This document shows, in pieces, positions 1 through 64,000 of a DNA stretch of 64,000 nt (within the stretch, counting starts at the first letter, position 1; every line of letters begins with the position of its first letter). Below the pieces are notes generated by a model. That model had not been told where the DNA came from. It saw only the letters and a program-made list of their open reading frames with translations, and did not search any database. The DNA is from Gammaproteobacteria bacterium (GTDB taxonomy: Bacteria; Pseudomonadota; Gammaproteobacteria; Eutrophobiales; Eutrophobiaceae): positions 1-64,000 of the forward strand of contig JANQNX010000007.1 in NCBI GenBank assembly GCA_028279365.1, in the 5' to 3' direction. Position numbers and translations under genes: made by a program.

Positions 1-92
1 ACAGCGGTAGTTCGTGGGATTGTGGCAACGACACTGATTCCGCCGGCGTAACAACGGTTGAAGATAAATATCTTCCCGGTGCTTGTAAATGA
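1..92 (+). CDS. pilA: Type IV pilin, C-terminal end (partial)
   Basis: The window opens inside a gene whose frame starts at base 3 and stops with TGA at 90-92. The 29 visible residues contain a Trp-Asp-Cys, a second Cys near the end, and the ending KYLPGACK. Two cysteines forming a C-terminal disulfide loop and a closing KYLP-x-x-C are typical of the major type IV pilin PilA of gammaproteobacteria. Pilin is the repeated subunit of a retractile surface fibre. Only the tail is present, so the prepilin signal and N-terminal helix cannot be checked. A strong terminator follows within 35 bases, fitting a highly expressed single gene. Confidence 0.75.
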   Translation, partial: SGSSWDCGNDTDSAGVTTVEDKYLPGACK

Positions 93-126
93 TTTATTAG
101 CTGAAGTTAGTGATTACAGTAAACTA

Positions 127-148
127 AACCACCTTCGGGTGGTTTTTT
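127..148 (+). terminator. Rho-independent terminator of the pilin gene
   Basis: A perfect 7-bp stem AACCACC / GGTGGTT closes on a stable TTCG tetraloop and runs straight into a T tract. This is a textbook intrinsic terminator, placed 35 bases after the pilin stop codon and 8 bases before the next start codon. Confidence 0.92.
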
Positions 149-155
149 ATTTTAA

Positions 156-2045
156 ATGAACATATCCAGTTTAAAATCTCAATCGCTATTTATATTTTTA
201 TTAATAGGTGTCACAGTATTCATTTATTCTGTGGGGATAGATACACGTTTCATTCTGGACGATATTCGTAACCTTAGGGATTTAGCAAATATAACAAACG
301 ATGGCTATCTCGATTACATATTTAATGGGGAAGCCAGTCCCTTAGGTCGGCCCATTTCTTACTTAAGCTTTGCTTTACAACATGATAGCTGGCCTAATAA
401 TCCATCAAATTTTAAGCTGATAAATGTAATTATCCATATTGTGAATGGGGCGCTTGTTTATATCGTCACGCATCTTTTATTAAAACAACTACGATATAAA
501 AGTGAGCAATATGAGTATTTCCCATTAGTAATTAGTGCACTTTGGTTATTACACCCGGTGCACTCGACGACTGTGTTATATGTTGTGCAGCGGATGACGT
601 TGCTAGCGTCATTTTTCTCTCTTTCTGGTGTGGCATTGTATCTCTATTTTCGGAATAAATATTTAATCAAGAGACAAAGCATTCATATAATCTACATGAT
701 AGTAGTCGTAGCAGGCTGTTCTCTGATATCTGTATTATGCAAGGAAATTGGTGTACTTCTTCCTGCCTATATCATGGTGATCGAAAACACCTTATACAGT
801 AATCAGCAACACTTTTCGAAATGGAAAAAATGTACAAATATGGCAATGCTACTGCCTTTGTTAGCAGTTTGTTTATATTTTATTTCGAGTTTTGGTTCAA
901 TAAAAGCCGGTTACTTATCACGTGACTTTACTCTCGAACAACGCCTTTTAACCGAACTGGTGGTGTTAGTTGATTATATAAAAATAATCATTATACCTAC
1001 GACGGATTCCTTTTCTTTATATCACGACAGTTTCCCTATATCTGTGTCTTTTTTTCAACCTGTAAAGACAATATATAGTTTTCTGATTATTTTATTTCTA
1101 TTTCTTTTAGCATGGATGAGTAGAAAAAAATACCCCCTAATAGGTTTTGGAGTAACATGGTTTTTCGTTGGCCATTCTCTGGAGGGTACGATACTTAGCC
1201 TGGAACTATACTACGAGCATAGAAATTATCTGCCTTCTATTGGTGTAATAGCGATAATAATAGGTGTATATCAAAACTTTTCAGGTAGAACTAATGTAAA
1301 AAAAATTAAGTACTATCTGGCAGCAATATATCTATTATGTATAACTTCGGTAACTTTTATCATAAATGATCTTTGGAATTCACCATATATACAAACTATG
1401 TCGTGGTTAAAACAACAGCCTGATTCACAGCGGGTGCTGAGTGATCTATGGGGTATGTCGCTTGTTATGGGAAACAAGGAAAAAGCAAACGATATATATG
1501 AAAAGCTGAAGTTGAAAAATAAACAGGATTTGTTCCCTGATATTAGAAAGATAATGGCGACCTATTGCATTGAAAAGGATTTATTAGATGAAAATGAATG
1601 GGGCCATATTTATTCTGAGGCGAAACAAGCAGTTTATAAAAATACGTCATTAATTTCTGAATTTGACCAGTTAATATATTTAATGGCTAAAAATAACTGT
1701 ACTATGCAGGATAAACCTAAATTATATGAACTATTAACTATTATTATTAGCAATCCGTCTTTTGAAACTAAAAAGGCTCAGTTTTATGAGTTTGCAACAA
1801 CAGTTTCTGTATTGAATAACAATCTTATACAAGCAAGAAATGATATAGAAGCAGCGATTGAATATTCTGCTACAATCCATAATAAGATATATCTTTTACG
1901 AATTTTAATAGCGTTAAATGAAAATGAAGATGCTGCGATTCTGCTAGCGCAAATTAAAAAAGAGATTTCATCAAACTTACTTGTAAAAGCTTCAGATATT
2001 CGTAAGCTAACAGAAATAGAAAAACAACTTACTTTAAACAACTAG
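156..2045 (+). CDS. TMTC/GT-C-like membrane protein, possible pilin glycosyltransferase
   Basis: A 629-residue protein with about 10 hydrophobic segments in residues 10-400 and a soluble C-terminal part (about 410-629) that looks helical and TPR-like. An acidic pair follows the first membrane segment (ILDDIRN, residues 33-39), and the motif LLHPVHSTTV followed by VVQRMTLLA lies near residues 130-150. Acidic pair plus HPVH plus an R-x-x-LLA stretch is the signature of TMTC-like GT-C transferases, which take sugars from lipid-phosphate carriers. The position right after pilA suggests the pilin may be the acceptor; that is inference. An oligosaccharide ligase or polymerase is an alternative. The following GT2 gene (16-base gap) could make the lipid-linked sugar donor. 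Confidence 0.65.
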   Translation: MNISSLKSQSLFIFLLIGVTVFIYSVGIDTRFILDDIRNLRDLANITNDGYLDYIFNGEASPLGRPISYLSFALQHDSWPNNPSNFKLINVIIHIVNGALVYIVTHLLLKQLRYKSEQYEYFPLVISALWLLHPVHSTTVLYVVQRMTLLASFFSLSGVALYLYFRNKYLIKRQSIHIIYMIVVVAGCSLISVLCKEIGVLLPAYIMVIENTLYSNQQHFSKWKKCTNMAMLLPLLAVCLYFISSFGSIKAGYLSRDFTLEQRLLTELVVLVDYIKIIIIPTTDSFSLYHDSFPISVSFFQPVKTIYSFLIILFLFLLAWMSRKKYPLIGFGVTWFFVGHSLEGTILSLELYYEHRNYLPSIGVIAIIIGVYQNFSGRTNVKKIKYYLAAIYLLCITSVTFIINDLWNSPYIQTMSWLKQQPDSQRVLSDLWGMSLVMGNKEKANDIYEKLKLKNKQDLFPDIRKIMATYCIEKDLLDENEWGHIYSEAKQAVYKNTSLISEFDQLIYLMAKNNCTMQDKPKLYELLTIIISNPSFETKKAQFYEFATTVSVLNNNLIQARNDIEAAIEYSATIHNKIYLLRILIALNENEDAAILLAQIKKEISSNLLVKASDIRKLTEIEKQLTLNN

Positions 2046-2060
2046 TCAATTTTTACGGAT

Positions 2061-2963
2061 ATGGATTTATCAATTATTATTCCAGCTCGTAATGAAGCAT
2101 CTAGCCTGGTTGAATTAATACCTAAAATAAAAGAAAAATACATTACTGCTGAAATCATTGTAGTAAATGATGGTTCAACAGATAATACTGAAGCCATTTG
2201 TAAAAAGTATGACGTTAATATTATAAAACACCCTTATTCCTTGGGAAACGGTGCTGCTATCAAAGCTGGTACTCGTATAGCAAAAGGCGACTTTATATTA
2301 TTCATGGATGCTGACGGTCAACACGATCCCGGAGAGATTCATTTGTTGACAGAAAAAATTATGGAAGGTTATTCAATGGTTGTTGGTGCAAGAAATTTAA
2401 ATGACCATGCCTCTTTTCTCAGAAGGTTAGCGAATAGTTTTTACAATAGACTTGCTTCTTTCATGACAGGTTGTCAGATTGCTGATCTCACGAGTGGTTT
2501 TCGAATAGTTAAGGCTTCTCATTTTAGAAGATTTTTGTATCTTCTACCTAATGGGTTTTCATATCCTACTACCAGCACAATGGCGTTTTTTCGCTCTGGT
2601 CTTCCTGTTGCCTATGTCCCAATTGTGGTCAGGCAAAGAGATGGAAAGAGTCATATTAATTTGATTAAAGATGGTATCAGATTTTTTATTATCATATTAA
2701 AAGTGGGTGCATTATTTTCACCTATGAGGCTGTTTCTTCCAATCAGCTTTTTTCTATTTACTACGGGAGTTTTTTATTATGCCTATACATTTTTTTTCTA
2801 CAGCCGATTAACAAATATGACTGTCATGTTATTTTTGTCATCTATCTTTATTTTTTTAATAGGAATAGTCTCTGAATTAGTATCATCACTTCATTATAGA
2901 GGGGTTGAAGAGGATTTAAGTAAACAGGAAGCTGATAGTATAGAAAATATAAGTGATAATTGA
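2061..2963 (+). CDS. Membrane-anchored GT2 glycosyltransferase (polyprenyl-phosphate type)
   Basis: 300 residues. The GT2 nucleotide-sugar fold shows SIIIPARNEASSL at the N-terminus, VVNDGSTDNT near residue 34 and the metal-binding DAD (83-85) in a DADGQHDP context, as in dolichyl- or undecaprenyl-phosphate sugar synthases. Two hydrophobic segments (about 225-248 and 253-275) anchor the C-terminus. The predicted job is to move a sugar from a nucleotide onto polyprenyl phosphate at the cytoplasmic face. It lies 16 bases after the GT-C-like gene on the same strand, so the two probably act in sequence: this one loads the carrier, the other uses it. The sugar cannot be read from sequence. Confidence 0.8.
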   Translation: MDLSIIIPARNEASSLVELIPKIKEKYITAEIIVVNDGSTDNTEAICKKYDVNIIKHPYSLGNGAAIKAGTRIAKGDFILFMDADGQHDPGEIHLLTEKIMEGYSMVVGARNLNDHASFLRRLANSFYNRLASFMTGCQIADLTSGFRIVKASHFRRFLYLLPNGFSYPTTSTMAFFRSGLPVAYVPIVVRQRDGKSHINLIKDGIRFFIIILKVGALFSPMRLFLPISFFLFTTGVFYYAYTFFFYSRLTNMTVMLFLSSIFIFLIGIVSELVSSLHYRGVEEDLSKQEADSIENISDN

Positions 2964-2996
2964 CTTTTTAGTTAACGCTAACTGAATAAGTTAATT

Positions 2997-4940
2997 TCAG
3001 GTTGTTTCAAGCCATGATTGAAACATTAGCACATCCCATAGCAAGTATTGCCAATTGGCCTTTCCTGACAGGTGTTGTTTCCATTTTTCGTGTATAAGAC
3101 TTGGGTTTAAAAAACCTTGTTGTTGTAATTTTTTATCATCAATTAGGTTTTCTGCCCACTCTTTTAAAGGTCCCCGCAACCAAACATCAATAGGAACACC
3201 AAAGCCCATTTTAGGCCTGTCAATTATTTTTTCCGGGACATACTTATATAACAACTGCCGAAGTAACCACTTGCTTTCGCCTTGTCGAATTTTCATGCTT
3301 AAGGGAAGTGCCCAGGCAAACTCTATCAGTTTATGATCGAGGAATGGAATTCTGGTTTCAAGGCTTACAGCCATAGCGGCACGATCAACCTTAACCAAGA
3401 TATCGTCAGGAAGGTAACTCATTGTATCTAGATACATCATGGTACTTTCAAAATTCGGAAGATCTGCCCATAAAGACTTATCAGTAATTATTGTATTTGG
3501 TTCTTCACCATTAATCACAAGATCGGATGGTTGTTGCCAATGAGATAGCAAGTTAAGGTATATTTTTTCTGGACTATTCATTGATAGTATATCCGCAACC
3601 TTATGTAACTTATTGCCCATATTATTTATGCGATATTTATTAGGCAGTAGTCGCCATAAATTGTTGAAAACTGCGTTAATAGCTGAAGGACTTAATGTAG
3701 TAAGCATGCCTGCGAGTGCTGCTCGGAAAGGGGTGGGTAAAGATGAAGAGCAATTCTTCCAGAGTTTTATTGTATATAAATATCGATTGTAGCCGCAAAA
3801 TAATTCATCGCCAGCATCTCCGGAAAGACTGACTGTGACATGCTGTTTTGCTAATTTGCTAACCAGATAGGTTGGAATCTGAGAAGAGTCAGCAAAAGGT
3901 TCATCATAAATTGTGGGCAATTCAGGAATTACAGCCATCGCTTGTTCAGGAGTCACATATAATTCAGTATGATCAGTGCCTAAATGCTGGGCAACATTTT
4001 TCGCATGATGTGCTTCATTGTATTCTTTCTCATTAAAACCGATAGAAAATGTTTTAACAGGTTGGTTGCTCAATGACTGCATAATTGCCACTACCATAGA
4101 AGAATCAAAGCCGCCTGACAAAAATGCACCTAGAGGCACGTCAGAAATTAATTGACTACTAATTGAAGATGATAGAAGTCTTTGTAGCTCCGAGATCGCT
4201 TCATAAGTATCACCTTTGAATGTATTCAACTGTCCTTTTTCAGCTATTTCTCTAGCAGACCAATATTCAAGAACTTTAGATTTTTTGCCGCTATCTGAAA
4301 ATTCAATATACGTGCCCGGTTTTAACTTTTTAATATCTTTATAGATAGTATGAGGGCAAGGAATATAATTGTGTCTGAAAAATAATGTTAATGCATTTCG
4401 GTCAATATCATTATTAAAAGAATGGTGCTTTCTTATGGCCTTTAATTCAGAAGCAAATATCAGTACTTTGTTTAAATATCCAAAATAAAGCGGTTTTTCT
4501 CCAACTCTGTCCCTGGCAAGAGTTAATATTTGTTTCTTCCTATCCCATAAGGCAAATGCGAACATCCCAACTGTATATTGAAGTGTCTTATTGATCCCCC
4601 AGCATTGAATTGCGTTTACAAGTGTTTCAGTATCCGAGTGGCCATCCCAATTGATATTTACTCCATCATTTTTGAGTGATTCGCGAATCGACAAGTGGTT
4701 ATAGATCTCACCATTAAAGACAATAATATAACGTCCTTCTTTGGAAGACATCGGTTGCGAACCAGATTTAGACAGATCAAGAACTGATAAACGTCGATGT
4801 CCTAATGCAATCCCATTATTATGATCAATCCATATGCCATCGTCATCTGGTCCTCTATGATGAATCGAATCTAGCATGTTGAGCAGATCGCTTTGTTCAA
4901 TTCTATTTGACGTATCCCAATAACCTGTAATGCCGCACAT
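2997..4940 (-). CDS. asnB: Asparagine synthetase (glutamine-hydrolysing), AsnB-type
   Basis: 647 residues. It begins MCGITGYWD, so after Met removal Cys becomes the class II amidotransferase nucleophile. The first half is the glutaminase domain (HRGPDD, HRRLSVLD, FNGEIYNH). The second half is the ATP-pyrophosphatase synthetase domain with the P-loop SGGFDSS near residue 277 and SLSGDAGDELFCGYNRY further on. The reaction is aspartate + glutamine + ATP to asparagine. Long AsnB paralogues are common in exopolysaccharide loci, where the acceptor may be a sugar acid amidated during polymer decoration rather than free aspartate. Its position at the end of the minus-strand polysaccharide operon fits that, but is not proof. 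Confidence 0.88.
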   Translation of the reverse strand: MCGITGYWDTSNRIEQSDLLNMLDSIHHRGPDDDGIWIDHNNGIALGHRRLSVLDLSKSGSQPMSSKEGRYIIVFNGEIYNHLSIRESLKNDGVNINWDGHSDTETLVNAIQCWGINKTLQYTVGMFAFALWDRKKQILTLARDRVGEKPLYFGYLNKVLIFASELKAIRKHHSFNNDIDRNALTLFFRHNYIPCPHTIYKDIKKLKPGTYIEFSDSGKKSKVLEYWSAREIAEKGQLNTFKGDTYEAISELQRLLSSSISSQLISDVPLGAFLSGGFDSSMVVAIMQSLSNQPVKTFSIGFNEKEYNEAHHAKNVAQHLGTDHTELYVTPEQAMAVIPELPTIYDEPFADSSQIPTYLVSKLAKQHVTVSLSGDAGDELFCGYNRYLYTIKLWKNCSSSLPTPFRAALAGMLTTLSPSAINAVFNNLWRLLPNKYRINNMGNKLHKVADILSMNSPEKIYLNLLSHWQQPSDLVINGEEPNTIITDKSLWADLPNFESTMMYLDTMSYLPDDILVKVDRAAMAVSLETRIPFLDHKLIEFAWALPLSMKIRQGESKWLLRQLLYKYVPEKIIDRPKMGFGVPIDVWLRGPLKEWAENLIDDKKLQQQGFLNPSLIHEKWKQHLSGKANWQYLLWDVLMFQSWLETT

Positions 4941-5048
4941 TTTTTTCTCGAAAATATTAATCAGTAATAATAGCTGGATAAAAATGTTTAAAAACTAAAC
5001 TGCTGGTAAAGGCTTATGACACTCAATCAAGCGAAAGACATGGTGAGC

Positions 5049-6845
5049 TTATTTATAGTTATAGATTTCAAGTGTACTATTTATCATCTTAGTTAACGAA
5101 AATTTCTCTAATGCAAACTGCCTTGCCAGTACCCTTGCATTATCATACCATTGTTGGTTATCAAGACTGAATTGAATCCGTTCTGCAAGTAGATCTGGTT
5201 CCCTTTTGTTTATTAGCCACCCAGTTTTTCCATTAATAAATGTTTCCGCTGTGCCACCAGCATCTGTTGCTATTACCGGGACTCCACATAGTTGGGCTTC
5301 TATAATGACATTTGGCGTTCCTTCTTCTTTTGAAGTCAAAAGAAATAAGTCCATAATTGATAATATCATTGAAGCATTTTTTTCTGTGCCTGGCATAATT
5401 AACTGATCTGATATATTGAGTTTTTTTGCATACGATTTGATCTTATTTTCAAGTGGACCTGCTCCAACGAGAAGAAAAACACAGTCATTACGCTGTTTTG
5501 CAACCGCAGCAATAGTGCTTATCCATAACAAAGGATCTTTTTCTGCGTAAAGTCGAAAGATTGAACCAACTACCTTGGATTTTTCCGATATTCGCATTTG
5601 TTTTTTGCAGCTATTTACTAAATTTTCACCCACAAATTTAAATTCTTTGGTATTAATACCATTGTGTAGAACCCGGTACTTATTTTCTGACAAATTCAGC
5701 CACTTTGTATAATCGTCAGCACCAGCACGACTATTATTTAAAAAATAGACATTATCAACTTCGGATAAAGCTCTGTATCCGAGTCTCATATAAGGTAAAT
5801 GATAATTAAATCGATATGCTGCCATATTACGAGAGCTAATAACGATTTTTGGAACACCAAGTATTACTGCGGCCAATCCGGCAATTACACTGGTTCTATC
5901 TTGCCATATGTGGACTATTTCAGGTCGAAAATAGTCTAATGCAATTAAGTATTCTGCAATTTCAGCGGATAGTTGAGGAGGTAAACGAGAAAAAGTACGA
6001 AAAATACGATCTTGTAAATTGTTTTCTTGGTTTTCGTATATTTTTTTTTGAGTATTGCTTAATTCATAGTCTCCACAGACCTGATTTAACAAGAATACAT
6101 CTATTTTATTTTTTTGAACTACATCAAGATAAAAATCTTTCTCGCTAATATGGTCAAGATGTTCACATAGCAATGAAATATAGCCTGTTTTTTTTTCTTT
6201 TAGGCCTATAAGTGTATTAACAAGTTGTCTTTCTGCTCCTCCCCATGCCAGTGAGTTATTTATCATTAGAACTTTACCTTTATTAAAGTCATCTATTTTT
6301 AATAAAGGTGCATCATGATGATGTACTGTTTTTTTTAAACGTAATTCAGTTTCATAAAAAAGGAGATTAGGGAAAATAGAAGCAGGACATAGTTGGTAAA
6401 AATAATGAAATAAAAGCCTTAAGCTAAATGAAACGATATTTTCTCGAACTAAACACCCTAGAGATAAATATGCTATCCAAAAAATATTATTTCTCAGGGC
6501 ATTAATTAACATTTTAATTTTTATTTGACGGCGATGCCCAAGAAAAATAATAGTATTCGCTTGGAGTTTCGGGACATCCCAGGTCCTATCCGAAACATTC
6601 ATGCGGCCAACTTTTGAGGCTGATAAATTGCTAGGCGTGGTAGCGTAAAGATCAATAATAATTCCCTTAATCCAGGGTAAATTATATATATCGTTATATT
6701 CTTGAATACAAGTCGAGTGCTCTGCGGGTAAAGCCAATATAGCTAGACACGAATACCTTTTGTGATAATCATTAAGAAATTTTAATGTTGTTTTCTGTTT
6801 ATTTTTACAACACGTTTGAGTTGTAGGTTTAAATTCGCATATCAT
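5049..6845 (-). CDS. GT4 glycosyltransferase with unusual N-terminal extension
   Basis: 598 residues, against about 360-400 for a usual GT4 enzyme. The GT-B fold starts near residue 190 (MINNSLAWGGAERQLVNTL), and the C-terminal nucleotide-sugar site is clear: GSIFRLYAEKDP, LVGAGPLE, and EGTPNVIIEAQLCGVPVIATD, where the E-x7-E motif sits. The first 190 residues have Cys and basic residues and match no family I recognise; they may be an extra domain. It overlaps the downstream end of the methyltransferase gene by 4 bases (ATGA), so the two are translationally coupled. The predicted role is adding a sugar to the surface polysaccharide in the cytoplasm. Confidence 0.8.
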   Translation of the reverse strand: MICEFKPTTQTCCKNKQKTTLKFLNDYHKRYSCLAILALPAEHSTCIQEYNDIYNLPWIKGIIIDLYATTPSNLSASKVGRMNVSDRTWDVPKLQANTIIFLGHRRQIKIKMLINALRNNIFWIAYLSLGCLVRENIVSFSLRLLFHYFYQLCPASIFPNLLFYETELRLKKTVHHHDAPLLKIDDFNKGKVLMINNSLAWGGAERQLVNTLIGLKEKKTGYISLLCEHLDHISEKDFYLDVVQKNKIDVFLLNQVCGDYELSNTQKKIYENQENNLQDRIFRTFSRLPPQLSAEIAEYLIALDYFRPEIVHIWQDRTSVIAGLAAVILGVPKIVISSRNMAAYRFNYHLPYMRLGYRALSEVDNVYFLNNSRAGADDYTKWLNLSENKYRVLHNGINTKEFKFVGENLVNSCKKQMRISEKSKVVGSIFRLYAEKDPLLWISTIAAVAKQRNDCVFLLVGAGPLENKIKSYAKKLNISDQLIMPGTEKNASMILSIMDLFLLTSKEEGTPNVIIEAQLCGVPVIATDAGGTAETFINGKTGWLINKREPDLLAERIQFSLDNQQWYDNARVLARQFALEKFSLTKMINSTLEIYNYK

Positions 6846-7609
6846 TTTTTATTAGTACGTTTTATTTTGTATAAAACACATGAACTGCCGAAAAAATTAG
6901 ATATAAATTGTCTTTTGGACATTGATAGTTTCTTACCAAAAATCATATAGCCGGTATAAAATAGTTTCATCGGTTGTGCTATTTCAACATCAAAGTCATT
7001 TTTTTTAAAATGTTTTAACCAGCTTAATCTGCTGAAGGTCCATATTTCAAAAATACAATTACCCTTTTCTCCATGTCTGGTAGGTATTGCATAGTTTACA
7101 GAGTGTCTAAGAATTTGGATAAAAGTTGAGACTATTTTTTTAAATTCATCAAGACTTATATTTTTAGGAAATAATTTGGGAGTTAGATTTGCACAATGCT
7201 GGGCATATTCAACATAGTTTGTTATGTTGCTCCAAAATCTCCATGAACCGGATGGCATCAGATGAATACTATATCCTTGCGGTTTTAATACTCTGTCTAG
7301 CTCTTTATAAAGAATTTCCAGTTCTAATATGTGTTCTAGAACATTGGAAGAATAAATAATATCAAAACTTGAATCAGCAAATGGCAAATTAAGGCCGTCA
7401 TAGAAAACTATTGGAAAAACTATTTCGCTAGAGTAGTTTGATGACTGTAAATCAACTGATGTCAGTATATAACCTCGCAACGATAATTCTTTAGCCTGTA
7501 TACCTGTTCCTCCGCCGATCTCAAGTATTTTTGCTCCTTTAAAAAAGAATTTTTCAACATAATCTAATTCATATTTTCTCAAAATATGGAGGAAATCTAT
7601 AGAAAACAT
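6842..7609 (-). CDS. Class I SAM-dependent methyltransferase
   Basis: 255 residues. The SAM-binding glycine loop LEIGGGTGIQAKEL lies near residues 30-43, an acidic strand end follows (TSVDLQ), and FDIIYSSNVLEHI is the usual motif IV/post-I region of Methyltransf_11-type enzymes. It lies between the ABC exporter and a GT4 gene, so a sugar or chain end of the polysaccharide is a likely substrate. Capping methylation of the non-reducing end is a known way to stop chain growth before ABC export; whether this enzyme does so is inference. The stop overlaps the next gene by 4 bases. Confidence 0.78.
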   Translation of the reverse strand: MFSIDFLHILRKYELDYVEKFFFKGAKILEIGGGTGIQAKELSLRGYILTSVDLQSSNYSSEIVFPIVFYDGLNLPFADSSFDIIYSSNVLEHILELEILYKELDRVLKPQGYSIHLMPSGSWRFWSNITNYVEYAQHCANLTPKLFPKNISLDEFKKIVSTFIQILRHSVNYAIPTRHGEKGNCIFEIWTFSRLSWLKHFKKNDFDVEIAQPMKLFYTGYMIFGKKLSMSKRQFISNFFGSSCVLYKIKRTNKK

Positions 7610-7640
7610 TATGTTTGATTTACATGTGGTTACACTGAAG

Positions 7641-9056
7641 CTAAGTAATCTGATAAGTAGCTAGTTCGCTACTCCATGTTGTAAAAGCACCCAGCATACC
7701 TTTAGGATTGGTGCTTACAGAAAAGTCATAAGCATGGGGTATATGATCAATTGTGTCCCACTCAGAATTCAAAGAAGATGGAGGTAAAGATAATGAAATT
7801 AAAATATAATAATCTCCATGTTGTAAATTCAGATTGAACTTCCATTCGGAAATATATTTAGTATTAGCCAAATAATTTTCAGGTTCTTTTTCTGAATATC
7901 TAGTATCAACATGTACCAATCCAATTCCAGTTGTGGAGAATATTTGATAAGCCAGGGTTGGCATCGTGACGTTCGCATGATACTCAGTTAATACCCTCAA
8001 CCGAACCGCCGCACCATAATTGAAACAATGTTCCATTTTTCCATTAGAATTAATCAGTTGTACGTTGATTATACTGGCTCTCGGATCAACTATGCGATTC
8101 TCGGATGATTTCTTTGCAAAAATATCTTTTCCCAGGAAAATATCCGGCTTTATTTCATCAAGAACATAACATTTTTCTTTTTGTGAAGGTATTATATCTC
8201 TTTCTTCTTTTAGAGACTTATTTGATTCTTCATGAAGTCTTTTTTTACTTTTTTTGTATTCGATATCCATTTTAAAATACATATCAAGCGTGGGTGCGGG
8301 CGCTGCATCCATTATCATGTTCCCCTCATTTAATAAAATTGTGCGGTTACATAATTCCCGAATAATATTAGTTGCATGGCTAACAAAAATTAAAGTAACT
8401 CCATTGTCTAGCATTTGCCGAATTCTGCGATAACATCTTGATTGAAAATACGCATCGCCGACACCAAGTGCTTCGTCAATAATTAATATGTCAGGTTGTA
8501 AAACTATTTGTACTGAGAAAGCTAGTCGAGTAGCCATGCCTGAAGAATACATTCGTACAGGTTGATCCATGAAATCGCCAATATCTGCAAATTCAGCAAT
8601 ATCTTCAAATACTGCATCAGTAGATTCTTTATTTAGGCCCATTATCGCGCAATTGAGGTAAACATTATCACGTCCAGAGAACTGAGGATGAAAGGCACTA
8701 CCAAGTTCAAGAAGCGCTGCAATTTTACCTTTTATCTTGATATCTCCTGTTGAAGCACGAGTTGTTCCCGCTATTATTTGCAGCAAAGTACTTTTTCCCG
8801 ATCCATTCCTACCAATTACTCCAACAGACTCCCCACGTCTTATTTGAAGATTTATTGTCTTTAAAGCAGGAAAAAGCTTATAAAATTGTTTACTTTTATT
8901 TTTTATTAATTTGTTTATATTTGACTGATTAGGGACGAATCCGGAAGCTATTTCATAGAGGCCAGAGCTGATTCTTGCATTAGGTTTTTCGAAAATACGA
9001 TAATCTTTTGATACATTTTTTAAATCGATCAATATTTCTTCTGTGTTTACTGACAT
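7641..9056 (-). CDS. wzt: Polysaccharide ABC exporter ATP-binding protein with Wzt C-domain
   Basis: 471 residues. The ATPase domain has Walker A GRNGSGKST (residues 82-90), a signature stretch YSSGMATRLAFS, Walker B LIIDEALGVGD and the switch His in FVSHA. Residues about 260-340 are charged, probably a linker. The last about 130 residues form the beta-rich domain seen in Wzt proteins of O-antigens that are recognised by a modified chain end. The protein powers export of a finished lipid-linked polysaccharide across the inner membrane. It lies 35 bases downstream of its permease partner. The C-domain implies the polymer carries a terminal mark, perhaps added by the neighbouring methyltransferase. 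Confidence 0.9.
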   Translation of the reverse strand: MSVNTEEILIDLKNVSKDYRIFEKPNARISSGLYEIASGFVPNQSNINKLIKNKSKQFYKLFPALKTINLQIRRGESVGVIGRNGSGKSTLLQIIAGTTRASTGDIKIKGKIAALLELGSAFHPQFSGRDNVYLNCAIMGLNKESTDAVFEDIAEFADIGDFMDQPVRMYSSGMATRLAFSVQIVLQPDILIIDEALGVGDAYFQSRCYRRIRQMLDNGVTLIFVSHATNIIRELCNRTILLNEGNMIMDAAPAPTLDMYFKMDIEYKKSKKRLHEESNKSLKEERDIIPSQKEKCYVLDEIKPDIFLGKDIFAKKSSENRIVDPRASIINVQLINSNGKMEHCFNYGAAVRLRVLTEYHANVTMPTLAYQIFSTTGIGLVHVDTRYSEKEPENYLANTKYISEWKFNLNLQHGDYYILISLSLPPSSLNSEWDTIDHIPHAYDFSVSTNPKGMLGAFTTWSSELATYQIT

Positions 9057-9091
9057 CTGAAATCCTGGAAGAGTGAGTAATTTTTATCTGT

Positions 9092-9934
9092 TTATAGAAC
9101 GTCAGCAATGTATGCCCGAGCTTTTTGGAAAATCGTAAAGCCAGTAATAAAAGCAAACACCGAAAACAAATTTAGATAAATTATAGGCCACAATTTCGGG
9201 CTCTCACCCCAAATCATTATGTTACGGCCTTGTTCAATGGCATGAGTAAGAGGGTTAAGAGAAAGTAAAAAGCGTGGTAAATCAGGTAATGCGGAAGTAG
9301 AAAAAAAAACTGCACTACCAAAAAGCAATAAAGTGCTAAGAAACATAGTGATATGTACGGTATCTCGCATATAAGCTCCAAGTAAAGAAAGTAAATAGCC
9401 GGTACCTAGACTAATTAATAACATGGGCAAAATTAGGACTGGTAAGAATAACCATGACCAGAAAATACCATTTCCGAGTGTAATTAACCCAATAATAACT
9501 AAAATAAGACTTATTAAATATTGAAATAATTGTGCCCCTATTATAGATGCGGGCAGTATTTCGAGAGGAAAAATAACCTTTTTGACGAGGTTAGGATTGT
9601 TAGATATAGCTTGTGCCGAATTGCTCATGCTTTCAGCAAATAGTTGGAAAAAAGTGATGCTGAAAAAAATCCCTAACGCATATTCAATACCACTTTCGTT
9701 TGTTGTGGTTCGGTAAGTACCATTAAATATAAAACCGAATACAAACGTATATAAAAATAATAACAATAGGGGGTTTAGGGTCATCCAGATAGGCCCAAGG
9801 AAACTGCCCTGGTATTTTGTTTTTATATTTCTCTCAATAAACAGAAATAGTAGTTTTCTATTCTTGAAGATGCGGGTAATGCCATCTTGAAAACTATAGC
9901 CGCCGATTTGATTATGATTGCATGTTAATGACAT
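9092..9934 (-). CDS. wzm: Polysaccharide ABC exporter permease
   Basis: 280 residues of the ABC-2 permease family: a cytoplasmic N-terminus containing RNIKTKYQGSFLGPIWMTLNPL, then six hydrophobic segments, and a late NPLTHAIEQGRN motif before the last helix. This is the standard Wzm/KpsM/TagG pattern. With the following ATPase it forms the channel that exports a complete polysaccharide on its lipid carrier. An ABC route means the chain is built in the cytoplasm, which agrees with the many cytoplasmic GT4 enzymes around it and the lack of a clear Wzx flippase in view. Confidence 0.9.
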   Translation of the reverse strand: MSLTCNHNQIGGYSFQDGITRIFKNRKLLFLFIERNIKTKYQGSFLGPIWMTLNPLLLLFLYTFVFGFIFNGTYRTTTNESGIEYALGIFFSITFFQLFAESMSNSAQAISNNPNLVKKVIFPLEILPASIIGAQLFQYLISLILVIIGLITLGNGIFWSWLFLPVLILPMLLISLGTGYLLSLLGAYMRDTVHITMFLSTLLLFGSAVFFSTSALPDLPRFLLSLNPLTHAIEQGRNIMIWGESPKLWPIIYLNLFSVFAFITGFTIFQKARAYIADVL

Positions 9935-10076
9935 GTTATTTTATATCAATGCATAAAGTTCAGTGTTTAGTAAACCAGAAACATATTGTTTTACCATAAT
10001 TATAGTCAATCTTGATGTTTTTTTTTGCAAACCTAAAGTGAGAGTAAAGTCCACTTAATTACTGCACTAATATGAT

Positions 10077-11159
10077 TCATACAAAGTTATTAATTACACT
10101 GTTATATTGTGCAAGCATATTTTTATATGAAAACCTTTCTTTTACATCTATTGAGATTTTTTTTCTATTAATTGTATCAAGCTTATTTACAGCTCTGTAC
10201 ATGCCGTTCAATAAACATTCAGTTGAACATCTTGGAATTAAAAACCCATTGACTCCGTCAACGATAAATTCATTTGCACTGGTTTTTTCTTCTGTTGCTA
10301 ATACAGGTAAGCCGACAGATAGTGCTTCAAGCATTGCATTTGATACACCTTCATAGTGAGATGATAATATATATAAATCTGATTGCTGAAAAATAATATA
10401 GGGTTTTTCTATATAATCTAAAAATAAGACACTATTTTCTAACGCAAGTTTTTTTACTCTTTTTTCAAGTTCTGACCTCAATGGTCCGGTTCCGATGATG
10501 TTTAAGATATGGTTAGGATATTTCTCTTTAAATATTGAAAAGCTCTGGATTAGCTCCTCAAATCCTTTCTGAGGGCACAGTCTTCCACAACTAACAAACT
10601 GCGGTTTAACATTCCTGTCAATGGAAATATTAGAATCTATATTTTCTAATACGGCATTATGGATCGTATATATTTTATCGATTTTTATTTTTGTACATGA
10701 TGCCAGATCATGTTTCATCGAATTGCTAAGTACGATGGATGCATCAGTAAAATGATAAAAATAACGATAGAAAATAGAAGATAAATAGTTCATTTTTCCA
10801 TATTGAATAGTAGCACTTGGAAATACTGCTTCACGAAAGATAAGTTTTGTATTACCTGGAAGAAATGGTTTAATTATGCAAAGTATCAGGTTTACGTCCC
10901 AAAATGTAGACAGAATTAAACAGGGTTTTCTTTGAACGGAATATTTAATAAGTTTAAAAACCCAAAAGAATTGACCACCTAAATCAATAATTTCAACATC
11001 AGGACTCACTTCAGTTTGTAAATCACCTTTCTGTCGAATAATCCCGATATGAACCTCATTTTCTCTGGAAAGAAAATTCGCAATTGCGACGATGTTTTTT
11101 TCTGCTCCCCCTTTTGACAAGGATGGCAGAAGAAAAAACAAAGTTGGCTTTTTACTCAT
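10077..11159 (-). CDS. GT4 family glycosyltransferase
   Basis: 360 residues, normal for the family. The N-terminal domain starts LFFLLPSLSKGGAEKNIVAIANFL, the GGAE loop typical of GT4 acceptor domains. The C-terminal domain has VSCGRLCPQKGFEELIQSF, IIGTGPLRSELEK and SSHYEGVSNAMLEALSVGLPVLAT, which holds the E-x7-E donor-binding motif. It retains the anomeric configuration and uses a nucleotide sugar in the cytoplasm. Its start overlaps the end of the upstream GT4 gene by 8 bases, indicating coupled translation. The sugar and linkage cannot be predicted. Confidence 0.88.
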   Translation of the reverse strand: MSKKPTLFFLLPSLSKGGAEKNIVAIANFLSRENEVHIGIIRQKGDLQTEVSPDVEIIDLGGQFFWVFKLIKYSVQRKPCLILSTFWDVNLILCIIKPFLPGNTKLIFREAVFPSATIQYGKMNYLSSIFYRYFYHFTDASIVLSNSMKHDLASCTKIKIDKIYTIHNAVLENIDSNISIDRNVKPQFVSCGRLCPQKGFEELIQSFSIFKEKYPNHILNIIGTGPLRSELEKRVKKLALENSVLFLDYIEKPYIIFQQSDLYILSSHYEGVSNAMLEALSVGLPVLATEEKTSANEFIVDGVNGFLIPRCSTECLLNGMYRAVNKLDTINRKKISIDVKERFSYKNMLAQYNSVINNFV

Positions 11160-12255
11160 GGTCAGATGGATTGGAAATAAACGACACTATTTTTTTGTCC
11201 CATTCAAAATCCAGTTTTGCTAAAGTTTCAAGTTGATCATCAAGTAAAGAAGATAACTTGTCTTTATTTTCAATAAGTATATCTACAGTCATTGCTAATG
11301 TTTCAAAATTATCTAAATCGAATAAACACGAGTCTGGCAGAATTTCGGAATGTGAAGGTATGTTACTGGCGAGGACCGGCACTCGGTGGGCTATCGCTTC
11401 CAACACAATATTTGGCGAACCTTCTGATAATGATGCAGACAGAATAAGATCAGAATTTTCCCAAATTTTCTCGCTGTCTACCCATCCCATAAATCTCACT
11501 CTGTCATTCAGTCCTAATTCAATTGTTCGATGTTTTAAAAACGACTCATCTTTACCAGACCCATAAATATAAAAAGTATAATTATTGTTTTTTAACTGTT
11601 TAATAGTATATAAGAGAAATTGTTGATTCTTATTTTTATCCAGGGTCCCAGCACAACTGATGTGAAAATGGTGGTGATTTTTAATAACCTCGGGTGGGCT
11701 TGCAAAAGATATGTCGTTTCTAATAATAGAATGGTATTTGGGACGAAGGTAGCGATGTCTATTTAATGTCGTATTAGTAATATATTTGGAATTTCCATAT
11801 ACAATGATCCCCGATATTGCCAATCCTTCTAAAAGTACTTCTATCCAGATTAAGATTTTATTTCTATTATTAAGTTGATGACTCTGTATTTTGTCGCCTC
11901 TGATGAACAGCACATGAGGAATATTCATGAGTAAGCAAAGTGGTTTCATGACCAGACTGTAAGTAGCATTAAATGAAAAGCTATGTGTTATCTGTTTAGA
12001 GAAACCAATTATCAGCAGCTGAAAGGGTGCCAACATATGAAACCATGCCCAGAAAATATAATTATCTGTATATTTCTCCGGCCAGTAGAAACGGTGAAAA
12101 TGACAATTTTTTTCGTTGATAGGGAATGGCACGACTGATAGATAATGCACTTCATGCTGTTCTTTTAATAGTGCATTTATGGCACGAAATAGGCGCTTAC
12201 AGCAACCTCCTGGCTTCGGTTGATAATAACTGGTTAGAATTCGTCTTTTGTTCAT
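11152..12255 (-). CDS. GT4 family glycosyltransferase
   Basis: 367 residues. The N-terminus (MNKRRILTSYYQPKPGGCCKRL) is the acceptor-side Rossmann strand and loop. The C-terminal half shows ISCAGTLDKNKNQQFLLYTI, FYIYGSGKDESF and SASLSEGSPNIVLEAIAHRVPVLAS, the donor-binding E-x7-E region of GT4 enzymes. It is divergent in the N-terminal domain compared with its neighbours. It overlaps the following GT4 gene by 8 bases and follows the 609-aa membrane protein gene after about 20 bases, so all three lie on one transcript. The role is inferred as one sugar-transfer step in the surface polysaccharide. Confidence 0.82.
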   Translation of the reverse strand: MNKRRILTSYYQPKPGGCCKRLFRAINALLKEQHEVHYLSVVPFPINEKNCHFHRFYWPEKYTDNYIFWAWFHMLAPFQLLIIGFSKQITHSFSFNATYSLVMKPLCLLMNIPHVLFIRGDKIQSHQLNNRNKILIWIEVLLEGLAISGIIVYGNSKYITNTTLNRHRYLRPKYHSIIRNDISFASPPEVIKNHHHFHISCAGTLDKNKNQQFLLYTIKQLKNNNYTFYIYGSGKDESFLKHRTIELGLNDRVRFMGWVDSEKIWENSDLILSASLSEGSPNIVLEAIAHRVPVLASNIPSHSEILPDSCLFDLDNFETLAMTVDILIENKDKLSSLLDDQLETLAKLDFEWDKKIVSFISNPSDHE

Positions 12256-12275
12256 AAAAACGACAGAGAAGGCAA

Positions 12276-14105
12276 TTATTGCATGTCAGTATAAGTGAAA
12301 GATTTTTTAATACTAAGTAAGCAGTAGGCTAAAAGAATCAATATCACAGCCAGCATTGATAGCAGTGTTATTTTATTCGCAACTGCTTGTCTAGTTGATA
12401 TTTCAAATGCGAATGATTGGAACTTTGAAAATGCAAGCGCCTGATTCTTCTCTTTAATTCTAAAATGGTCTCCAGCCTCGCATTTGTTTTCCTTCGGAAA
12501 AACATAACAAGCAGGGTTTTTTATGTTGAGTACATTATCCGTCTCGATTGTGATTTCTCCCATGCTCAATGTTTTAAATGGAAGATTCTCAAGGGCATAT
12601 CCAAAAATAGCTTCATAGCAAAACACTTGTGATTTCCCATGTGCAAGCATGTTATTCCTGCTTATTGTGAGAATCGCCTGGTTTTTCTCATTAACGTATG
12701 TGCTATTTTCAGTAATTGTTGGCGTCCAACTTCCAGACTGAACTTTAGAATAAGCTTGTAGAACTTCACTGGGATTATAGTTTTGCTGATAGTAATAGTC
12801 TCTATCTTTCCAAATTTTCAATGAAACAATCATGATGATTGATACACTTATCAGGATAAATTGTTGTTTTTTATTTAAATTTATTTTTTCGAATAGTAGT
12901 GATGTAAACAGACATAAAAAAGGAATATACAAGCAAAACCATCTAACCAGACTGCTACTGTTTTTAAATAGTGGTATTTGTTTGAGTGTCGCATTCCATT
13001 CAGGTGTGTAAAAGTTAAATGCAATCGGTAGTGAGAATAGTACAAGCAATAATAAAGTAAGAAATAACTGTGTTTTAGAAATATTGATTTGGCGTAAGGT
13101 AAATTTTTTAAGAAGATACAATGAACCAATTGCTAATATAATTGCAGGTACAAATGTAATGCCAAATTCGAACTCGTGTTGTCCAAGTGCCCATCTGCGA
13201 TTGATTAAAATTTCCGATGCCATTTCGTGTTGAGGTGAAAGAAATAAATTTTTGACTACAAGTGAAATTAATTCACCAATATTTTCAGCGCCGGGCAAAG
13301 GATAGTGCTCTCTGTTAGAGCTATCCAGGAATGATAAAGCTGCAGAAAGTTTTGCTGCAAAAATACCTGATGCCAGCATTCCTGCCATAGAAAGTTTAAC
13401 CATAGGAAGTTTTAGAGATAAAAAACTGTTCTTCTGTATGGCATAAATCAGCAGGCAAAAAATAATAAATACAAATGTTGGGACTGAGATATATGCAATA
13501 TCAAGGTAAAATAAATACGCGATTAACAAAGCTGAACTGAAAATTTCCAGTAAAACATCTTTATAAAATATTGTCTGTTTCTCGGCATTTCTTAAAATCA
13601 AATAGGTGATCAATGGCATCAGCATGAACGTGTGGTAAGTCATATGACCAACAATGTACTTATGTGCATAAAAATCATTAAATAAAAAAATACTTGCTCC
13701 CAGAAATGAAGCATACATGCTGAGAAGAAAAATCTTTCTGGCTAATAAGTAAAAACCAATAAAACCAAGTGCTGCAAACAAGAGAAACGTAATGCGAACG
13801 CTTGTGATTGGATCAACAATGAAAACGAGAAATTGTGGTATGGAAAAATAGATACTGACGGGGTTAGGAAACTTTGGTATGCCTCCACAAAATGAAGGGG
13901 TAAACCATTGCAATGAAAACAAGCCGTTTTGACTAAACCAATAATACCCATCCAGGAAATAAGGCAGATAGTTATTGAAATCATGCCCCATTAAGCCGTT
14001 TTGCATAGGTAGAAATTGTTCATAAATAGCGAAATGAATAAAAATCAGCACACATGCAATAATGACAACACATAGCTCTTTTTTATGTTTGATTACAGAA
14101 AGCAT
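12276..14105 (-). CDS. Large multi-pass membrane protein of the polysaccharide locus (YfhO/GT-C-like)
   Basis: 609 residues with about 12 hydrophobic segments, a periplasmic-looking loop after the first one (GHDFNNYLPYFLDGYYWF) and a soluble stretch near residues 440-570 before a last membrane helix. The acidic residue in the first loop, and the long late soluble domain, resemble YfhO/GT-C membrane glycosyltransferases, but I see no decisive catalytic motif. It is flanked by GT2 and GT4 genes on the same strand. A role in transferring a side-chain sugar outside the membrane is possible; a polymerase or ligase is the alternative. Treat the function as unknown. Confidence 0.6.
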   Translation of the reverse strand: MLSVIKHKKELCVVIIACVLIFIHFAIYEQFLPMQNGLMGHDFNNYLPYFLDGYYWFSQNGLFSLQWFTPSFCGGIPKFPNPVSIYFSIPQFLVFIVDPITSVRITFLLFAALGFIGFYLLARKIFLLSMYASFLGASIFLFNDFYAHKYIVGHMTYHTFMLMPLITYLILRNAEKQTIFYKDVLLEIFSSALLIAYLFYLDIAYISVPTFVFIIFCLLIYAIQKNSFLSLKLPMVKLSMAGMLASGIFAAKLSAALSFLDSSNREHYPLPGAENIGELISLVVKNLFLSPQHEMASEILINRRWALGQHEFEFGITFVPAIILAIGSLYLLKKFTLRQINISKTQLFLTLLLLVLFSLPIAFNFYTPEWNATLKQIPLFKNSSSLVRWFCLYIPFLCLFTSLLFEKINLNKKQQFILISVSIIMIVSLKIWKDRDYYYQQNYNPSEVLQAYSKVQSGSWTPTITENSTYVNEKNQAILTISRNNMLAHGKSQVFCYEAIFGYALENLPFKTLSMGEITIETDNVLNIKNPACYVFPKENKCEAGDHFRIKEKNQALAFSKFQSFAFEISTRQAVANKITLLSMLAVILILLAYCLLSIKKSFTYTDMQ

Positions 14106-14142
14106 TATTTAGATAAGATTGAAGGGCAGGTGAGTAATCTGA

Positions 14143-15111
14143 TTAAAACTCTTCCTCAAACCATATGTAATCAGAATAACTGTTGTTAGGGATGATAGGA
14201 CTTTGTGCCCAGTTACTTATTAACTGAAATATTAATAATAAAGTGATTATGGTTGACTGGACTGATATAAAGAATAATAAAAGTAATATGACAAAGTATA
14301 TTAATGCGCTTCCCGAAAAAGGATTAAATAGGGCTCCAAACAGGAAAGTTAAACTCAATATACAGACACTTGAACAGGAAAATATCAGCAATATCCTAAC
14401 CAGAGTTGAGTCACTATAAACCGAAATCGCACTTAAGCCGTGCAGAATTAAACCGCTAAAGTTCATGCTGGATTTGCCCAGCAGTCTTTCGCCTCTGTTC
14501 GTCGGGATTTTATCTATGGGCAACCTGGATCGAATAATAGTAGCAGGTAGATTTATCCACAATTCGGATCTTGATGCTAGCCTTGTTAATTGAACAGCAG
14601 GAATCAGACAAAAATTACCAAACGAAATCCGTTGTCCTGTTAGATATAGAAAAAGATATTTATAAATTCGATACATGAACCGAAAAAGCAGTGTCTCAGA
14701 GCGCTTACTTCTTTCTGCTACTATAATATTCTCGGGAACCATTCGGTTTTTACTTAATAGCTCCGAGATATACTCCGGTTTATCCTCACCATCAGAGTCC
14801 ATGACTACGACCAAATCGCTTTGTGCATAATTTGCTAAATAAGCAATGCCTATCGCGATGCTTCTTTGCGAACCCATATTGCAGGAAAGATGAAGTATTT
14901 TGATAGTGTCGATTTTTTGAAGTTGACTGACTTGTTGCTGGTGGATTTGATGTTCCAGGCTTGACCCATCATTAATGACCAAAATACTCACTGAGGACAG
15001 GTTCGACCTATCCAAAGTTTGATCAATTTGCCCGATTAGAAGATTAAGAGACTCCCAATCATTATAGACAGGAATCAATATGGTCAGTGCTTTTTGCTGC
15101 AGATCTTCCAA
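14143..15111 (-). CDS. GT2 glycosyltransferase with C-terminal membrane segments
   Basis: 322 residues. ILIPVYNDWESLNLLI opens the GT2 fold, VINDGSS follows near residue 46, and the metal-binding DSD (105-107) lies in VVVMDSDGEDKPEYI. Residues about 235-300 hold two or three hydrophobic segments. It has the DPM1/ArnC/GtrB layout: an enzyme that places a sugar on undecaprenyl phosphate for later use outside the membrane. It is the first gene of the minus-strand run and precedes the multi-pass protein, so the two may form a lipid-carrier side-chain pair, as at the start of this window. The upstream 267 bases face the divergent sugar operon. Confidence 0.8.
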   Translation of the reverse strand: MEDLQQKALTILIPVYNDWESLNLLIGQIDQTLDRSNLSSVSILVINDGSSLEHQIHQQQVSQLQKIDTIKILHLSCNMGSQRSIAIGIAYLANYAQSDLVVVMDSDGEDKPEYISELLSKNRMVPENIIVAERSKRSETLLFRFMYRIYKYLFLYLTGQRISFGNFCLIPAVQLTRLASRSELWINLPATIIRSRLPIDKIPTNRGERLLGKSSMNFSGLILHGLSAISVYSDSTLVRILLIFSCSSVCILSLTFLFGALFNPFSGSALIYFVILLLLFFISVQSTIITLLLIFQLISNWAQSPIIPNNSYSDYIWFEEEF

Positions 15112-15339
15112 AATTTATCCTCAGGCAAGTCGATTTCATCGATTTCCAGTCATGCAATAACATATCTAAAGCGCCGAAAATGCCAAAATCAATGATATAG
15201 GTATATCTCAAGATTAATCATATACATTTATCAAAATTACTCAAAATAGAACAGCGCCAGATTCGAGATTCAAATCATTTTGAGAATAAAGTCTCATTTA
15301 GATGCGGTCTTTAGGCTTTATCTGTAAATTGCTATAAAA

Positions 15340-15345
15340 TATAAT
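15340..15345 (+). promoter_or_regulatory. Candidate -10 box for the nucleotide-sugar operon
   Basis: A perfect TATAAT lies 33 bases before the cupin start codon in the AT-rich gap between two divergent operons (15112-15378). The spaced -35 position reads TTTATC, a weak match, so the promoter call is tentative. I see no other recognisable element in this gap. Confidence 0.4.
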
Positions 15346-15378
15346 AGTTATTCCGAAATATCCCCATAAAGTGAAAAA

Positions 15379-15777
15379 ATGTCCACTATCCCGGTAGAAG
15401 AAAAACCTCTAATAGATATGCTCCCTCCCTACGAAGATGAGCGCGGTGCCATATACCCGTTAGTTGATGCAAAAATGGAAAGTGCCGTATTAATTACCTC
15501 TAAAAAAGGCACGATTCGCGCTAATCACTACCACAAGACAGACTGGCATTATTGTTATGTGCTTGAAGGTTCGATTGATTATTATCACCGTCCGCATGGT
15601 TCTGACGAAGAACCGGAGTGCATTACAGTGAAAAAAGGTGAGATGATGTATACACCTCCCATGGTTGACCATGCCATGAAATTTCCTGAAGACACAGTTT
15701 TCCTTACTTTGGGAGGAAATCCACGGGATCAAGAAACCTATGAAGCAGACGTAGTCAGAGTTGATCTGGTTAATTAA
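15379..15777 (+). CDS. Cupin-fold protein of nucleotide-sugar operon
   Basis: 132 residues of a single cupin barrel. The metal or substrate motif is visible as ANHYHKTDWHYCYVLEGSIDYY and later MYTPPMVDHAMKFPED, giving several conserved His and Glu residues. Small cupins of this type appear in sugar loci as dTDP-sugar isomerases (FdtA-like) or polysaccharide-related accessory proteins. It is the first gene of a four-gene plus-strand operon with a C-methyltransferase-like enzyme, an epimerase/dehydratase and a Gfo/Idh reductase, which favours a role in making a modified sugar. The exact reaction is not determined by sequence. Confidence 0.7.
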   Translation: MSTIPVEEKPLIDMLPPYEDERGAIYPLVDAKMESAVLITSKKGTIRANHYHKTDWHYCYVLEGSIDYYHRPHGSDEEPECITVKKGEMMYTPPMVDHAMKFPEDTVFLTLGGNPRDQETYEADVVRVDLVN

Positions 15778-15800
15778 GTTTTTACCTAAACCAGTCTGCA

Positions 15801-17039
15801 ATGACCTATCAACATCGTCAGCAATGCAGGCTATGTGATAGTGATAATCTGGAGGTAGTATTATCACTAACGCCGACGCCGCCGGCCAATGCATTTATAA
15901 AGCGGGAATTTCTCGATGTTCAACAAGCATGTTTTCCGCTTGATCTCTACTTTTGTCATGGTTGCGCACACCTACAACTCCTGGATGTTGTTGCCCCTGA
16001 TGTGCTTTTCGAAAATTACGTCTATGTCTCGGGGACATCACCTGTTTTTGTTGAACATTTCAGACAGTATGCAGATCAGATTACACAATTTTGTTCGCTT
16101 AAGCACGATGATTTAGTTGTTGATATTGGCTCAAATGACGGAACATTTTTACGTTTTTTTCTAGAGCAAGGTAATAGGGTTTTGGGTGTTGACCCGGCTA
16201 AAGAAATTTCTGAGCAGGCTAATCAATCAGGCATCAATACAATTAATGGTTTTTTCGGTGAAAGCATGGCCCGGCAAATTCTTGATGATTACGGTCAAGC
16301 CAAAGTTGTTTCTGCAAATAATGTTTTCGCTCATATTGATGATATAAAAAGTGTGGTCAGAGGTGTGCGTCAACTTCTCCAGGATGATGGCGTGTTTGTG
16401 TTTGAAGTCTCATATTTGCTCGATTTATATCAGAAAAAGCTGTTTGATATGGTTTATCATGAACATCTTGATTACCATTCAATTATTCCACTGCAGTTAT
16501 TTTTTCAGACAATGCAAATGGAAATCATAAGTATAGAGAAAGTAAATACACACGGTGGCAGCATCCGTTGTTATGTGTCACACGCAAATGGACCCATACC
16601 AGTCGATAATAGTGTTAGTGAATTTGTTTCTATTGAAAAGGAAAATCTTCTCGACAAAGCAGAGACCTTTTTCGATTTTGCGACAAAGATTAAAAAAAAT
16701 GGAATTCAACTTCTCGACTTGATAAAAAGTCTAAAATCGGAGGGCAAAAGAATTGCAGCATTTGGTGCCCCGGCAAAGGCAACAACGTTGATGTATCATT
16801 ACGGACTTAATAGCGAGTATATCGACTATATTGTCGATGATAGCCCGTTAAAACAGGGACTGTATTCGCCAGGGCTACATCTGCCAGTTGTATCGAGTGA
16901 TGCATTAAAACAGGATACGCCCGATTATTTACTTATCCTTGCATGGAATTTTGCAGAACCCATCATTAATAAGAATAGAGAGTATCAATCTAATGGAGGC
17001 AAATTTATTGTCCCTTTACCTGAACTGGAGATTATATAA
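15801..17039 (+). CDS. SAM-dependent C-methyltransferase-like protein
   Basis: 412 residues in the three-part layout of sugar C-methyltransferases. The N-terminal zinc-finger-like domain has CRLCDSDNLEVVLSL and a later CHGCAH pair. The central SAM domain has VVDIGSNDGTFLRFF, and the C-terminal half has FGAPAKATTLMYHY and the nucleotide-like YIVDDSPLKQG. TylC3-like enzymes of this build add a methyl group to carbon 3 of a 4-keto-6-deoxy sugar, but many homologues in polysaccharide loci have unknown substrates. It begins 23 bases after the cupin gene and ends 3 bases before the epimerase gene, so it is clearly part of the same transcript. Confidence 0.82.
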   Translation: MTYQHRQQCRLCDSDNLEVVLSLTPTPPANAFIKREFLDVQQACFPLDLYFCHGCAHLQLLDVVAPDVLFENYVYVSGTSPVFVEHFRQYADQITQFCSLKHDDLVVDIGSNDGTFLRFFLEQGNRVLGVDPAKEISEQANQSGINTINGFFGESMARQILDDYGQAKVVSANNVFAHIDDIKSVVRGVRQLLQDDGVFVFEVSYLLDLYQKKLFDMVYHEHLDYHSIIPLQLFFQTMQMEIISIEKVNTHGGSIRCYVSHANGPIPVDNSVSEFVSIEKENLLDKAETFFDFATKIKKNGIQLLDLIKSLKSEGKRIAAFGAPAKATTLMYHYGLNSEYIDYIVDDSPLKQGLYSPGLHLPVVSSDALKQDTPDYLLILAWNFAEPIINKNREYQSNGGKFIVPLPELEII

Positions 17040-17042
17040 ATC

Positions 17043-18104
17043 GTGAATGAGTTTTTATTGTCAGAAGATATAGATGAAATTGTTAAGCGGTTGGATACAG
17101 TTGCAGATGAGTTTGAGGGCAAGCGAATACTGTTGGCTGGTGGGCAGGGCTTTCTTGGGCGATATTTTCTCTCCGTTTTTACCCGACTGAATGAAACCAG
17201 ATTTAAGCAAAACTGTGAGTTAATCATTTTAGATAACTTTATTACCGCAGGCGAAGCAGGAAAAGATCAAAAGCCTTTCCCTGATGTTGACTATATTGAA
17301 CATGATGTATCTACTTCAATTTCAATTGATAAAAAGCTCGATTTCATCATTCATTGTGCCGGCATTGCCAGTCCTTATTACTACCGTGCCTATCCACTTG
17401 AAACGCTTGATGTGGCAATTATGGGTAATCGTCATTTGTTGCAACTGGCATCTGAACATCAAGCTCGTTACACATTTTTTAGTTCCAGCGAAATCTATGG
17501 AGATCCTGATCCAAAACACATACCAACTCCGGAAAGTTACCGGGGTAATGTTTCTTCTCAAGGTCCCAGGGCTTGTTATGATGAAAGTAAACGAATGGGT
17601 GAAACACTATGTTATGTGTTTCATAATTTACATGGTGTTGCGACAAACATAATTAGACCATTTAATGTATATGGGCCCGGTATGCAGGAGGCAGACTATC
17701 GCGTGTTACCGAATTTTGCTAACCGGATAAAGGCTAAAGCGCCTCTTAAAGTATATGGTGGAGGAAATCAGACTCGAACGTTTTGTTATGTCAGCGATGC
17801 AATCAATGGTTTTCTCCGGGTAATTAGCATGGGCGTTCCGGGTGAGACGTACAACATAGGCAACCCCAAACCTGAAATTTCGATGGTCGAATTAGTGGAG
17901 TATTGCAGTAAGGCCCTAGGTAGGGAAGTCGCCCATACATTAATTGAATATCCGGATTCATACCCGGCTGATGAACCTAATAGGCGCTGTCCAGATATTA
18001 AAAAAGCCAGGCTGCAAATTGGCTATGAACCCAAGGTCGATATCACGACCGGTCTGACCAGGTTCTTTAGCTGGACTGATGAGAATTATACTGGTGAGCT
18101 ATGA
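17043..18104 (+). CDS. NAD-dependent nucleotide-sugar epimerase/dehydratase
   Basis: 353 residues starting at a GTG codon 3 bases after the previous stop; no in-frame ATG is better placed. It is an extended short-chain dehydrogenase: LLAGGQGFLGRYFLSVF binds NAD, FSSSEIYGD supplies the catalytic Ser, and YDESKRMGE is the Y-x3-K pair. RPFNVYGPGM and RTFCYVSDAI are typical of UDP-glucuronate decarboxylase-like members. The first about 35 residues before the Rossmann strand are an extension. It probably acts on the same nucleotide sugar as its operon partners. Its stop overlaps the next start (ATGA, 4 bases). Confidence 0.85.
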   Translation: MNEFLLSEDIDEIVKRLDTVADEFEGKRILLAGGQGFLGRYFLSVFTRLNETRFKQNCELIILDNFITAGEAGKDQKPFPDVDYIEHDVSTSISIDKKLDFIIHCAGIASPYYYRAYPLETLDVAIMGNRHLLQLASEHQARYTFFSSSEIYGDPDPKHIPTPESYRGNVSSQGPRACYDESKRMGETLCYVFHNLHGVATNIIRPFNVYGPGMQEADYRVLPNFANRIKAKAPLKVYGGGNQTRTFCYVSDAINGFLRVISMGVPGETYNIGNPKPEISMVELVEYCSKALGREVAHTLIEYPDSYPADEPNRRCPDIKKARLQIGYEPKVDITTGLTRFFSWTDENYTGEL

Positions 18105-19015
18105 GTTTAAAGCTCGCGCTCGTTGGCTTGGGCGTTTGGGGGCAAAATTTTGTAAAAACCTGCGAGGTAAACTCCGAGGTTGAATTAGTTGCTGTTGCTA
18201 CAAGAACACCGATAGAAAATAACCCCAGTGTTGATAGTTGTGAGTTTTACACAAGTTGGAAAAAATTATTAACTGAAGTTCAGTTGGATGGAATACTTCT
18301 AACCGCTCCTCCAGCGATTAATGCAAAGGTAGCCTCTCATGCATTATCGTTAGGTCTTCCTGTATTTATAGAAAAACCTTTTGCATTGTCAGCTGCTGAC
18401 GCAGAATTAATTTTTCAAAACTTTGATAGTGACAAGGGTATTCTACAAGTCGGGTATATTGATAGACACAATTCTGCATGGCAAGGATTGAAAAAAAACC
18501 TGTCGGCGCTTGGAGGGATAGAGAAAATTGATGCCAGCTTTGGTGGTGACGGACCGATCAGAAAAGAGATATCTGCTTTGTGGGATTGGGGATCACATCC
18601 ACTAGCATTGATCATAGAGTTATTGGGTAAGCCTGACAGTATTTCAGCAACCAGGACTTTGCAAGAAGAAGCAAAACACGGAATGATTGAAAATTATGAT
18701 ATTGAATTGTCTTATTTAGAGAAAACAGCCTATATAAAAACGGGCAACGGTTTCAAAAGTAAACAGAGGAGAGTCGTGGTTACTGGTAAAGCAGGTGAAT
18801 TAATTTATGATGATTATATGGAAAATAAACTTGTACTTAAAACAGCGGAAGGAAGCAGAGAGGTTTCCTATAAAAGTGAACTCTCACCGTTGGCAAATGA
18901 ACTTCAGTTTTTCTGCGATTTGATTTTAGATTCTAAAAAGTATGATGATGACCTGAAATTGGGACAATTAGTTACCAATGCGCTATTGGACATAGAAAAC
19001 ATGATAAGAAAATAG
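18101..19015 (+). CDS. Gfo/Idh/MocA-family oxidoreductase
   Basis: 304 residues. The NAD(P)-binding strand and loop LALVGLGVWGQNFVKTC open the protein. FIEKPFALSAADAE supplies the family's EKP catalytic lysine motif, and the C-terminal half is the alpha/beta substrate domain with WDWGSHPLALI. These enzymes oxidise or reduce sugar hydroxyl or keto groups. As the last gene in the operon it could reduce a keto group left by the epimerase/dehydratase or by the methyltransferase product. It ends 2 bases before the convergent GT4 gene, so the two transcripts meet there. Confidence 0.83.
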   Translation: MSLKLALVGLGVWGQNFVKTCEVNSEVELVAVATRTPIENNPSVDSCEFYTSWKKLLTEVQLDGILLTAPPAINAKVASHALSLGLPVFIEKPFALSAADAELIFQNFDSDKGILQVGYIDRHNSAWQGLKKNLSALGGIEKIDASFGGDGPIRKEISALWDWGSHPLALIIELLGKPDSISATRTLQEEAKHGMIENYDIELSYLEKTAYIKTGNGFKSKQRRVVVTGKAGELIYDDYMENKLVLKTAEGSREVSYKSELSPLANELQFFCDLILDSKKYDDDLKLGQLVTNALLDIENMIRK

Positions 19016-19017
19016 AG

Positions 19018-20196
19018 CTATGCAGACAAAGCGTCTGAGTATGCTTGTATGTATTGGGAAGCACATTTCTCCCAGGTTAATTCTTGAGCAATGATAAAAT
19101 TTCGTCCGGCTAAACCTAAATTAACCCTAAGTTCTTGGTTGCTGAGTAAAAGTTGAATTTTTTCAGACAAATGTCCCGAATTACCGGTTTCAAATAATAA
19201 ACCATTAGTTTCATCAGTTATTATCTCTTTATGACTTTCTATATTGCTTGCAATAACGGGCAGTCCTGTGGCCATTGCCTCAAGCAATGCATTAGGCCTG
19301 CCTTCATCTAAACTGGCAAAGATAAAAACGTCTGCTCTCGCGAGCTTGTTGGTGATGCTATCAGGATCGACGTTACCCAAAAAAGTAACGTGCTCAAATA
19401 ATCCAAGTGACTTACACTGGCTTTCAAGTGCGTTCTTTTCCGGGCCTTCTCCAATAATACTCAAATGACAATTTTCGCAGTCCTTTAAAGCAGAAATTAT
19501 CGTATGAAAAGATTTACGCTTGATCAAGCTTCCAACTGTAACGAGCTGATATAGCGTTTGCTTTTGTATTTCGTTGGCTCTTGTTATTTCCAGTAACGAA
19601 CGATCAATGCCATTATTGATTAATCGTAGTTTGTGTTTGTATTGGGGTAAAAGAGTAACGGTTCTATTTAAAATACTTTCACCTACTGCAATGACTTTGT
19701 CGCTATAGTTTAGTGCAAATTTTAATAAGTTGAGGTCGATAATTTTTTTTTCCGCTCGAGCAATATCTTCTCCTCTAATCGTCGTAATAATTGGAATTTT
19801 AAATAACAAGTGTGCCGGTAAGGTGATAAAGGTGTTGATCGACCAGTTGGCGTGAATCACATCGTGCCTTTTTGCTTGTATTAAAGTATAGAAAAACAGG
19901 CTGAAGATTAGCAAGGGTAATAGCAGGTATAACCAGGGCTTGTATTTTAACGCTGCGGGAATACCGCCCGCCTGATGAGTGAGCAATTGCAAGCCTTTCG
20001 GTGCATAACGACATTTAATAATTGTGACATTGTTTTTTGATGAGCCAATTTCCTTAGCGTCACTCTGTATACCATCCGGCACAAGTACAGTGATTGAAAT
20101 ATTCTCTGGAAAGGCCTCAACAAGTCGTTTGATAAAAATGCCGCTGGAGGAACCTTGATATAGCGGATAAGAAGTCGTGATTAATAAGATGTTCAG
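19018..20196 (-). CDS. GT4 glycosyltransferase, probable CTG start
   Basis: The first ordinary start codon (GTG, 20080-20082) would begin inside the first beta-strand domain. The same frame stays open upstream and encodes NILLITTSYPLYQGSSSGI then FIKRLVEAFPE, exactly how GT4 enzymes begin. No ATG, GTG or TTG lies between this and the upstream stop, but a CTG at 20194-20196 has AAGG seven bases before it. I therefore extend the gene to 392 residues. The C-terminal half has TVGSLIKRKSFHTII, IIGEGPEKNALE and ASLDEGRPNALLEAMATGLPVIAS, the donor site. It probably adds a sugar to the polysaccharide. An alternative is that the true ATG was lost and the gene is weakly expressed. Confidence 0.78.
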   Translation of the reverse strand: MNILLITTSYPLYQGSSSGIFIKRLVEAFPENISITVLVPDGIQSDAKEIGSSKNNVTIIKCRYAPKGLQLLTHQAGGIPAALKYKPWLYLLLPLLIFSLFFYTLIQAKRHDVIHANWSINTFITLPAHLLFKIPIITTIRGEDIARAEKKIIDLNLLKFALNYSDKVIAVGESILNRTVTLLPQYKHKLRLINNGIDRSLLEITRANEIQKQTLYQLVTVGSLIKRKSFHTIISALKDCENCHLSIIGEGPEKNALESQCKSLGLFEHVTFLGNVDPDSITNKLARADVFIFASLDEGRPNALLEAMATGLPVIASNIESHKEIITDETNGLLFETGNSGHLSEKIQLLLSNQELRVNLGLAGRNFIIAQELTWEKCASQYIQAYSDALSA

Positions 20197-20243
20197 AAGT
20201 CTACCTTGCCAGTAAAGTGTGTCTTAATGTTTTCCCATTTTAC

Positions 20244-21014
20244 TCAATGTATCATCTGCAACATGGCTTTCATCATTTTAGGGTTGGCGGAAATAATACT
20301 CCCGGTTTTCATATAATCCGATCCGCCATCAAGCTCGCTATTAATGCCGCCTGCTTCCTGGACTAATAATGCACCTGCCGCAATATCCCACGGGTTCAAA
20401 TTATATTCCCAAAAACCATCAAGCCGACCGCAGGCCACATAAGCTAAATCGAGGGCCGCTGATCCAGCTCGTCTGATTCCGGCGACTTTAGGGAATAAAG
20501 CGCGAAAGCTGGTAAGAAAACGATCTAATTGCTGATCATCACGAAACGGAAAGCCTGTGCCAAGTAAGGCCCCATCAAGTTCTCTACGTGAACTGACGCG
20601 TATCTTCTTATTATTACACTGCGCGCCTTTGCCTTTTGATGCGGTAAATAGTTCCTGTTTATAAGGATCATAAATCACCGCTTGATCTAGCCTGCCCCGA
20701 TGCTCTAGAGCGATAGAAACAGCATAATGAGGGAAACTATGTAAATAATTGGTTGTGCCATCAAGTGGATCGATAATCCAGATAAACTCGCTTTCACCAC
20801 TGGTACCGGACTCTTCTGCGAGGAAGGCATGATCCGGATACGACTGCTGAATGGTAGTAATAATAATCTGCTCAGCGGCTTTATCGACTTCTGAGACAAA
20901 GTCATTTTTGCCTTTCACATCAACAGAAAGATCGTTAACGCGGTCTATCTCGCGCACGATCAAATCACCAGCGGCACGAGCGGCACGAACCGCTATATTT
21001 AACATGGGGTGCAT
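20244..21014 (-). CDS. suhB: Inositol-1-monophosphatase family protein SuhB
   Basis: 256 residues. FLAEESGTSG supplies the metal-binding Glu pair, IIDPLDGTTNYLH is the family's central metal site, and NPWDIAAGALLVQEAGG is the C-terminal signature. SuhB hydrolyses inositol monophosphate and, in enterobacteria, also works with the ribosomal RNA antitermination complex. The divergent neighbour trmJ, about 70 bases away, is its usual partner in gammaproteobacteria, which supports the symbol. Length is normal for the family. Confidence 0.93.
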   Translation of the reverse strand: MHPMLNIAVRAARAAGDLIVREIDRVNDLSVDVKGKNDFVSEVDKAAEQIIITTIQQSYPDHAFLAEESGTSGESEFIWIIDPLDGTTNYLHSFPHYAVSIALEHRGRLDQAVIYDPYKQELFTASKGKGAQCNNKKIRVSSRRELDGALLGTGFPFRDDQQLDRFLTSFRALFPKVAGIRRAGSAALDLAYVACGRLDGFWEYNLNPWDIAAGALLVQEAGGINSELDGGSDYMKTGSIISANPKMMKAMLQMIH

Positions 21015-21085
21015 CGGTTAAACTGTCCTAATTTAATAAATTAGCATTCTACGTGGAGTGAAATAGTGAGTGAAGTAAATAAACC

Positions 21086-21811
21086 ATGGTAATAGAAAAT
21101 AATACGATTCGTATCGTGCTGGTTGGCACGACACATCCAGGTAATATTGGTGCGACAGCCCGTGCGATGAAAACTATGTGTCAGGATCGTTTGTACCTGG
21201 TATCCCCTAAAATTTATCCATCAGCGGAAGCCACCGCACGAGCAACCGGTGCCGATGATGTACTTGCCAATGCAACAGTGTGTGAGGATTTAAAACAAGC
21301 GGTAGCAGATTGTGATTTGGTCATTGGCACAACGGCCAGAGATCGCAGCCTCTCCTGGCCAGTGGTCAACCCGGCCCAGTGTGCAGAAATCGCGATCGCA
21401 AACCAATCAGGTCAAACGGCAATCGTATTTGGCAGGGAGAGTTCCGGGCTCTCAAATGAAGAACTGGAGTTATGTAATTACGTCATGAAAATTGCTACCA
21501 ACCCTGAATATGGGTCGTTGAATCTGGCCTCAGCTGTGCAATTAACCTGTTACGAACTATTTAATAAAAGTTACGATGAACAATTATCAACTGTATCATC
21601 GGGTGATGACTTTGCCACTCAAGCGCAGCTGGAACAGTTTTATCATCATCTGGAAAAGACGATGCTGCAGACAGGTTATCTAAATCCGGATAATCCAAAA
21701 AAACTCATGCATCGTATGCATCGTTTGTTTAATCGCAGTCGATTGGAACAGAGTGAGGTAAATATACTAAGAGGGTTTTTAAGTAGTGTAGAACAAAAGT
21801 CCGTTAAATAA
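21086..21811 (+). CDS. trmJ: tRNA (Cm32/Um32) 2'-O-methyltransferase TrmJ
   Basis: 241 residues of the SPOUT methyltransferase family. [20 protein letters not shown] is the N-terminal signature, [15 protein letters not shown] is the SAM-binding loop after the knot, and [18 protein letters not shown] completes the trefoil knot. The C-terminal about 80 residues match the TrmJ dimerisation tail. The enzyme methylates the ribose of position 32 in several tRNAs. It is divergent from suhB and converges on purM with an 8-base overlap of coding ends. Confidence 0.93.
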
Positions 21812-22844
21812 ATGTAACCTTGTGATCGCATTTATCGCTGACATGACCAATAACCCAAGCTTGTTCTCCACAATCTGATAACAGAGACAGTGCTTGTTCA
21901 GCGTGGTCGCTAGCAATACAAATCACCATGCCGACACCACAATTAAATGTTCGATACATCTCTTCCTGATCGATATGACCTTGTTGTTTTAGCCAGTCGA
22001 AAATAGCAGGGAAATCCCAGCTGGCTCGATTCAACTCAACCGAGAGCGAATCAGGGATCACACGGGGGATATTCTCAATCAAGCCGCCGCCAGTAATATG
22101 TGAAATGGCATTCACTGGCATTTGGTTGACAAGTTGTAATATTGATTTGACGTAAATACGGGTTGGTTCCAGTAAAATATCGACAATCGGTTTACCATCG
22201 AGTAAGGATTGGGGATTTGCTTCACTGACTTCCAGGACTTTTCTAATCAGCGAATAACCATTGGAATGGCAGCCACTTGAGGCAAGCGCAATTAACGTAT
22301 CGCCTTCCTGCACAGCGGCACCATCAATGATGTCATCTTTCTCCACCGCGCCAACACAAAACCCAGCAAGGTCGTAGTCGCCATCAGCATACATCCCCGG
22401 CATTTCGGCAGTTTCACCGCCAATCAAACTACAACCAGCCAGCTGGCAGCCCTCAGCAATACCGTTGATAACCGTTTCAGCGACCTCAACATCAAGTTTA
22501 GAACTGGCGAAATAATCCAGGAAAAATAAAGGCTCTGCGCCCTGTACGATTAAATCGTTAACACACATGGCGACCAAATCAATGCCAATTGATTCATGAC
22601 GTTGATGTTCAATCGCCAGTTTGATTTTCGTGCCGACGCCATCTGTACCGGAGACCAGTACCGGTTGTTTGTAATCAAGTGAAGAAAGATCAAACAGCGC
22701 ACCAAAGCCGCCTATACTACCCATCACGCCATTCCGATGCGTATTGGCCGTGGTTTGTTTTATCCTGGCTACCAGTTCATTACCTTGTTCTATGCTGACA
22801 CCAGCATCTTCATAGCTAAGAGAGTGATTTTTTTTATCATTCAT
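21804..22844 (-). CDS. purM: Phosphoribosylformylglycinamidine cyclo-ligase
   Basis: 346 residues of the AIR synthetase family. [16 protein letters not shown] opens the protein, GFGALFDLS and [11 protein letters not shown] give the ATP-binding segment, [20 protein letters not shown] is the family signature, and [11 protein letters not shown] and [12 protein letters not shown] follow. It performs the fifth step of purine synthesis, closing the imidazole ring at the cost of ATP. Length is normal. The divergent DUF2066 gene upstream is its usual gammaproteobacterial neighbour. No purN follows on this strand; the 3' end instead overlaps trmJ by 8 bases. Confidence 0.96.
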
Positions 22845-22918
22845 TCAAGTATGGTATCGGTGTCAGCATGGTCTAGCAATCCTTGACTTAATGCGCTGTC
22901 TTGCATAGCTTGCAGTGC

Positions 22919-23971
22919 ATGAAATTATCATTTTATTCAGTTATCTTTTTTCTGGTATTCAGCTGTCCTCAAGCCTATGCCATTAAGGTTGACGGCCTGT
23001 ATCAATCCAGTGTGCCAGTTGAAAATGAATCGGCTCAACTTAGAAAAATAGCCTTAAAACAGGCCCTCACCAATGTATTAATCAAGCTGACCGGTGATAG
23101 AGACATACCAAATAATACAAATGTTGACGACATCTTGCAGAGGCCAGAGCGTTTTGTACAACAGTTTCGCTATAAAGAGATTGAAACTGAGGCCGATGCT
23201 GATGTTGCCCAGATGCAACTGGCGTTACAAGTGAAATTTGATGAAACTTTGTTAAATGAGGTGATGCGAAGCTATGGGTTATCGATTTGGGGCAATGAAC
23301 GCCCGGCGATACTGGTCTGGTTAGTCAACGAAGACAGTAACATCCGGCGTATCGTCAGTTTTGAAGAGTCTCCTGAACTTATCAGTGTGGTCGATAAGCG
23401 TGCATTCGAGAGAGGAATCACATTATTATTCCCATTGCTGGATTTAGAAGATACGTCACAGATTTCTGTCAGCGATCTTTGGGGCGTATTTAAACAGCCA
23501 ATCATCACAGCCTCAAGCCGTTATCAGGCAGATGCCATTCTGGTGGGAAAAGTCCAACAACCACTAACAGGGAAATGGCAAGCCAACTGGACGTTAATCA
23601 ATACTGAGGATACCCAGGATTGGCAAACGGATGGGCAGGATGCCGATCAGGCCCTAGGGGCTGGAATTGATGAATTAGTCGATCGACTAGCGGCCAGATA
23701 TGCAAACTTTGCCTCTACCCGTGCAGAGTTGATTTCTGTCGAAGTAGAGAATGTCACCAGCATTGATGATTATGCAAAAGTATTGTCCTACCTTGAATCG
23801 CTACAATCGGTCACATCGGTATTGGTCAAAAACGTCATGCCGGAACGCGTTAGTTTCGAAGTCATCATCCATGGTGGAGTGGACGTGTTAAATCAGGCCG
23901 TATCATTGAGCAATCTCCTGCAAAACCTGGATGATGTACAAACCAATCGTTATCGATTAATCACTAACTAA
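22919..23971 (+). CDS. DUF2066-domain secreted protein
   Basis: 350 residues when started at the ATG at 22919; an upstream in-frame TTG would add six residues before an otherwise clean signal peptide (KLSFYSVIFFLVFSCPQAYA). The mature part begins IKVDGLYQSSVPVENES, the usual DUF2066 opening. This family has no assigned activity. The gene sits in the canonical order with divergent purM and downstream AI-2E permease and hda genes, seen in many gammaproteobacteria. It is probably periplasmic or outer-membrane associated. The next gene starts 5 bases downstream, so they are co-transcribed. Confidence 0.85.
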   Translation: MKLSFYSVIFFLVFSCPQAYAIKVDGLYQSSVPVENESAQLRKIALKQALTNVLIKLTGDRDIPNNTNVDDILQRPERFVQQFRYKEIETEADADVAQMQLALQVKFDETLLNEVMRSYGLSIWGNERPAILVWLVNEDSNIRRIVSFEESPELISVVDKRAFERGITLLFPLLDLEDTSQISVSDLWGVFKQPIITASSRYQADAILVGKVQQPLTGKWQANWTLINTEDTQDWQTDGQDADQALGAGIDELVDRLAARYANFASTRAELISVEVENVTSIDDYAKVLSYLESLQSVTSVLVKNVMPERVSFEVIIHGGVDVLNQAVSLSNLLQNLDDVQTNRYRLITN

Positions 23972-23976
23972 ACACG

Positions 23977-25031
23977 ATGCAGATTACCGACGCACAAAAA
24001 TGGTTGATATTTACAGTTGTAATCGCTGTCGGTTATTTAGTTTACTTATTGGCGCCAATACTGACGCCGTTTCTAATCAGCGCATTTCTTGCTTATCTGG
24101 CCGACCCGGCAGTTGATAAGCTCCAGACCATTAAATTTTCCAGAACCTTATCTGTCATCTTTGTGTTTTTTTTGATGACCATTATTCTCGGTTCTTTTTT
24201 GTTAATTGTTGTGCCGCTTATCGAAGAACAGTTAATGCGCCTGATCAGGCAACTGCCGGATATGCTAAACCTAATACAAACTGAATGGTTGCCGTGGTTA
24301 TCAAACAGGTTAGGCATGGACTTAAGTAATATTAATTTTGATGAGATGAAAAAGTCGCTGACCGGTCATTGGCAAACATTGGGTAATGTCGTTGGAAAAA
24401 TCTTTGTGCAAATTACCGCGTCGGGACAAACAGTACTGCTATGGGTGAGTTATCTGTTGCTCATTCCGGTAGTGACGTTTTATTTACTTAGAGATTGGGA
24501 TGATTTGATTGCGCGCATAGGTACACTACTGCCAAGAAAGTATTCAGCAACAGTGATTCACTTGGCGAAACAATGTGATGAAGTGCTGGCGGAGTTTCTC
24601 AGGGGACAAATGTTAGTGATGCTGGCATTGAGCACGGTTTATAGCACGGGTCTGTGGATAGTTGGACTGGAGTTCTCGATACTGATTGGCTTAATGGCAG
24701 GATTGGTCAGTTTTGTGCCCTATCTGGGTTTTATTGTCGGCTTTGCTGTCGCCGGTGTCGCGGCGTTCATGCAGTTTCAGGACCTGGTACATATTGTCTA
24801 TGTGTTGCTGGTATTTGGTGTTGGGCAAACCTTGGAAGGCATGGTGCTCACGCCCTTATTAGTCGGAGATAGAATTGGTCTGCACCCGGTTGCAGTCATT
24901 TTTGCGGTAATGGCTGGTGCGCAGCTTTTTGGCCTGTTCGGTATGTTGTTAGCATTACCCGTTGCAGCAGTGATAACGGTCTTGCTGCGGCATTTTCATC
25001 AGGAATACATGAAGAGTAGTTTCTATACACC

Positions 25032-25035
<4 letters not shown>
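23977..25035 (+). CDS. AI-2E family permease (PerM-like)
   Basis: 352 residues with about eight hydrophobic segments in the AI-2E exporter pattern: a membrane N-terminus ending in LISAFLAYLADPAVD, a long middle soluble part (about 90-150), and the conserved late run FVPYLGFIVGF and GQTLEGMVLTPLLVGDRIGL. Family members range from autoinducer export to sodium/proton antiport, so the substrate is open; PerM-type genes next to hda are usually of unknown role. It overlaps hda by 4 bases (ATGA). Confidence 0.88.
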
Positions 25036-26672
<1,637 letters not shown>

Positions 26673-26750
26673 TAACAACATTCCTGTATATTGTTTGTGA
26701 TAATTAAAACATCATAATAAAAACACATTAGCATGACGAGCTAATTACCG

Positions 26751-28010
26751 ATGAAAGAAAACCTGTTGGAAGTATTACGCCAGAGTGTTTTGACCGCCTA
26801 CTATTTTGGTCGTTTTTTTCTGCGCCATTTTTATCAGTTAAGAGGTATGCAAACCGCCTCGTCTTTAGCTTATACGACATTGCTATCTATTGTGCCGTTG
26901 ATTACGGTGATGTTCGGTTTGTTTGGCAAGATCCCGGTATTGCAGGATGTCTCGGCTTCAATTCAGCAATTCGTGTTTACCAATTTCGTTCCCCAGTTTG
27001 GTGAAACGGTGCAGACGTATATTGGTAACTTTTCGGATAAGGCATCGCAGCTTACGATAACTGGCAGTATGGTGCTGGTCATTATTGCTATTATGTTGAT
27101 GGCGACGATTGATAACGCATTTAACCGTATCTGGTTTGTTACCAACAAGCGTAATCCGGTCTCACGACTGTTGGTTTATTGGGCGGTATTGACTATGGGG
27201 CCATTGCTCATCGGGATTGGTCTTGCCTCAACGTCCTATTTTCTGTCTTTACCGGTGCTGGCTGATGTCGATAGTACGTTTCAAATCAAGGCCACGCTGT
27301 TAAGCTGGTTGCCTTTTTTGACGACCTCCATCGCATTTTCGTTACTCTATATTTTGATCCCGAATTGTTTCGTGCCAAAGCGGCATGCAGTGATGGGCGG
27401 TGTCATTTGCGCTGTGCTGTTTGAATTTGCCAAATATGGTTTTGGCATCTATGTGCGTGCCATGCCGAGCTACGAGAATATTTACGGTGCGATTTCTGTT
27501 ATCCCGTTATTTTTGATATGGATTTATGTCTCCTGGATCATCGTTTTGTTTGGTGCACACTTTTCTTTTTGTTTGTCATCGTTTCGATTGACGGATGAAA
27601 TCGAAAATCGTAGTAAGGGTGGTTGGGATTTTCTCGATGCATTAAAAGTACTGGATGATTTATATCAAGCGCAGCAATCCGGTAAGACATTAACCATTAC
27701 ACAGTTAAGAAAGAAAACAATCCAACTGCCCCACTATTTACTTAACGATATGCTGGAGCATTTGCAGCGCGCCAAATGGGTCAATCAAAGTAGCGCGGGT
27801 CAATGGTTATTATCGAGAGATATGACTGAAACCAGCTTGCTAGATTTGCATCAGGTGCTGCCGGTTCGCTTGCCGATGAAAGACAATGAATTAAGCAAGG
27901 ATCGAATGGCAAAAAAACTCAAACGGTTGCTGGAAAATCAATTCGAACCTGTCAAGCAACAGCTTGCTGTTACCATTGCTGATTTCCTTAAATCAGACGA
28001 TGCGGACTAA
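26751..28010 (+). CDS. YihY/BrkB family inner-membrane protein
   Basis: 419 residues. The N-terminal 280 residues hold six hydrophobic segments with the family motif RGMQTASSLAYTTLLSIVPL and later YGAISVIPLFLIWIYVSWIIVLFGA. The last about 130 residues are a soluble, helical winged-helix-like region (TITQLRKKTIQLPHYLLNDML), the long form common in gammaproteobacteria. The family was once called RNase BN by error; its true function is unknown, with transport or membrane-organisation roles suggested. It is divergent from arsC. Confidence 0.9.
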   Translation: MKENLLEVLRQSVLTAYYFGRFFLRHFYQLRGMQTASSLAYTTLLSIVPLITVMFGLFGKIPVLQDVSASIQQFVFTNFVPQFGETVQTYIGNFSDKASQLTITGSMVLVIIAIMLMATIDNAFNRIWFVTNKRNPVSRLLVYWAVLTMGPLLIGIGLASTSYFLSLPVLADVDSTFQIKATLLSWLPFLTTSIAFSLLYILIPNCFVPKRHAVMGGVICAVLFEFAKYGFGIYVRAMPSYENIYGAISVIPLFLIWIYVSWIIVLFGAHFSFCLSSFRLTDEIENRSKGGWDFLDALKVLDDLYQAQQSGKTLTITQLRKKTIQLPHYLLNDMLEHLQRAKWVNQSSAGQWLLSRDMTETSLLDLHQVLPVRLPMKDNELSKDRMAKKLKRLLENQFEPVKQQLAVTIADFLKSDDAD

Positions 28011-28015
28011 TCAGT

Positions 28016-29599
28016 TCACACCGATTTAAATGTAAAAATTTCAAACGATATGCTCGACTCTTGCAGTTGCTTTGCACTAATGAACTCGGATTTTCCGTCT
28101 CTGACAATCTCCATTTCCCGGTCTTTCAGATAGAGACCTTTCTCAGCGACGATAGATACGCTGTCTTTACTGTCATCTTGATTGATTAGAAATGCCGCGC
28201 GAAACGTCCTGTCGGCCTGACTGCCATTTCTGGCCCGTAATGCGATGGCCTTGCCTTTGTCGGCAACATTTTGAATGCCAAGTTTGTGAACTTGACGGCT
28301 GATCATCAGCCAGCGGATTACACCGATTGACCAGTTCTCATTATCGAGATTGATACCTACGATGTCGCCAACCCGAACCGGCTTTTCCGGTTTTTCACTG
28401 CGAATGATGGCGTAACCACCGGAACCTTCATCCACGATACGCCAGCTTTCAGAAAAATAATCTGACTCAACCGGTGTATGCTGTTCATAAGAAGACTCCG
28501 CCACATCGATCTCATCATCCGCTTGCGCCAGCTCTGGCGGCACAAATGCTTGCTTACCATTCAAAAAATAATACGTCGTGGTAAAGCCACTACTCATCAT
28601 TAGCTCACCCTTTCTGGCGCTTCTTGGGAAATGGCGCTTGGGGGGTAAACCCCAGGCACGCAACATATGAGCTAACAAGGACTTGGCATAAAACGGCGAC
28701 AGTACGATGGAGTTATCGACTTGCCCCATATTAATCAGCTCCAGTTGTTTCTGAATCAGGTTCTCCAGTGGGGTCGAATCCAGTAATCGGGTTTTATTCG
28801 TCGCCGCTTCAAGATTAAATTTGCTGTAGGGAATCGGCCGCTGATCGGCTTTCAGGTCCAGCACAAAATAACCACTCGGATTTGTCACTGTTTGCATTGG
28901 ACTGACCTTGGTATATTCCGCCCAGCTATCCAGTTGTTCATAGATTTCCCATATCGCGCCAAACGGCAGGTGATGTGGGTCAACCAATGAAGCCATCAAA
29001 ATTCGTTTGTAAGTATGATCGATGCTGGTCTTGATATCCTTGGTCTCAGCCCCGGGGATGGAATAAATATTTTTCTGACATTCTTTCGATTCAGCAAAAT
29101 CATAAATGAAATTGAGCTGTTGCCAGACGTTTTTCGGTACCGGTGAATATTCAAGAAAACTGAAAATCAAGGCATGCGATAAATAATTCATCGACATCAG
29201 CATGGCCTCAATTGGAGGTTTACTCTGCTTCCATAAGGTCTTTTGATTTAATGCTTTATCAAACGCCAGTTTGCAACTAAAACTCATGTTAACCGCTATT
29301 TGTTTCATGATACTGACTTGCGATTGCACGGCATCAATTGTCTGCAATGTATGTTGCGCACCCGCCTTGATTTGAGACTGCACATAATACTGATAAGGCC
29401 GGTTATAAAGCGCCATTAAGTCCAAACGTGTCGCTGATTTAATGTCGGCTTTATTGGTTTCAATCAGTGCCTGATTGATCAAACTCGCGGTTTTCTGGAA
29501 ATCAATATAAGGCAGAGAATCAAGCCACTCCTCAATGTTAAGTGGACGAGTCTCAATTTCTTCGCCGTGACTGGTTTTTCTTTTTGGTAGTGCCATCAT
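28016..29599 (-). CDS. Hypothetical protein with C-terminal PilZ-like domain
   Basis: 527 residues, no signal peptide or membrane segment. Residues 1-370 are largely helical and unrecognised. The C-terminal region (about 385-490) resembles a PilZ barrel: RIVDEGSGGYAI fits the [D/N]-x-S-x-x-G type strand, and VGDIVGINLDNENWSIGVIRWL is the familiar beta-hairpin after it. I do not see the canonical R-x3-R that completes cyclic-di-GMP binding, so binding is uncertain. Such proteins may couple second messenger to motility or surface behaviour. The gene stands alone and converges on the YihY gene. Confidence 0.6.
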   Translation of the reverse strand: MMALPKRKTSHGEEIETRPLNIEEWLDSLPYIDFQKTASLINQALIETNKADIKSATRLDLMALYNRPYQYYVQSQIKAGAQHTLQTIDAVQSQVSIMKQIAVNMSFSCKLAFDKALNQKTLWKQSKPPIEAMLMSMNYLSHALIFSFLEYSPVPKNVWQQLNFIYDFAESKECQKNIYSIPGAETKDIKTSIDHTYKRILMASLVDPHHLPFGAIWEIYEQLDSWAEYTKVSPMQTVTNPSGYFVLDLKADQRPIPYSKFNLEAATNKTRLLDSTPLENLIQKQLELINMGQVDNSIVLSPFYAKSLLAHMLRAWGLPPKRHFPRSARKGELMMSSGFTTTYYFLNGKQAFVPPELAQADDEIDVAESSYEQHTPVESDYFSESWRIVDEGSGGYAIIRSEKPEKPVRVGDIVGINLDNENWSIGVIRWLMISRQVHKLGIQNVADKGKAIALRARNGSQADRTFRAAFLINQDDSKDSVSIVAEKGLYLKDREMEIVRDGKSEFISAKQLQESSISFEIFTFKSV

Positions 29600-29950
29600 A
29601 ATGTTATGTAGTTAAGCAAAGGCCAGAAATCAACTTATTCGCTTAAATTACTTTTACCCTTATTGTTTTTCGTTATTTCTGTAGTAATCAGCAATATCTA
29701 TTCCATCTATTTTGTTAACTGAGCAGAGTTAGTGTGAACTCGTCTACAATTCCTGTTCATGCCTAGAGAAATGAAACTGGCAAGGAATTTTGTTGAAAAA
29801 ACAAAAAATAACTTGATAAAACAAATAGTTATAATGTTTATTGTACAGCTATATTGTTTTTGTTAGCCGCTAAATAGATATCAAACAGGCAAGCTGTAGA
29901 TAATCTGTCTCAATATAGAGACATGTTTTAATATCTTTAACTTATTGATT
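29600..29950. other. AT-rich intergenic gap between PilZ-like gene and acyP
   Basis: About 350 bases without a supportable gene between two divergently transcribed genes. It contains several TATAAT-like boxes (for example in GTTATAATG near 29830) and a short perfect inverted repeat TGTCTC / GAGACA at 29906-29923 just upstream of acyP. Both divergent promoters must lie here, but I cannot pair convincing -35 boxes. Confidence 0.5.
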
Positions 29951-30223
29951 ATGAAAGATAAAACTTTATATTTTCGCGTTGCTGGACGCGTTCAAGGCGT
30001 TTTTTTCCGGGTGGAAACACGTAAACAAGCGGAATTGTTGCAATTATCTGGCTGGGTAAGAAATTGCGAAGATGGGACTGTCGAAATGGAAGCGACCGGC
30101 AGCGAGGAAAATTTGGCGATTTTAGCTGAGTGGTTGCAAACAGGCCCTGAAAGAGCACGTGTGGACAGCCTCGATTGTCAAGCACGCGATTATGAGCCGT
30201 TTGCAGGCTTCACTATTCGCTGA
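29951..30223 (+). CDS. acyP: Acylphosphatase
   Basis: 90 residues from the ATG at 29951; a TTG six bases earlier is also in frame. RVAGRVQGVFFRVETRKQA carries the phosphate-binding loop and the catalytic arginine, and LSGWVRNCEDGTVE carries the catalytic asparagine, both in the usual places. One deviation is VFFR where most members have VGFR or VWFR. The enzyme hydrolyses acyl phosphates such as carbamoyl phosphate. It ends one base before the convergent proS gene. Confidence 0.92.
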   Translation: MKDKTLYFRVAGRVQGVFFRVETRKQAELLQLSGWVRNCEDGTVEMEATGSEENLAILAEWLQTGPERARVDSLDCQARDYEPFAGFTIR

Positions 30224-30224
30224 A

Positions 30225-31937
30225 TTAAGTGCTCTGCAGGCAGCCTTGAATAAACGCAATCACCTCAGTCAAGGGAATATCCTGGTTTTCTTGTTGCAGC
30301 CGGGACTTGTATTCGATTTTACCTGCGTCTAATCCGCGTTCGCTGAATACCAGGCGATGAGGGATGCCAATTAACTCCATATCGGCAAACATCACGCCAG
30401 GTCTTTCCTTACGGTCATCAAGCAACACATCAATCCCGGCAGAGCTGAGTGATTCATACAGTTCCAATACCGCTTCGCGCAGTCGCTGCGATTTATGCAT
30501 GTTGATAGGCACCAAGGCCAGTTGAAAAGGCGCAATGTTTGTTGGCCAGCATATGCCTTTGTCATCATTGTTCTGTTCAATAGCGGCCGCGACAATCCGG
30601 GATACGCCAATGCCATAGCAACCCATTAATAAGGTTATTGCTTTGCCTTGTTCATCAAGGCAGCTGGCCTTGAGGCTGGCGCTGTATTTATCGCCCAATT
30701 GAAAGATATGCCCTACCTCTATGCCTTTGGCAAATTGTAACGGCCCTGAGCCATCTGCTGCGTGATCACCGGTAACCACGTTTCTAATATCCACACTGTC
30801 GGGTAAAGGCAGATCGCGTTCCCAGTTAACACCGACCAGGTGTTTACCGTCCTCATTTGCGCCGCAGATAAAGTCAGCCGCATTTGCTGCAGTGTGATCC
30901 ACATAAACCGGAATCGATAAGCCAACTGGCCCGATAGAACCAACACTGCAACCCAAAGTTTGCCTTATTTGCGCTTCATCGGCGAATTCTAACGGTGACT
31001 TAATCCCATCAAGTTTCTCCGCTTTAATATGATTTAATTCGTGGTCGCCTCGCAAAACCAGGGCAATCAATTCATCATTTTCAGATTTAACAATGAGCGT
31101 TTTAACACAATCAGTTTGTTTTACTCCCAGAAACTGACTGATATCGGCAATCGTATGCTGGTCAGGGGTATCTACTGTCTCCATGGTTTTGGTTGCCGAT
31201 GCTCTTGCTGTCTCAGGCGGCAATGCTTCGGCCTGTTCCAGGTTTGCCGCATAGTCGCCGTTTTCCGAGAAAACGATGTGGTCTTCACCAGACTCAGCCA
31301 ATACATGAAATTCATGTGATCGATTACCGCCAATGTTGCCGGAATCAGCCATGACGGCGCGGAATTTTAGTCCCAGCCGATTAAAAATTCTCGAGTAGGT
31401 GTCATACATAGCCTGATAAGTCTCTTGCAAAGACGCCTCAGTCAGATGAAAGGAGTAGGCATCTTTCATCAGGAATTCTCGCGCTCGCATAATGCCAAAC
31501 CGTGGCCTGACTTCATCCCGGAATTTGGTCTGAATCTGATAAAAATTGGCCGGCAGCTGTTTGTAGCTGTTTATCTCTCTACGGACCAGATCGGTAATAA
31601 TCTCTTCATGAGTTGGGCCAAAACAGAATTCTCGCTGATGGCGGTCTTCAATTCGCAGCAGTTCGGGACCATATTGTTCCCAGCGACCGGACTCCCGCCA
31701 GAGCTCAGCCGGCTGAACGGCCGGCATCAGCACTTCCTGGGCGCCACTTGCATCCATTTCTTCGCGAACAATATTTTCTACCTTGCGTAGCACCCTTAAT
31801 CCCAGAGGCAGCCAGGTATAGATACCGCGAGCCAGTTGCCGAACCATGCCGGCACGGAGCATCAATTGGTGGCTGACGATTTCGGCATCCGCCGGGGCTT
31901 CACGCATTGTCGCGAGCAGTAATTGCGATGTTTTCAT
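30225..31937 (-). CDS. proS: Prolyl-tRNA synthetase, bacterial type with editing insert
   Basis: 570 residues, normal for the long bacterial form. It opens [19 protein letters not shown], with class II motif 2 in [26 protein letters not shown] and motif 3 near [16 protein letters not shown]. Residues about 225-400 are the YbaK-like editing insert ([15 protein letters not shown]), which clears mischarged Ala-tRNA(Pro). The C-terminal anticodon-binding domain (about 470-570) is complete. The gene is divergent from ilvB across a 260-base gap. Confidence 0.96.
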
Positions 31938-32089
31938 AGGTGTTAAATTGCTGTTGTCCAGACAGAACTACTGTTGCAGGCGATTATCGCCTGGGCTTGT
32001 GGCCACGCACTATAAACGGAAACAATCACAAGTGTAAGAGCCTGATTTTGCGCATTCATTTCTGCGGAAAAAGGAATGTTAGTGTTTTG

Positions 32090-32095
32090 TATAAT
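32090..32095 (+). promoter_or_regulatory. Candidate -10 box for the ilvB operon
   Basis: A perfect TATAAT lies 103 bases before the ilvB start in the 260-base gap shared with proS. No good -35 sits at the right spacing, so the call is weak. I looked for a branched-chain leader peptide between it and ilvB and found none. Confidence 0.35.
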
Positions 32096-32197
32096 TGAAT
32101 CAGCCTGATCAGCGAAAGCATCACTTGACCTGACACGGGATTCTAAGTAACTTCCCGCAGTTTCGACCAATAAAAAGCAAGGGTTAAATACAGAGCA

Positions 32198-33940
32198 GTG
32201 GCAAAGACGAAGGAAATACTCAGAGGCGCGGAAATTTTCTGCCGGGCGTTAAAAGATGAAGGCGTTAAACACCTGTTTGGCTATCCCGGTGGGGCAGTGT
32301 TGCATATCTATGATGAGCTCTATAAACAGACAGATATCGAGCATATTCTCGTGCGTCATGAACAAGGTGCTACCCACGCCGCCGATGGTTACGCGCGTGC
32401 TACCGGCAAAGCCGGTGTGGTATTAGTTACGTCTGGACCCGGTGCGACCAATGCGGTCACCGGTATTGCTACCGCATTCATGGATTCTATCCCGTTAGTT
32501 GTCTTTACTGGGCAGGTTCCGACCCACATGATTGGTAATGATGCTTTTCAGGAAGTCGATTCAATTGGTATTACGCGCCCTTGTGTGAAACATAACTTCC
32601 TGGTCAAAGACGTCAAAGATCTGGCTGCGACCATTAAAAAGGCCTTCTATGTCGCAACCAGCGGCCGACCCGGGCCAGTGGTGGTTGATATTCCGAAGGA
32701 TATCACCGCTGATTCATGTGAATACGAATATCCTAAAGAAGTGGACATGCGTTCCTACAAGCCGGTTGTCAAAGGCCATCCGGGACAAATTAAGAAAGCG
32801 GTAAAATTAATTCTGTCCGCGAAAAAGCCAATGATCTATTCAGGCGGCGGTGTCATCCTGGGCGAGGCCAGTGCCGAACTGACCGAATTCTCACGGATGT
32901 TGGGTTATCCTGTCACCAATACCTTGATGGGGCTGGGTGCTTATCCTGCCTCGGATAAACAGTTTATCGGTATGCTCGGTATGCATGGCACTTACGAAGC
33001 AAACATGGCCATGCATCATTGTGATGTATTGATTGCTATCGGCGCTCGGTTTGATGACCGTGTGACCGGTGATTTGGAAAAATTCTGCCCGTACGCAAAG
33101 ATTGTACATATTGATGTTGATCCCTCTTCGATTGCCAAGAATGTCCCGGTTGATGTGCCTATTGTTGGTGACGTTAAACACGTATTAAAGGATCTGATTC
33201 CGCTGCTGAAGCAGGATAAACAAGAACCTGATGCTGAGGCATTGGCCGCCTGGTGGAAACAGGTTCATGATTGGGCGGCGATCGACTGTCTGAAATTTGA
33301 TCGCACCACAGACGTTATCAAGCCACAGTACGTAATTGAAAAGCTTTGTGAACTGACTAATGGCGATGCCTATGTCACCTCTGATGTGGGCCAACATCAA
33401 ATGTGGGCAGCACAATTTTATAAATTTGATAAACCGCGTCGCTGGATTAACTCAGGTGGTCTTGGCACCATGGGCTTTGGTTTGCCGTCAGCGATGGGGG
33501 TAAAACTGGCGTTTCCTGAAGAGACGGTTGCCTGTATTACCGGTGAGGCCAGTCTGGTGATGTGTATTCAGGAATTATCAACTTGCCTGCAATACAACAC
33601 GCCAGTGAAGATTATCAGTTTGAACAACCGTTACATGGGCATGGTTCGTCAATGGCAGGAGTTCTTTTATTCCAGTCGTTATTCGCATTCATACATGGAT
33701 GCATTGCCGGACTTTGTCAAACTGGCGGAGAGTTATGGTCATGTCGGTATGCGTATCGAACAAACTGGTGACGTTGAAGATGCGTTAAAAGAAGCATTGG
33801 CACTAAAAGATCGTACTGTGATGATGGACTTCATCACTGACCAAACGGAAAACGTTTATCCAATGATTGCTAATGGTAAGGGTCATCACGAAATGCACTT
33901 GTCACCAAAATTAGCATCCGAAACCAGAGAATTAGCCTGA
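32198..33940 (+). CDS. ilvB: Acetolactate synthase large subunit
   Basis: 580 residues from a GTG start; the N-terminus AKTKEILRGAEIFCRALKDE and the cofactor Glu in LVRHEQGATHAADGYARATGK are standard. It condenses pyruvate with pyruvate or 2-oxobutyrate, the first shared step to valine, leucine and isoleucine. The diphosphate/Mg motif, usually GDGS followed by about 26 residues and N-N, reads ITGEASLVMCIQEL then SLNNRYMGM: the acidic metal ligand is Glu, not Asp. From memory, similar GE-x-S variants occur in other proteobacterial IlvI/IlvB proteins, so activity is still expected. It is followed by ilvH after one base. Confidence 0.95.
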   Translation: MAKTKEILRGAEIFCRALKDEGVKHLFGYPGGAVLHIYDELYKQTDIEHILVRHEQGATHAADGYARATGKAGVVLVTSGPGATNAVTGIATAFMDSIPLVVFTGQVPTHMIGNDAFQEVDSIGITRPCVKHNFLVKDVKDLAATIKKAFYVATSGRPGPVVVDIPKDITADSCEYEYPKEVDMRSYKPVVKGHPGQIKKAVKLILSAKKPMIYSGGGVILGEASAELTEFSRMLGYPVTNTLMGLGAYPASDKQFIGMLGMHGTYEANMAMHHCDVLIAIGARFDDRVTGDLEKFCPYAKIVHIDVDPSSIAKNVPVDVPIVGDVKHVLKDLIPLLKQDKQEPDAEALAAWWKQVHDWAAIDCLKFDRTTDVIKPQYVIEKLCELTNGDAYVTSDVGQHQMWAAQFYKFDKPRRWINSGGLGTMGFGLPSAMGVKLAFPEETVACITGEASLVMCIQELSTCLQYNTPVKIISLNNRYMGMVRQWQEFFYSSRYSHSYMDALPDFVKLAESYGHVGMRIEQTGDVEDALKEALALKDRTVMMDFITDQTENVYPMIANGKGHHEMHLSPKLASETRELA

Positions 33941-33941
33941 T

Positions 33942-35479
<1,538 letters not shown>

Positions 35480-35529
35480 TATTGGAATCTTGATATAGCA
35501 GCGGCGAGAGACTTGGAAAGTTAAGTTTT

Positions 35530-36183
35530 ATGCCGAGTAATCGCTATCCATTTATCGCCAGAGAAGCCTGGCCGATATTGTTTTTGCTTATCGGTCTGGC
35601 GTTGCTTTCCCAATTTATCCTAGGCTCGGTTGCGATGTTGCTGTTGCTTTGTGTTACAGCGGTAGCAGCGTATTTATTCCGCGATCCGAATCGCATTATT
35701 CCTTCTCATCCCTTGGCTGTGTTAAGCCCTGTCTATGGTATTGTTACCTTGATTGAGGAAGCCGAGGAAGTTCGCTTGGGTAAACGTGCAATGCGTATCC
35801 AGATAGAAACCCGTATCAATGATGTATACTCCTTGCGCAGCCCGATTGAAGGTAAGTTAATTGATAACTGGTGTTCTGCACCTGATGCAAATGAGTCCCG
35901 CCGCCATTTTGATTTCTATATTAAATCTGATGAAGGTGATGATGTTGTTACTGCTATTCGTCTGCGTGATCTGATCCGTCGATTTCACACTTACCTTCAC
36001 TGTGGTGAACGTGTCGGGCACGGCCAACGTTGTGGCTATATCTTTTTTGGATGTACGGTCGATATTTTCCTTCCGCTGGAATGTAAGGTTCAGGTTGAAT
36101 CAGGACAATATGTTGAATCAGGCAGCACTGTGCTGGCGCAATTGATTCATTCCGAAGCGACAACAGCGATCCAGGTTGAGTAA
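35530..36183 (+). CDS. Phosphatidylserine decarboxylase-like protein with altered active site
   Basis: 217 residues with one or two N-terminal membrane segments, matching the short (archaeal-type) Psd family. The C-terminal part GQRCGYIFFGCTVDIFLP aligns with the family's FGS-x-VDVYLP, where cleavage before Ser makes the pyruvoyl group; here that Ser is Cys (TGT). The conserved DVHVNR-P motif is also changed, reading NDVYSLRSPIEG, so its His is Tyr. Either the protein uses an unusual Cys-derived cofactor or it is no longer a decarboxylase. Its place between ilvC and pssA is conserved in related bacteria, suggesting a role near phosphatidylserine synthesis. Confidence 0.75.
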   Translation: MPSNRYPFIAREAWPILFLLIGLALLSQFILGSVAMLLLLCVTAVAAYLFRDPNRIIPSHPLAVLSPVYGIVTLIEEAEEVRLGKRAMRIQIETRINDVYSLRSPIEGKLIDNWCSAPDANESRRHFDFYIKSDEGDDVVTAIRLRDLIRRFHTYLHCGERVGHGQRCGYIFFGCTVDIFLPLECKVQVESGQYVESGSTVLAQLIHSEATTAIQVE

Positions 36184-36278
36184 CTAACCTGATTCAATCC
36201 TTGCAATGTTTTTTCTGCCTTTATGCGCATTGTCATCAAAGGTACACTCAGCAAATCTTAGATTAATTTCAAACAGAG

Positions 36279-37037
36279 TTGACTGTGACCAAGCGAAGAC
36301 GTGGCATTTATTTACTACCTAATCTGTTTACGACGGGTGCATTGTTTGCCGGTTTTTATTCTATCGTCGCCGCGATGAATAGTCGGTTTGAAGTGGCAGC
36401 AATCGCGATATTTGTCGCGATGGTGTTGGACGGTATGGATGGACGTATTGCCAGAATGACGAATACGCAGAGTGATTTCGGTATGCAATACGACAGTCTA
36501 TCAGACATGGCTTCGTTTGGTTTGGCGCCAGCACTGATTATGTATCAATGGGCGTTATTTGAGTTGGGTAAGATTGGTTGGCTAGCTGCCTTTATTTATG
36601 CTGCTTCCGCCGCGTTAAGACTAGCCAGATTTAATACCCAGGCGGCCAGTATTGATAAACGTTTTTTTCAGGGTTTACCCAGTCCGGCAGCGGCAGCCGT
36701 GATTGCCAGCGCCATCTGGTTAGGTACGGATTACGGGCTTGAAAACGGCCACTCGGTCATGGTGTTCTGTTTACCGGTCACGATCCTGGTCGGAATCCTG
36801 ATGGTCAGCAATGTCCGCTACCACAGTTTCAAGCAGTTTGATCTCAAGGGTCCGGTACCGTTTATGGCGGTGTTGTTAATTATCGGTGTGTTTGTGTTTA
36901 TCGCGATTCAGCCATCGCTTATCCTGTTTATACTCTCATCCATTTATGCCATCACTGGACCGGTATTCACTCTGGTGATGTTACGCAAGCACCGTGAAGC
37001 GAGAAAATCTCAGGAGCTAAATCAGGAATCAGAGTAG
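36279..37037 (+). CDS. pssA: CDP-diacylglycerol-serine O-phosphatidyltransferase
   Basis: 252 residues from TTG at 36279, or 250 from GTG at 36285 (GAG six bases before it). The CDP-alcohol phosphotransferase motif is complete: LDGMDGRIARM, then G, then DSLSDMASFG with its spaced aspartates. About seven hydrophobic segments mark a membrane enzyme. It makes phosphatidylserine from CDP-diacylglycerol and serine, the precursor of phosphatidylethanolamine. The Psd-like gene just upstream is the expected partner, but with a damaged active site. Confidence 0.92.
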   Translation: MTVTKRRRGIYLLPNLFTTGALFAGFYSIVAAMNSRFEVAAIAIFVAMVLDGMDGRIARMTNTQSDFGMQYDSLSDMASFGLAPALIMYQWALFELGKIGWLAAFIYAASAALRLARFNTQAASIDKRFFQGLPSPAAAAVIASAIWLGTDYGLENGHSVMVFCLPVTILVGILMVSNVRYHSFKQFDLKGPVPFMAVLLIIGVFVFIAIQPSLILFILSSIYAITGPVFTLVMLRKHREARKSQELNQESE

Positions 37038-37067
37038 TGCAGTCTATTCTGTACTCAAAACTAATAC

Positions 37068-37095
37068 TTGAAATTCACGTTAATACGCTTATATT
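37068..37095 (+). promoter_or_regulatory. leuA: Candidate sigma-70 promoter before the leuA leader
   Basis: TTGAAA and TATATT are separated by 16 bases. Transcription would start near 37102, which coincides with the first ATG of the leader ORF and lies 27 bases before its second ATG at 37129. If this promoter is real, the shorter leader starting at 37129 is the more likely translated form. Confidence 0.5.
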
Positions 37096-37101
37096 TCACT
37101 T

Positions 37102-37194
37102 ATGCAAACAACAAGACACAATGCGTTAATGATTATTTCAGCTCTGTTCTGTTCAGAGCTTGCGTTGCTTCGTCTGTCACTTCTACTGCCCTAA
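37102..37194 (+). CDS. leuL: Leucine-rich leader peptide upstream of leuA
   Basis: A 30-codon ORF (21 residues if started at the second ATG, 37129) ends 116 bases before the leuA ATG. Its C-terminal stretch is ELALLRLSLLLP and then TAA: seven leucines in twelve residues, three of them consecutive, coded by CTT, TTG, CTG and CTA. Such clustering just before paired RNA segments is the mark of an attenuation leader, in which ribosomes stall when charged leucyl-tRNA is scarce. It does not resemble the enterobacterial LeuL sequence, so homology is not claimed, only analogy. Confidence 0.7.
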   Translation: MQTTRHNALMIISALFCSELALLRLSLLLP

Positions 37195-37292
37195 CGGGCA
37201 TCTAATTTCTTAAACATAATTTGATCTAAAAACCGTGCGTGAAACACGCATAACACGTTTGTATTGCCCAAATAATCCAAATAGACTGGGCA
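37187..37292 (+). promoter_or_regulatory. Putative leu attenuator with alternative RNA pairings
   Basis: Four segments can pair in two exclusive ways. Segment 1 TGCCC (37187-37191) and segment 2 GGGCA (37196-37200) form a hairpin across the leader stop codon. Segment 2 can instead pair with segment 3 TGCCC (37265-37269). Segment 3 as TGCCCA (37265-37270) can pair with segment 4 TGGGCA (37287-37292). A separate hairpin TGCGTG / CACGCA lies at 37236-37250. No U tract follows segment 4, which ends just before the leuA ribosome site, so control may act on translation or through Rho rather than by intrinsic termination. Confidence 0.55.
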
Positions 37293-37310
37293 GGAATTCG
37301 GAGTAGAGTG

Positions 37311-38849
37311 ATGCAGGATAAATTAACCATTTTTGATACCACCTTGCGCGATGGCGAACAGTCGCCCGGCGCATCGATGACGAAGGATGAAAAGCTTCGC
37401 ATCGCCAAGGCACTGGAAAACATGAAAGTCGATGTCATCGAGGCGGGTTTCCCTATTGCCAGCCCCGGTGATTTTGAATCAGTCAAAGCCGTCGCTGAAT
37501 TAGTCAAAGATAGCACCGTCTGTGGTCTTGCCCGCGCGCTGGATAAAGATATTGATCGTGCAGCCGAAGCATTAAAACCAGCCAATTCATCGCGTATCCA
37601 TACATTTCTTGCGACGTCACCCATACACATGCGCGAGAAATTGCGTATGGAACCTGATCAAGTGGTAGAACATGCGGTTAAGGCTGTGAAACGTGCGCGA
37701 AACCATACCGACAATGTTGAGTTCTCACCGGAAGATGCCGGTCGTTCGGAATTCGAATTTTTATGTCGCGTGCTGGAAGCCGTTATCGACGCTGGCGCAA
37801 AGACAGTGAATATTCCCGATACCGTTGGTTATAACTTACCGCAGTACTTTGGCGAGTTGATTGGCAGATTAATTGGAAATGTACCGAACTCGGACAAAGC
37901 AGTTTTCTCGGTGCATTGTCATAACGATTTGGGTTTAGCGGTAGGGAATTCTCTTGCTGCGGTATTGAATGGAGCCAGACAGGTTGAGTGTACGATTAAT
38001 GGCCTGGGTGAGCGCGCCGGTAACGCTGCGCTAGAAGAAGTGGTGATGACCGTGCGCACCCGTCGCGATGTATTCACCTGCGATACCGAACTGGATACCA
38101 GTCATATCGTGCATTGTTCGCGCCTGGTTTCAACCATTACCGGTTTCCCGGTACAGCCGAACAAAGCCATCGTTGGTGCCAATGCGTTTGCGCATGAATC
38201 CGGTATTCATCAGGATGGCGTGTTAAAGAGCCGTGAAACTTATGAGATTATGCGCGCGGAAGATGTTGGCTGGAATGCGAACCGTATGGTATTGGGTAAG
38301 CACTCCGGACGAAATGCCTTCAAAACTCGGCTGGAAGAATTAGGTATTCACTTTGAGAAAGAAGAAGAGTTGAATGCCGCTTTCGCGAGTTTTAAAGAAT
38401 TGGCGGATAAGAAGCATGAAGTCTATGACGACGACTTACAAGCATTGGTCAGCGATACCATTCAGGAAACAGCTGCCGATCATATCAAGCTGGTTTCATT
38501 GAGAGCATTGGTTGAAACCGGAGAGACACCTTCGGCCGAGATTACGCTGTCTATTGATGGTGAAGAAAAGAAGGCCAGTGCCGAGGGCGGTGGGCCGGTC
38601 GATGCGACATTCAAGGCAATCGAAAGTATGGTTAACAGCGGTTGTGAATTGCAATTGTATTCGGTGAATAACATTACCACCGGCACCGACTCACAAGGTG
38701 AAGTGACAGTTCGTATCGATAAAGCCGGACGTATTGTGAACGGTTTGGGATCTGACACAGATATTGTCATGGCCTCGGCCAAGGCTTATATCAGTGCACT
38801 TAACAAGGCATTGACTCCGGAAGACCGGGCGCATCCGCAACGACTATAA
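37311..38849 (+). CDS. leuA: 2-isopropylmalate synthase
   Basis: 512 residues from the ATG at 37311, preceded by GGAG seven bases upstream; an adjacent GTG at 37308 is in frame but less well placed. The catalytic barrel opens [17 protein letters not shown] and has [17 protein letters not shown], the metal-binding His pair. After a linker, the last about 120 residues form the LeuA allosteric domain that binds leucine. It condenses acetyl-CoA with 2-oxoisovalerate, the first step specific to leucine. The upstream leucine-rich leader suggests expression control in addition to feedback inhibition. leuBCD are not in view. Confidence 0.95.
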
Positions 38850-38863
38850 ATGACCCGATAATA

Positions 38864-39568
38864 ATGGAACCGACACAGTTGCAATATTTAAAGGAGATGG
38901 GTATCGATGTTTGGGTAGGCCGTGATACGCCTCCATTAAATGTTGATGTCCCAGGTGTTGAATCCATAACAGAAGGTGAACAAGTTGCGCCGATGCCTAT
39001 CGCGTCAAGTAGCGAACTGGAGGCGCTAAGACAAACCGTTTCGGTTTGTAAAAAATGCAGCCTGCACGAAACCAGAACACAAACCGTCTTTGGTGTCGGT
39101 AACCCAAATGCCGACTGGTTAGTTATTGGCGAAGCGCCAGGTGCGGAAGAAGACCGACAGGGTGAACCGTTTGTCGGACGTGCTGGCCAATTATTGAATG
39201 CAATGCTGGTTGCTATTGGTTTGAGTCGTGAACAGGTCTTTATTGCGAATATTTTAAAATGTCGCCCGCCGAATAATCGCGACCCGAAACCTGATGAAGT
39301 GGTTGCCTGTTCGTCTTATCTCAAACAGCAGATTGAATTAATTCAGCCAAAGATCATATTGGCAGTAGGTCGTATTGCCGCACAAAATTTACTTAGGGTG
39401 GATACACCGATAGGCAAGATGCGGGGTAAACGTTATACCTATCCGGATTCTGAATTGCCTGTCCTCGTCACTTATCATCCGGCATACTTATTACGTTCAC
39501 CGCGCGAAAAAAGAAAAGTCTGGGAAGATTTGAAAATGGCAATGCAAACCTTTAAGGAAATCACATGA
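38864..39568 (+). CDS. Uracil-DNA glycosylase, family 4 (iron-sulfur)
   Basis: 234 residues. After a variable N-terminus of about 50 residues, [17 protein letters not shown] gives the first two cysteines of the 4Fe-4S cluster, and [22 protein letters not shown] gives two more. [20 protein letters not shown] is the uracil-binding motif A and [12 protein letters not shown] is motif B. The enzyme removes uracil from DNA. It starts 14 bases after leuA and overlaps rimI by 4 bases. The variable N-terminal tail next to rimI is usual for gammaproteobacteria. Confidence 0.92.
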
Positions 39569-40053
39569 GTGCAGTCTTAAAAGAGGCGACGATTCATATA
39601 CGTCCAATGAATGAAGCAGACATTGCCAAGATTATGGAAATAGAACGGTGCGCCTATGAGTTTCCCTGGACAGAAACCATTTTTATGGATTGTTTGCGAG
39701 TGGGTTATTGTTGTTGGGTACTGGAACGAAATGATGAATTGGTGGCTTATGCCGTGATGTCGGTTGTAGTCGGTGAATCGCATTTGCTTAACATTTGTGT
39801 CAATCCTGATTATCAGTCGCAGGGTTTGGGCAGACAGTTGGTCTGTCATATGTTAGATGTAGCTGTTGAGCATGATGCCAATATGACGTTTCTTGAAGTA
39901 CGCCCATCTAATTTTGCCGCGATTAAACTGTATCTTGATTTGGGTTTCGATGAAGTGGGTATCCGTCGAAATTATTACCCTGCGAAACTAGGCAGAGAAG
40001 ATGCGTTGATATTAGCGCGCACTGCGGTTAGCCACGAACAACAGAGTTTATAA
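39565..40053 (+). CDS. rimI: Ribosomal protein S18-alanine N-acetyltransferase
   Basis: 162 residues of the GNAT family. HLLNICVNPDYQSQGLGRQLVCHML carries the acetyl-CoA pyrophosphate loop (Q/R-x-x-G-x-G), and LEVRPSNFAAIKLYLDLGFDEVGIRRNYY is the RimI C-terminal signature. It acetylates the N-terminal alanine of ribosomal protein S18. Its ATG overlaps the glycosylase stop (ATGA), and cysM follows after 6 bases. Confidence 0.92.
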   Translation: MSAVLKEATIHIRPMNEADIAKIMEIERCAYEFPWTETIFMDCLRVGYCCWVLERNDELVAYAVMSVVVGESHLLNICVNPDYQSQGLGRQLVCHMLDVAVEHDANMTFLEVRPSNFAAIKLYLDLGFDEVGIRRNYYPAKLGREDALILARTAVSHEQQSL

Positions 40054-40059
40054 AACAGT

Positions 40060-40962
40060 ATGAACGATCTACTTAATTTACCCACACTCGAATCTTATGT
40101 CGGCAATACACCGTTGGTACGTATTCAACGATTAGCGGGTGAAACCAGTAATATTATTTTAGGCAAGCTGGAAGGAAATAACCCGGCGGGTTCGGTTAAA
40201 GACCGCCCGGCATTGAGCATGATCAAACATGCGGAAGCGAGAGGTGAGATTAAACCCGGCGATACCCTGATCGAAGCGACTAGTGGTAATACTGGTATTG
40301 CATTGGCGATGGCTGCCGCCATACGTGGTTATAAGATGATATTGATCATGCCAGAGAGCATGAGTATCGAACGACGTGCGGTGATGAAGGCTTTTGGTGC
40401 CGAGATAGTCTTAACCTCTGCCGATGGCAGTATGGAAGAAGCGATTGATGTCTCGCGTGCGATGGAAGCGGAAGGTAAGGGGAGAATACTGGATCAGTTT
40501 GCCAATCCGGATAATCCACGCGCGCATTATGAAGGTACCGGCCCGGAGATATGGCGTGATACCAATGGCAAGGTGACGCACTTTGTCAGTTCTATGGGTA
40601 CTACTGGCACCATCATGGGTACCTCGCGTTTCCTGAAAGAAAAAAATCCTGATATTCAAATTGTCGGCGTACAGCCATTAGAAGGATCAAAAATACCGGG
40701 CATTCGTCGTTGGCCGGAAAAATATCTGCCCAAGATTTATGAACCACCCAGAGTGGATCGCATTATTGATGTCGGGCAAGAATTGGCCGAACAAACCACC
40801 ATTGCACTCGGTGCAAAGGAAGGCATCTTCGCCGGCATCTCATCTGGTGGCGCAATGGCCGCTGCATTACAGATATCAGAAGAAGTGGAGAATGCTGTGA
40901 TCGTATCCATCGTATGTGATCGTGGCGATCGGTATTTATCCACTGGTGTGTTTGCAGGCTAA
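40060..40962 (+). CDS. cysM: Cysteine synthase B
   Basis: 300 residues of the type II PLP fold. GNNPAGSVKDRPALSMI carries the Schiff-base lysine, EATSGNTGIALAMAAA is the acetylserine loop, and SSMGTTGTIMG binds the PLP phosphate. The slightly short length and the RRWPEKYLP insert fit CysM rather than CysK. It makes cysteine from O-acetylserine and sulfide or thiosulfate. It is the last gene before the cassette-like array: the first repeat half starts 5 bases after its stop. Confidence 0.93.
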   Translation: MNDLLNLPTLESYVGNTPLVRIQRLAGETSNIILGKLEGNNPAGSVKDRPALSMIKHAEARGEIKPGDTLIEATSGNTGIALAMAAAIRGYKMILIMPESMSIERRAVMKAFGAEIVLTSADGSMEEAIDVSRAMEAEGKGRILDQFANPDNPRAHYEGTGPEIWRDTNGKVTHFVSSMGTTGTIMGTSRFLKEKNPDIQIVGVQPLEGSKIPGIRRWPEKYLPKIYEPPRVDRIIDVGQELAEQTTIALGAKEGIFAGISSGGAMAAALQISEEVENAVIVSIVCDRGDRYLSTGVFAG

Positions 40963-40966
40963 TATT

Positions 40967-40992
40967 TCTGCTAACGACCCAAAGCAGACATT
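40967..40992. repeat. Intergenic inverted repeat, copy 1
   Basis: TCTGCT-AACGACCCAA-AGCAGA forms a 6-bp hairpin immediately after cysM. CTAACGACCCAAAGCAGA recurs in copy 3, so this is the right half of the repeat family. Confidence 0.7.
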
Positions 40993-40996
40993 AATT

Positions 40997-41302
40997 TTGA
41001 ATAAAAAACATATATATAATTCCTTCGTGTCAGCTGTTGGTATTGCCAGTTGGGTTTGTTATTTCATCTATCAATACTGCCGACGCTTTGATGAATATTT
41101 TGATGATCACAATTCTTGGTATCGAGAAGTTGGAGGAACGGCGATTAATTTATGCCCATTGATCGCATTTATTGGACTTATACTGAGTCTGATCGGGTTA
41201 TACCTTTATAGAAAAGATAAGCATGTATTCATAAACTTGGCATTGAACGGAGGAATGCTTGCTAATCTCCTGTTCCAAATAATTTCAACTATAGGCTACT
41301 AG
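40997..41302 (+). CDS. Small orphan membrane protein
   Basis: 101 residues from a TTG at 40997, the only start codon that places the ORF after the repeat; the frame also stays open back into cysM but those codons make no sense as protein. Three hydrophobic segments are visible: near the N-terminus (VSAVGIASWVCYFIYQY), in the middle (LCPLIAFIGLILSLIGLYLY) and at the end. I recognise no family. It is AT-rich and flanked by repeat copies 1 and 2. Start choice is uncertain because the ribosome site is weak. Confidence 0.55.
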   Translation: MNKKHIYNSFVSAVGIASWVCYFIYQYCRRFDEYFDDHNSWYREVGGTAINLCPLIAFIGLILSLIGLYLYRKDKHVFINLALNGGMLANLLFQIISTIGY

Positions 41303-41310
41303 TATTAAAA

Positions 41311-41366
41311 CTATCCGCATATGGCCGACTCATGAGTTTTATTTCTAACGATTTAAAGCGAACGTT
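41311..41366. repeat. Intergenic inverted repeat, copy 2
   Basis: Left half CCGCATATGGCCGACTCATG and right half CTAACGATTTAAAGCGAAC. It is the most diverged complete copy, lying between two small orphan genes. Confidence 0.6.
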
Positions 41367-41381
41367 ATATACGAGATAAAT

Positions 41382-41651
41382 ATGAACATGGTTAACGACT
41401 TCAAAACTTGGTGGTCTAAACCTACTAAAGCTGCCGACAGAATTAAAGCAATGACAATTGGGTGCCTTGCTGGCTTTTGGATTGGATTGATTGCTCCATT
41501 TATTGTTATATCAGAAGGCGTACCATTTAGCGTAATTGGTTACTCAATACTTGGCAGTATCATTACAATGGGAATTCTAGGCTTAATATTCCCTAAAATA
41601 ATTACCACAATTTTTTATCCATTTGCATTCATAAGTATTGGTGGCAACTAG
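41382..41651 (+). CDS. Small orphan membrane protein
   Basis: 89 residues with a hydrophilic N-terminus (KTWWSKPTKAADRIK) and two hydrophobic segments (about 26-48 and 52-85). The sequence IGLIAPFIVISEGVPFSVIGY between them is not one I can assign. It has a normal ATG start just after repeat copy 2 and ends before copy 3, standing alone between the two. AT-rich compared with cysM. Confidence 0.6.
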   Translation: MNMVNDFKTWWSKPTKAADRIKAMTIGCLAGFWIGLIAPFIVISEGVPFSVIGYSILGSIITMGILGLIFPKIITTIFYPFAFISIGGN

Positions 41652-41673
41652 TGTTTAAAGCTTATGAATTTAT

Positions 41674-41729
41674 ATTGTCCGCTTCTGGCCGAATCATGAC
41701 CAATACTACTAACGACCCAAAGCAGAAAT
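41674..41729. repeat. Intergenic inverted repeat, copy 3 (best copy)
   Basis: Left half GTCCGCTTCTGGCCGAATCA and right half CTAACGACCCAAAGCAGA. The right half read backwards (TCTGCTTTGGGTCGTTAG) matches the left half at most positions, so the element folds as an imperfect hairpin of about 16 bp with a 15-20 base loop. Confidence 0.75.
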
Positions 41730-41769
41730 AATCTAAACCAAAATGCTTTTGTGTTAATTAAGGAAATTT

Positions 41770-43011
41770 ATGAATTTAAAAAAACTAAAATTAATATCAA
41801 TTTCTATTTTATTTTATGCTTTTAATACACATGCCGAAGACTTAGCCTATTGTAAAGAGGGTTGGGCAAATGTTAATTCCGGAAAATATGATGAAGCATT
41901 TGATATATTTGAAAAATGTATTTCTGAAGGAAACCTGACAACTTCAACTTTAGCATTAATGTACAGAAATCAGGGTTTAGCGTTAAATGACAGTGGTCAG
42001 TACAAGTTAGCAATTGAAAGTTTTGACAAAGCACTGAGCCTTGAACCTGATGATCCATGGGTAGATTATGTTAATCGTGGTAATTCACTATCTGGACTTG
42101 AACGTTATAAGGATGCTTTATTTCAATACGAACTCGCATTAAAAGCTAAACCTAATTACAACCAAGCTTATTTCAACCGTGGCATTTTATATGAGCGTAT
42201 AAAAAAAACAGATTTTGCAATAAAAGAGTATGAAAAAGCCTACGAATATGGATTGAGGTCCAAACATCTAATTTCTAGACTAGAAAAACATGGCCTCGCT
42301 AGATCAAAATACACTACGAACTCATCAATAGATAAGACATTAATTAAACTTGAGGATGTAAAAAACATTAGTTCTGTATTTAAGATGGAAAATCAAATTT
42401 GTAGTAGCCAAGGAGCAATGACTCACTTAACTAAATTTCACGATAGTGAAATTATTAAATCATCTAAGCAAATCAAATTAGATGATCTAAAGGTTACTTT
42501 TAAAATTCCACAAATTGGTAAACAAGATGACACTATAATTAAACTATATTTAAAGGATAAAAGCAGGGGTGTAATTGATCATTATGTCTATTTTAGTAAG
42601 GGTGCTACAGACATACAACATGCAGCACTAGTATTTACTGAATTGCCAGAAGGAACAAAAAGAAAAAGTGCATTTCGTTCAATGGAAATCACGCAAAATG
42701 CATTGTCGTCAAAATCTGGGGCGATTGTTAAGCTGAAGGCGCTTGATGGTCCGCATGGAGAATCTTTAGAGCTGATTGTACCTAATAGAATTGGGAGTAT
42801 TTGTTATCCTACTTCAACATATTCATTTAGTGAAAATAGCAAAGGGATATCGACAATTGGTATAAGTAGATTTTCTTTTATTAAAAACATAATAATCGAA
42901 TTTGCAATAATTGTTGAAATACCAAACGACATAAACGATGCTGAAGCAGTATCTTATGCCCAAAGACTGATGAATGGGTTTTGGACTAGATTGATAATAG
43001 ATAAAAATTGA
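41770..43011 (+). CDS. Secreted TPR-repeat protein, orphan
   Basis: 413 residues. A signal peptide (MNLKKLKLISISILFYAF then NTHA) is followed by four or five TPR units (residues about 25-180), for example YRNQGLALNDSGQYKLAIES and YVNRGNSLSGLERYKDALF. Residues about 195-413 form a beta-rich domain with no family I know. TPRs suggest a protein-binding role in the periplasm. AAGGAAA lies just upstream of the ATG. It is bounded by repeat copies 3 and 4, like its neighbours, and shares their low GC. Confidence 0.75.
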   Translation: MNLKKLKLISISILFYAFNTHAEDLAYCKEGWANVNSGKYDEAFDIFEKCISEGNLTTSTLALMYRNQGLALNDSGQYKLAIESFDKALSLEPDDPWVDYVNRGNSLSGLERYKDALFQYELALKAKPNYNQAYFNRGILYERIKKTDFAIKEYEKAYEYGLRSKHLISRLEKHGLARSKYTTNSSIDKTLIKLEDVKNISSVFKMENQICSSQGAMTHLTKFHDSEIIKSSKQIKLDDLKVTFKIPQIGKQDDTIIKLYLKDKSRGVIDHYVYFSKGATDIQHAALVFTELPEGTKRKSAFRSMEITQNALSSKSGAIVKLKALDGPHGESLELIVPNRIGSICYPTSTYSFSENSKGISTIGISRFSFIKNIIIEFAIIVEIPNDINDAEAVSYAQRLMNGFWTRLIIDKN

Positions 43012-43058
43012 AATAATTATTGGGTTAGCAATAATTCAAAGTATATCTATTCCAAACT

Positions 43059-43090
43059 TATGTACACTTCTGGCTGACTCATTATTAATA
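43059..43090. repeat. Intergenic inverted repeat, copy 4 (left half only)
   Basis: TGTACACTTCTGGCTGACTC matches the left half of copy 3. The right half is missing or too diverged to recognise. Confidence 0.5.
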
Positions 43091-43144
43091 CCTAAAAAAA
43101 CAAACTTCTTCTTATAAAAATTTAGATTTTAAAAGGACAAATTT

Positions 43145-43816
43145 ATGCTAAACACGGAATCATTCACCCAATTAAAAAATAAATTATTTACCTTACGCAT
43201 TGCCGTACTTTATCTCTTAATTACTTTATCTTTCCTAAATGTTGTTAAAGCAGAAGATGATACATCTCAAATTCCTGAAGACATCAAATCCCAGATACCT
43301 GAACCACCAGAAGGCTTTGAATGGAAACTTTATAAGAACGCCTTTTTTCCTAAACCTTTACAATGGAATGAGCTTGAGAGCTCAACCAATGGTAAAGGGA
43401 TACCAATGACTGTGTATGCAACTAGCCCGGAAAAATTTTCAAATACAAAATATTTTGAAATGGGTTTTACCATTCAGATTATTAGTGGTCCGAAGAAAAG
43501 TCATAAAGTTGAAGCTAGTAAAGTAGCAATTCTATATTTAAAACCATTTGTAGAGACTCATAAAAAAGAAGAAATACTGATGTTTGAGGAATCTACTGTA
43601 GGTGATTTTGAAACTATGATATTTCGATATAGAGATGCCCCTGCTGGGTTAATACCTATAATTGTACATAAATTTATTTTGGCAAATAATATAACAGATA
43701 GTGTGCATGTTTTTACATATGAAAGTCCAGAATCCACATGGGCTGAAAACTGGACAAGATATGGCGAGCCTATTTTGAGCAAGGTAAATATTATTACTAC
43801 ATTACCATCTAAATAA
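43145..43816 (+). CDS. Orphan exported protein
   Basis: 223 residues. The N-terminus has a charged stretch then a hydrophobic core (IAVLYLLITLSFLNVV) ending in KAEDD, a plausible though long signal peptide. The mature part, starting PEPPEGFEWKLYKNAFFPKP, looks like a compact alpha/beta domain of about 180 residues. I recognise no family. AAAAGGAC precedes the ATG. It stands alone between repeat copies 4 and 5. Confidence 0.65.
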   Translation: MLNTESFTQLKNKLFTLRIAVLYLLITLSFLNVVKAEDDTSQIPEDIKSQIPEPPEGFEWKLYKNAFFPKPLQWNELESSTNGKGIPMTVYATSPEKFSNTKYFEMGFTIQIISGPKKSHKVEASKVAILYLKPFVETHKKEEILMFEESTVGDFETMIFRYRDAPAGLIPIIVHKFILANNITDSVHVFTYESPESTWAENWTRYGEPILSKVNIITTLPSK

Positions 43817-43845
43817 GCTAAATCAATTTTTATAAAATAATATCT

Positions 43846-43930
43846 AATGTCTGCTATTGGCCGATAACTGACTTTTGAATTTCCGTGCTGCTTTGCCGAG
43901 TTATGCAATAGTATTAGCGGAAAGCAGACA
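43846..43930. repeat. Intergenic inverted repeat, copy 5
   Basis: Left half GTCTGCTATTGGCCGATAAC and, after about 40 bases, a right half TTAGCGGAAAGCAGAC. GTCTGCT / AGCAGAC are perfect complements. It closes the array after the fourth orphan gene. Confidence 0.65.
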
Positions 43931-44080
43931 GGAAGTCTGTTTTAGCGCATTCATTCAGGACGAATGTATGCGCGACGCGTAAATGCTATTGCTTTACGAG
44001 GGAAGTCGAAGACCTAAGCAGCAGGAATAAGTTCTTTTGCCTACTTTTCTAAAAAGAAAAGTAGGTCGCGATAAACGCGA
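43925..44080. repeat. Run of five hairpins upstream of the exonuclease operon
   Basis: Successive inverted repeats are CAGAC/GTCTG (43925-43939), GCGCAT-t-CATTC / GAATG-t-ATGCGC (43945-43973), CGTAAA/TTTACG (43978-43998), an 11-bp perfect CCTACTTTTCT / AGAAAAGTAGG (44040-44065) and TCGCG/CGCGA (44066-44080). There is no convincing gene in 43817-44172. The run may be an intergenic repeat element, a structured RNA or a transcription boundary; no U tract follows the 11-bp stem. Confidence 0.6.
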
Positions 44081-44172
44081 AAAGCAATTTTTAAACAATA
44101 TAAAGTTAATAAAAGGGGCAGAGTCGAATGGTTAAATGTCTACTTGTCGCCAAAAAAGTTAAAATTTAAATT

Positions 44173-44949
44173 ATGAATATTCTCGTCTTTGATATCGAAA
44201 CCGTGCCTGACATTGAATCAGGAAAAAAACTCTATGAGCTCGAAGGACTGGAAGCGGAAGATGCTGCAGAGTTAATGTTTACTCATCGACGGCAGGAGAC
44301 GGATGGTAAGAGTGAGTTCCTGCGTCATTACTTGCAAAAGATTGTGGCTATATCCGTAGTATTAAAAACACATGATTCATTAAAAGTCTGGACCTTGGGT
44401 GATGAAGATGCCGATGAAGCGGAAATCATTCGACGTTTCTTTGAAGGGATTGAACGTTACACGCCAACGCTGGTTTCCTGGAATGGCAGCGGCTTTGATT
44501 TACCGGTATTACATTATCGTTCCTTACTACATGGCGTTGTTGCACAGCGCTATTGGGAAAGTGGTGAAGATGATAATAGTTTTAAATGGAATAATTATTT
44601 ATCGCGTTTTCATAGCCGCCATACCGATTTAATGGATGTGCTGTCGGGTTATATGCCAATGGCAAAAGCTCCGCTGGATCAAATTGCCACGATTTTAGGT
44701 TTTCCCGGCAAGATGGGCATGAGTGGTGATAAGGTTTGGGACTGTTATCGTAATGGCGAAATCGCTTCGATACGAAATTATTGCGAAACCGATGTATTGA
44801 ATACCTATCTAGTGTATCTACGCTATCAACTCATTCGCGGTCGTTTAGTCGAGTCGCAATACCAATCTGAATGCGAGCTGGTCAAAAGCACACTGACCGA
44901 GGAAGGTAAACCACATTTGCTGGAATTCCTTAACGCCTGGCAATCCTGA
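44173..44949 (+). CDS. DEDDy-family 3'-5' exonuclease (PolB-like)
   Basis: 258 residues. The first exonuclease motif FDIETVPD lies at residues 5-12, the second is in TLVSWNGSGFDLPVLHYR, and the third, YCETDVLNTYLVYLR, has the Y/C-x3-D arrangement of the DEDDy group. This is the standalone predicted exonuclease related to the proofreading domain of DNA polymerase II. The probable role is trimming DNA or RNA 3' ends. It begins the seven-gene plus-strand operon that runs to 50367; rlmD follows after 15 bases. Confidence 0.85.
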   Translation: MNILVFDIETVPDIESGKKLYELEGLEAEDAAELMFTHRRQETDGKSEFLRHYLQKIVAISVVLKTHDSLKVWTLGDEDADEAEIIRRFFEGIERYTPTLVSWNGSGFDLPVLHYRSLLHGVVAQRYWESGEDDNSFKWNNYLSRFHSRHTDLMDVLSGYMPMAKAPLDQIATILGFPGKMGMSGDKVWDCYRNGEIASIRNYCETDVLNTYLVYLRYQLIRGRLVESQYQSECELVKSTLTEEGKPHLLEFLNAWQS

Positions 44950-44964
44950 TTATCATCTCTCTCT

Positions 44965-46296
44965 ATGAGTCGACGCCGACGTAAGAAGATCCCTGCCGGT
45001 CTTTTTAACACTACCATTGAATCACTGTCTCATGAGGGCCGCGGTGTGGCGCACGTCGAGGGTAAAGCAGTCTTCATTGATAGTGCCTTGCCCGGTGAAA
45101 CGGTTGAATTTAGTTACACGGGTTCACGCGCGAAGTTTGCTGAAGGTGTTGCTGAGTCAATAACGAATCAAAGCAATGATAGGGTAGAACCCGGTTGTCA
45201 GTATTTTGGTTACTGTGGTGGTTGTAGTCTGCAACACATGAGTAATGAAGCGCAGATACAGCATAAACAATCGGTATTAATGGAACAGTTTGAACATCTT
45301 GGCAAGGTAAAACCGAACACGACCCTTGAACCGCTGACTGGCCCTGAATGGGGCTATCGTCACAAGGCAAGACTTGCCGTTAAGCACGTAATTAAAAAAG
45401 AGAAGACCCTGGTCGGTTTTCGTGAGAAACGCAGCCCATTTGTCGCGGATATTGAGCAATGCGAAGTCTTGCATCCTGCGATTGGTAAAGAATTAAAACT
45501 ATTACAAAGTTTGGTTTCCTCACTTTCCATCTATGATCAAATACCACAGATCGAGGTTGCTGTAACGGATAAACAAACCGCATTGGTGTTACGTCATCTG
45601 CAACCGTTTAGTGAAACGGATTTAGCAGCGTTAACCAAGTTTGAAAGCGACACACATTTTAAATTGTATTTACAACCGGGTGGCTACGATAGCGTCAATT
45701 TGTTAAATAAAAATAATAATGAAAGCCTGTCGTATTCACTGCCTGATTATGATTTGACCTTACAGTTTCTACCTACAGACTTTACCCAAATCAATATTGA
45801 AATTAATCAAAAGATGATTGCCCGTGCCTTACAGTTTCTGGAGCTAAGTGAGGATGATGAAGTACTGGACTTGTTTTGTGGTTTGGGTAATTTTACCTTG
45901 CCGATTGCGACAAAAGCCAAACGAGTGATTGGTGTAGAAGGAGACAAGGGTTTAATTGACCGTGCCAATAAAAACGCAGCATTCAATTCGATTGAAAATG
46001 TCGAGTTCTATGTGGCAGATTTAAGTGTGGATGAATTTCACTATCCGTTTATGCGTGAAAGCGTGAATAAAATCTTATTAGACCCGGCTCGAACTGGCGC
46101 AAAAGAAATACTCGCGGCGTTAAACCTGAAAGACGTTGAACGTGTCGTCTATGTATCTTGTAATCCTGCTACGCTGGCACGCGATGCGGGTATATTGGTC
46201 AATGAAAAAGGCTTTACCATGACACATGCCGGTGTGATGGATATGTTCCCGCATACGGCACATGTAGAATCCATTGCAGTATTTATCAGGCAATAA
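44965..46296 (+). CDS. rlmD: 23S rRNA (uracil-1939-C5)-methyltransferase RlmD
   Basis: 443 residues. An N-terminal TRAM domain (about 10-70) is followed by the iron-sulfur site CQYFGYCGGC and a further Cys (EQCEVLHP). The SAM domain has LDLFCGLGNFTLP, then LLDPARTGAKE, and the catalytic cysteine in VSCNPATLARD. It makes m5U at position 1939 of 23S rRNA. RlmC and TrmA-like relatives lack the full cysteine set or TRAM domain, so RlmD is the best call. Its stop shares a base with the next start (TAATG). Confidence 0.93.
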   Translation: MSRRRRKKIPAGLFNTTIESLSHEGRGVAHVEGKAVFIDSALPGETVEFSYTGSRAKFAEGVAESITNQSNDRVEPGCQYFGYCGGCSLQHMSNEAQIQHKQSVLMEQFEHLGKVKPNTTLEPLTGPEWGYRHKARLAVKHVIKKEKTLVGFREKRSPFVADIEQCEVLHPAIGKELKLLQSLVSSLSIYDQIPQIEVAVTDKQTALVLRHLQPFSETDLAALTKFESDTHFKLYLQPGGYDSVNLLNKNNNESLSYSLPDYDLTLQFLPTDFTQINIEINQKMIARALQFLELSEDDEVLDLFCGLGNFTLPIATKAKRVIGVEGDKGLIDRANKNAAFNSIENVEFYVADLSVDEFHYPFMRESVNKILLDPARTGAKEILAALNLKDVERVVYVSCNPATLARDAGILVNEKGFTMTHAGVMDMFPHTAHVESIAVFIRQ

Positions 46297-47798
46297 TGAA
46301 GCAGTTTGATAATAAAACGTTTCGATTTTTCCTGTTATGTTTTGCGTTCTTTATTATTACCTCATGTTCTGATAAACCGAGAGAGTCCATTGCCTTTGGT
46401 ATTAATACTGCCCCGGTAACCTTAGACCCACGTTTTACAACGGATGCGATATCCTATCGCATATCGCGCTTACTCTACCGTAGTCTGGTTGATTTCGATG
46501 ACTCATTTCAAGCCATACCGGATCTGGCTAATTGGCAGGCAATCAGCCCTAATCATTATCGGTTTCGATTACAAGATACGGGGCGAGAGTTTCACAACGG
46601 CACTCGCTTGACGGCATCTGATGTAAAGTCGACATATGATTCAGTGTTAAATCCAGATACGACATCACCGCATCGTGGTTCGGTCGAAATGATTGAACGA
46701 ATTGAAGTGATTGATGATGACACGGTTGATTTTCATCTTTCCCGTCCAGATCCTTTATTTCCCGGCCGTCTCGTTATCGGCATTATGCCGGCGGATTTAA
46801 TCGCAGCAAAACACCCATTCAATCAAATACCTGTGGGTAGCGGAGAGTTGCGTTTTGTTAGCTGGGATGACGAAGCTTCATTGTTATTAAAACGAACCGA
46901 CGGGAAATTGATTAAGTTTAAAACTGTAAAAGATTCAACGGTAAGAGTGCTAAAGTTATTGCGCGGTGAAATTGACTTAACTCAGGGTGATCTGTCACCG
47001 GAAATGGTCAGTTGGTTGACGAAGCGTGATAGCGTGGTGGTTGAAAAACAAAAGGGCAATACCTTTACCTATATCGGTTTTAATCTACAGGATGAGATGA
47101 CCGGGAACCTAAAGGTCAGGCAAGCGATAGCCCATGCGATTGATAGAGATAAGATTATCCAGTTTGTCATGGGGCAAAACGCCAGAAAAGCAGGTGCATT
47201 GTTTCCAAGTCATCACTGGGTAGGCCATCAGGATATAGATGGAGTTGCTTACAATCCGCAGAAATCCATCGCGTTATTGGCTGAGCTGGGTTATGACAGA
47301 TCATCACCATTAGTGTTGAGTTATAAAACCTCAAATAATCCTTTTCGTTTACGTTTAGCAACGGTGATTCAAAGTCAATTAAAACAGGTAGGAATCGGGC
47401 TAAATATACAAAGTTATGATTGGGGGACTTTCTACGCGGATATTAAATCCGGTCGTTTCCAGATGTACAGTCTTTCCTGGGTAGGATTAAAAATGCCGGA
47501 TATTTTTCGCTATGTGTTTCATAGTGATGCCATTCCGCCTAAAGGTGCGAACCGCGGCAGACTTATCGATAGTCATGTTGATTCACTAATAGAACAGGCA
47601 GAATCGAGTCTGGAACTGGAGACTCAAGCAGAATATTATCATGAGTTACAAGCCTATCTACTTGAGGTATTACCTTACGTGCCCTTATGGTACGAAGATA
47701 ATGCGATGGCAATGAGTAAAAATATTACTGGATATCAACTGAGCGAAGACGGAAATTTTGATGCATTGTTAAGAGTAAACAGGATATCGAATGACTAA
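46296..47798 (+). CDS. Family 5 extracellular solute-binding lipoprotein
   Basis: 500 residues. A lipoprotein signal ends ITSCSD, so the mature protein should be lipid-anchored at the Cys. PRFTTDAISYRISRLLYRSL and the following domain match SBP_bac_5 (oligopeptide, dipeptide or nickel binders such as OppA and DppA). No ABC permease or ATPase gene is next to it, so it is an orphan binding protein. It overlaps rlmD by one base and the L,D-transpeptidase by 8 bases. A link to murein peptide recycling is possible given that neighbour, but is inference. Confidence 0.87.
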   Translation: MKQFDNKTFRFFLLCFAFFIITSCSDKPRESIAFGINTAPVTLDPRFTTDAISYRISRLLYRSLVDFDDSFQAIPDLANWQAISPNHYRFRLQDTGREFHNGTRLTASDVKSTYDSVLNPDTTSPHRGSVEMIERIEVIDDDTVDFHLSRPDPLFPGRLVIGIMPADLIAAKHPFNQIPVGSGELRFVSWDDEASLLLKRTDGKLIKFKTVKDSTVRVLKLLRGEIDLTQGDLSPEMVSWLTKRDSVVVEKQKGNTFTYIGFNLQDEMTGNLKVRQAIAHAIDRDKIIQFVMGQNARKAGALFPSHHWVGHQDIDGVAYNPQKSIALLAELGYDRSSPLVLSYKTSNNPFRLRLATVIQSQLKQVGIGLNIQSYDWGTFYADIKSGRFQMYSLSWVGLKMPDIFRYVFHSDAIPPKGANRGRLIDSHVDSLIEQAESSLELETQAEYYHELQAYLLEVLPYVPLWYEDNAMAMSKNITGYQLSEDGNFDALLRVNRISND

Positions 47799-48276
47799 TA
47801 AACATATTATCGTCTCTATTAATGAGCAGACAATGCAGTTGTTGGAAAATGATGAACTAAACAAAGAGTATGTCATTTCATCAGCAAAGAATGGTGTTGG
47901 CGAACAAATGGACAGTGAATGTACGCCGCGTGGTGAACATACGATTGGCGAAAAGATAGGAAAAGACTGTGAAATTAACACAGTCTTTGTTGGACGTTTA
48001 CCCACCGGTGAAGTCTATGAACCTGAGCTTCGACAGTTACATCCAGAACGAGATTGGATACTGACCCGGATTTTATGGTTAAACGGAGAAGAAGAAGGTA
48101 AGAATAAAAATGGTAAGGTCGATAGCCATGATCGTTATATTTATATTCACGGCACGCCGGACGATGTGAAAATGGGCAAGCCCGGTTCCCGTGGATGTAT
48201 CAGGATGAGAAATGAAGACATCGTTGAGTTATTTGATTTAGTCGAAGTTGGTACGCGGGTCACGATCCATGAGTGA
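47791..48276 (+). CDS. L,D-transpeptidase (YkuD domain), no visible signal peptide
   Basis: 161 residues. The catalytic motif H-G-T then S-R-G-C-I-R-M is intact: YIYIHGTPDDVKMGKPGS followed by RGCIRMRNEDIVELFDLV. The family cross-links peptidoglycan stems or attaches proteins to them in the periplasm. The protein starts straight into the fold (TNKHIIVSINEQTMQLLEN), and I see no signal peptide; some homologues share this, so the site of action is open. It overlaps the binding protein by 8 bases upstream and the globin by 8 bases downstream. Confidence 0.86.
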   Translation: MTNKHIIVSINEQTMQLLENDELNKEYVISSAKNGVGEQMDSECTPRGEHTIGEKIGKDCEINTVFVGRLPTGEVYEPELRQLHPERDWILTRILWLNGEEEGKNKNGKVDSHDRYIYIHGTPDDVKMGKPGSRGCIRMRNEDIVELFDLVEVGTRVTIHE

Positions 48277-48688
48277 CAAAGAAGACAAACTGGAGAGACC
48301 GCCAAGCACCTTCGAACGTATAGGTGGCGATGAAGGCTTACATAAACTGGTCGATGTGTTTTATGACACGATGGAAACCTTGCCTGAAGCAAATCATATT
48401 CTGAATATGCATCCCAAAGATCTCCGTAGTTCCAGAGAAAAACTGTTTATGTTTTTGAGTGGCTGGATGGGCGGGCCTGACAGGTATATTGCCGCGTTTG
48501 GGCATCCTCGTTTACGCGCCAGACATATGCCATTTCCGATAGGAGAAAAAGAGCGCGATGCCTGGATACTATGTATGGAGCATGCATTGCAATCGCTGGA
48601 AATTGATTCCATGTTAAGAGAGCATTTATTACAGGCCTTTAAACAGACTGCGAACCACATGATGAATACTGAGGTGAAAACTGACTAG
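48269..48688 (+). CDS. Group II truncated hemoglobin
   Basis: 139 residues from the ATG at 48269; earlier in-frame starts would lengthen the overlap with the transpeptidase. FERIGGDEGLHKLVDVFYDTM, then FLSGWMGGPDRYIAAFGHPRLRARH, is the trHbO pattern: FMFLSGW on the E helix side, the proximal His in GHPRLRARHMPF and the G-helix Trp in DAWILCMEHAL. It binds heme and oxygen or nitric oxide; roles in oxidative and nitrosative stress are known for the group. Position in this operon does not identify its partner. Confidence 0.9.
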   Translation: MSDKEDKLERPPSTFERIGGDEGLHKLVDVFYDTMETLPEANHILNMHPKDLRSSREKLFMFLSGWMGGPDRYIAAFGHPRLRARHMPFPIGEKERDAWILCMEHALQSLEIDSMLREHLLQAFKQTANHMMNTEVKTD

Positions 48689-48698
48689 TATCGACACA

Positions 48699-49688
48699 AT
48701 GAAAGCGATGCGATTGCATGAGCAAGGTCAGGAATTGATTCATGATAAGTGTCCGGTGCCTGAGTGTGGAAATGATCAGGTACTCATTCGTGTCAACGCA
48801 TGTGCAGTATGTCGCACGGATTTACATGTTTGTGATGGAGACCTGACAGAACCGGAATTACCGTTGATTCCCGGGCATGAGATTGTGGGTAAGGTGGTAA
48901 GCGTTGGGAAGAATGTAAAAGAATTGAAGCTTGATGATCGTGTTGGTGTCCCGTGGTTAGGTTTTACTTGTGGCAAGTGTCGTTATTGTTTAAATGATCA
49001 AGAGAACTTATGTGATGCTGCCAGGTTTACCGGTTATCAGATCGATGGTGGCTATGCAGAATATGCAGTCGCCGATCATCGCTATGTCTTTCCTTTAGAG
49101 AGTCAGCAATCCGATTTCGAACTCGCTCCGTTATTATGCGCCGGCCTGATTGGTTATCGTGCTTATAAAATGACGGGTAACGCAAAACGTATTGGTCTAT
49201 TTGGTTTTGGTGCGGCTGCGCATATCCTCACTCAGTTAGCGATACAGCAGGATAAATCTATTTATGCCTTTACCCGTGAAAATGACAAACAGGCGCAGCA
49301 GTTCGCATTGGATCTAGGTGCAGTCTGGTCAGGCAATTCAGAACAGGCACCGGAAATAGAGTTGGATGCGGCGATACTGTTTGCACCGGTAGGCGCCTTG
49401 TTACCCCTGGCGTTACGTTCTGTTGTTAAAGGTGGCGTTGTGGTTTGCGCCGGGATACATATGAGTGATATTCCTGCTTTTCCATACAGTATTTTATGGG
49501 GAGAGCGCAGTGTTAAATCGGTTGCCAATCTGACTCGCAAGGATGGCGAAGAGTTTTTTCAGTTAATAAAACAATTTCCAATCAATACGGAAGTGCAGAC
49601 GTATAAACTGGAAGATGCAAATCAGGCATTACAGGATTTGCGTGACGGTCAAATAAGTGGGGCAGCCGTGTTGGTCAATCAGCATTAA
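48699..49688 (+). CDS. Zinc-dependent alcohol dehydrogenase family protein
   Basis: 329 residues of the medium-chain dehydrogenase family. CAVCRTDLHVCDGDL gives the catalytic Cys, GHEIVGKVVSVG the catalytic His-Glu, and CGKCRYCLNDQENLC the four structural-zinc cysteines. The NAD site reads GLFGFGAAAHILTQLA, shorter than usual (GFGAAA for GxGxxG). The substrate is unknown; the group includes AdhA-type enzymes for small alcohols. It follows the globin after 10 bases and precedes a methyltransferase after 16 bases. Confidence 0.88.
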   Translation: MKAMRLHEQGQELIHDKCPVPECGNDQVLIRVNACAVCRTDLHVCDGDLTEPELPLIPGHEIVGKVVSVGKNVKELKLDDRVGVPWLGFTCGKCRYCLNDQENLCDAARFTGYQIDGGYAEYAVADHRYVFPLESQQSDFELAPLLCAGLIGYRAYKMTGNAKRIGLFGFGAAAHILTQLAIQQDKSIYAFTRENDKQAQQFALDLGAVWSGNSEQAPEIELDAAILFAPVGALLPLALRSVVKGGVVVCAGIHMSDIPAFPYSILWGERSVKSVANLTRKDGEEFFQLIKQFPINTEVQTYKLEDANQALQDLRDGQISGAAVLVNQH

Positions 49689-49704
49689 GTAAACTAGTTA
49701 TGTT

Positions 49705-50367
49705 ATGGAACGAATCCTTGAACCGGAATTGATGAATGATGAGCAACAGGCGCTGGCGTATGCGAGCGCTGACTTTGAAGAGCCGCATAATCATTTCATT
49801 GAGTTATTAATATCCAGAGTAGGTGGATCATTGCCTGCTAATGGTCTGGCTATTGATCTCGGTTGCGGAGCAGCAGACATTAGTATTCGTTTTGCACATG
49901 CCTTCCCGGATTATTCGATTGATGCCTGTGATGGTGCGAAGGCGATGCTTGCTGAAGGCCGACGTGCAATCGAAAAAAATCATTTAAACGCGCGGATTAA
50001 TTTGATCGAAACACTGATTGATGAAACAACGCTGGAAAATGGTCATGTAGATATCATTTTCAGTAATAGTCTGTTACATCATTTACATCAGCCTATGCAG
50101 CTTTGGCATTGCATTAATAATACAGTAGGTAACCCTGATGTATTTATCATGGACTTGATGCGTCCCGACTCTGATCAACAAGTCGATGATTTGGTAAAAG
50201 AATACGCTTATGGTGAGCCGGAAATTTTACAACGTGATTTTAGAAATTCACTAAAAGCAGCCTTTACTGAAGAAGAAGTCAAGCAACAGCTAGCTGAAGC
50301 AGGGTTAAGTAAGCTAAGTGTTGAGGTGATTTCGGATCGACATTTTATTGTTTATGGCAAAGTCTGA
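49705..50367 (+). CDS. Class I SAM-dependent methyltransferase
   Basis: 220 residues. IDLGCGAADISIRFAHAFPD is the SAM loop, DACDGAKAMLAEGR supplies the acidic ribose ligand, and VDIIFSNSLLHHLHQPMQLW is the usual post-I motif. The substrate is not predictable; its size and motifs fit small-molecule enzymes. It closes the operon starting at 44173 and faces the terminator of the convergent glutamine synthetase gene. Confidence 0.83.
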   Translation: MERILEPELMNDEQQALAYASADFEEPHNHFIELLISRVGGSLPANGLAIDLGCGAADISIRFAHAFPDYSIDACDGAKAMLAEGRRAIEKNHLNARINLIETLIDETTLENGHVDIIFSNSLLHHLHQPMQLWHCINNTVGNPDVFIMDLMRPDSDQQVDDLVKEYAYGEPEILQRDFRNSLKAAFTEEEVKQQLAEAGLSKLSVEVISDRHFIVYGKV

Positions 50368-50372
50368 GTAGC

Positions 50373-50413
50373 GGACGAAAAAAAACCGGAGTTGCTGAGA
50401 CCAACCCCGGTTT
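50373..50413 (-). terminator. Intrinsic terminator of the GSII gene (bidirectional stem)
   Basis: AAACCGG (50383-50389) pairs with CCGGTTT (50407-50413), with an inner GTTG / CAAC pair. On the minus strand the stem is followed by eight T residues (50375-50382 region), making it a strong terminator for the glutamine synthetase gene. On the plus strand it has only a short T tract. Confidence 0.82.
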
Positions 50414-50434
50414 CTTATTACTTGTCACTACTAG

Positions 50435-51451
50435 TTACACGCCAGCTTCTTTTGTGGTTTTAACAATAGCTGCCGCCACTTTGTAAGGATCTGCGTTAGA
50501 TGCAGGGCGACGGTCTTCCAAACGACCTTTCCAACCATCTTCAACGGTACCAACCGGAATACGAATAGAAGCACCACGGTCAGAGACACCGTAGCTGAAC
50601 TCATTAATCGATTGAGTTTCATGTAGGCCAGTCAGACGTTGATCATTTTCTGCGCCGTAAACATCGATGTGTCGTTTAATGTTTTTACCGAATTCTTCAC
50701 AAATTTTAGTGAAGGTTTCCTGTTTACCAGATTCACGCATGACACCGTTTGAAAAGTTAGCGTGCATGCCGGAACCGTTCCAGTCGGTGTGACCTAATGG
50801 TTTTGGATGCCACTCGATGGCAAGACCGTATTTCTCAGCTGTGCGTTCGAGGAAATAGCGACCGAGCCAGGTTTCATCGCCGGCGCGTTTCGCGCTCTTG
50901 GCAAACACCTGGAATTCCCACTGGCCGGCAGCAACCTCACCGTTGATACCTTCAACGTTTAAACCCGCTTCCAGACAGATATCCAGATGTTCTTCAATGA
51001 CTTCACGACCATAGGCGTTCATCGCACCAACTGAACAGTAATAAGGTCCTTGTGGACGTGGGAAGCCACCATGAGGGAAGCCTGGTGGTAAGTTCGTTGC
51101 CGGATCCCAAAGAAAGTATTCCTGTTCGAAACCAAACCAGAAATCTTCATCATCTTCAGATTCGTCGATGGTTGCACGACCGTTACTTGGGTGGGCGGTT
51201 CCATCAGCGTTCAATACTTCAGTCATGACCAAATAACCGTTTTTACGATCCGGATCAGGGACAACGGCAACAGGTTTCAACAGACAATCAGAGGAATTAC
51301 CTTCTGCCTGCTCGGTAGAACTACCGTCAAAAGACCACATCGGGCAGTCTTCCAGTTTGCCGCTGAAGTCGGATTTGATCAGCGTTTTACTTCTCAGGCT
51401 TTGGGTGGGCTCGTAGCCGTCAAGCCATATATATTCAAGCTTACTTTTCAT
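50435..51451 (-). CDS. glnII: Glutamine synthetase type II (eukaryote-type)
   Basis: 338 residues, far shorter than the about 470 of bacterial GSI. The GSII signatures are clear: YIWLDGYEPTQSLRSKT, then WSFDGSSTEQAEGNSSD, FGFEQEYFLWDP, and the ammonia-ATP site region WNGSGMHANFS, with SDRGASIRIP late. It makes glutamine from glutamate, ammonia and ATP as a decamer-type enzyme that lacks the GSI adenylylation site. GSII is known from rhizobia, Streptomyces and plants and is unusual in gammaproteobacteria. It has its own sigma-54 promoter and NtrC-type sites, and a strong terminator. I cannot see whether a normal glnA exists elsewhere. Confidence 0.93.
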   Translation of the reverse strand: MKSKLEYIWLDGYEPTQSLRSKTLIKSDFSGKLEDCPMWSFDGSSTEQAEGNSSDCLLKPVAVVPDPDRKNGYLVMTEVLNADGTAHPSNGRATIDESEDDEDFWFGFEQEYFLWDPATNLPPGFPHGGFPRPQGPYYCSVGAMNAYGREVIEEHLDICLEAGLNVEGINGEVAAGQWEFQVFAKSAKRAGDETWLGRYFLERTAEKYGLAIEWHPKPLGHTDWNGSGMHANFSNGVMRESGKQETFTKICEEFGKNIKRHIDVYGAENDQRLTGLHETQSINEFSYGVSDRGASIRIPVGTVEDGWKGRLEDRRPASNADPYKVAAAIVKTTKEAGV

Positions 51452-51520
51452 AGTGTATTGCTCTCCTCCAAAAAATTTTTGTGATAATCAGACTGAAGCC
51501 TGTATTGCAGACATAGTAAT

Positions 51521-51536
51521 AGCAATATGTATTCCA
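51521..51536 (-). promoter_or_regulatory. Sigma-54 promoter of the GSII gene
   Basis: On the minus strand the sequence is TGGAATACATATTGCT: GG and GC are separated by exactly ten bases, the -12 part TTGCT is perfect and the -24 part TGGAATA keeps TGG and the A. Transcription would begin near 51510, leaving about 58 bases before the start codon. Two NtrC-type palindromes lie 165-235 bases upstream, the normal enhancer range. Confidence 0.75.
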
Positions 51537-51699
51537 ACAGTTATACCGCTGGAAGGATTTACGGGAAGGTAAAAAACCGCTGAAAACCTGTGATGATTTT
51601 TTCTGGAAAAATAATGTGTTACATCAAAACTTTATTATCGTTTTTAACTGATCATCCATTGTGTTGGCGACACAGGATAAATTGGCGAAATCGCTAAAA

Positions 51700-51714
51700 G
51701 CACCATTTTTGTGC
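51700..51714. promoter_or_regulatory. NtrC-type enhancer palindrome, proximal site
   Basis: GCACCATTTTTGTGC, on the minus strand GCACAAAAATGGTGC. It fits the enterobacterial NtrC pattern GCAC-N7-GTGC (consensus GCACYA-N3-TRGTGC) with both half-sites perfect. Its centre is 42 bases, about four DNA turns, from the second site. Confidence 0.8.
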
Positions 51715-51740
51715 AAATAGATAACAAAAACTGATATTAA

Positions 51741-51757
51741 TGCACAAATATGGTGCA
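51741..51757. promoter_or_regulatory. NtrC-type enhancer palindrome, distal site
   Basis: TGCACAAATATGGTGCA contains both NtrC half-sites GCAC and GTGC with the right spacing and matching flanking T and A. It lies one base beyond the kinase stop codon, between the kinase gene and GSII. Confidence 0.82.
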
Positions 51758-51758
51758 A

Positions 51759-52715
51759 CTATCCCCAATCTTCTTCCAGATAGCGAATCAGCTCCCCACA
51801 ATTGGCTATTCTCTCAGTTTTTGATTTCGCAATACACTGCAATGTCACTTTTTCGAGCAATTGAGGCACTCTTACCTTGGTTAAACTGGAAGGAGCGGCT
51901 GGCTTTTCATGCAGGATTAACTCAATCATCTCATCAACGATATCTGCAACGAAAGGTGGGCGGCCAGCCAGGATTTCATATAAAACCACCCCCAAGCTAT
52001 ATATATCGGTTCGATAATCAATGTCAGGTTCACGCTGCAGCTGCTCCGGGGACATATACGATATTGTGCCTTGAAGCTTTTCCATGTCAGTAATTGATGA
52101 GGTTTTTTCTCCGGCTGCCGGTAATTCTGTCTTCTCAAGATCAGTACTGCTACTGCCATCAGGATTCCATACCTTTGCCAGACCCCAGTCCATTAGTAAC
52201 ACTTCCCCAAACGGTCCAACCAGTATATTTTCCGGTTTGATATCGCGATGAATCACGCGATGGCTATGCGCGTAATCCAGCGCATGTGCAATTTGTACAA
52301 TGACATTAATAAGCTGAGTTAAATCATAGCGCTCACGGTAATCAAGAATTTCGCGCAGGGTATAACCGTGAACCAGCTTCATGGTGAAATAGTAGTGGCC
52401 TTTGGCTGTTCTGCCGAGCTCATACATAGGTACCGTGTTTGGGTGTTGTAACAGCGCGCCGACTCTGGCCTCGCGCAGAAAACGTTTTTGTTCTATCGGG
52501 TCATTAGCGAATTCCGGTTTCAATGTTTTATAACAAACCGTTCGTGACAGATTTAAATCCTTACAAGATTGAACAATGGCCTTACCGCCCTTGGCGATAG
52601 TTTTAAAATAAGCATAACGAACGTTAGGATCGAGCTTGAGTGGTAGTTCCTGATCCGTTTGTTCCAGGTACACAATCCCATATTCATCCTTGGGGGGTTC
52701 AGGAAATGCCGTCAT
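51759..52715 (-). CDS. Soluble eukaryotic-like Ser/Thr protein kinase
   Basis: 318 residues, kinase domain about 34-318, no membrane segment and no extra sensor domain. The ATP lysine lies in CYKTLK (K64 region), the catalytic loop reads HRDIKPENI (156-164), and the metal motif is DWG in place of DFG (LLMDWGLAKVW, 174-183), a common bacterial variant. The activation segment ends SYMSPEQLQ, and TDIYSLGVVLYEILAGRPPF follows. The first 30 residues are a short extension. It sits directly upstream of GSII on the same strand, with the NtrC sites between. A nitrogen-related target is a guess from position only. Confidence 0.9.
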   Translation of the reverse strand: MTAFPEPPKDEYGIVYLEQTDQELPLKLDPNVRYAYFKTIAKGGKAIVQSCKDLNLSRTVCYKTLKPEFANDPIEQKRFLREARVGALLQHPNTVPMYELGRTAKGHYYFTMKLVHGYTLREILDYRERYDLTQLINVIVQIAHALDYAHSHRVIHRDIKPENILVGPFGEVLLMDWGLAKVWNPDGSSSTDLEKTELPAAGEKTSSITDMEKLQGTISYMSPEQLQREPDIDYRTDIYSLGVVLYEILAGRPPFVADIVDEMIELILHEKPAAPSSLTKVRVPQLLEKVTLQCIAKSKTERIANCGELIRYLEEDWG

Positions 52716-52881
52716 TAATCACTCTCCAATGGATTACTAGGTCTAGCTATTAGGGAATTTTAGTTTACGCTTGTCTGGTTTAAAAATGTACCGAAATTAC
52801 AATAGCATTTAACAGTGAAGTAGTTCGCGTTAAAGGCTATAAATGCTGAACTGATAGGTATTTACCTGGGTCATAAGTTAT

Positions 52882-53520
52882 ATGAAAAAAATTATATTAC
52901 TGATGAAATCATTGACTTTGCTGCTGATTATGACGCCGTTAGTGTCAGTCGCAGCGACGGTTTATAAAGTTGTTGATGAAGACGGCAATATCAGCTTTTC
53001 AGATAAACCCTCGCCGCAGGCTAAAATCATTGAGGTGAAAAAAGCGCCCGTAATTAGCATGCCTGATGTTGAACTGCCAGAAGGTCAAGCTGCTGAGGAA
53101 GAAACAGAAATTACATATCAAACTCTGTTGATAAACAAGCCCGATAATGATCAAACGATTCGCGATAATACAGGCAGTCTTGATATCGTTTTGGCGTTAG
53201 AGCCTGCGTTAAAACAACAGCATAAAATCCGTCTAAGTTTGGATGGAAAACAGGTCGCAACTGTCGATTTGCTTAATCTGAAATTAAATAATATTGATCG
53301 CGGTACACATGAAATCGTTGCCGAGGTCATTGACGAAGAGAGTCAGGTTGTCATCAGTTCAGAAGCCGTCACATTCCATATGCATCGATTCAGTCAGTTG
53401 TTTAATCAACAGAACAATGGAGGGCAGAATAATGGCGCCGTGTCTCCAACTAATCCACCTCGGGGTACGCCACCAGCTGGTCCTGCGCCAGGTAGTGGTC
53501 CTGCGGCTTCCTCACTATAA
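52882..53520 (+). CDS. DUF4124-domain exported protein
   Basis: 212 residues. A signal peptide (LLIMTPLVSVAA) is followed by the DUF4124 motif VYKVVDEDGNISFSDKPSPQA. A second, Ig-like or beta domain covers about 85-165, and the tail is rich in Gly, Pro, Asn and Ala. Proteins of this family occur near ntrBC and glnA in many gammaproteobacteria; their job is unknown. It is one of two adjacent, diverged copies and is divergent from the kinase across 166 bases. Confidence 0.85.
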   Translation: MKKIILLMKSLTLLLIMTPLVSVAATVYKVVDEDGNISFSDKPSPQAKIIEVKKAPVISMPDVELPEGQAAEEETEITYQTLLINKPDNDQTIRDNTGSLDIVLALEPALKQQHKIRLSLDGKQVATVDLLNLKLNNIDRGTHEIVAEVIDEESQVVISSEAVTFHMHRFSQLFNQQNNGGQNNGAVSPTNPPRGTPPAGPAPGSGPAASSL

Positions 53521-53535
53521 ATTACTGACATCGTC

Positions 53536-54072
53536 ATGATAGTTAGCTATTCTCAACGTATGCGTAATCCGGTTTTCATCTTGTTAGCAATGTTTGCGAG
53601 CCTATGCCTCGCGGGTAATGCCGTTTATAAAACCATCGACGAAAACGGAAACGTTATCTTTACCGATCAGCCGAGTGAATCAGCCGAGAAGATTCAGCTG
53701 GATGAGCTGCAAACGATAGAAAATCCTAATCCTGCGAGATTAAAACCGCTGCCGCGCAAACAGCAATCAAGCGCGGTGGACAAGGATTACTATCAGGCCT
53801 TTTCTATCCTTAGCCCCACTATTGGTGAGTCCTACAGGAACAACGCCGGTAATTTCACTATTTCCTTATCACTGCAACCGGCTTTGAGGCCGAGTCATCG
53901 CGTCGTAATTAAACTGGATGGCAAGGAAGTAGCAAATGGTAAGAGCTTGTCCAAGTCGCTGACCAGCCAGGACAGAGGCACCCATACCATTTCTGCTCAG
54001 GTCGTGGATGCAAGTGGTAAAACCATGATTTCCACCTCAGGCAGCTTTACTCTACAACGCGTCTCACGCTAA
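53536..54072 (+). CDS. DUF4124-domain exported protein, second copy
   Basis: 178 residues. A signal peptide (PVFILLAMFASLCLAGNA, probably started from the Met 10 residues in) precedes VYKTIDENGNVIFTDQPSESA, the DUF4124 motif. The second domain (about 90-175) carries YRNNAGNFTISLSLQPALRPSHRVVIKLDGKEVA, clearly related to the same part of the previous protein (IRDNTGSLDIVLALEPALKQ and so on). The pair therefore arose by duplication. Normally such a gene precedes ntrB; here the accessory block lies between. Confidence 0.83.
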   Translation: MIVSYSQRMRNPVFILLAMFASLCLAGNAVYKTIDENGNVIFTDQPSESAEKIQLDELQTIENPNPARLKPLPRKQQSSAVDKDYYQAFSILSPTIGESYRNNAGNFTISLSLQPALRPSHRVVIKLDGKEVANGKSLSKSLTSQDRGTHTISAQVVDASGKTMISTSGSFTLQRVSR

Positions 54073-54224
54073 TTGCACTGATCTTGTTCACCGCGCCATC
54101 GTGTTTTGCACGATATGGGTGATTATCCCCTAGCAACATGTAAAAATAGACGTTTTTTGTTTGCTTGATACTTTTATTTTATTAACAAAAAGATCAACAG
54201 AAATATATTGAAAGCGCTTGAAAA

Positions 54225-54262
54225 TGTGGATAACTACCTTGAAATAGCAGATTTTATCCACA
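54225..54262. promoter_or_regulatory. Two inverted perfect DnaA boxes
   Basis: TGTGGATAA (54225-54233) and TTATCCACA (54254-54262) are exact copies of the strong DnaA box in opposite orientation, 20 bases apart, in an AT-rich stretch. They lie upstream of the Panacea-domain gene. They could control that promoter, act as a small replication-type element, or occur by chance (two perfect 9-mers so close make chance less likely). Confidence 0.7.
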
Positions 54263-54283
54263 ATATAATGTGCATATCTAGTG

Positions 54284-54289
54284 TATAAT
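54284..54289 (+). promoter_or_regulatory. Candidate -10 box for the Panacea operon
   Basis: A perfect TATAAT 82 bases before the start codon, just after the DnaA boxes. No clear -35 is present; the DnaA box ends at the -35 position, so DnaA binding could directly affect this promoter. The rest of the 298-base gap (54073-54370) shows nothing else. Confidence 0.45.
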
Positions 54290-54370
54290 TAACAAATAAT
54301 AATAATAAAGAAGCACGAACGGAAGTCGATATTTTAGGTCACAGGAGAGGTAAAACTTAAAGAGGAAATT

Positions 54371-54820
54371 ATGGCTACTTATTCAGCAATATCTGTTGCG
54401 GATTATATTATCAATAAGGCTTCAGAATCCAATAACACGTTAACACCGATGCAGGTTATTAAGCTTGTCTATCTGTGTCATGGGTGGATGTTAGGCTTGT
54501 ATGGTAGACCACTAATTTCTGAGCCTATAGAAGCATGGAGATATGGTCCTGTTATTGATGATTTGTATCAGGCTGTTAAGAAATTTCGTTCAAACCCGGT
54601 CACAGGATCTTTAGCTCGTCGACCAGTGCTTTTTACAGATGATGAAAAAAACATAATGGATCAAGTTGTAAGAAAATACGAAAGATATTCAGGTCCAGCT
54701 CTATCCAGGCTTACGCACGCTAAAGGAACACCTTGGAGTCAGACTATACAGAGTTTTGATAACTATATTTCAAATGATTTGATCGAAGATCATTTCAAAA
54801 AATTAGCCTCAGTAACATAA
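54371..54820 (+). CDS. Panacea-domain protein (SocA/DUF4065-like), probable antitoxin
   Basis: 149 residues. It opens SAISVADYIINKASESN and carries the family hallmarks TPMQVIKLVYLCHGWMLG and IEAWRYGPVIDDLYQAVKKF, with a C-terminal helix pair (SRLTHAKGTPWSQT). Panacea-domain proteins, including SocA and phage GepA, are known as antitoxins that neutralise many unrelated toxins coded next to them (PanA/PanT systems). A good ribosome site (GAGGA) precedes the ATG. The next gene starts 9 bases later, so the candidate toxin is the membrane protein that follows. Confidence 0.85.
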   Translation: MATYSAISVADYIINKASESNNTLTPMQVIKLVYLCHGWMLGLYGRPLISEPIEAWRYGPVIDDLYQAVKKFRSNPVTGSLARRPVLFTDDEKNIMDQVVRKYERYSGPALSRLTHAKGTPWSQTIQSFDNYISNDLIEDHFKKLASVT

Positions 54821-54829
54821 TATAAAGGT

Positions 54830-55204
54830 ATGTCTGATAAGGAGATACCTGATCCTCCCCCTCCGTCTTCGTTAGAGACTAATCATGATGATATGGCCTT
54901 AGAAGAAACGAAGGCAATAGAATTTGACACATACATAGATCAAGATAAGAGACGAAGAGAACATATTAGGGCTGAAAAGATAAAGGATGCTTTTGCTATA
55001 TCTTTACAATGGGGTATCTATTTAGTCGCGGTATTATTAGTTACGGGAGTTTTAGTGTGGGCGTGGCATTTGCTCACGCCAAACGAACCCCCTTATGACT
55101 GGCACTGGCTAAGCAAAGATCAGTTATATGAAGTACAAAAAGTTATGACAGGCTCTTTATTGGCGCTTGTATTAAGCGAGTTAACACATAAACATTTGAA
55201 ATAA
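54830..55204 (+). CDS. Small membrane protein of Panacea operon, candidate toxin
   Basis: 124 residues. The N-terminal half is acidic and Pro-rich, then charged (DKRRREHIRAEKIKD), followed by one strong membrane helix (WGIYLVAVLLVTGVLVWAWHLL, about 67-90) and a second weaker segment near the C-terminus (VMTGSLLALVLSEL). I recognise no family. Its place right after a Panacea antitoxin makes it a candidate membrane-acting toxin or effector; that is inference from known PanAT gene order. The stop shares a base with the next start (TAATG). Confidence 0.6.
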   Translation: MSDKEIPDPPPPSSLETNHDDMALEETKAIEFDTYIDQDKRRREHIRAEKIKDAFAISLQWGIYLVAVLLVTGVLVWAWHLLTPNEPPYDWHWLSKDQLYEVQKVMTGSLLALVLSELTHKHLK

Positions 55205-55359
55205 TGTCTACAGGTAAATACACGTCCTTAGAAGAAGCGAAAGATGAAAAGCAACTAAAACGCTTCATTAAAGAACATCCATCAAAAGGCAACGAAAAGC
55301 AGTTTGATGATCTATTAGGTCGAATGGCTAAGAATAAACCCGCAAAGGAATCTAAATAG
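55204..55359 (+). CDS. Small hydrophilic protein, third gene of the Panacea operon
   Basis: 51 residues, beginning MSTGKYTSLEEAKDEKQ and very rich in Lys and Glu, with a helical pattern around DDLLGRMAKNK. No family is apparent. Translation is coupled to the previous gene through TAATG. It may be an accessory or regulatory piece of the operon, or chance. The frame continues past it only as the complement of the GIY-YIG gene. Confidence 0.5.
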   Translation: MSTGKYTSLEEAKDEKQLKRFIKEHPSKGNEKQFDDLLGRMAKNKPAKESK

Positions 55360-55372
55360 ATGATGACCGATA

Positions 55373-55690
55373 TTATCGATGCTGAGTATTCATCGGGGGA
55401 TGTAGATGCTGAATTAACATCTGCTCCCACTGATCGCGCTGTGCTTGATCATGAACAACAAGAGCATGAATGTGAGTTGCCCCGTTTTGGACTGCCTCAT
55501 CCAGACGTTCATGGTTGGGTAAGCGAGACTGAAAACTCTCCGCTTGCCCTACATAGAGTGGAAACCAGTTTGCTCCATTCTGGTAAGTAAAGATATATAA
55601 ACCGGGGACATCATTCCAATTATTATTATTATCGACAATCTCAAAATCTAGATGTTGAGTATCATTGATAGGCCAGCTACATGTTGCCAT
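55373..55690 (-). CDS. GIY-YIG nuclease-fold protein, possible transposon passenger
   Basis: 105 residues with one GIY-YIG domain: GLY (30-32) and YVG (46-48) in LYVGQAESFQSRLPNH, the catalytic Arg (R56), the metal Glu (E89, in DQWEQMLIQHL) and a closing PPMN. All expected positions are filled. GGAG stands nine bases before the ATG, confirming this strand rather than the overlapping plus-strand frame. Small stand-alone members have roles from DNA cleavage to unknown. It starts 44 bases after the transposase gene on the same strand, so it may travel with the insertion element. Confidence 0.78.
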   Translation of the reverse strand: MATCSWPINDTQHLDFEIVDNNNNWNDVPGLYIFTYQNGANWFPLYVGQAESFQSRLPNHERLDEAVQNGATHIHALVVHDQAQRDQWEQMLIQHLHPPMNTQHR

Positions 55691-55734
55691 TGTTCTATCT
55701 CCTTGAGTCCTTGAACAATAGCTAGTATAGATTA

Positions 55735-56604
55735 TTAAAAAGCTCCAAGCAGTCTTTCAAACATCCATTTAGGGCTTTTACGCATATTGTATCTGTATTC
55801 AAACTCCCCTAAGTAGTTAGGTAAATACTTCTTAGATACGTGTATGTGAGTACCCCTGATTGAGTTTTTAAGACGGCTCCAGAAGCCTTCAATCGTATTG
55901 GTATGGTGAATACCATTAACCCATTCATCATGCTCATGACAGACAGTACCGTGTTCAAATCCGTCTTTCTCTAGAAACTGATAACAGGGTGCTTCATCGG
56001 TACTAATGACAGTGCCAGCAACAACTTTAGCGTCTACATGCTTTTTAATCGTTTTACGAGTGCGTTTATCTATCACGTAGGTTTGGACTTTACCGTCACG
56101 CTCGACCATGCCATAGACGATGGTTTTACCTTTAAATGGACTCTCACGTTTGTATGATGGAGATCGATTTCTTTTACGGCCTCCCATGAAGGTTTCATCC
56201 ATTTCAACGTGACCACCGTATTGATTGTCACCGTCTACATTGGTCATATATTTACGGATTTCATGACCCATACGCCATGCAGTTTTATACGTTACGCCTA
56301 GTTGACGTTGTAACTCTTTAGCAGGCACACCATGACGCGATGTAGTAAAAAGATACATAGCATAGAACCACTTCTGCAAAGGTGTACGTGATTTCTCAAA
56401 AGGAGTGCCAGCCATAGGGCTTATTTGGTGCGCGCACCACTGACATTGATAAACAGGACGTTTTTGCACCTTTGTAAACCGCGAGTGTTTCTTGCATTTA
56501 GGACACTCAAAGGACGTTCCGAAGCGTATTTCCATCAAATGATTGAGACAATAATCGTCGGTAGGGAAGCGTTTAAAGAAATCAACTACAGTAAAATCAG
56601 ACAT
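55735..56604 (-). mobile_element. IS1595-family transposase (ISXO2-like)
   Basis: 289 residues. The N-terminal zinc ribbon ECPKCKKH and YQCQWCAHQ is followed by MAGTPFEKSRTPLQKWFYAMYLFTTSRHG and the helix-turn-helix KELQRQLGVTYKTAWRMGHEIR. The DDE-type core starts with VEMDETFMGGRKR and continues with ISTDEAPCY and HTNTIEGFWSRLKNSIRGTH, so the acidic residues look intact. I searched the flanks for terminal inverted repeats and did not find a convincing pair, so the element borders are not drawn. The frame is complete; the enzyme may be active. Confidence 0.92.
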
Positions 56605-56806
56605 TTATCATTCCTTACATGAAACATAGGTATAGCATAGCAAAACTACTACATGAGGTAAAGGGATAATTGCGACGATATGGTCTGTTTTTTGCTCAAC
56701 TCATTAACGTGTTTTTTGCACAGATTTAACATGGTTTTTAACTAATTGATTTTTATATAAAAAATATTTCGGCTTTTAAATTCTAATTTTAACAAGGAAA
56801 CAGACA

Positions 56807-57901
56807 GTGAAAACTGCACTAAAACAGTGCAATAATGCGCGAACAATGACATTTAACAGCGATACTTCGACGAGAATTACTGAGCATTTAGCAACAGCCA
56901 TTCTTTTGTTTGATTGTGATTTGAGGTTGGTCTGCATGAATCCCACCGCAGAAGATATGCTCTCCGTCAGTGCAACTCGTGCGGACGGTATGACTCCTTC
57001 TGAGATTTGGCCTAATTCATCGTTTTTTAATCGTGCTATCAGTCAATCAGTTGAGTCGGGTGCCAAGCGTATTGAGCGTGGTGTAGAAATCAATCTGACG
57101 CCGCGGCACAGGATCAAAGTCGATTGCATGATTACACCAATTATCGAAGAGGAGTATCCGACTGAGATTCTGGTTGAGTTGTCTGATGCTAACGCCTATG
57201 AAAAGGTGCTCAATGAAGCGAATCAGCAAACCGTGCAGGAAGCAGCAAAAGAATCGATCCAGGGTATGGCGCATGAAATCAAAAACCCGCTAGGCGGAAT
57301 TCGCGGTGCGGCGCAGTTGTTAGAGCTTGAACTGGAAAATGAAGAGTTAAAAGAATATACGCAGATCATCATTAACGAATCAGATCGACTACGTAAATTT
57401 ATAGATCGCATGTTAACGCCGAGCCGCGTGAACGAAAAATCGGACTTGAACATCCATGAAATTCTTGAATATGTGGTGTCAGTCGTGCGCGCCGAGAATT
57501 CCCAAAATATTAATATTAGTAAGGACTATGATCCCAGTATTCCTGATGTGGCTGGTGACCGCGAACAGATCATACAAGCAGTATTGAATTTAATTCGAAA
57601 CGCCGTCCAGGCTATCGATGAAAATGGCACGATTACATTAAAGACCCGAATCAGACGACAAGTCACCATCCAAAACAAATTAAATCGGCATGTGATCGAA
57701 GTCGAGATTATTGATGATGGACCCGGTATTCCGCCTGAAATTGAAGCCGGTGCGTTTTATCCAATGATAACCGGGCGTGCCGAAGGTACCGGTTTAGGCT
57801 TGTCCATTGCCCAACAAATTATACAGTCTCATGGAGGGCTGATCAGTTATGAACGTGAATACGACGAAACCTACTTCACCATCCTCCTCCCAATGGACTA
57901 A
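56807..57901 (+). CDS. glnL: Nitrogen regulation sensor histidine kinase NtrB
   Basis: 364 residues from a GTG that has AAGGAA seven bases upstream; the ATG at 56846 would give a slightly shorter form. A PAS domain (about 24-130) precedes the phospho-acceptor motif MAHEIKNPLGGIRGAAQLL with His156, and the ATPase domain has NLIRNAVQAID, DDGPGIP and GTGLGLSIAQQI. NtrB phosphorylates NtrC when nitrogen is low and removes the phosphate when PII signals plenty. The upstream 200 bases carry the end of the accessory block rather than glnA. ntrC starts 4 bases after its stop. Confidence 0.95.
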   Translation: MKTALKQCNNARTMTFNSDTSTRITEHLATAILLFDCDLRLVCMNPTAEDMLSVSATRADGMTPSEIWPNSSFFNRAISQSVESGAKRIERGVEINLTPRHRIKVDCMITPIIEEEYPTEILVELSDANAYEKVLNEANQQTVQEAAKESIQGMAHEIKNPLGGIRGAAQLLELELENEELKEYTQIIINESDRLRKFIDRMLTPSRVNEKSDLNIHEILEYVVSVVRAENSQNINISKDYDPSIPDVAGDREQIIQAVLNLIRNAVQAIDENGTITLKTRIRRQVTIQNKLNRHVIEVEIIDDGPGIPPEIEAGAFYPMITGRAEGTGLGLSIAQQIIQSHGGLISYEREYDETYFTILLPMD

Positions 57902-57905
57902 GAAG

Positions 57906-59309
57906 ATGGATGCGACACAGAACGTCTGGATCGTCGACGATGATAAGTCGATTCGATGGGTATTGGAAAAAGCATTACAAAAATCGGATGCCTCGATTGA
58001 AAGCTTTGCTAATCCTGGTGACGTACTAAAAAAACTCAGTATTAATCAACCGGATGTCATCATTTCTGATATTCGTATGCCCGGAATGGATGGCATTTCA
58101 CTGCTGGAAAAAATCAAGCAACAGGCACCGGATATTCCGGTCATCATCATGACCGCGTATTCCGATTTGGACCGAGCCGTGTCAGCGTTTCAGGGCGGCG
58201 CGTTTGAATATCTGTCCAAACCGTTTGATGTTGATGAAGTGGTAAGCCTTGTAAAAAGAGCAATTACTCACAAACAACAGAATTCATCGGCCGAAGAGAT
58301 AGAAGACCGGGCAAACGCATCACCGATTATTGGCTCAGCCCCGGCGATGCAGGAAGTGTTTAAAGCGATAGGGCGATTGTCCGGTTCCAACCTGACGGTA
58401 TTAATTACCGGCGAATCTGGCACGGGTAAAGAGCTGGTTGCCAGCGCATTGCATGCGCATAGTCCACGCTCGACTAAACCATTTATTGCGATCAATACCG
58501 CGGCGATTCCCAAAGACCTGCTCGAATCCGAATTATTTGGTCATGAAAAAGGTGCCTTTACCGGTGCCACTGCACAGCGCCAGGGGCGTTTTGAGCAAGC
58601 CAATGGAGGCACATTATTTTTGGATGAAATTGGTGATATGCCGGCTGACTTGCAAACCCGACTGTTACGTATCCTGGCCCAGGGCGAGTACTATCGCGTT
58701 GGCGGACACATGCCGATTAAGGTTGATGTTCGTGTGATTGCAGCGACACACCAAAACCTGGAACAGCTGGTTAAAGAAGGCAAATTTCGGGAGGACTTAT
58801 TACACCGTTTGAATGTCATACGTGTTCATGTGCCTTCCCTACGTGAACGCCGGACTGACGTCGTCGAGCTGACAAAACATTTTCTTAAAATAGCGGCAAC
58901 AGAATTAGGCGAGGACACCAAACAGCTGCTTCCGGAAACCGCTGATTATTTATCAAGTTTGCCCTGGCCCGGGAATGTTCGGCAGTTGGAAAATTTTTGT
59001 CGTTGGGTAACGGTGATGGCATCCGGCAGGGAAATTCATATTGATGATCTTCCGCCTGAGTTAAAGGTCGATACTGCAGAGGCAGAAGCCACCGATAAGT
59101 GGGAAGCGTCATTTCGTCAATGGGTAGAATCCAGCCTGATTAAAGGCGATACAGAATTACTCAGAACAGCAGAACCCAGCTTTGAAAAAATCCTGATTGA
59201 GGAAGCGTTAAAGAAGACCAGCGGTCGCAGACAGGATGCAGCCAAGCTTTTAGGTTGGGGTAGAAACACATTAACACGCAAGATCAAACAACTTGAACTT
59301 GATGTTTAA
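57906..59309 (+). CDS. glnG: Nitrogen regulation response regulator NtrC
   Basis: 467 residues from the ATG at 57906, which gives the standard N-terminus [18 protein letters not shown]; an upstream frame extension overlaps ntrB and is ignored. Asp55 in [11 protein letters not shown] is the phosphorylation site. The AAA+ domain has Walker [13 protein letters not shown], the sigma-54 contact GAFTGATA and Walker [13 protein letters not shown]. The C-terminal helix-turn-helix ([23 protein letters not shown]) reads palindromes such as those upstream of GSII. Here the target promoter is in the same neighbourhood. Confidence 0.96.
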
Positions 59310-59372
59310 TTCTAAAGTAGTCACTTAGTTTCTGATTTTTATACAAAAAGCATCCACTGAATTTTTCAGCTT

Positions 59373-59390
59373 AGGCTTAGTCATAAGCCT
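59373..59390. repeat. Perfect inverted repeat after ntrC
   Basis: AGGCTTA-GTCA-TAAGCCT. It might close the ntrC transcript, but neither strand has a T tract after it, so I call it a repeat and not a terminator. The rest of the 59310-59479 gap is AT-rich and otherwise plain. Confidence 0.4.
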
Positions 59391-59479
59391 GTCATAAAAA
59401 TTTCATTAAATAAAGCTAAGGCATGCTAGTCTAAATGCCGATTACATGGCGGTGTTGTTCAAAAAATTAATCAATAATC

Positions 59480-62345
<2,866 letters not shown>

Positions 62346-62371
62346 TTATTATAATTCCGTAAAGTCAGTCT

Positions 62372-63187
62372 ATGTTTGAACAAATCATCTTCGCCTATGA
62401 AGGCAGCCTGCGGCTGCTGGTCTTCCTGATGTTTATCATCAGTCTGGCGTTGCTGGAAGTCTATTTGCCACGTCGAAGCCCGATTAAGAATGCCAACGAT
62501 AGGCGATTGACTAATCTTGGTTTGATGTTGATTGATACAGTTGCGATACGCTTACTGATTCCATTGGCCGCATTTGAAGTCGCCAACTATGCCGCGGCGA
62601 ACAATATTGGTCTGTTAAATTATCTTACTGTTCCTGCAATGCTCAATATTCTGATTACGATTATTGTGTTTGATTTGGTCATTTACCTGCAGCATGTGTT
62701 GTTTCATAAAGTGAAGCCGCTTTGGCGGATACACAGAGTGCATCATACTGATGCAGAACTCGACGTGACCACCGGTATTCGCTTTCACCCGTTTGAGATG
62801 CTGCTGTCGATGTGTCTCAAACTGGCGCTCGTATTGTTGCTTGGCCCGCTCGCGATAAGTATTTTTCTATACGAGCTGATGTTAAGTGTGGCCTCATTAT
62901 TTACTCACAGTAATATCAAACTTAATATTCAGCTTGATCGCTGGCTCAGGAAGTTGATTGTGACACCCGACATGCATCGGGTTCATCACTCTGTGATCAA
63001 GAGCGAAACAGACAGTAATTATGGCAATATCTTTTCGCTCTGGGATCGGATTTTTAAAACTTATCAAACAAAACCCTCACAAGGATATGACAATATGACT
63101 ATTGGCTTATCCGAATTTCAAAACAACCAGGCATTAAGTCTGATTGCATTACTTAAATTACCTATAAATAACCAAGGTGGAATATGA
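62372..63187 (+). CDS. Sterol desaturase/fatty acid hydroxylase family protein
   Basis: 271 residues with four or five hydrophobic segments and the family's di-iron histidine boxes: HVLFHK, HRVHHTDAELD and, late, HRVHHSVIKSETDSNYG. Members oxidise C-H bonds in lipids or alkylglycerols; bacterial ones rarely act on sterols. The substrate cannot be read from sequence. Its stop overlaps the ATG of the next gene (ATGA), so it forms an operon with the ArsM-like methyltransferase. Confidence 0.87.
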   Translation: MFEQIIFAYEGSLRLLVFLMFIISLALLEVYLPRRSPIKNANDRRLTNLGLMLIDTVAIRLLIPLAAFEVANYAAANNIGLLNYLTVPAMLNILITIIVFDLVIYLQHVLFHKVKPLWRIHRVHHTDAELDVTTGIRFHPFEMLLSMCLKLALVLLLGPLAISIFLYELMLSVASLFTHSNIKLNIQLDRWLRKLIVTPDMHRVHHSVIKSETDSNYGNIFSLWDRIFKTYQTKPSQGYDNMTIGLSEFQNNQALSLIALLKLPINNQGGI

Positions 63188-64000
63188 ATAAAGAAAATGC
63201 TGTATTGGAACGCTACTCGGAAGGTGCACAGGAACGTCAGGAGTCTCTCTGTTGTCCGGTCGATTATCAACAACATCTGTTAGACATGTTGCCTGAGGAG
63301 ATTATTGAAAAAGACTATGGTTGTGGTGATCCATCACGCTATGTAAGAGAAGGGGACGTGGTACTGGACCTGGGAAGTGGCAGTGGCAAGATATGCTATA
63401 TGGCAGCACAATTAGTCGGGAAAAAGGGTAAGGTTATAGGCGTTGATATGAATGACGATATGCTTGCTCTTGCAAGAAAATACCAACAGCAAATGAGTGA
63501 AAAACTTGGCAGTGACCGCGTATCGTTTATGAAAGGCAAGATACAGAATCTTGCATTGGATGTTGCCGCGATTGAATCCTGGTTAAAACAGAATCCGGTT
63601 AATGATATGGCGTCAATGGGTAAGTTAGAGCAAGAGTTATCTATCCAGGCAAAGCAATCGCCATTAATAGCAGACAATTCAGTTGATTTGGTTATCTCCA
63701 ACTGTGTATTGAACCTGGTAAACGATAAGGAAAAACAACAACTGGTTAATGAAATATTTCGCGTGGTAAAACCCGGCGGCAGGATTGCCATATCCGATAT
63801 TATCAGTGATGAAATAATCCCGGATTCGTTAAAGGAAAACGCTGAGCTTTGGAGTGGCTGTATATCGGGTGCGTTTCAGGAGCAGGAGATGTTGGCGATG
63901 TTTAAGGCTGCAGGTTTTATTGCTGTCAGCTATGACAAATGGTCAGATGAACCGTGGCAAGTAGTCGAAGGTATCGAGTTCAGGTCAGCGACGTTAACCG
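63184..64000 (+). CDS. ArsM-like SAM-dependent methyltransferase (partial)
   Basis: The gene starts at 63184 and runs off the end of the window; about 272 codons are visible. CCPVDYQQHLLDMLP is the N-terminal cysteine pair, DYGCGDPSRYVREGD and VLDLGSGSGKICYMAA form the SAM site with a third Cys, and VISNCVLNLV and ELWSGCISGAF supply further cysteines. The set resembles arsenite methyltransferase ArsM, especially the form linked to arsenosugar synthesis (with the radical SAM enzyme ArsS). The predicted reaction is stepwise methylation of arsenite. Its partner downstream is out of view. Confidence 0.8.
   Translation, partial: MNKENAVLERYSEGAQERQESLCCPVDYQQHLLDMLPEEIIEKDYGCGDPSRYVREGDVVLDLGSGSGKICYMAAQLVGKKGKVIGVDMNDDMLALARKYQQQMSEKLGSDRVSFMKGKIQNLALDVAAIESWLKQNPVNDMASMGKLEQELSIQAKQSPLIADNSVDLVISNCVLNLVNDKEKQQLVNEIFRVVKPGGRIAISDIISDEIIPDSLKENAELWSGCISGAFQEQEMLAMFKAAGFIAVSYDKWSDEPWQVVEGIEFRSATLT

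Follow-up and report, generated by a model that had tools for sequence, protein, structure and literature searches.

Gene content of the panA operon

The window, a stretch of 64,000 nucleotides from a gammaproteobacterial genome of 3.14 Mb, contains a two-gene operon encoding a Panacea-domain protein (P0001) and a small membrane protein (P0002), preceded by a 228-bp leader that harbors two exact DnaA boxes (Table 1). P0001 matched PF13274 with 73.5 bits (cut-off 25.7) and phrog_1281 at 6.7e-42. The Panacea domain was its sole match: no helix-turn-helix family was detected in P0001, and no solved structure resembled it by sequence. P0002 possesses a hydrophobic segment, and no Pfam family over the cut-off and no NCBIfam family was found for it. 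P0002-like proteins (18-35% identity) were nevertheless encoded immediately 3' of panA in L012, L014, L018, L020 and L021, so that panA has an adjacent and conserved partner gene, as in PanAT systems. From this arrangement we infer a toxin-antitoxin module in which PanA would neutralize a PanT-type membrane-depolarizing protein.

SocA of the Caulobacter SocAB system is also a Panacea-domain protein, and the first-pass annotation had connected the operon to replication through SocA, SocB and the sliding clamp. This connection was not upheld, as P0001 scored 80 bits against the SocA antitoxin model, far below its cut-off of 190, and the partner is a membrane protein that its hydrophobic segment and lack of family match set apart from SocB, leaving no link to the clamp.

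Downstream of the operon, P0003 matched no family above the cut-off (15.3 bits against 53.7 for the addiction antidote model) and had no matches in a search of plasmids; it is possibly a transposition accessory or an antitoxin remnant. The GIY-YIG-like protein that follows stayed below its Pfam cut-off (E 0.00088, 19.7 bits against 22.4). No Rfam families were found in 52500-57500.

Table 1. Features of the panA-carrying transposon and of its host flanks, with positions in the window.
Feature	Position	Strand	Basis or remark
DUF4124 protein, host flank	53536..54072	+	flank comparison
Left target-site duplication ACGATATG, 8 bp	54110..54117	.	identical to 56675-56682
Left terminal inverted repeat GGTGATTATCCCCTAGCAACATGTA	54118..54142	+	consensus common to sister elements
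DnaA box 1 (predicted)	54225..54233	-	exact TTATCCACA
Possible promoter TTGAAA/TATAAT, box 2 in spacer	54239..54269	+	sequence only
DnaA box 2 (predicted)	54254..54262	+	exact TTATCCACA, divergent from box 1
TATAAT of the first-pass annotation	54284..54289	+	without recognizable -35
panA-like gene, 149-aa Panacea-domain protein P0001, probable antitoxin	54371..54820	+	PF13274, phrog_1281
P0002, 124 aa, hydrophobic segment, probable membrane toxin	54830..55204	+	conserved downstream partner
P0003, 51 aa, constant transposase neighbor in sister elements	55204..55359	+	sister comparison
GIY-YIG-like protein, 105 aa, further cargo	55373..55690	-	below Pfam cut-off
IS1595-family transposase, 289 aa	55735..56604	-	PF12762, NF033547
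Right terminal inverted repeat (reverse complement CGCAATTATCCCTTTACCTCATGTA)	56650..56674	-	pairs with left end
Right target-site duplication ACGATATG	56675..56682	.	identical to left copy
Sigma-54-type promoter of ntrB TGGTCTGTTTTTTGC	56681..56695	+	starts with the last two bases of the duplication
ntrB-like histidine kinase, host flank	56807..57901	+	sequence and place before NtrC-like regulator

The operon is cargo of an IS1595-family transposon

The operon is carried by a 2557-bp IS1595-family transposon (54118-56674), which the first-pass annotation had overlooked. Its transposase scored 132.7 bits against PF12762 (1.4e-38), 36.8 bits against PF12760 and, as an IS1595-type enzyme, 214.7 bits against NF033547 (cut-off 75). 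The element is bounded by terminal inverted repeats and an 8-bp target-site duplication, both typical of the family. The inverted repeats are imperfect (17/25 identical), with 1 in 200,000 random position pairs matching as well, and the right tip CGCA deviates from GGTG at its outermost bases. The transposon is present as a single copy in the host genome and contains no replication genes. It was inserted directly in front of the sigma-54-type promoter of a histidine kinase gene that we take to be ntrB from its sequence and its position before an NtrC-like regulator.

Among 30 DUF4124 loci, from 42 genomes with a match, this site was empty in 25 and occupied in 5. In the empty loci, which belonged to family or class relatives with both genes visible, the DUF4124-ntrB gap measured 166-318 bp, and a sigma-54-type promoter (TGG-N8-TTGC or a near length variant) was present in 23 of the 25. 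A congeneric genome (G001) had the empty site.

Four sister elements from four other genera (G019, G007, G012 and G009), with transposases 70-78% identical over their full length, occupied exactly the same ntrB site. Each possessed its own perfect 8-bp duplication (TTCAACTG, TAGGACTG and TCCATATG in three sisters, GTACGATG in G012), and the G012 element was inserted in inverted orientation. As the duplications differ between genomes while being perfect in each, and as one element is inverted, the insertions appear to be independent rather than one old event, and the ntrB site is used repeatedly by these elements. The duplication always ended in TG and was followed by G(T/C)CTG, so that the TGG of the promoter is preserved. 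The promoter-facing tip began with CG and the other tip with GG in four of the five ntrB-site insertions (L067, L128, L129, L133 and window 54118-56674), inverted G012 included. In G012, an extra 730 bp separated DUF4124 from the element (L128 1184-1913).

Other relatives of the transposase were found elsewhere, at 63% identity in G013 and 60-70% in G260, as a 76% fragment of about 105 residues after a tatD-like gene in G016, and at 71% in a phage contig, away from the ntrB site. Of the seven elements with at least 67% identity, five were located at the ntrB site, that of the window included. The site preference in this family is strong but not absolute. Extending the search to the order brought in no genomes from outside the family.

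The cargo differed in each of the five elements. Whereas the window element carries panA, the 124-aa membrane protein and the GIY-YIG-like gene, the G019 cargo encoded a membrane protein and an ImmA/IrrE-type peptidase (PF06114, 3.3e-19; best PADLOC match capP, 6.1e-31), and that of G012 a membrane protein, a 104-aa protein and a PemK/MazF-like toxin (PF02452, 2.1e-10). The G007 cargo consisted of proteins of no assigned kind, and a domain scan of the G009 cargo proteins returned no match. By contrast, a protein of about 50 aa with 63-90% identity to P0003 adjoined the transposase in all five elements and was also present in more distant ones.

A divergent pair of DnaA boxes in the panA leader

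The two 9-mers in the leader had been annotated as exact DnaA boxes 20 bases apart, which the sequence confirmed. They had also been described as facing each other, which is incorrect: the order is TGTGGATAA-N20-TTATCCACA, so that the boxes point outward, the left one to the left and the right one to the right.

Two TATAAT hexamers lie close to the right box. The one at 54284-54289, which had been proposed as the -10 element, is indeed a perfect hexamer, but its -35 slot (54260-54267, ACAATATA) resembles nothing of the kind. A further TATAAT at 54264-54269, absent from the earlier description, is separated by 19 bp from a TTGAAA at 54239-54244, the only near-consensus -35 available to either hexamer. 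With this spacing, the right box would fall inside the promoter spacer. A sigma-70 consensus scan with 16-18 bp spacers returned no site using either TATAAT; the promoter at which the consensus boxes lie is thus itself a predicted one.

Single boxes were unremarkable in the window, since its 3 exact copies (0.73 expected) were equaled or exceeded in 5 of 100 shuffles; the third copy, at 14553-14561, is isolated. The relaxed consensus TTWTNCACA was not enriched in the window (9 against 9.25 expected). The whole genome contained 50 exact boxes, compared to 21 for the reversed motif. These 50 give a genome-wide expectation of about 0.03 pairs within 40 bp, and two boxes occurred in 2 of 1,000,000 simulated first-order Markov leaders. 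The occurrence of two boxes in the panA leader therefore exceeds chance, while the genome-wide chance of some such close pair is small yet not negligible. By box positions, only one other exact pair in the genome is this close (C11:59762/59776). It is a convergent pair (TTATCCACAGAAAATGTGGATAA, G000:C11:59762-59784, L057) ahead of a Sir2-like gene (named by eye), and its identification as oriC was abandoned, as it precedes this gene and dnaA is located on C7.

The sequence identity of the two copies does not extend past the 9-mer, which fits a pair of DnaA boxes better than a longer operator bound by a dimer. Inverted repeats are frequently used by antitoxins for autoregulation, and the symmetric arrangement at a promoter could accordingly be the operator of a dimeric regulator, either the antitoxin of the cargo or a host repressor, with the DnaA-box sequence present in it by coincidence. 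We consider this very unlikely: apart from the limit of the identity, the half-sites lie 29 bp apart from center to center, which is wide for one dimer, P0001 matches the Panacea domain only and no helix-turn-helix family, and homologous leaders do not possess the 9-mer.

Two consensus boxes in AT-rich DNA are also what a DnaA-titrating or -reactivating site of the datA/DARS type, or a cryptic origin on a mobile element, would include. DARS cores comprise DnaA boxes I-III, and a minimal datA has three boxes (PMC5742627). Within 1 kb of the pair, no further box was found even with one mismatch allowed; the pair thus does not form a cluster of at least three boxes of the DARS, datA or oriC type, and the element lacks a replication gene; these identities were consequently rejected as most improbable.

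Host DnaA and similar box pairs in other genomes

The dnaA gene of the host, on C7, encodes a product carrying GGRDHTTVLHACRKI. The product has DHTTVLHACRKI, which we take as the canonical signature for reading TTATCCACA, and the same box occurs beside dnaA, where the dnaA-dnaN gap contained one exact and two one-mismatch boxes. Host DnaA should thus be able to read the boxes of the leader, and it would probably bind them.

The divergent pattern with gaps of 15-25 bp was found in 23 of 369 genomes of the class, compared to none of 369 for the reversed control. Besides that of the window, 22 such loci were obtained, with their genes named by eye from ORFs and short motifs: 13 were at dnaA-dnaN, rpmH or mnmG, one was ahead of an nrdA-like gene, one ahead of mraZ, and 7 elsewhere. 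This concentration at dnaA-dnaN, rpmH and mnmG indicates that the divergent geometry is one of real DnaA sites. Taking together the sequence, the statistics, the signature of the host DnaA and the geometry in other genomes, there is good support for identifying the window pair as DnaA boxes that belong to a Panacea operon leader.

Distribution of the boxes among homologous operons and sister elements

Conservation in homologous operons had been put forward in the first-pass annotation as a check on the boxes, and the result was negative: the boxes were absent from 21/21 leaders of Panacea homologues, even when one mismatch was allowed. These leaders came from 24 loci, after omission of L009, L010 and L011 (a weak match, a second copy and a second fragment). 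Gene starts are uncertain in L005, L006 and L013, and the upstream sequence spans just 219-239 bp in L020, L021 and L025. Viral homologues gave the same picture, with no exact box in 49/49 distinct leaders and one-mismatch boxes in 3 of the 49, compared to 4 for the reversed motif. For this set, 80 loci were kept from 118 relatives, then reduced by 15 with less than 150 bp upstream and by 16 near-duplicates. One viral contig (L175) contained three one-mismatch DnaA-like 9-mers with 11-bp spacing, 22-44 bp before the panA start.

The pair was also absent from the four sister elements: G012 had a single exact box, located in a cargo reading frame, and G007 had two one-mismatch boxes lying apart. 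The box pair is a property of the leader of the window cargo, and neither of this kind of transposon nor of the Panacea family. Any replication control would, from the sequence comparison, be a local feature of the window copy. A pair native to the DUF4124-ntrB gap of the host was dismissed as well, as the empty gaps measured only 166-318 bp and an exact box was found in 0/29 of the relatives' loci.

The distribution bears on a role in transposition. The outside end of Tn5/IS50 has a DnaA box, and the window pair, 108 bp inside the left end, might similarly couple transposition to replication. This identity was rejected and is extremely improbable, since the sisters at the same site, despite transposases 70-78% identical, lack the box pair, and the only one with an exact box has it inside a cargo gene.

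Conservation of the boxes in no homologue or sister element also leaves selection on them uncertain and counts against the explanation that we prefer, as do the empty sigma-70 consensus scan and the lack of a family match for the putative toxin. The absence from homologues and sisters favors the view that the pair arose by chance in an AT-rich leader on recently acquired DNA, with nothing depending on DnaA contact, as does the expectation of about 0.03 close pairs from 50 boxes, which rises when the many motifs that could have been noticed are considered. Chance, however, produced two boxes in very few simulated leaders, and it does not account for the pair surrounding the only promoter-like hexamers near the operon start, or for the concentration of the same geometry at known DnaA-controlled places in other genomes. 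We regard chance as a serious possibility, though not a probable one.

CTGT-N8-ACAG, which we take to be a LexA-type operator, was present upstream of panA in 4 of the 21 homologue leaders (L014, L020, L021 and L024). It was also found in 5 of the 49 viral leaders, compared to about 0.2 expected by arithmetic from eight fixed bases; two of these five repeat the L020 and L021 sequences, and a third shares the operator of L024. Overall, LexA-type operators preceded prophage panA in L014, L020, L021, L024, L154 and L175, while none was found within 300 bp in the window copy. This suggests that some prophage PanAT modules may be under SOS control, and that the window copy would not be.

Predicted effect on operon expression

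With a probability of roughly 0.6, the locus is a site-preferring cargo transposon with a Panacea/membrane-toxin module that acquired predicted DnaA boxes, which probably dampen its promoter. Host DnaA would bind both high-affinity boxes as two separate sites, box 1 just upstream of the -35 and box 2 in the -35/-10 spacer of the likeliest promoter; at the alternative promoter, box 2 would abut the -35 region. Given these positions, bound DnaA would be expected to dampen transcription of the operon. Such an effect on expression is plausible but proposed here only tentatively.

High-affinity boxes bind ATP-DnaA and ADP-DnaA alike, so that the operon would be expected to respond to the level of free DnaA or to replication arrest, not as a sharp cell-cycle switch. 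Lower free DnaA or a replication block could then alter operon expression, and cell-cycle timing of the operon through the boxes seems unlikely.

A precedent for such damping involves dinJ, which is an antitoxin gene. In E. coli, DnaA with LexA represses dinJ, recN and uvrB (PMC6015884). In both cases a toxin-antitoxin or stress gene has DnaA boxes at its promoter, with repression predicted for the window operon; the E. coli DnaA and LexA sites overlap, however, whereas the window has two isolated consensus boxes and no LexA-type site within 300 bp.

Comparison with known elements and implications

Siguier is said to have described, in 2009, IS1595 relatives carrying passenger genes. IS1595-family elements such as ISApl4 (PMC12561309) share with the window element a DDE transposase, short inverted repeats and 8-bp duplications. 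Unlike ISApl4 in that account, the group of the window element exchanges its cargo, which is toxin-antitoxin-like or defence-like, and retains a constant 50-aa protein. It also returns to one precise ntrB-promoter site, whereas ISApl4 duplications are described as preferably A/T-rich and occur in many places. IS1202-family elements at dif sites likewise keep choosing one kind of locus, with a different family and target (PMC10132070).

Membrane PanT toxins are experimentally known, and an association of PanAT systems with transposases and prophages has been noted (PMC8832971). As in the PanAT systems described there, the Panacea gene of the window module precedes one for a small protein that has a hydrophobic segment. 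The module differs from them in its location within a defined IS1595 element, in the DnaA-box pair of its leader, and in that its toxin is a putative one. By titles and abstract starts, the literature on IS1595 toxin-antitoxin cargo or target sites, with most subscription journals outside the scope, contained no account of the window element, nor did that on insertion sequences at sigma-54 promoters and on DnaA boxes with toxin-antitoxin promoters, searched in the same way with few subscription journals.

A broader and rather unlikely extension would be that a group of IS1595-type elements has specialized in the ntrB sigma-54 promoter as a safe docking site and swaps toxin-antitoxin or defence modules between genera; with the window copy wired to DnaA and prophage relatives to LexA, the module would sense replication or DNA damage depending on its vehicle.

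The larger finding than the box pair is the cargo transposon that repeatedly chooses the ntrB promoter. By choosing one regulatory promoter again and again while swapping its cargo, it would constitute a small and tractable analogue of site-specific islands of the Tn7 style, and a natural catalogue in which to look for new toxins. If the boxes work, the window copy would offer a clear-cut example of a mobile addiction module that reads the replication state of its host.
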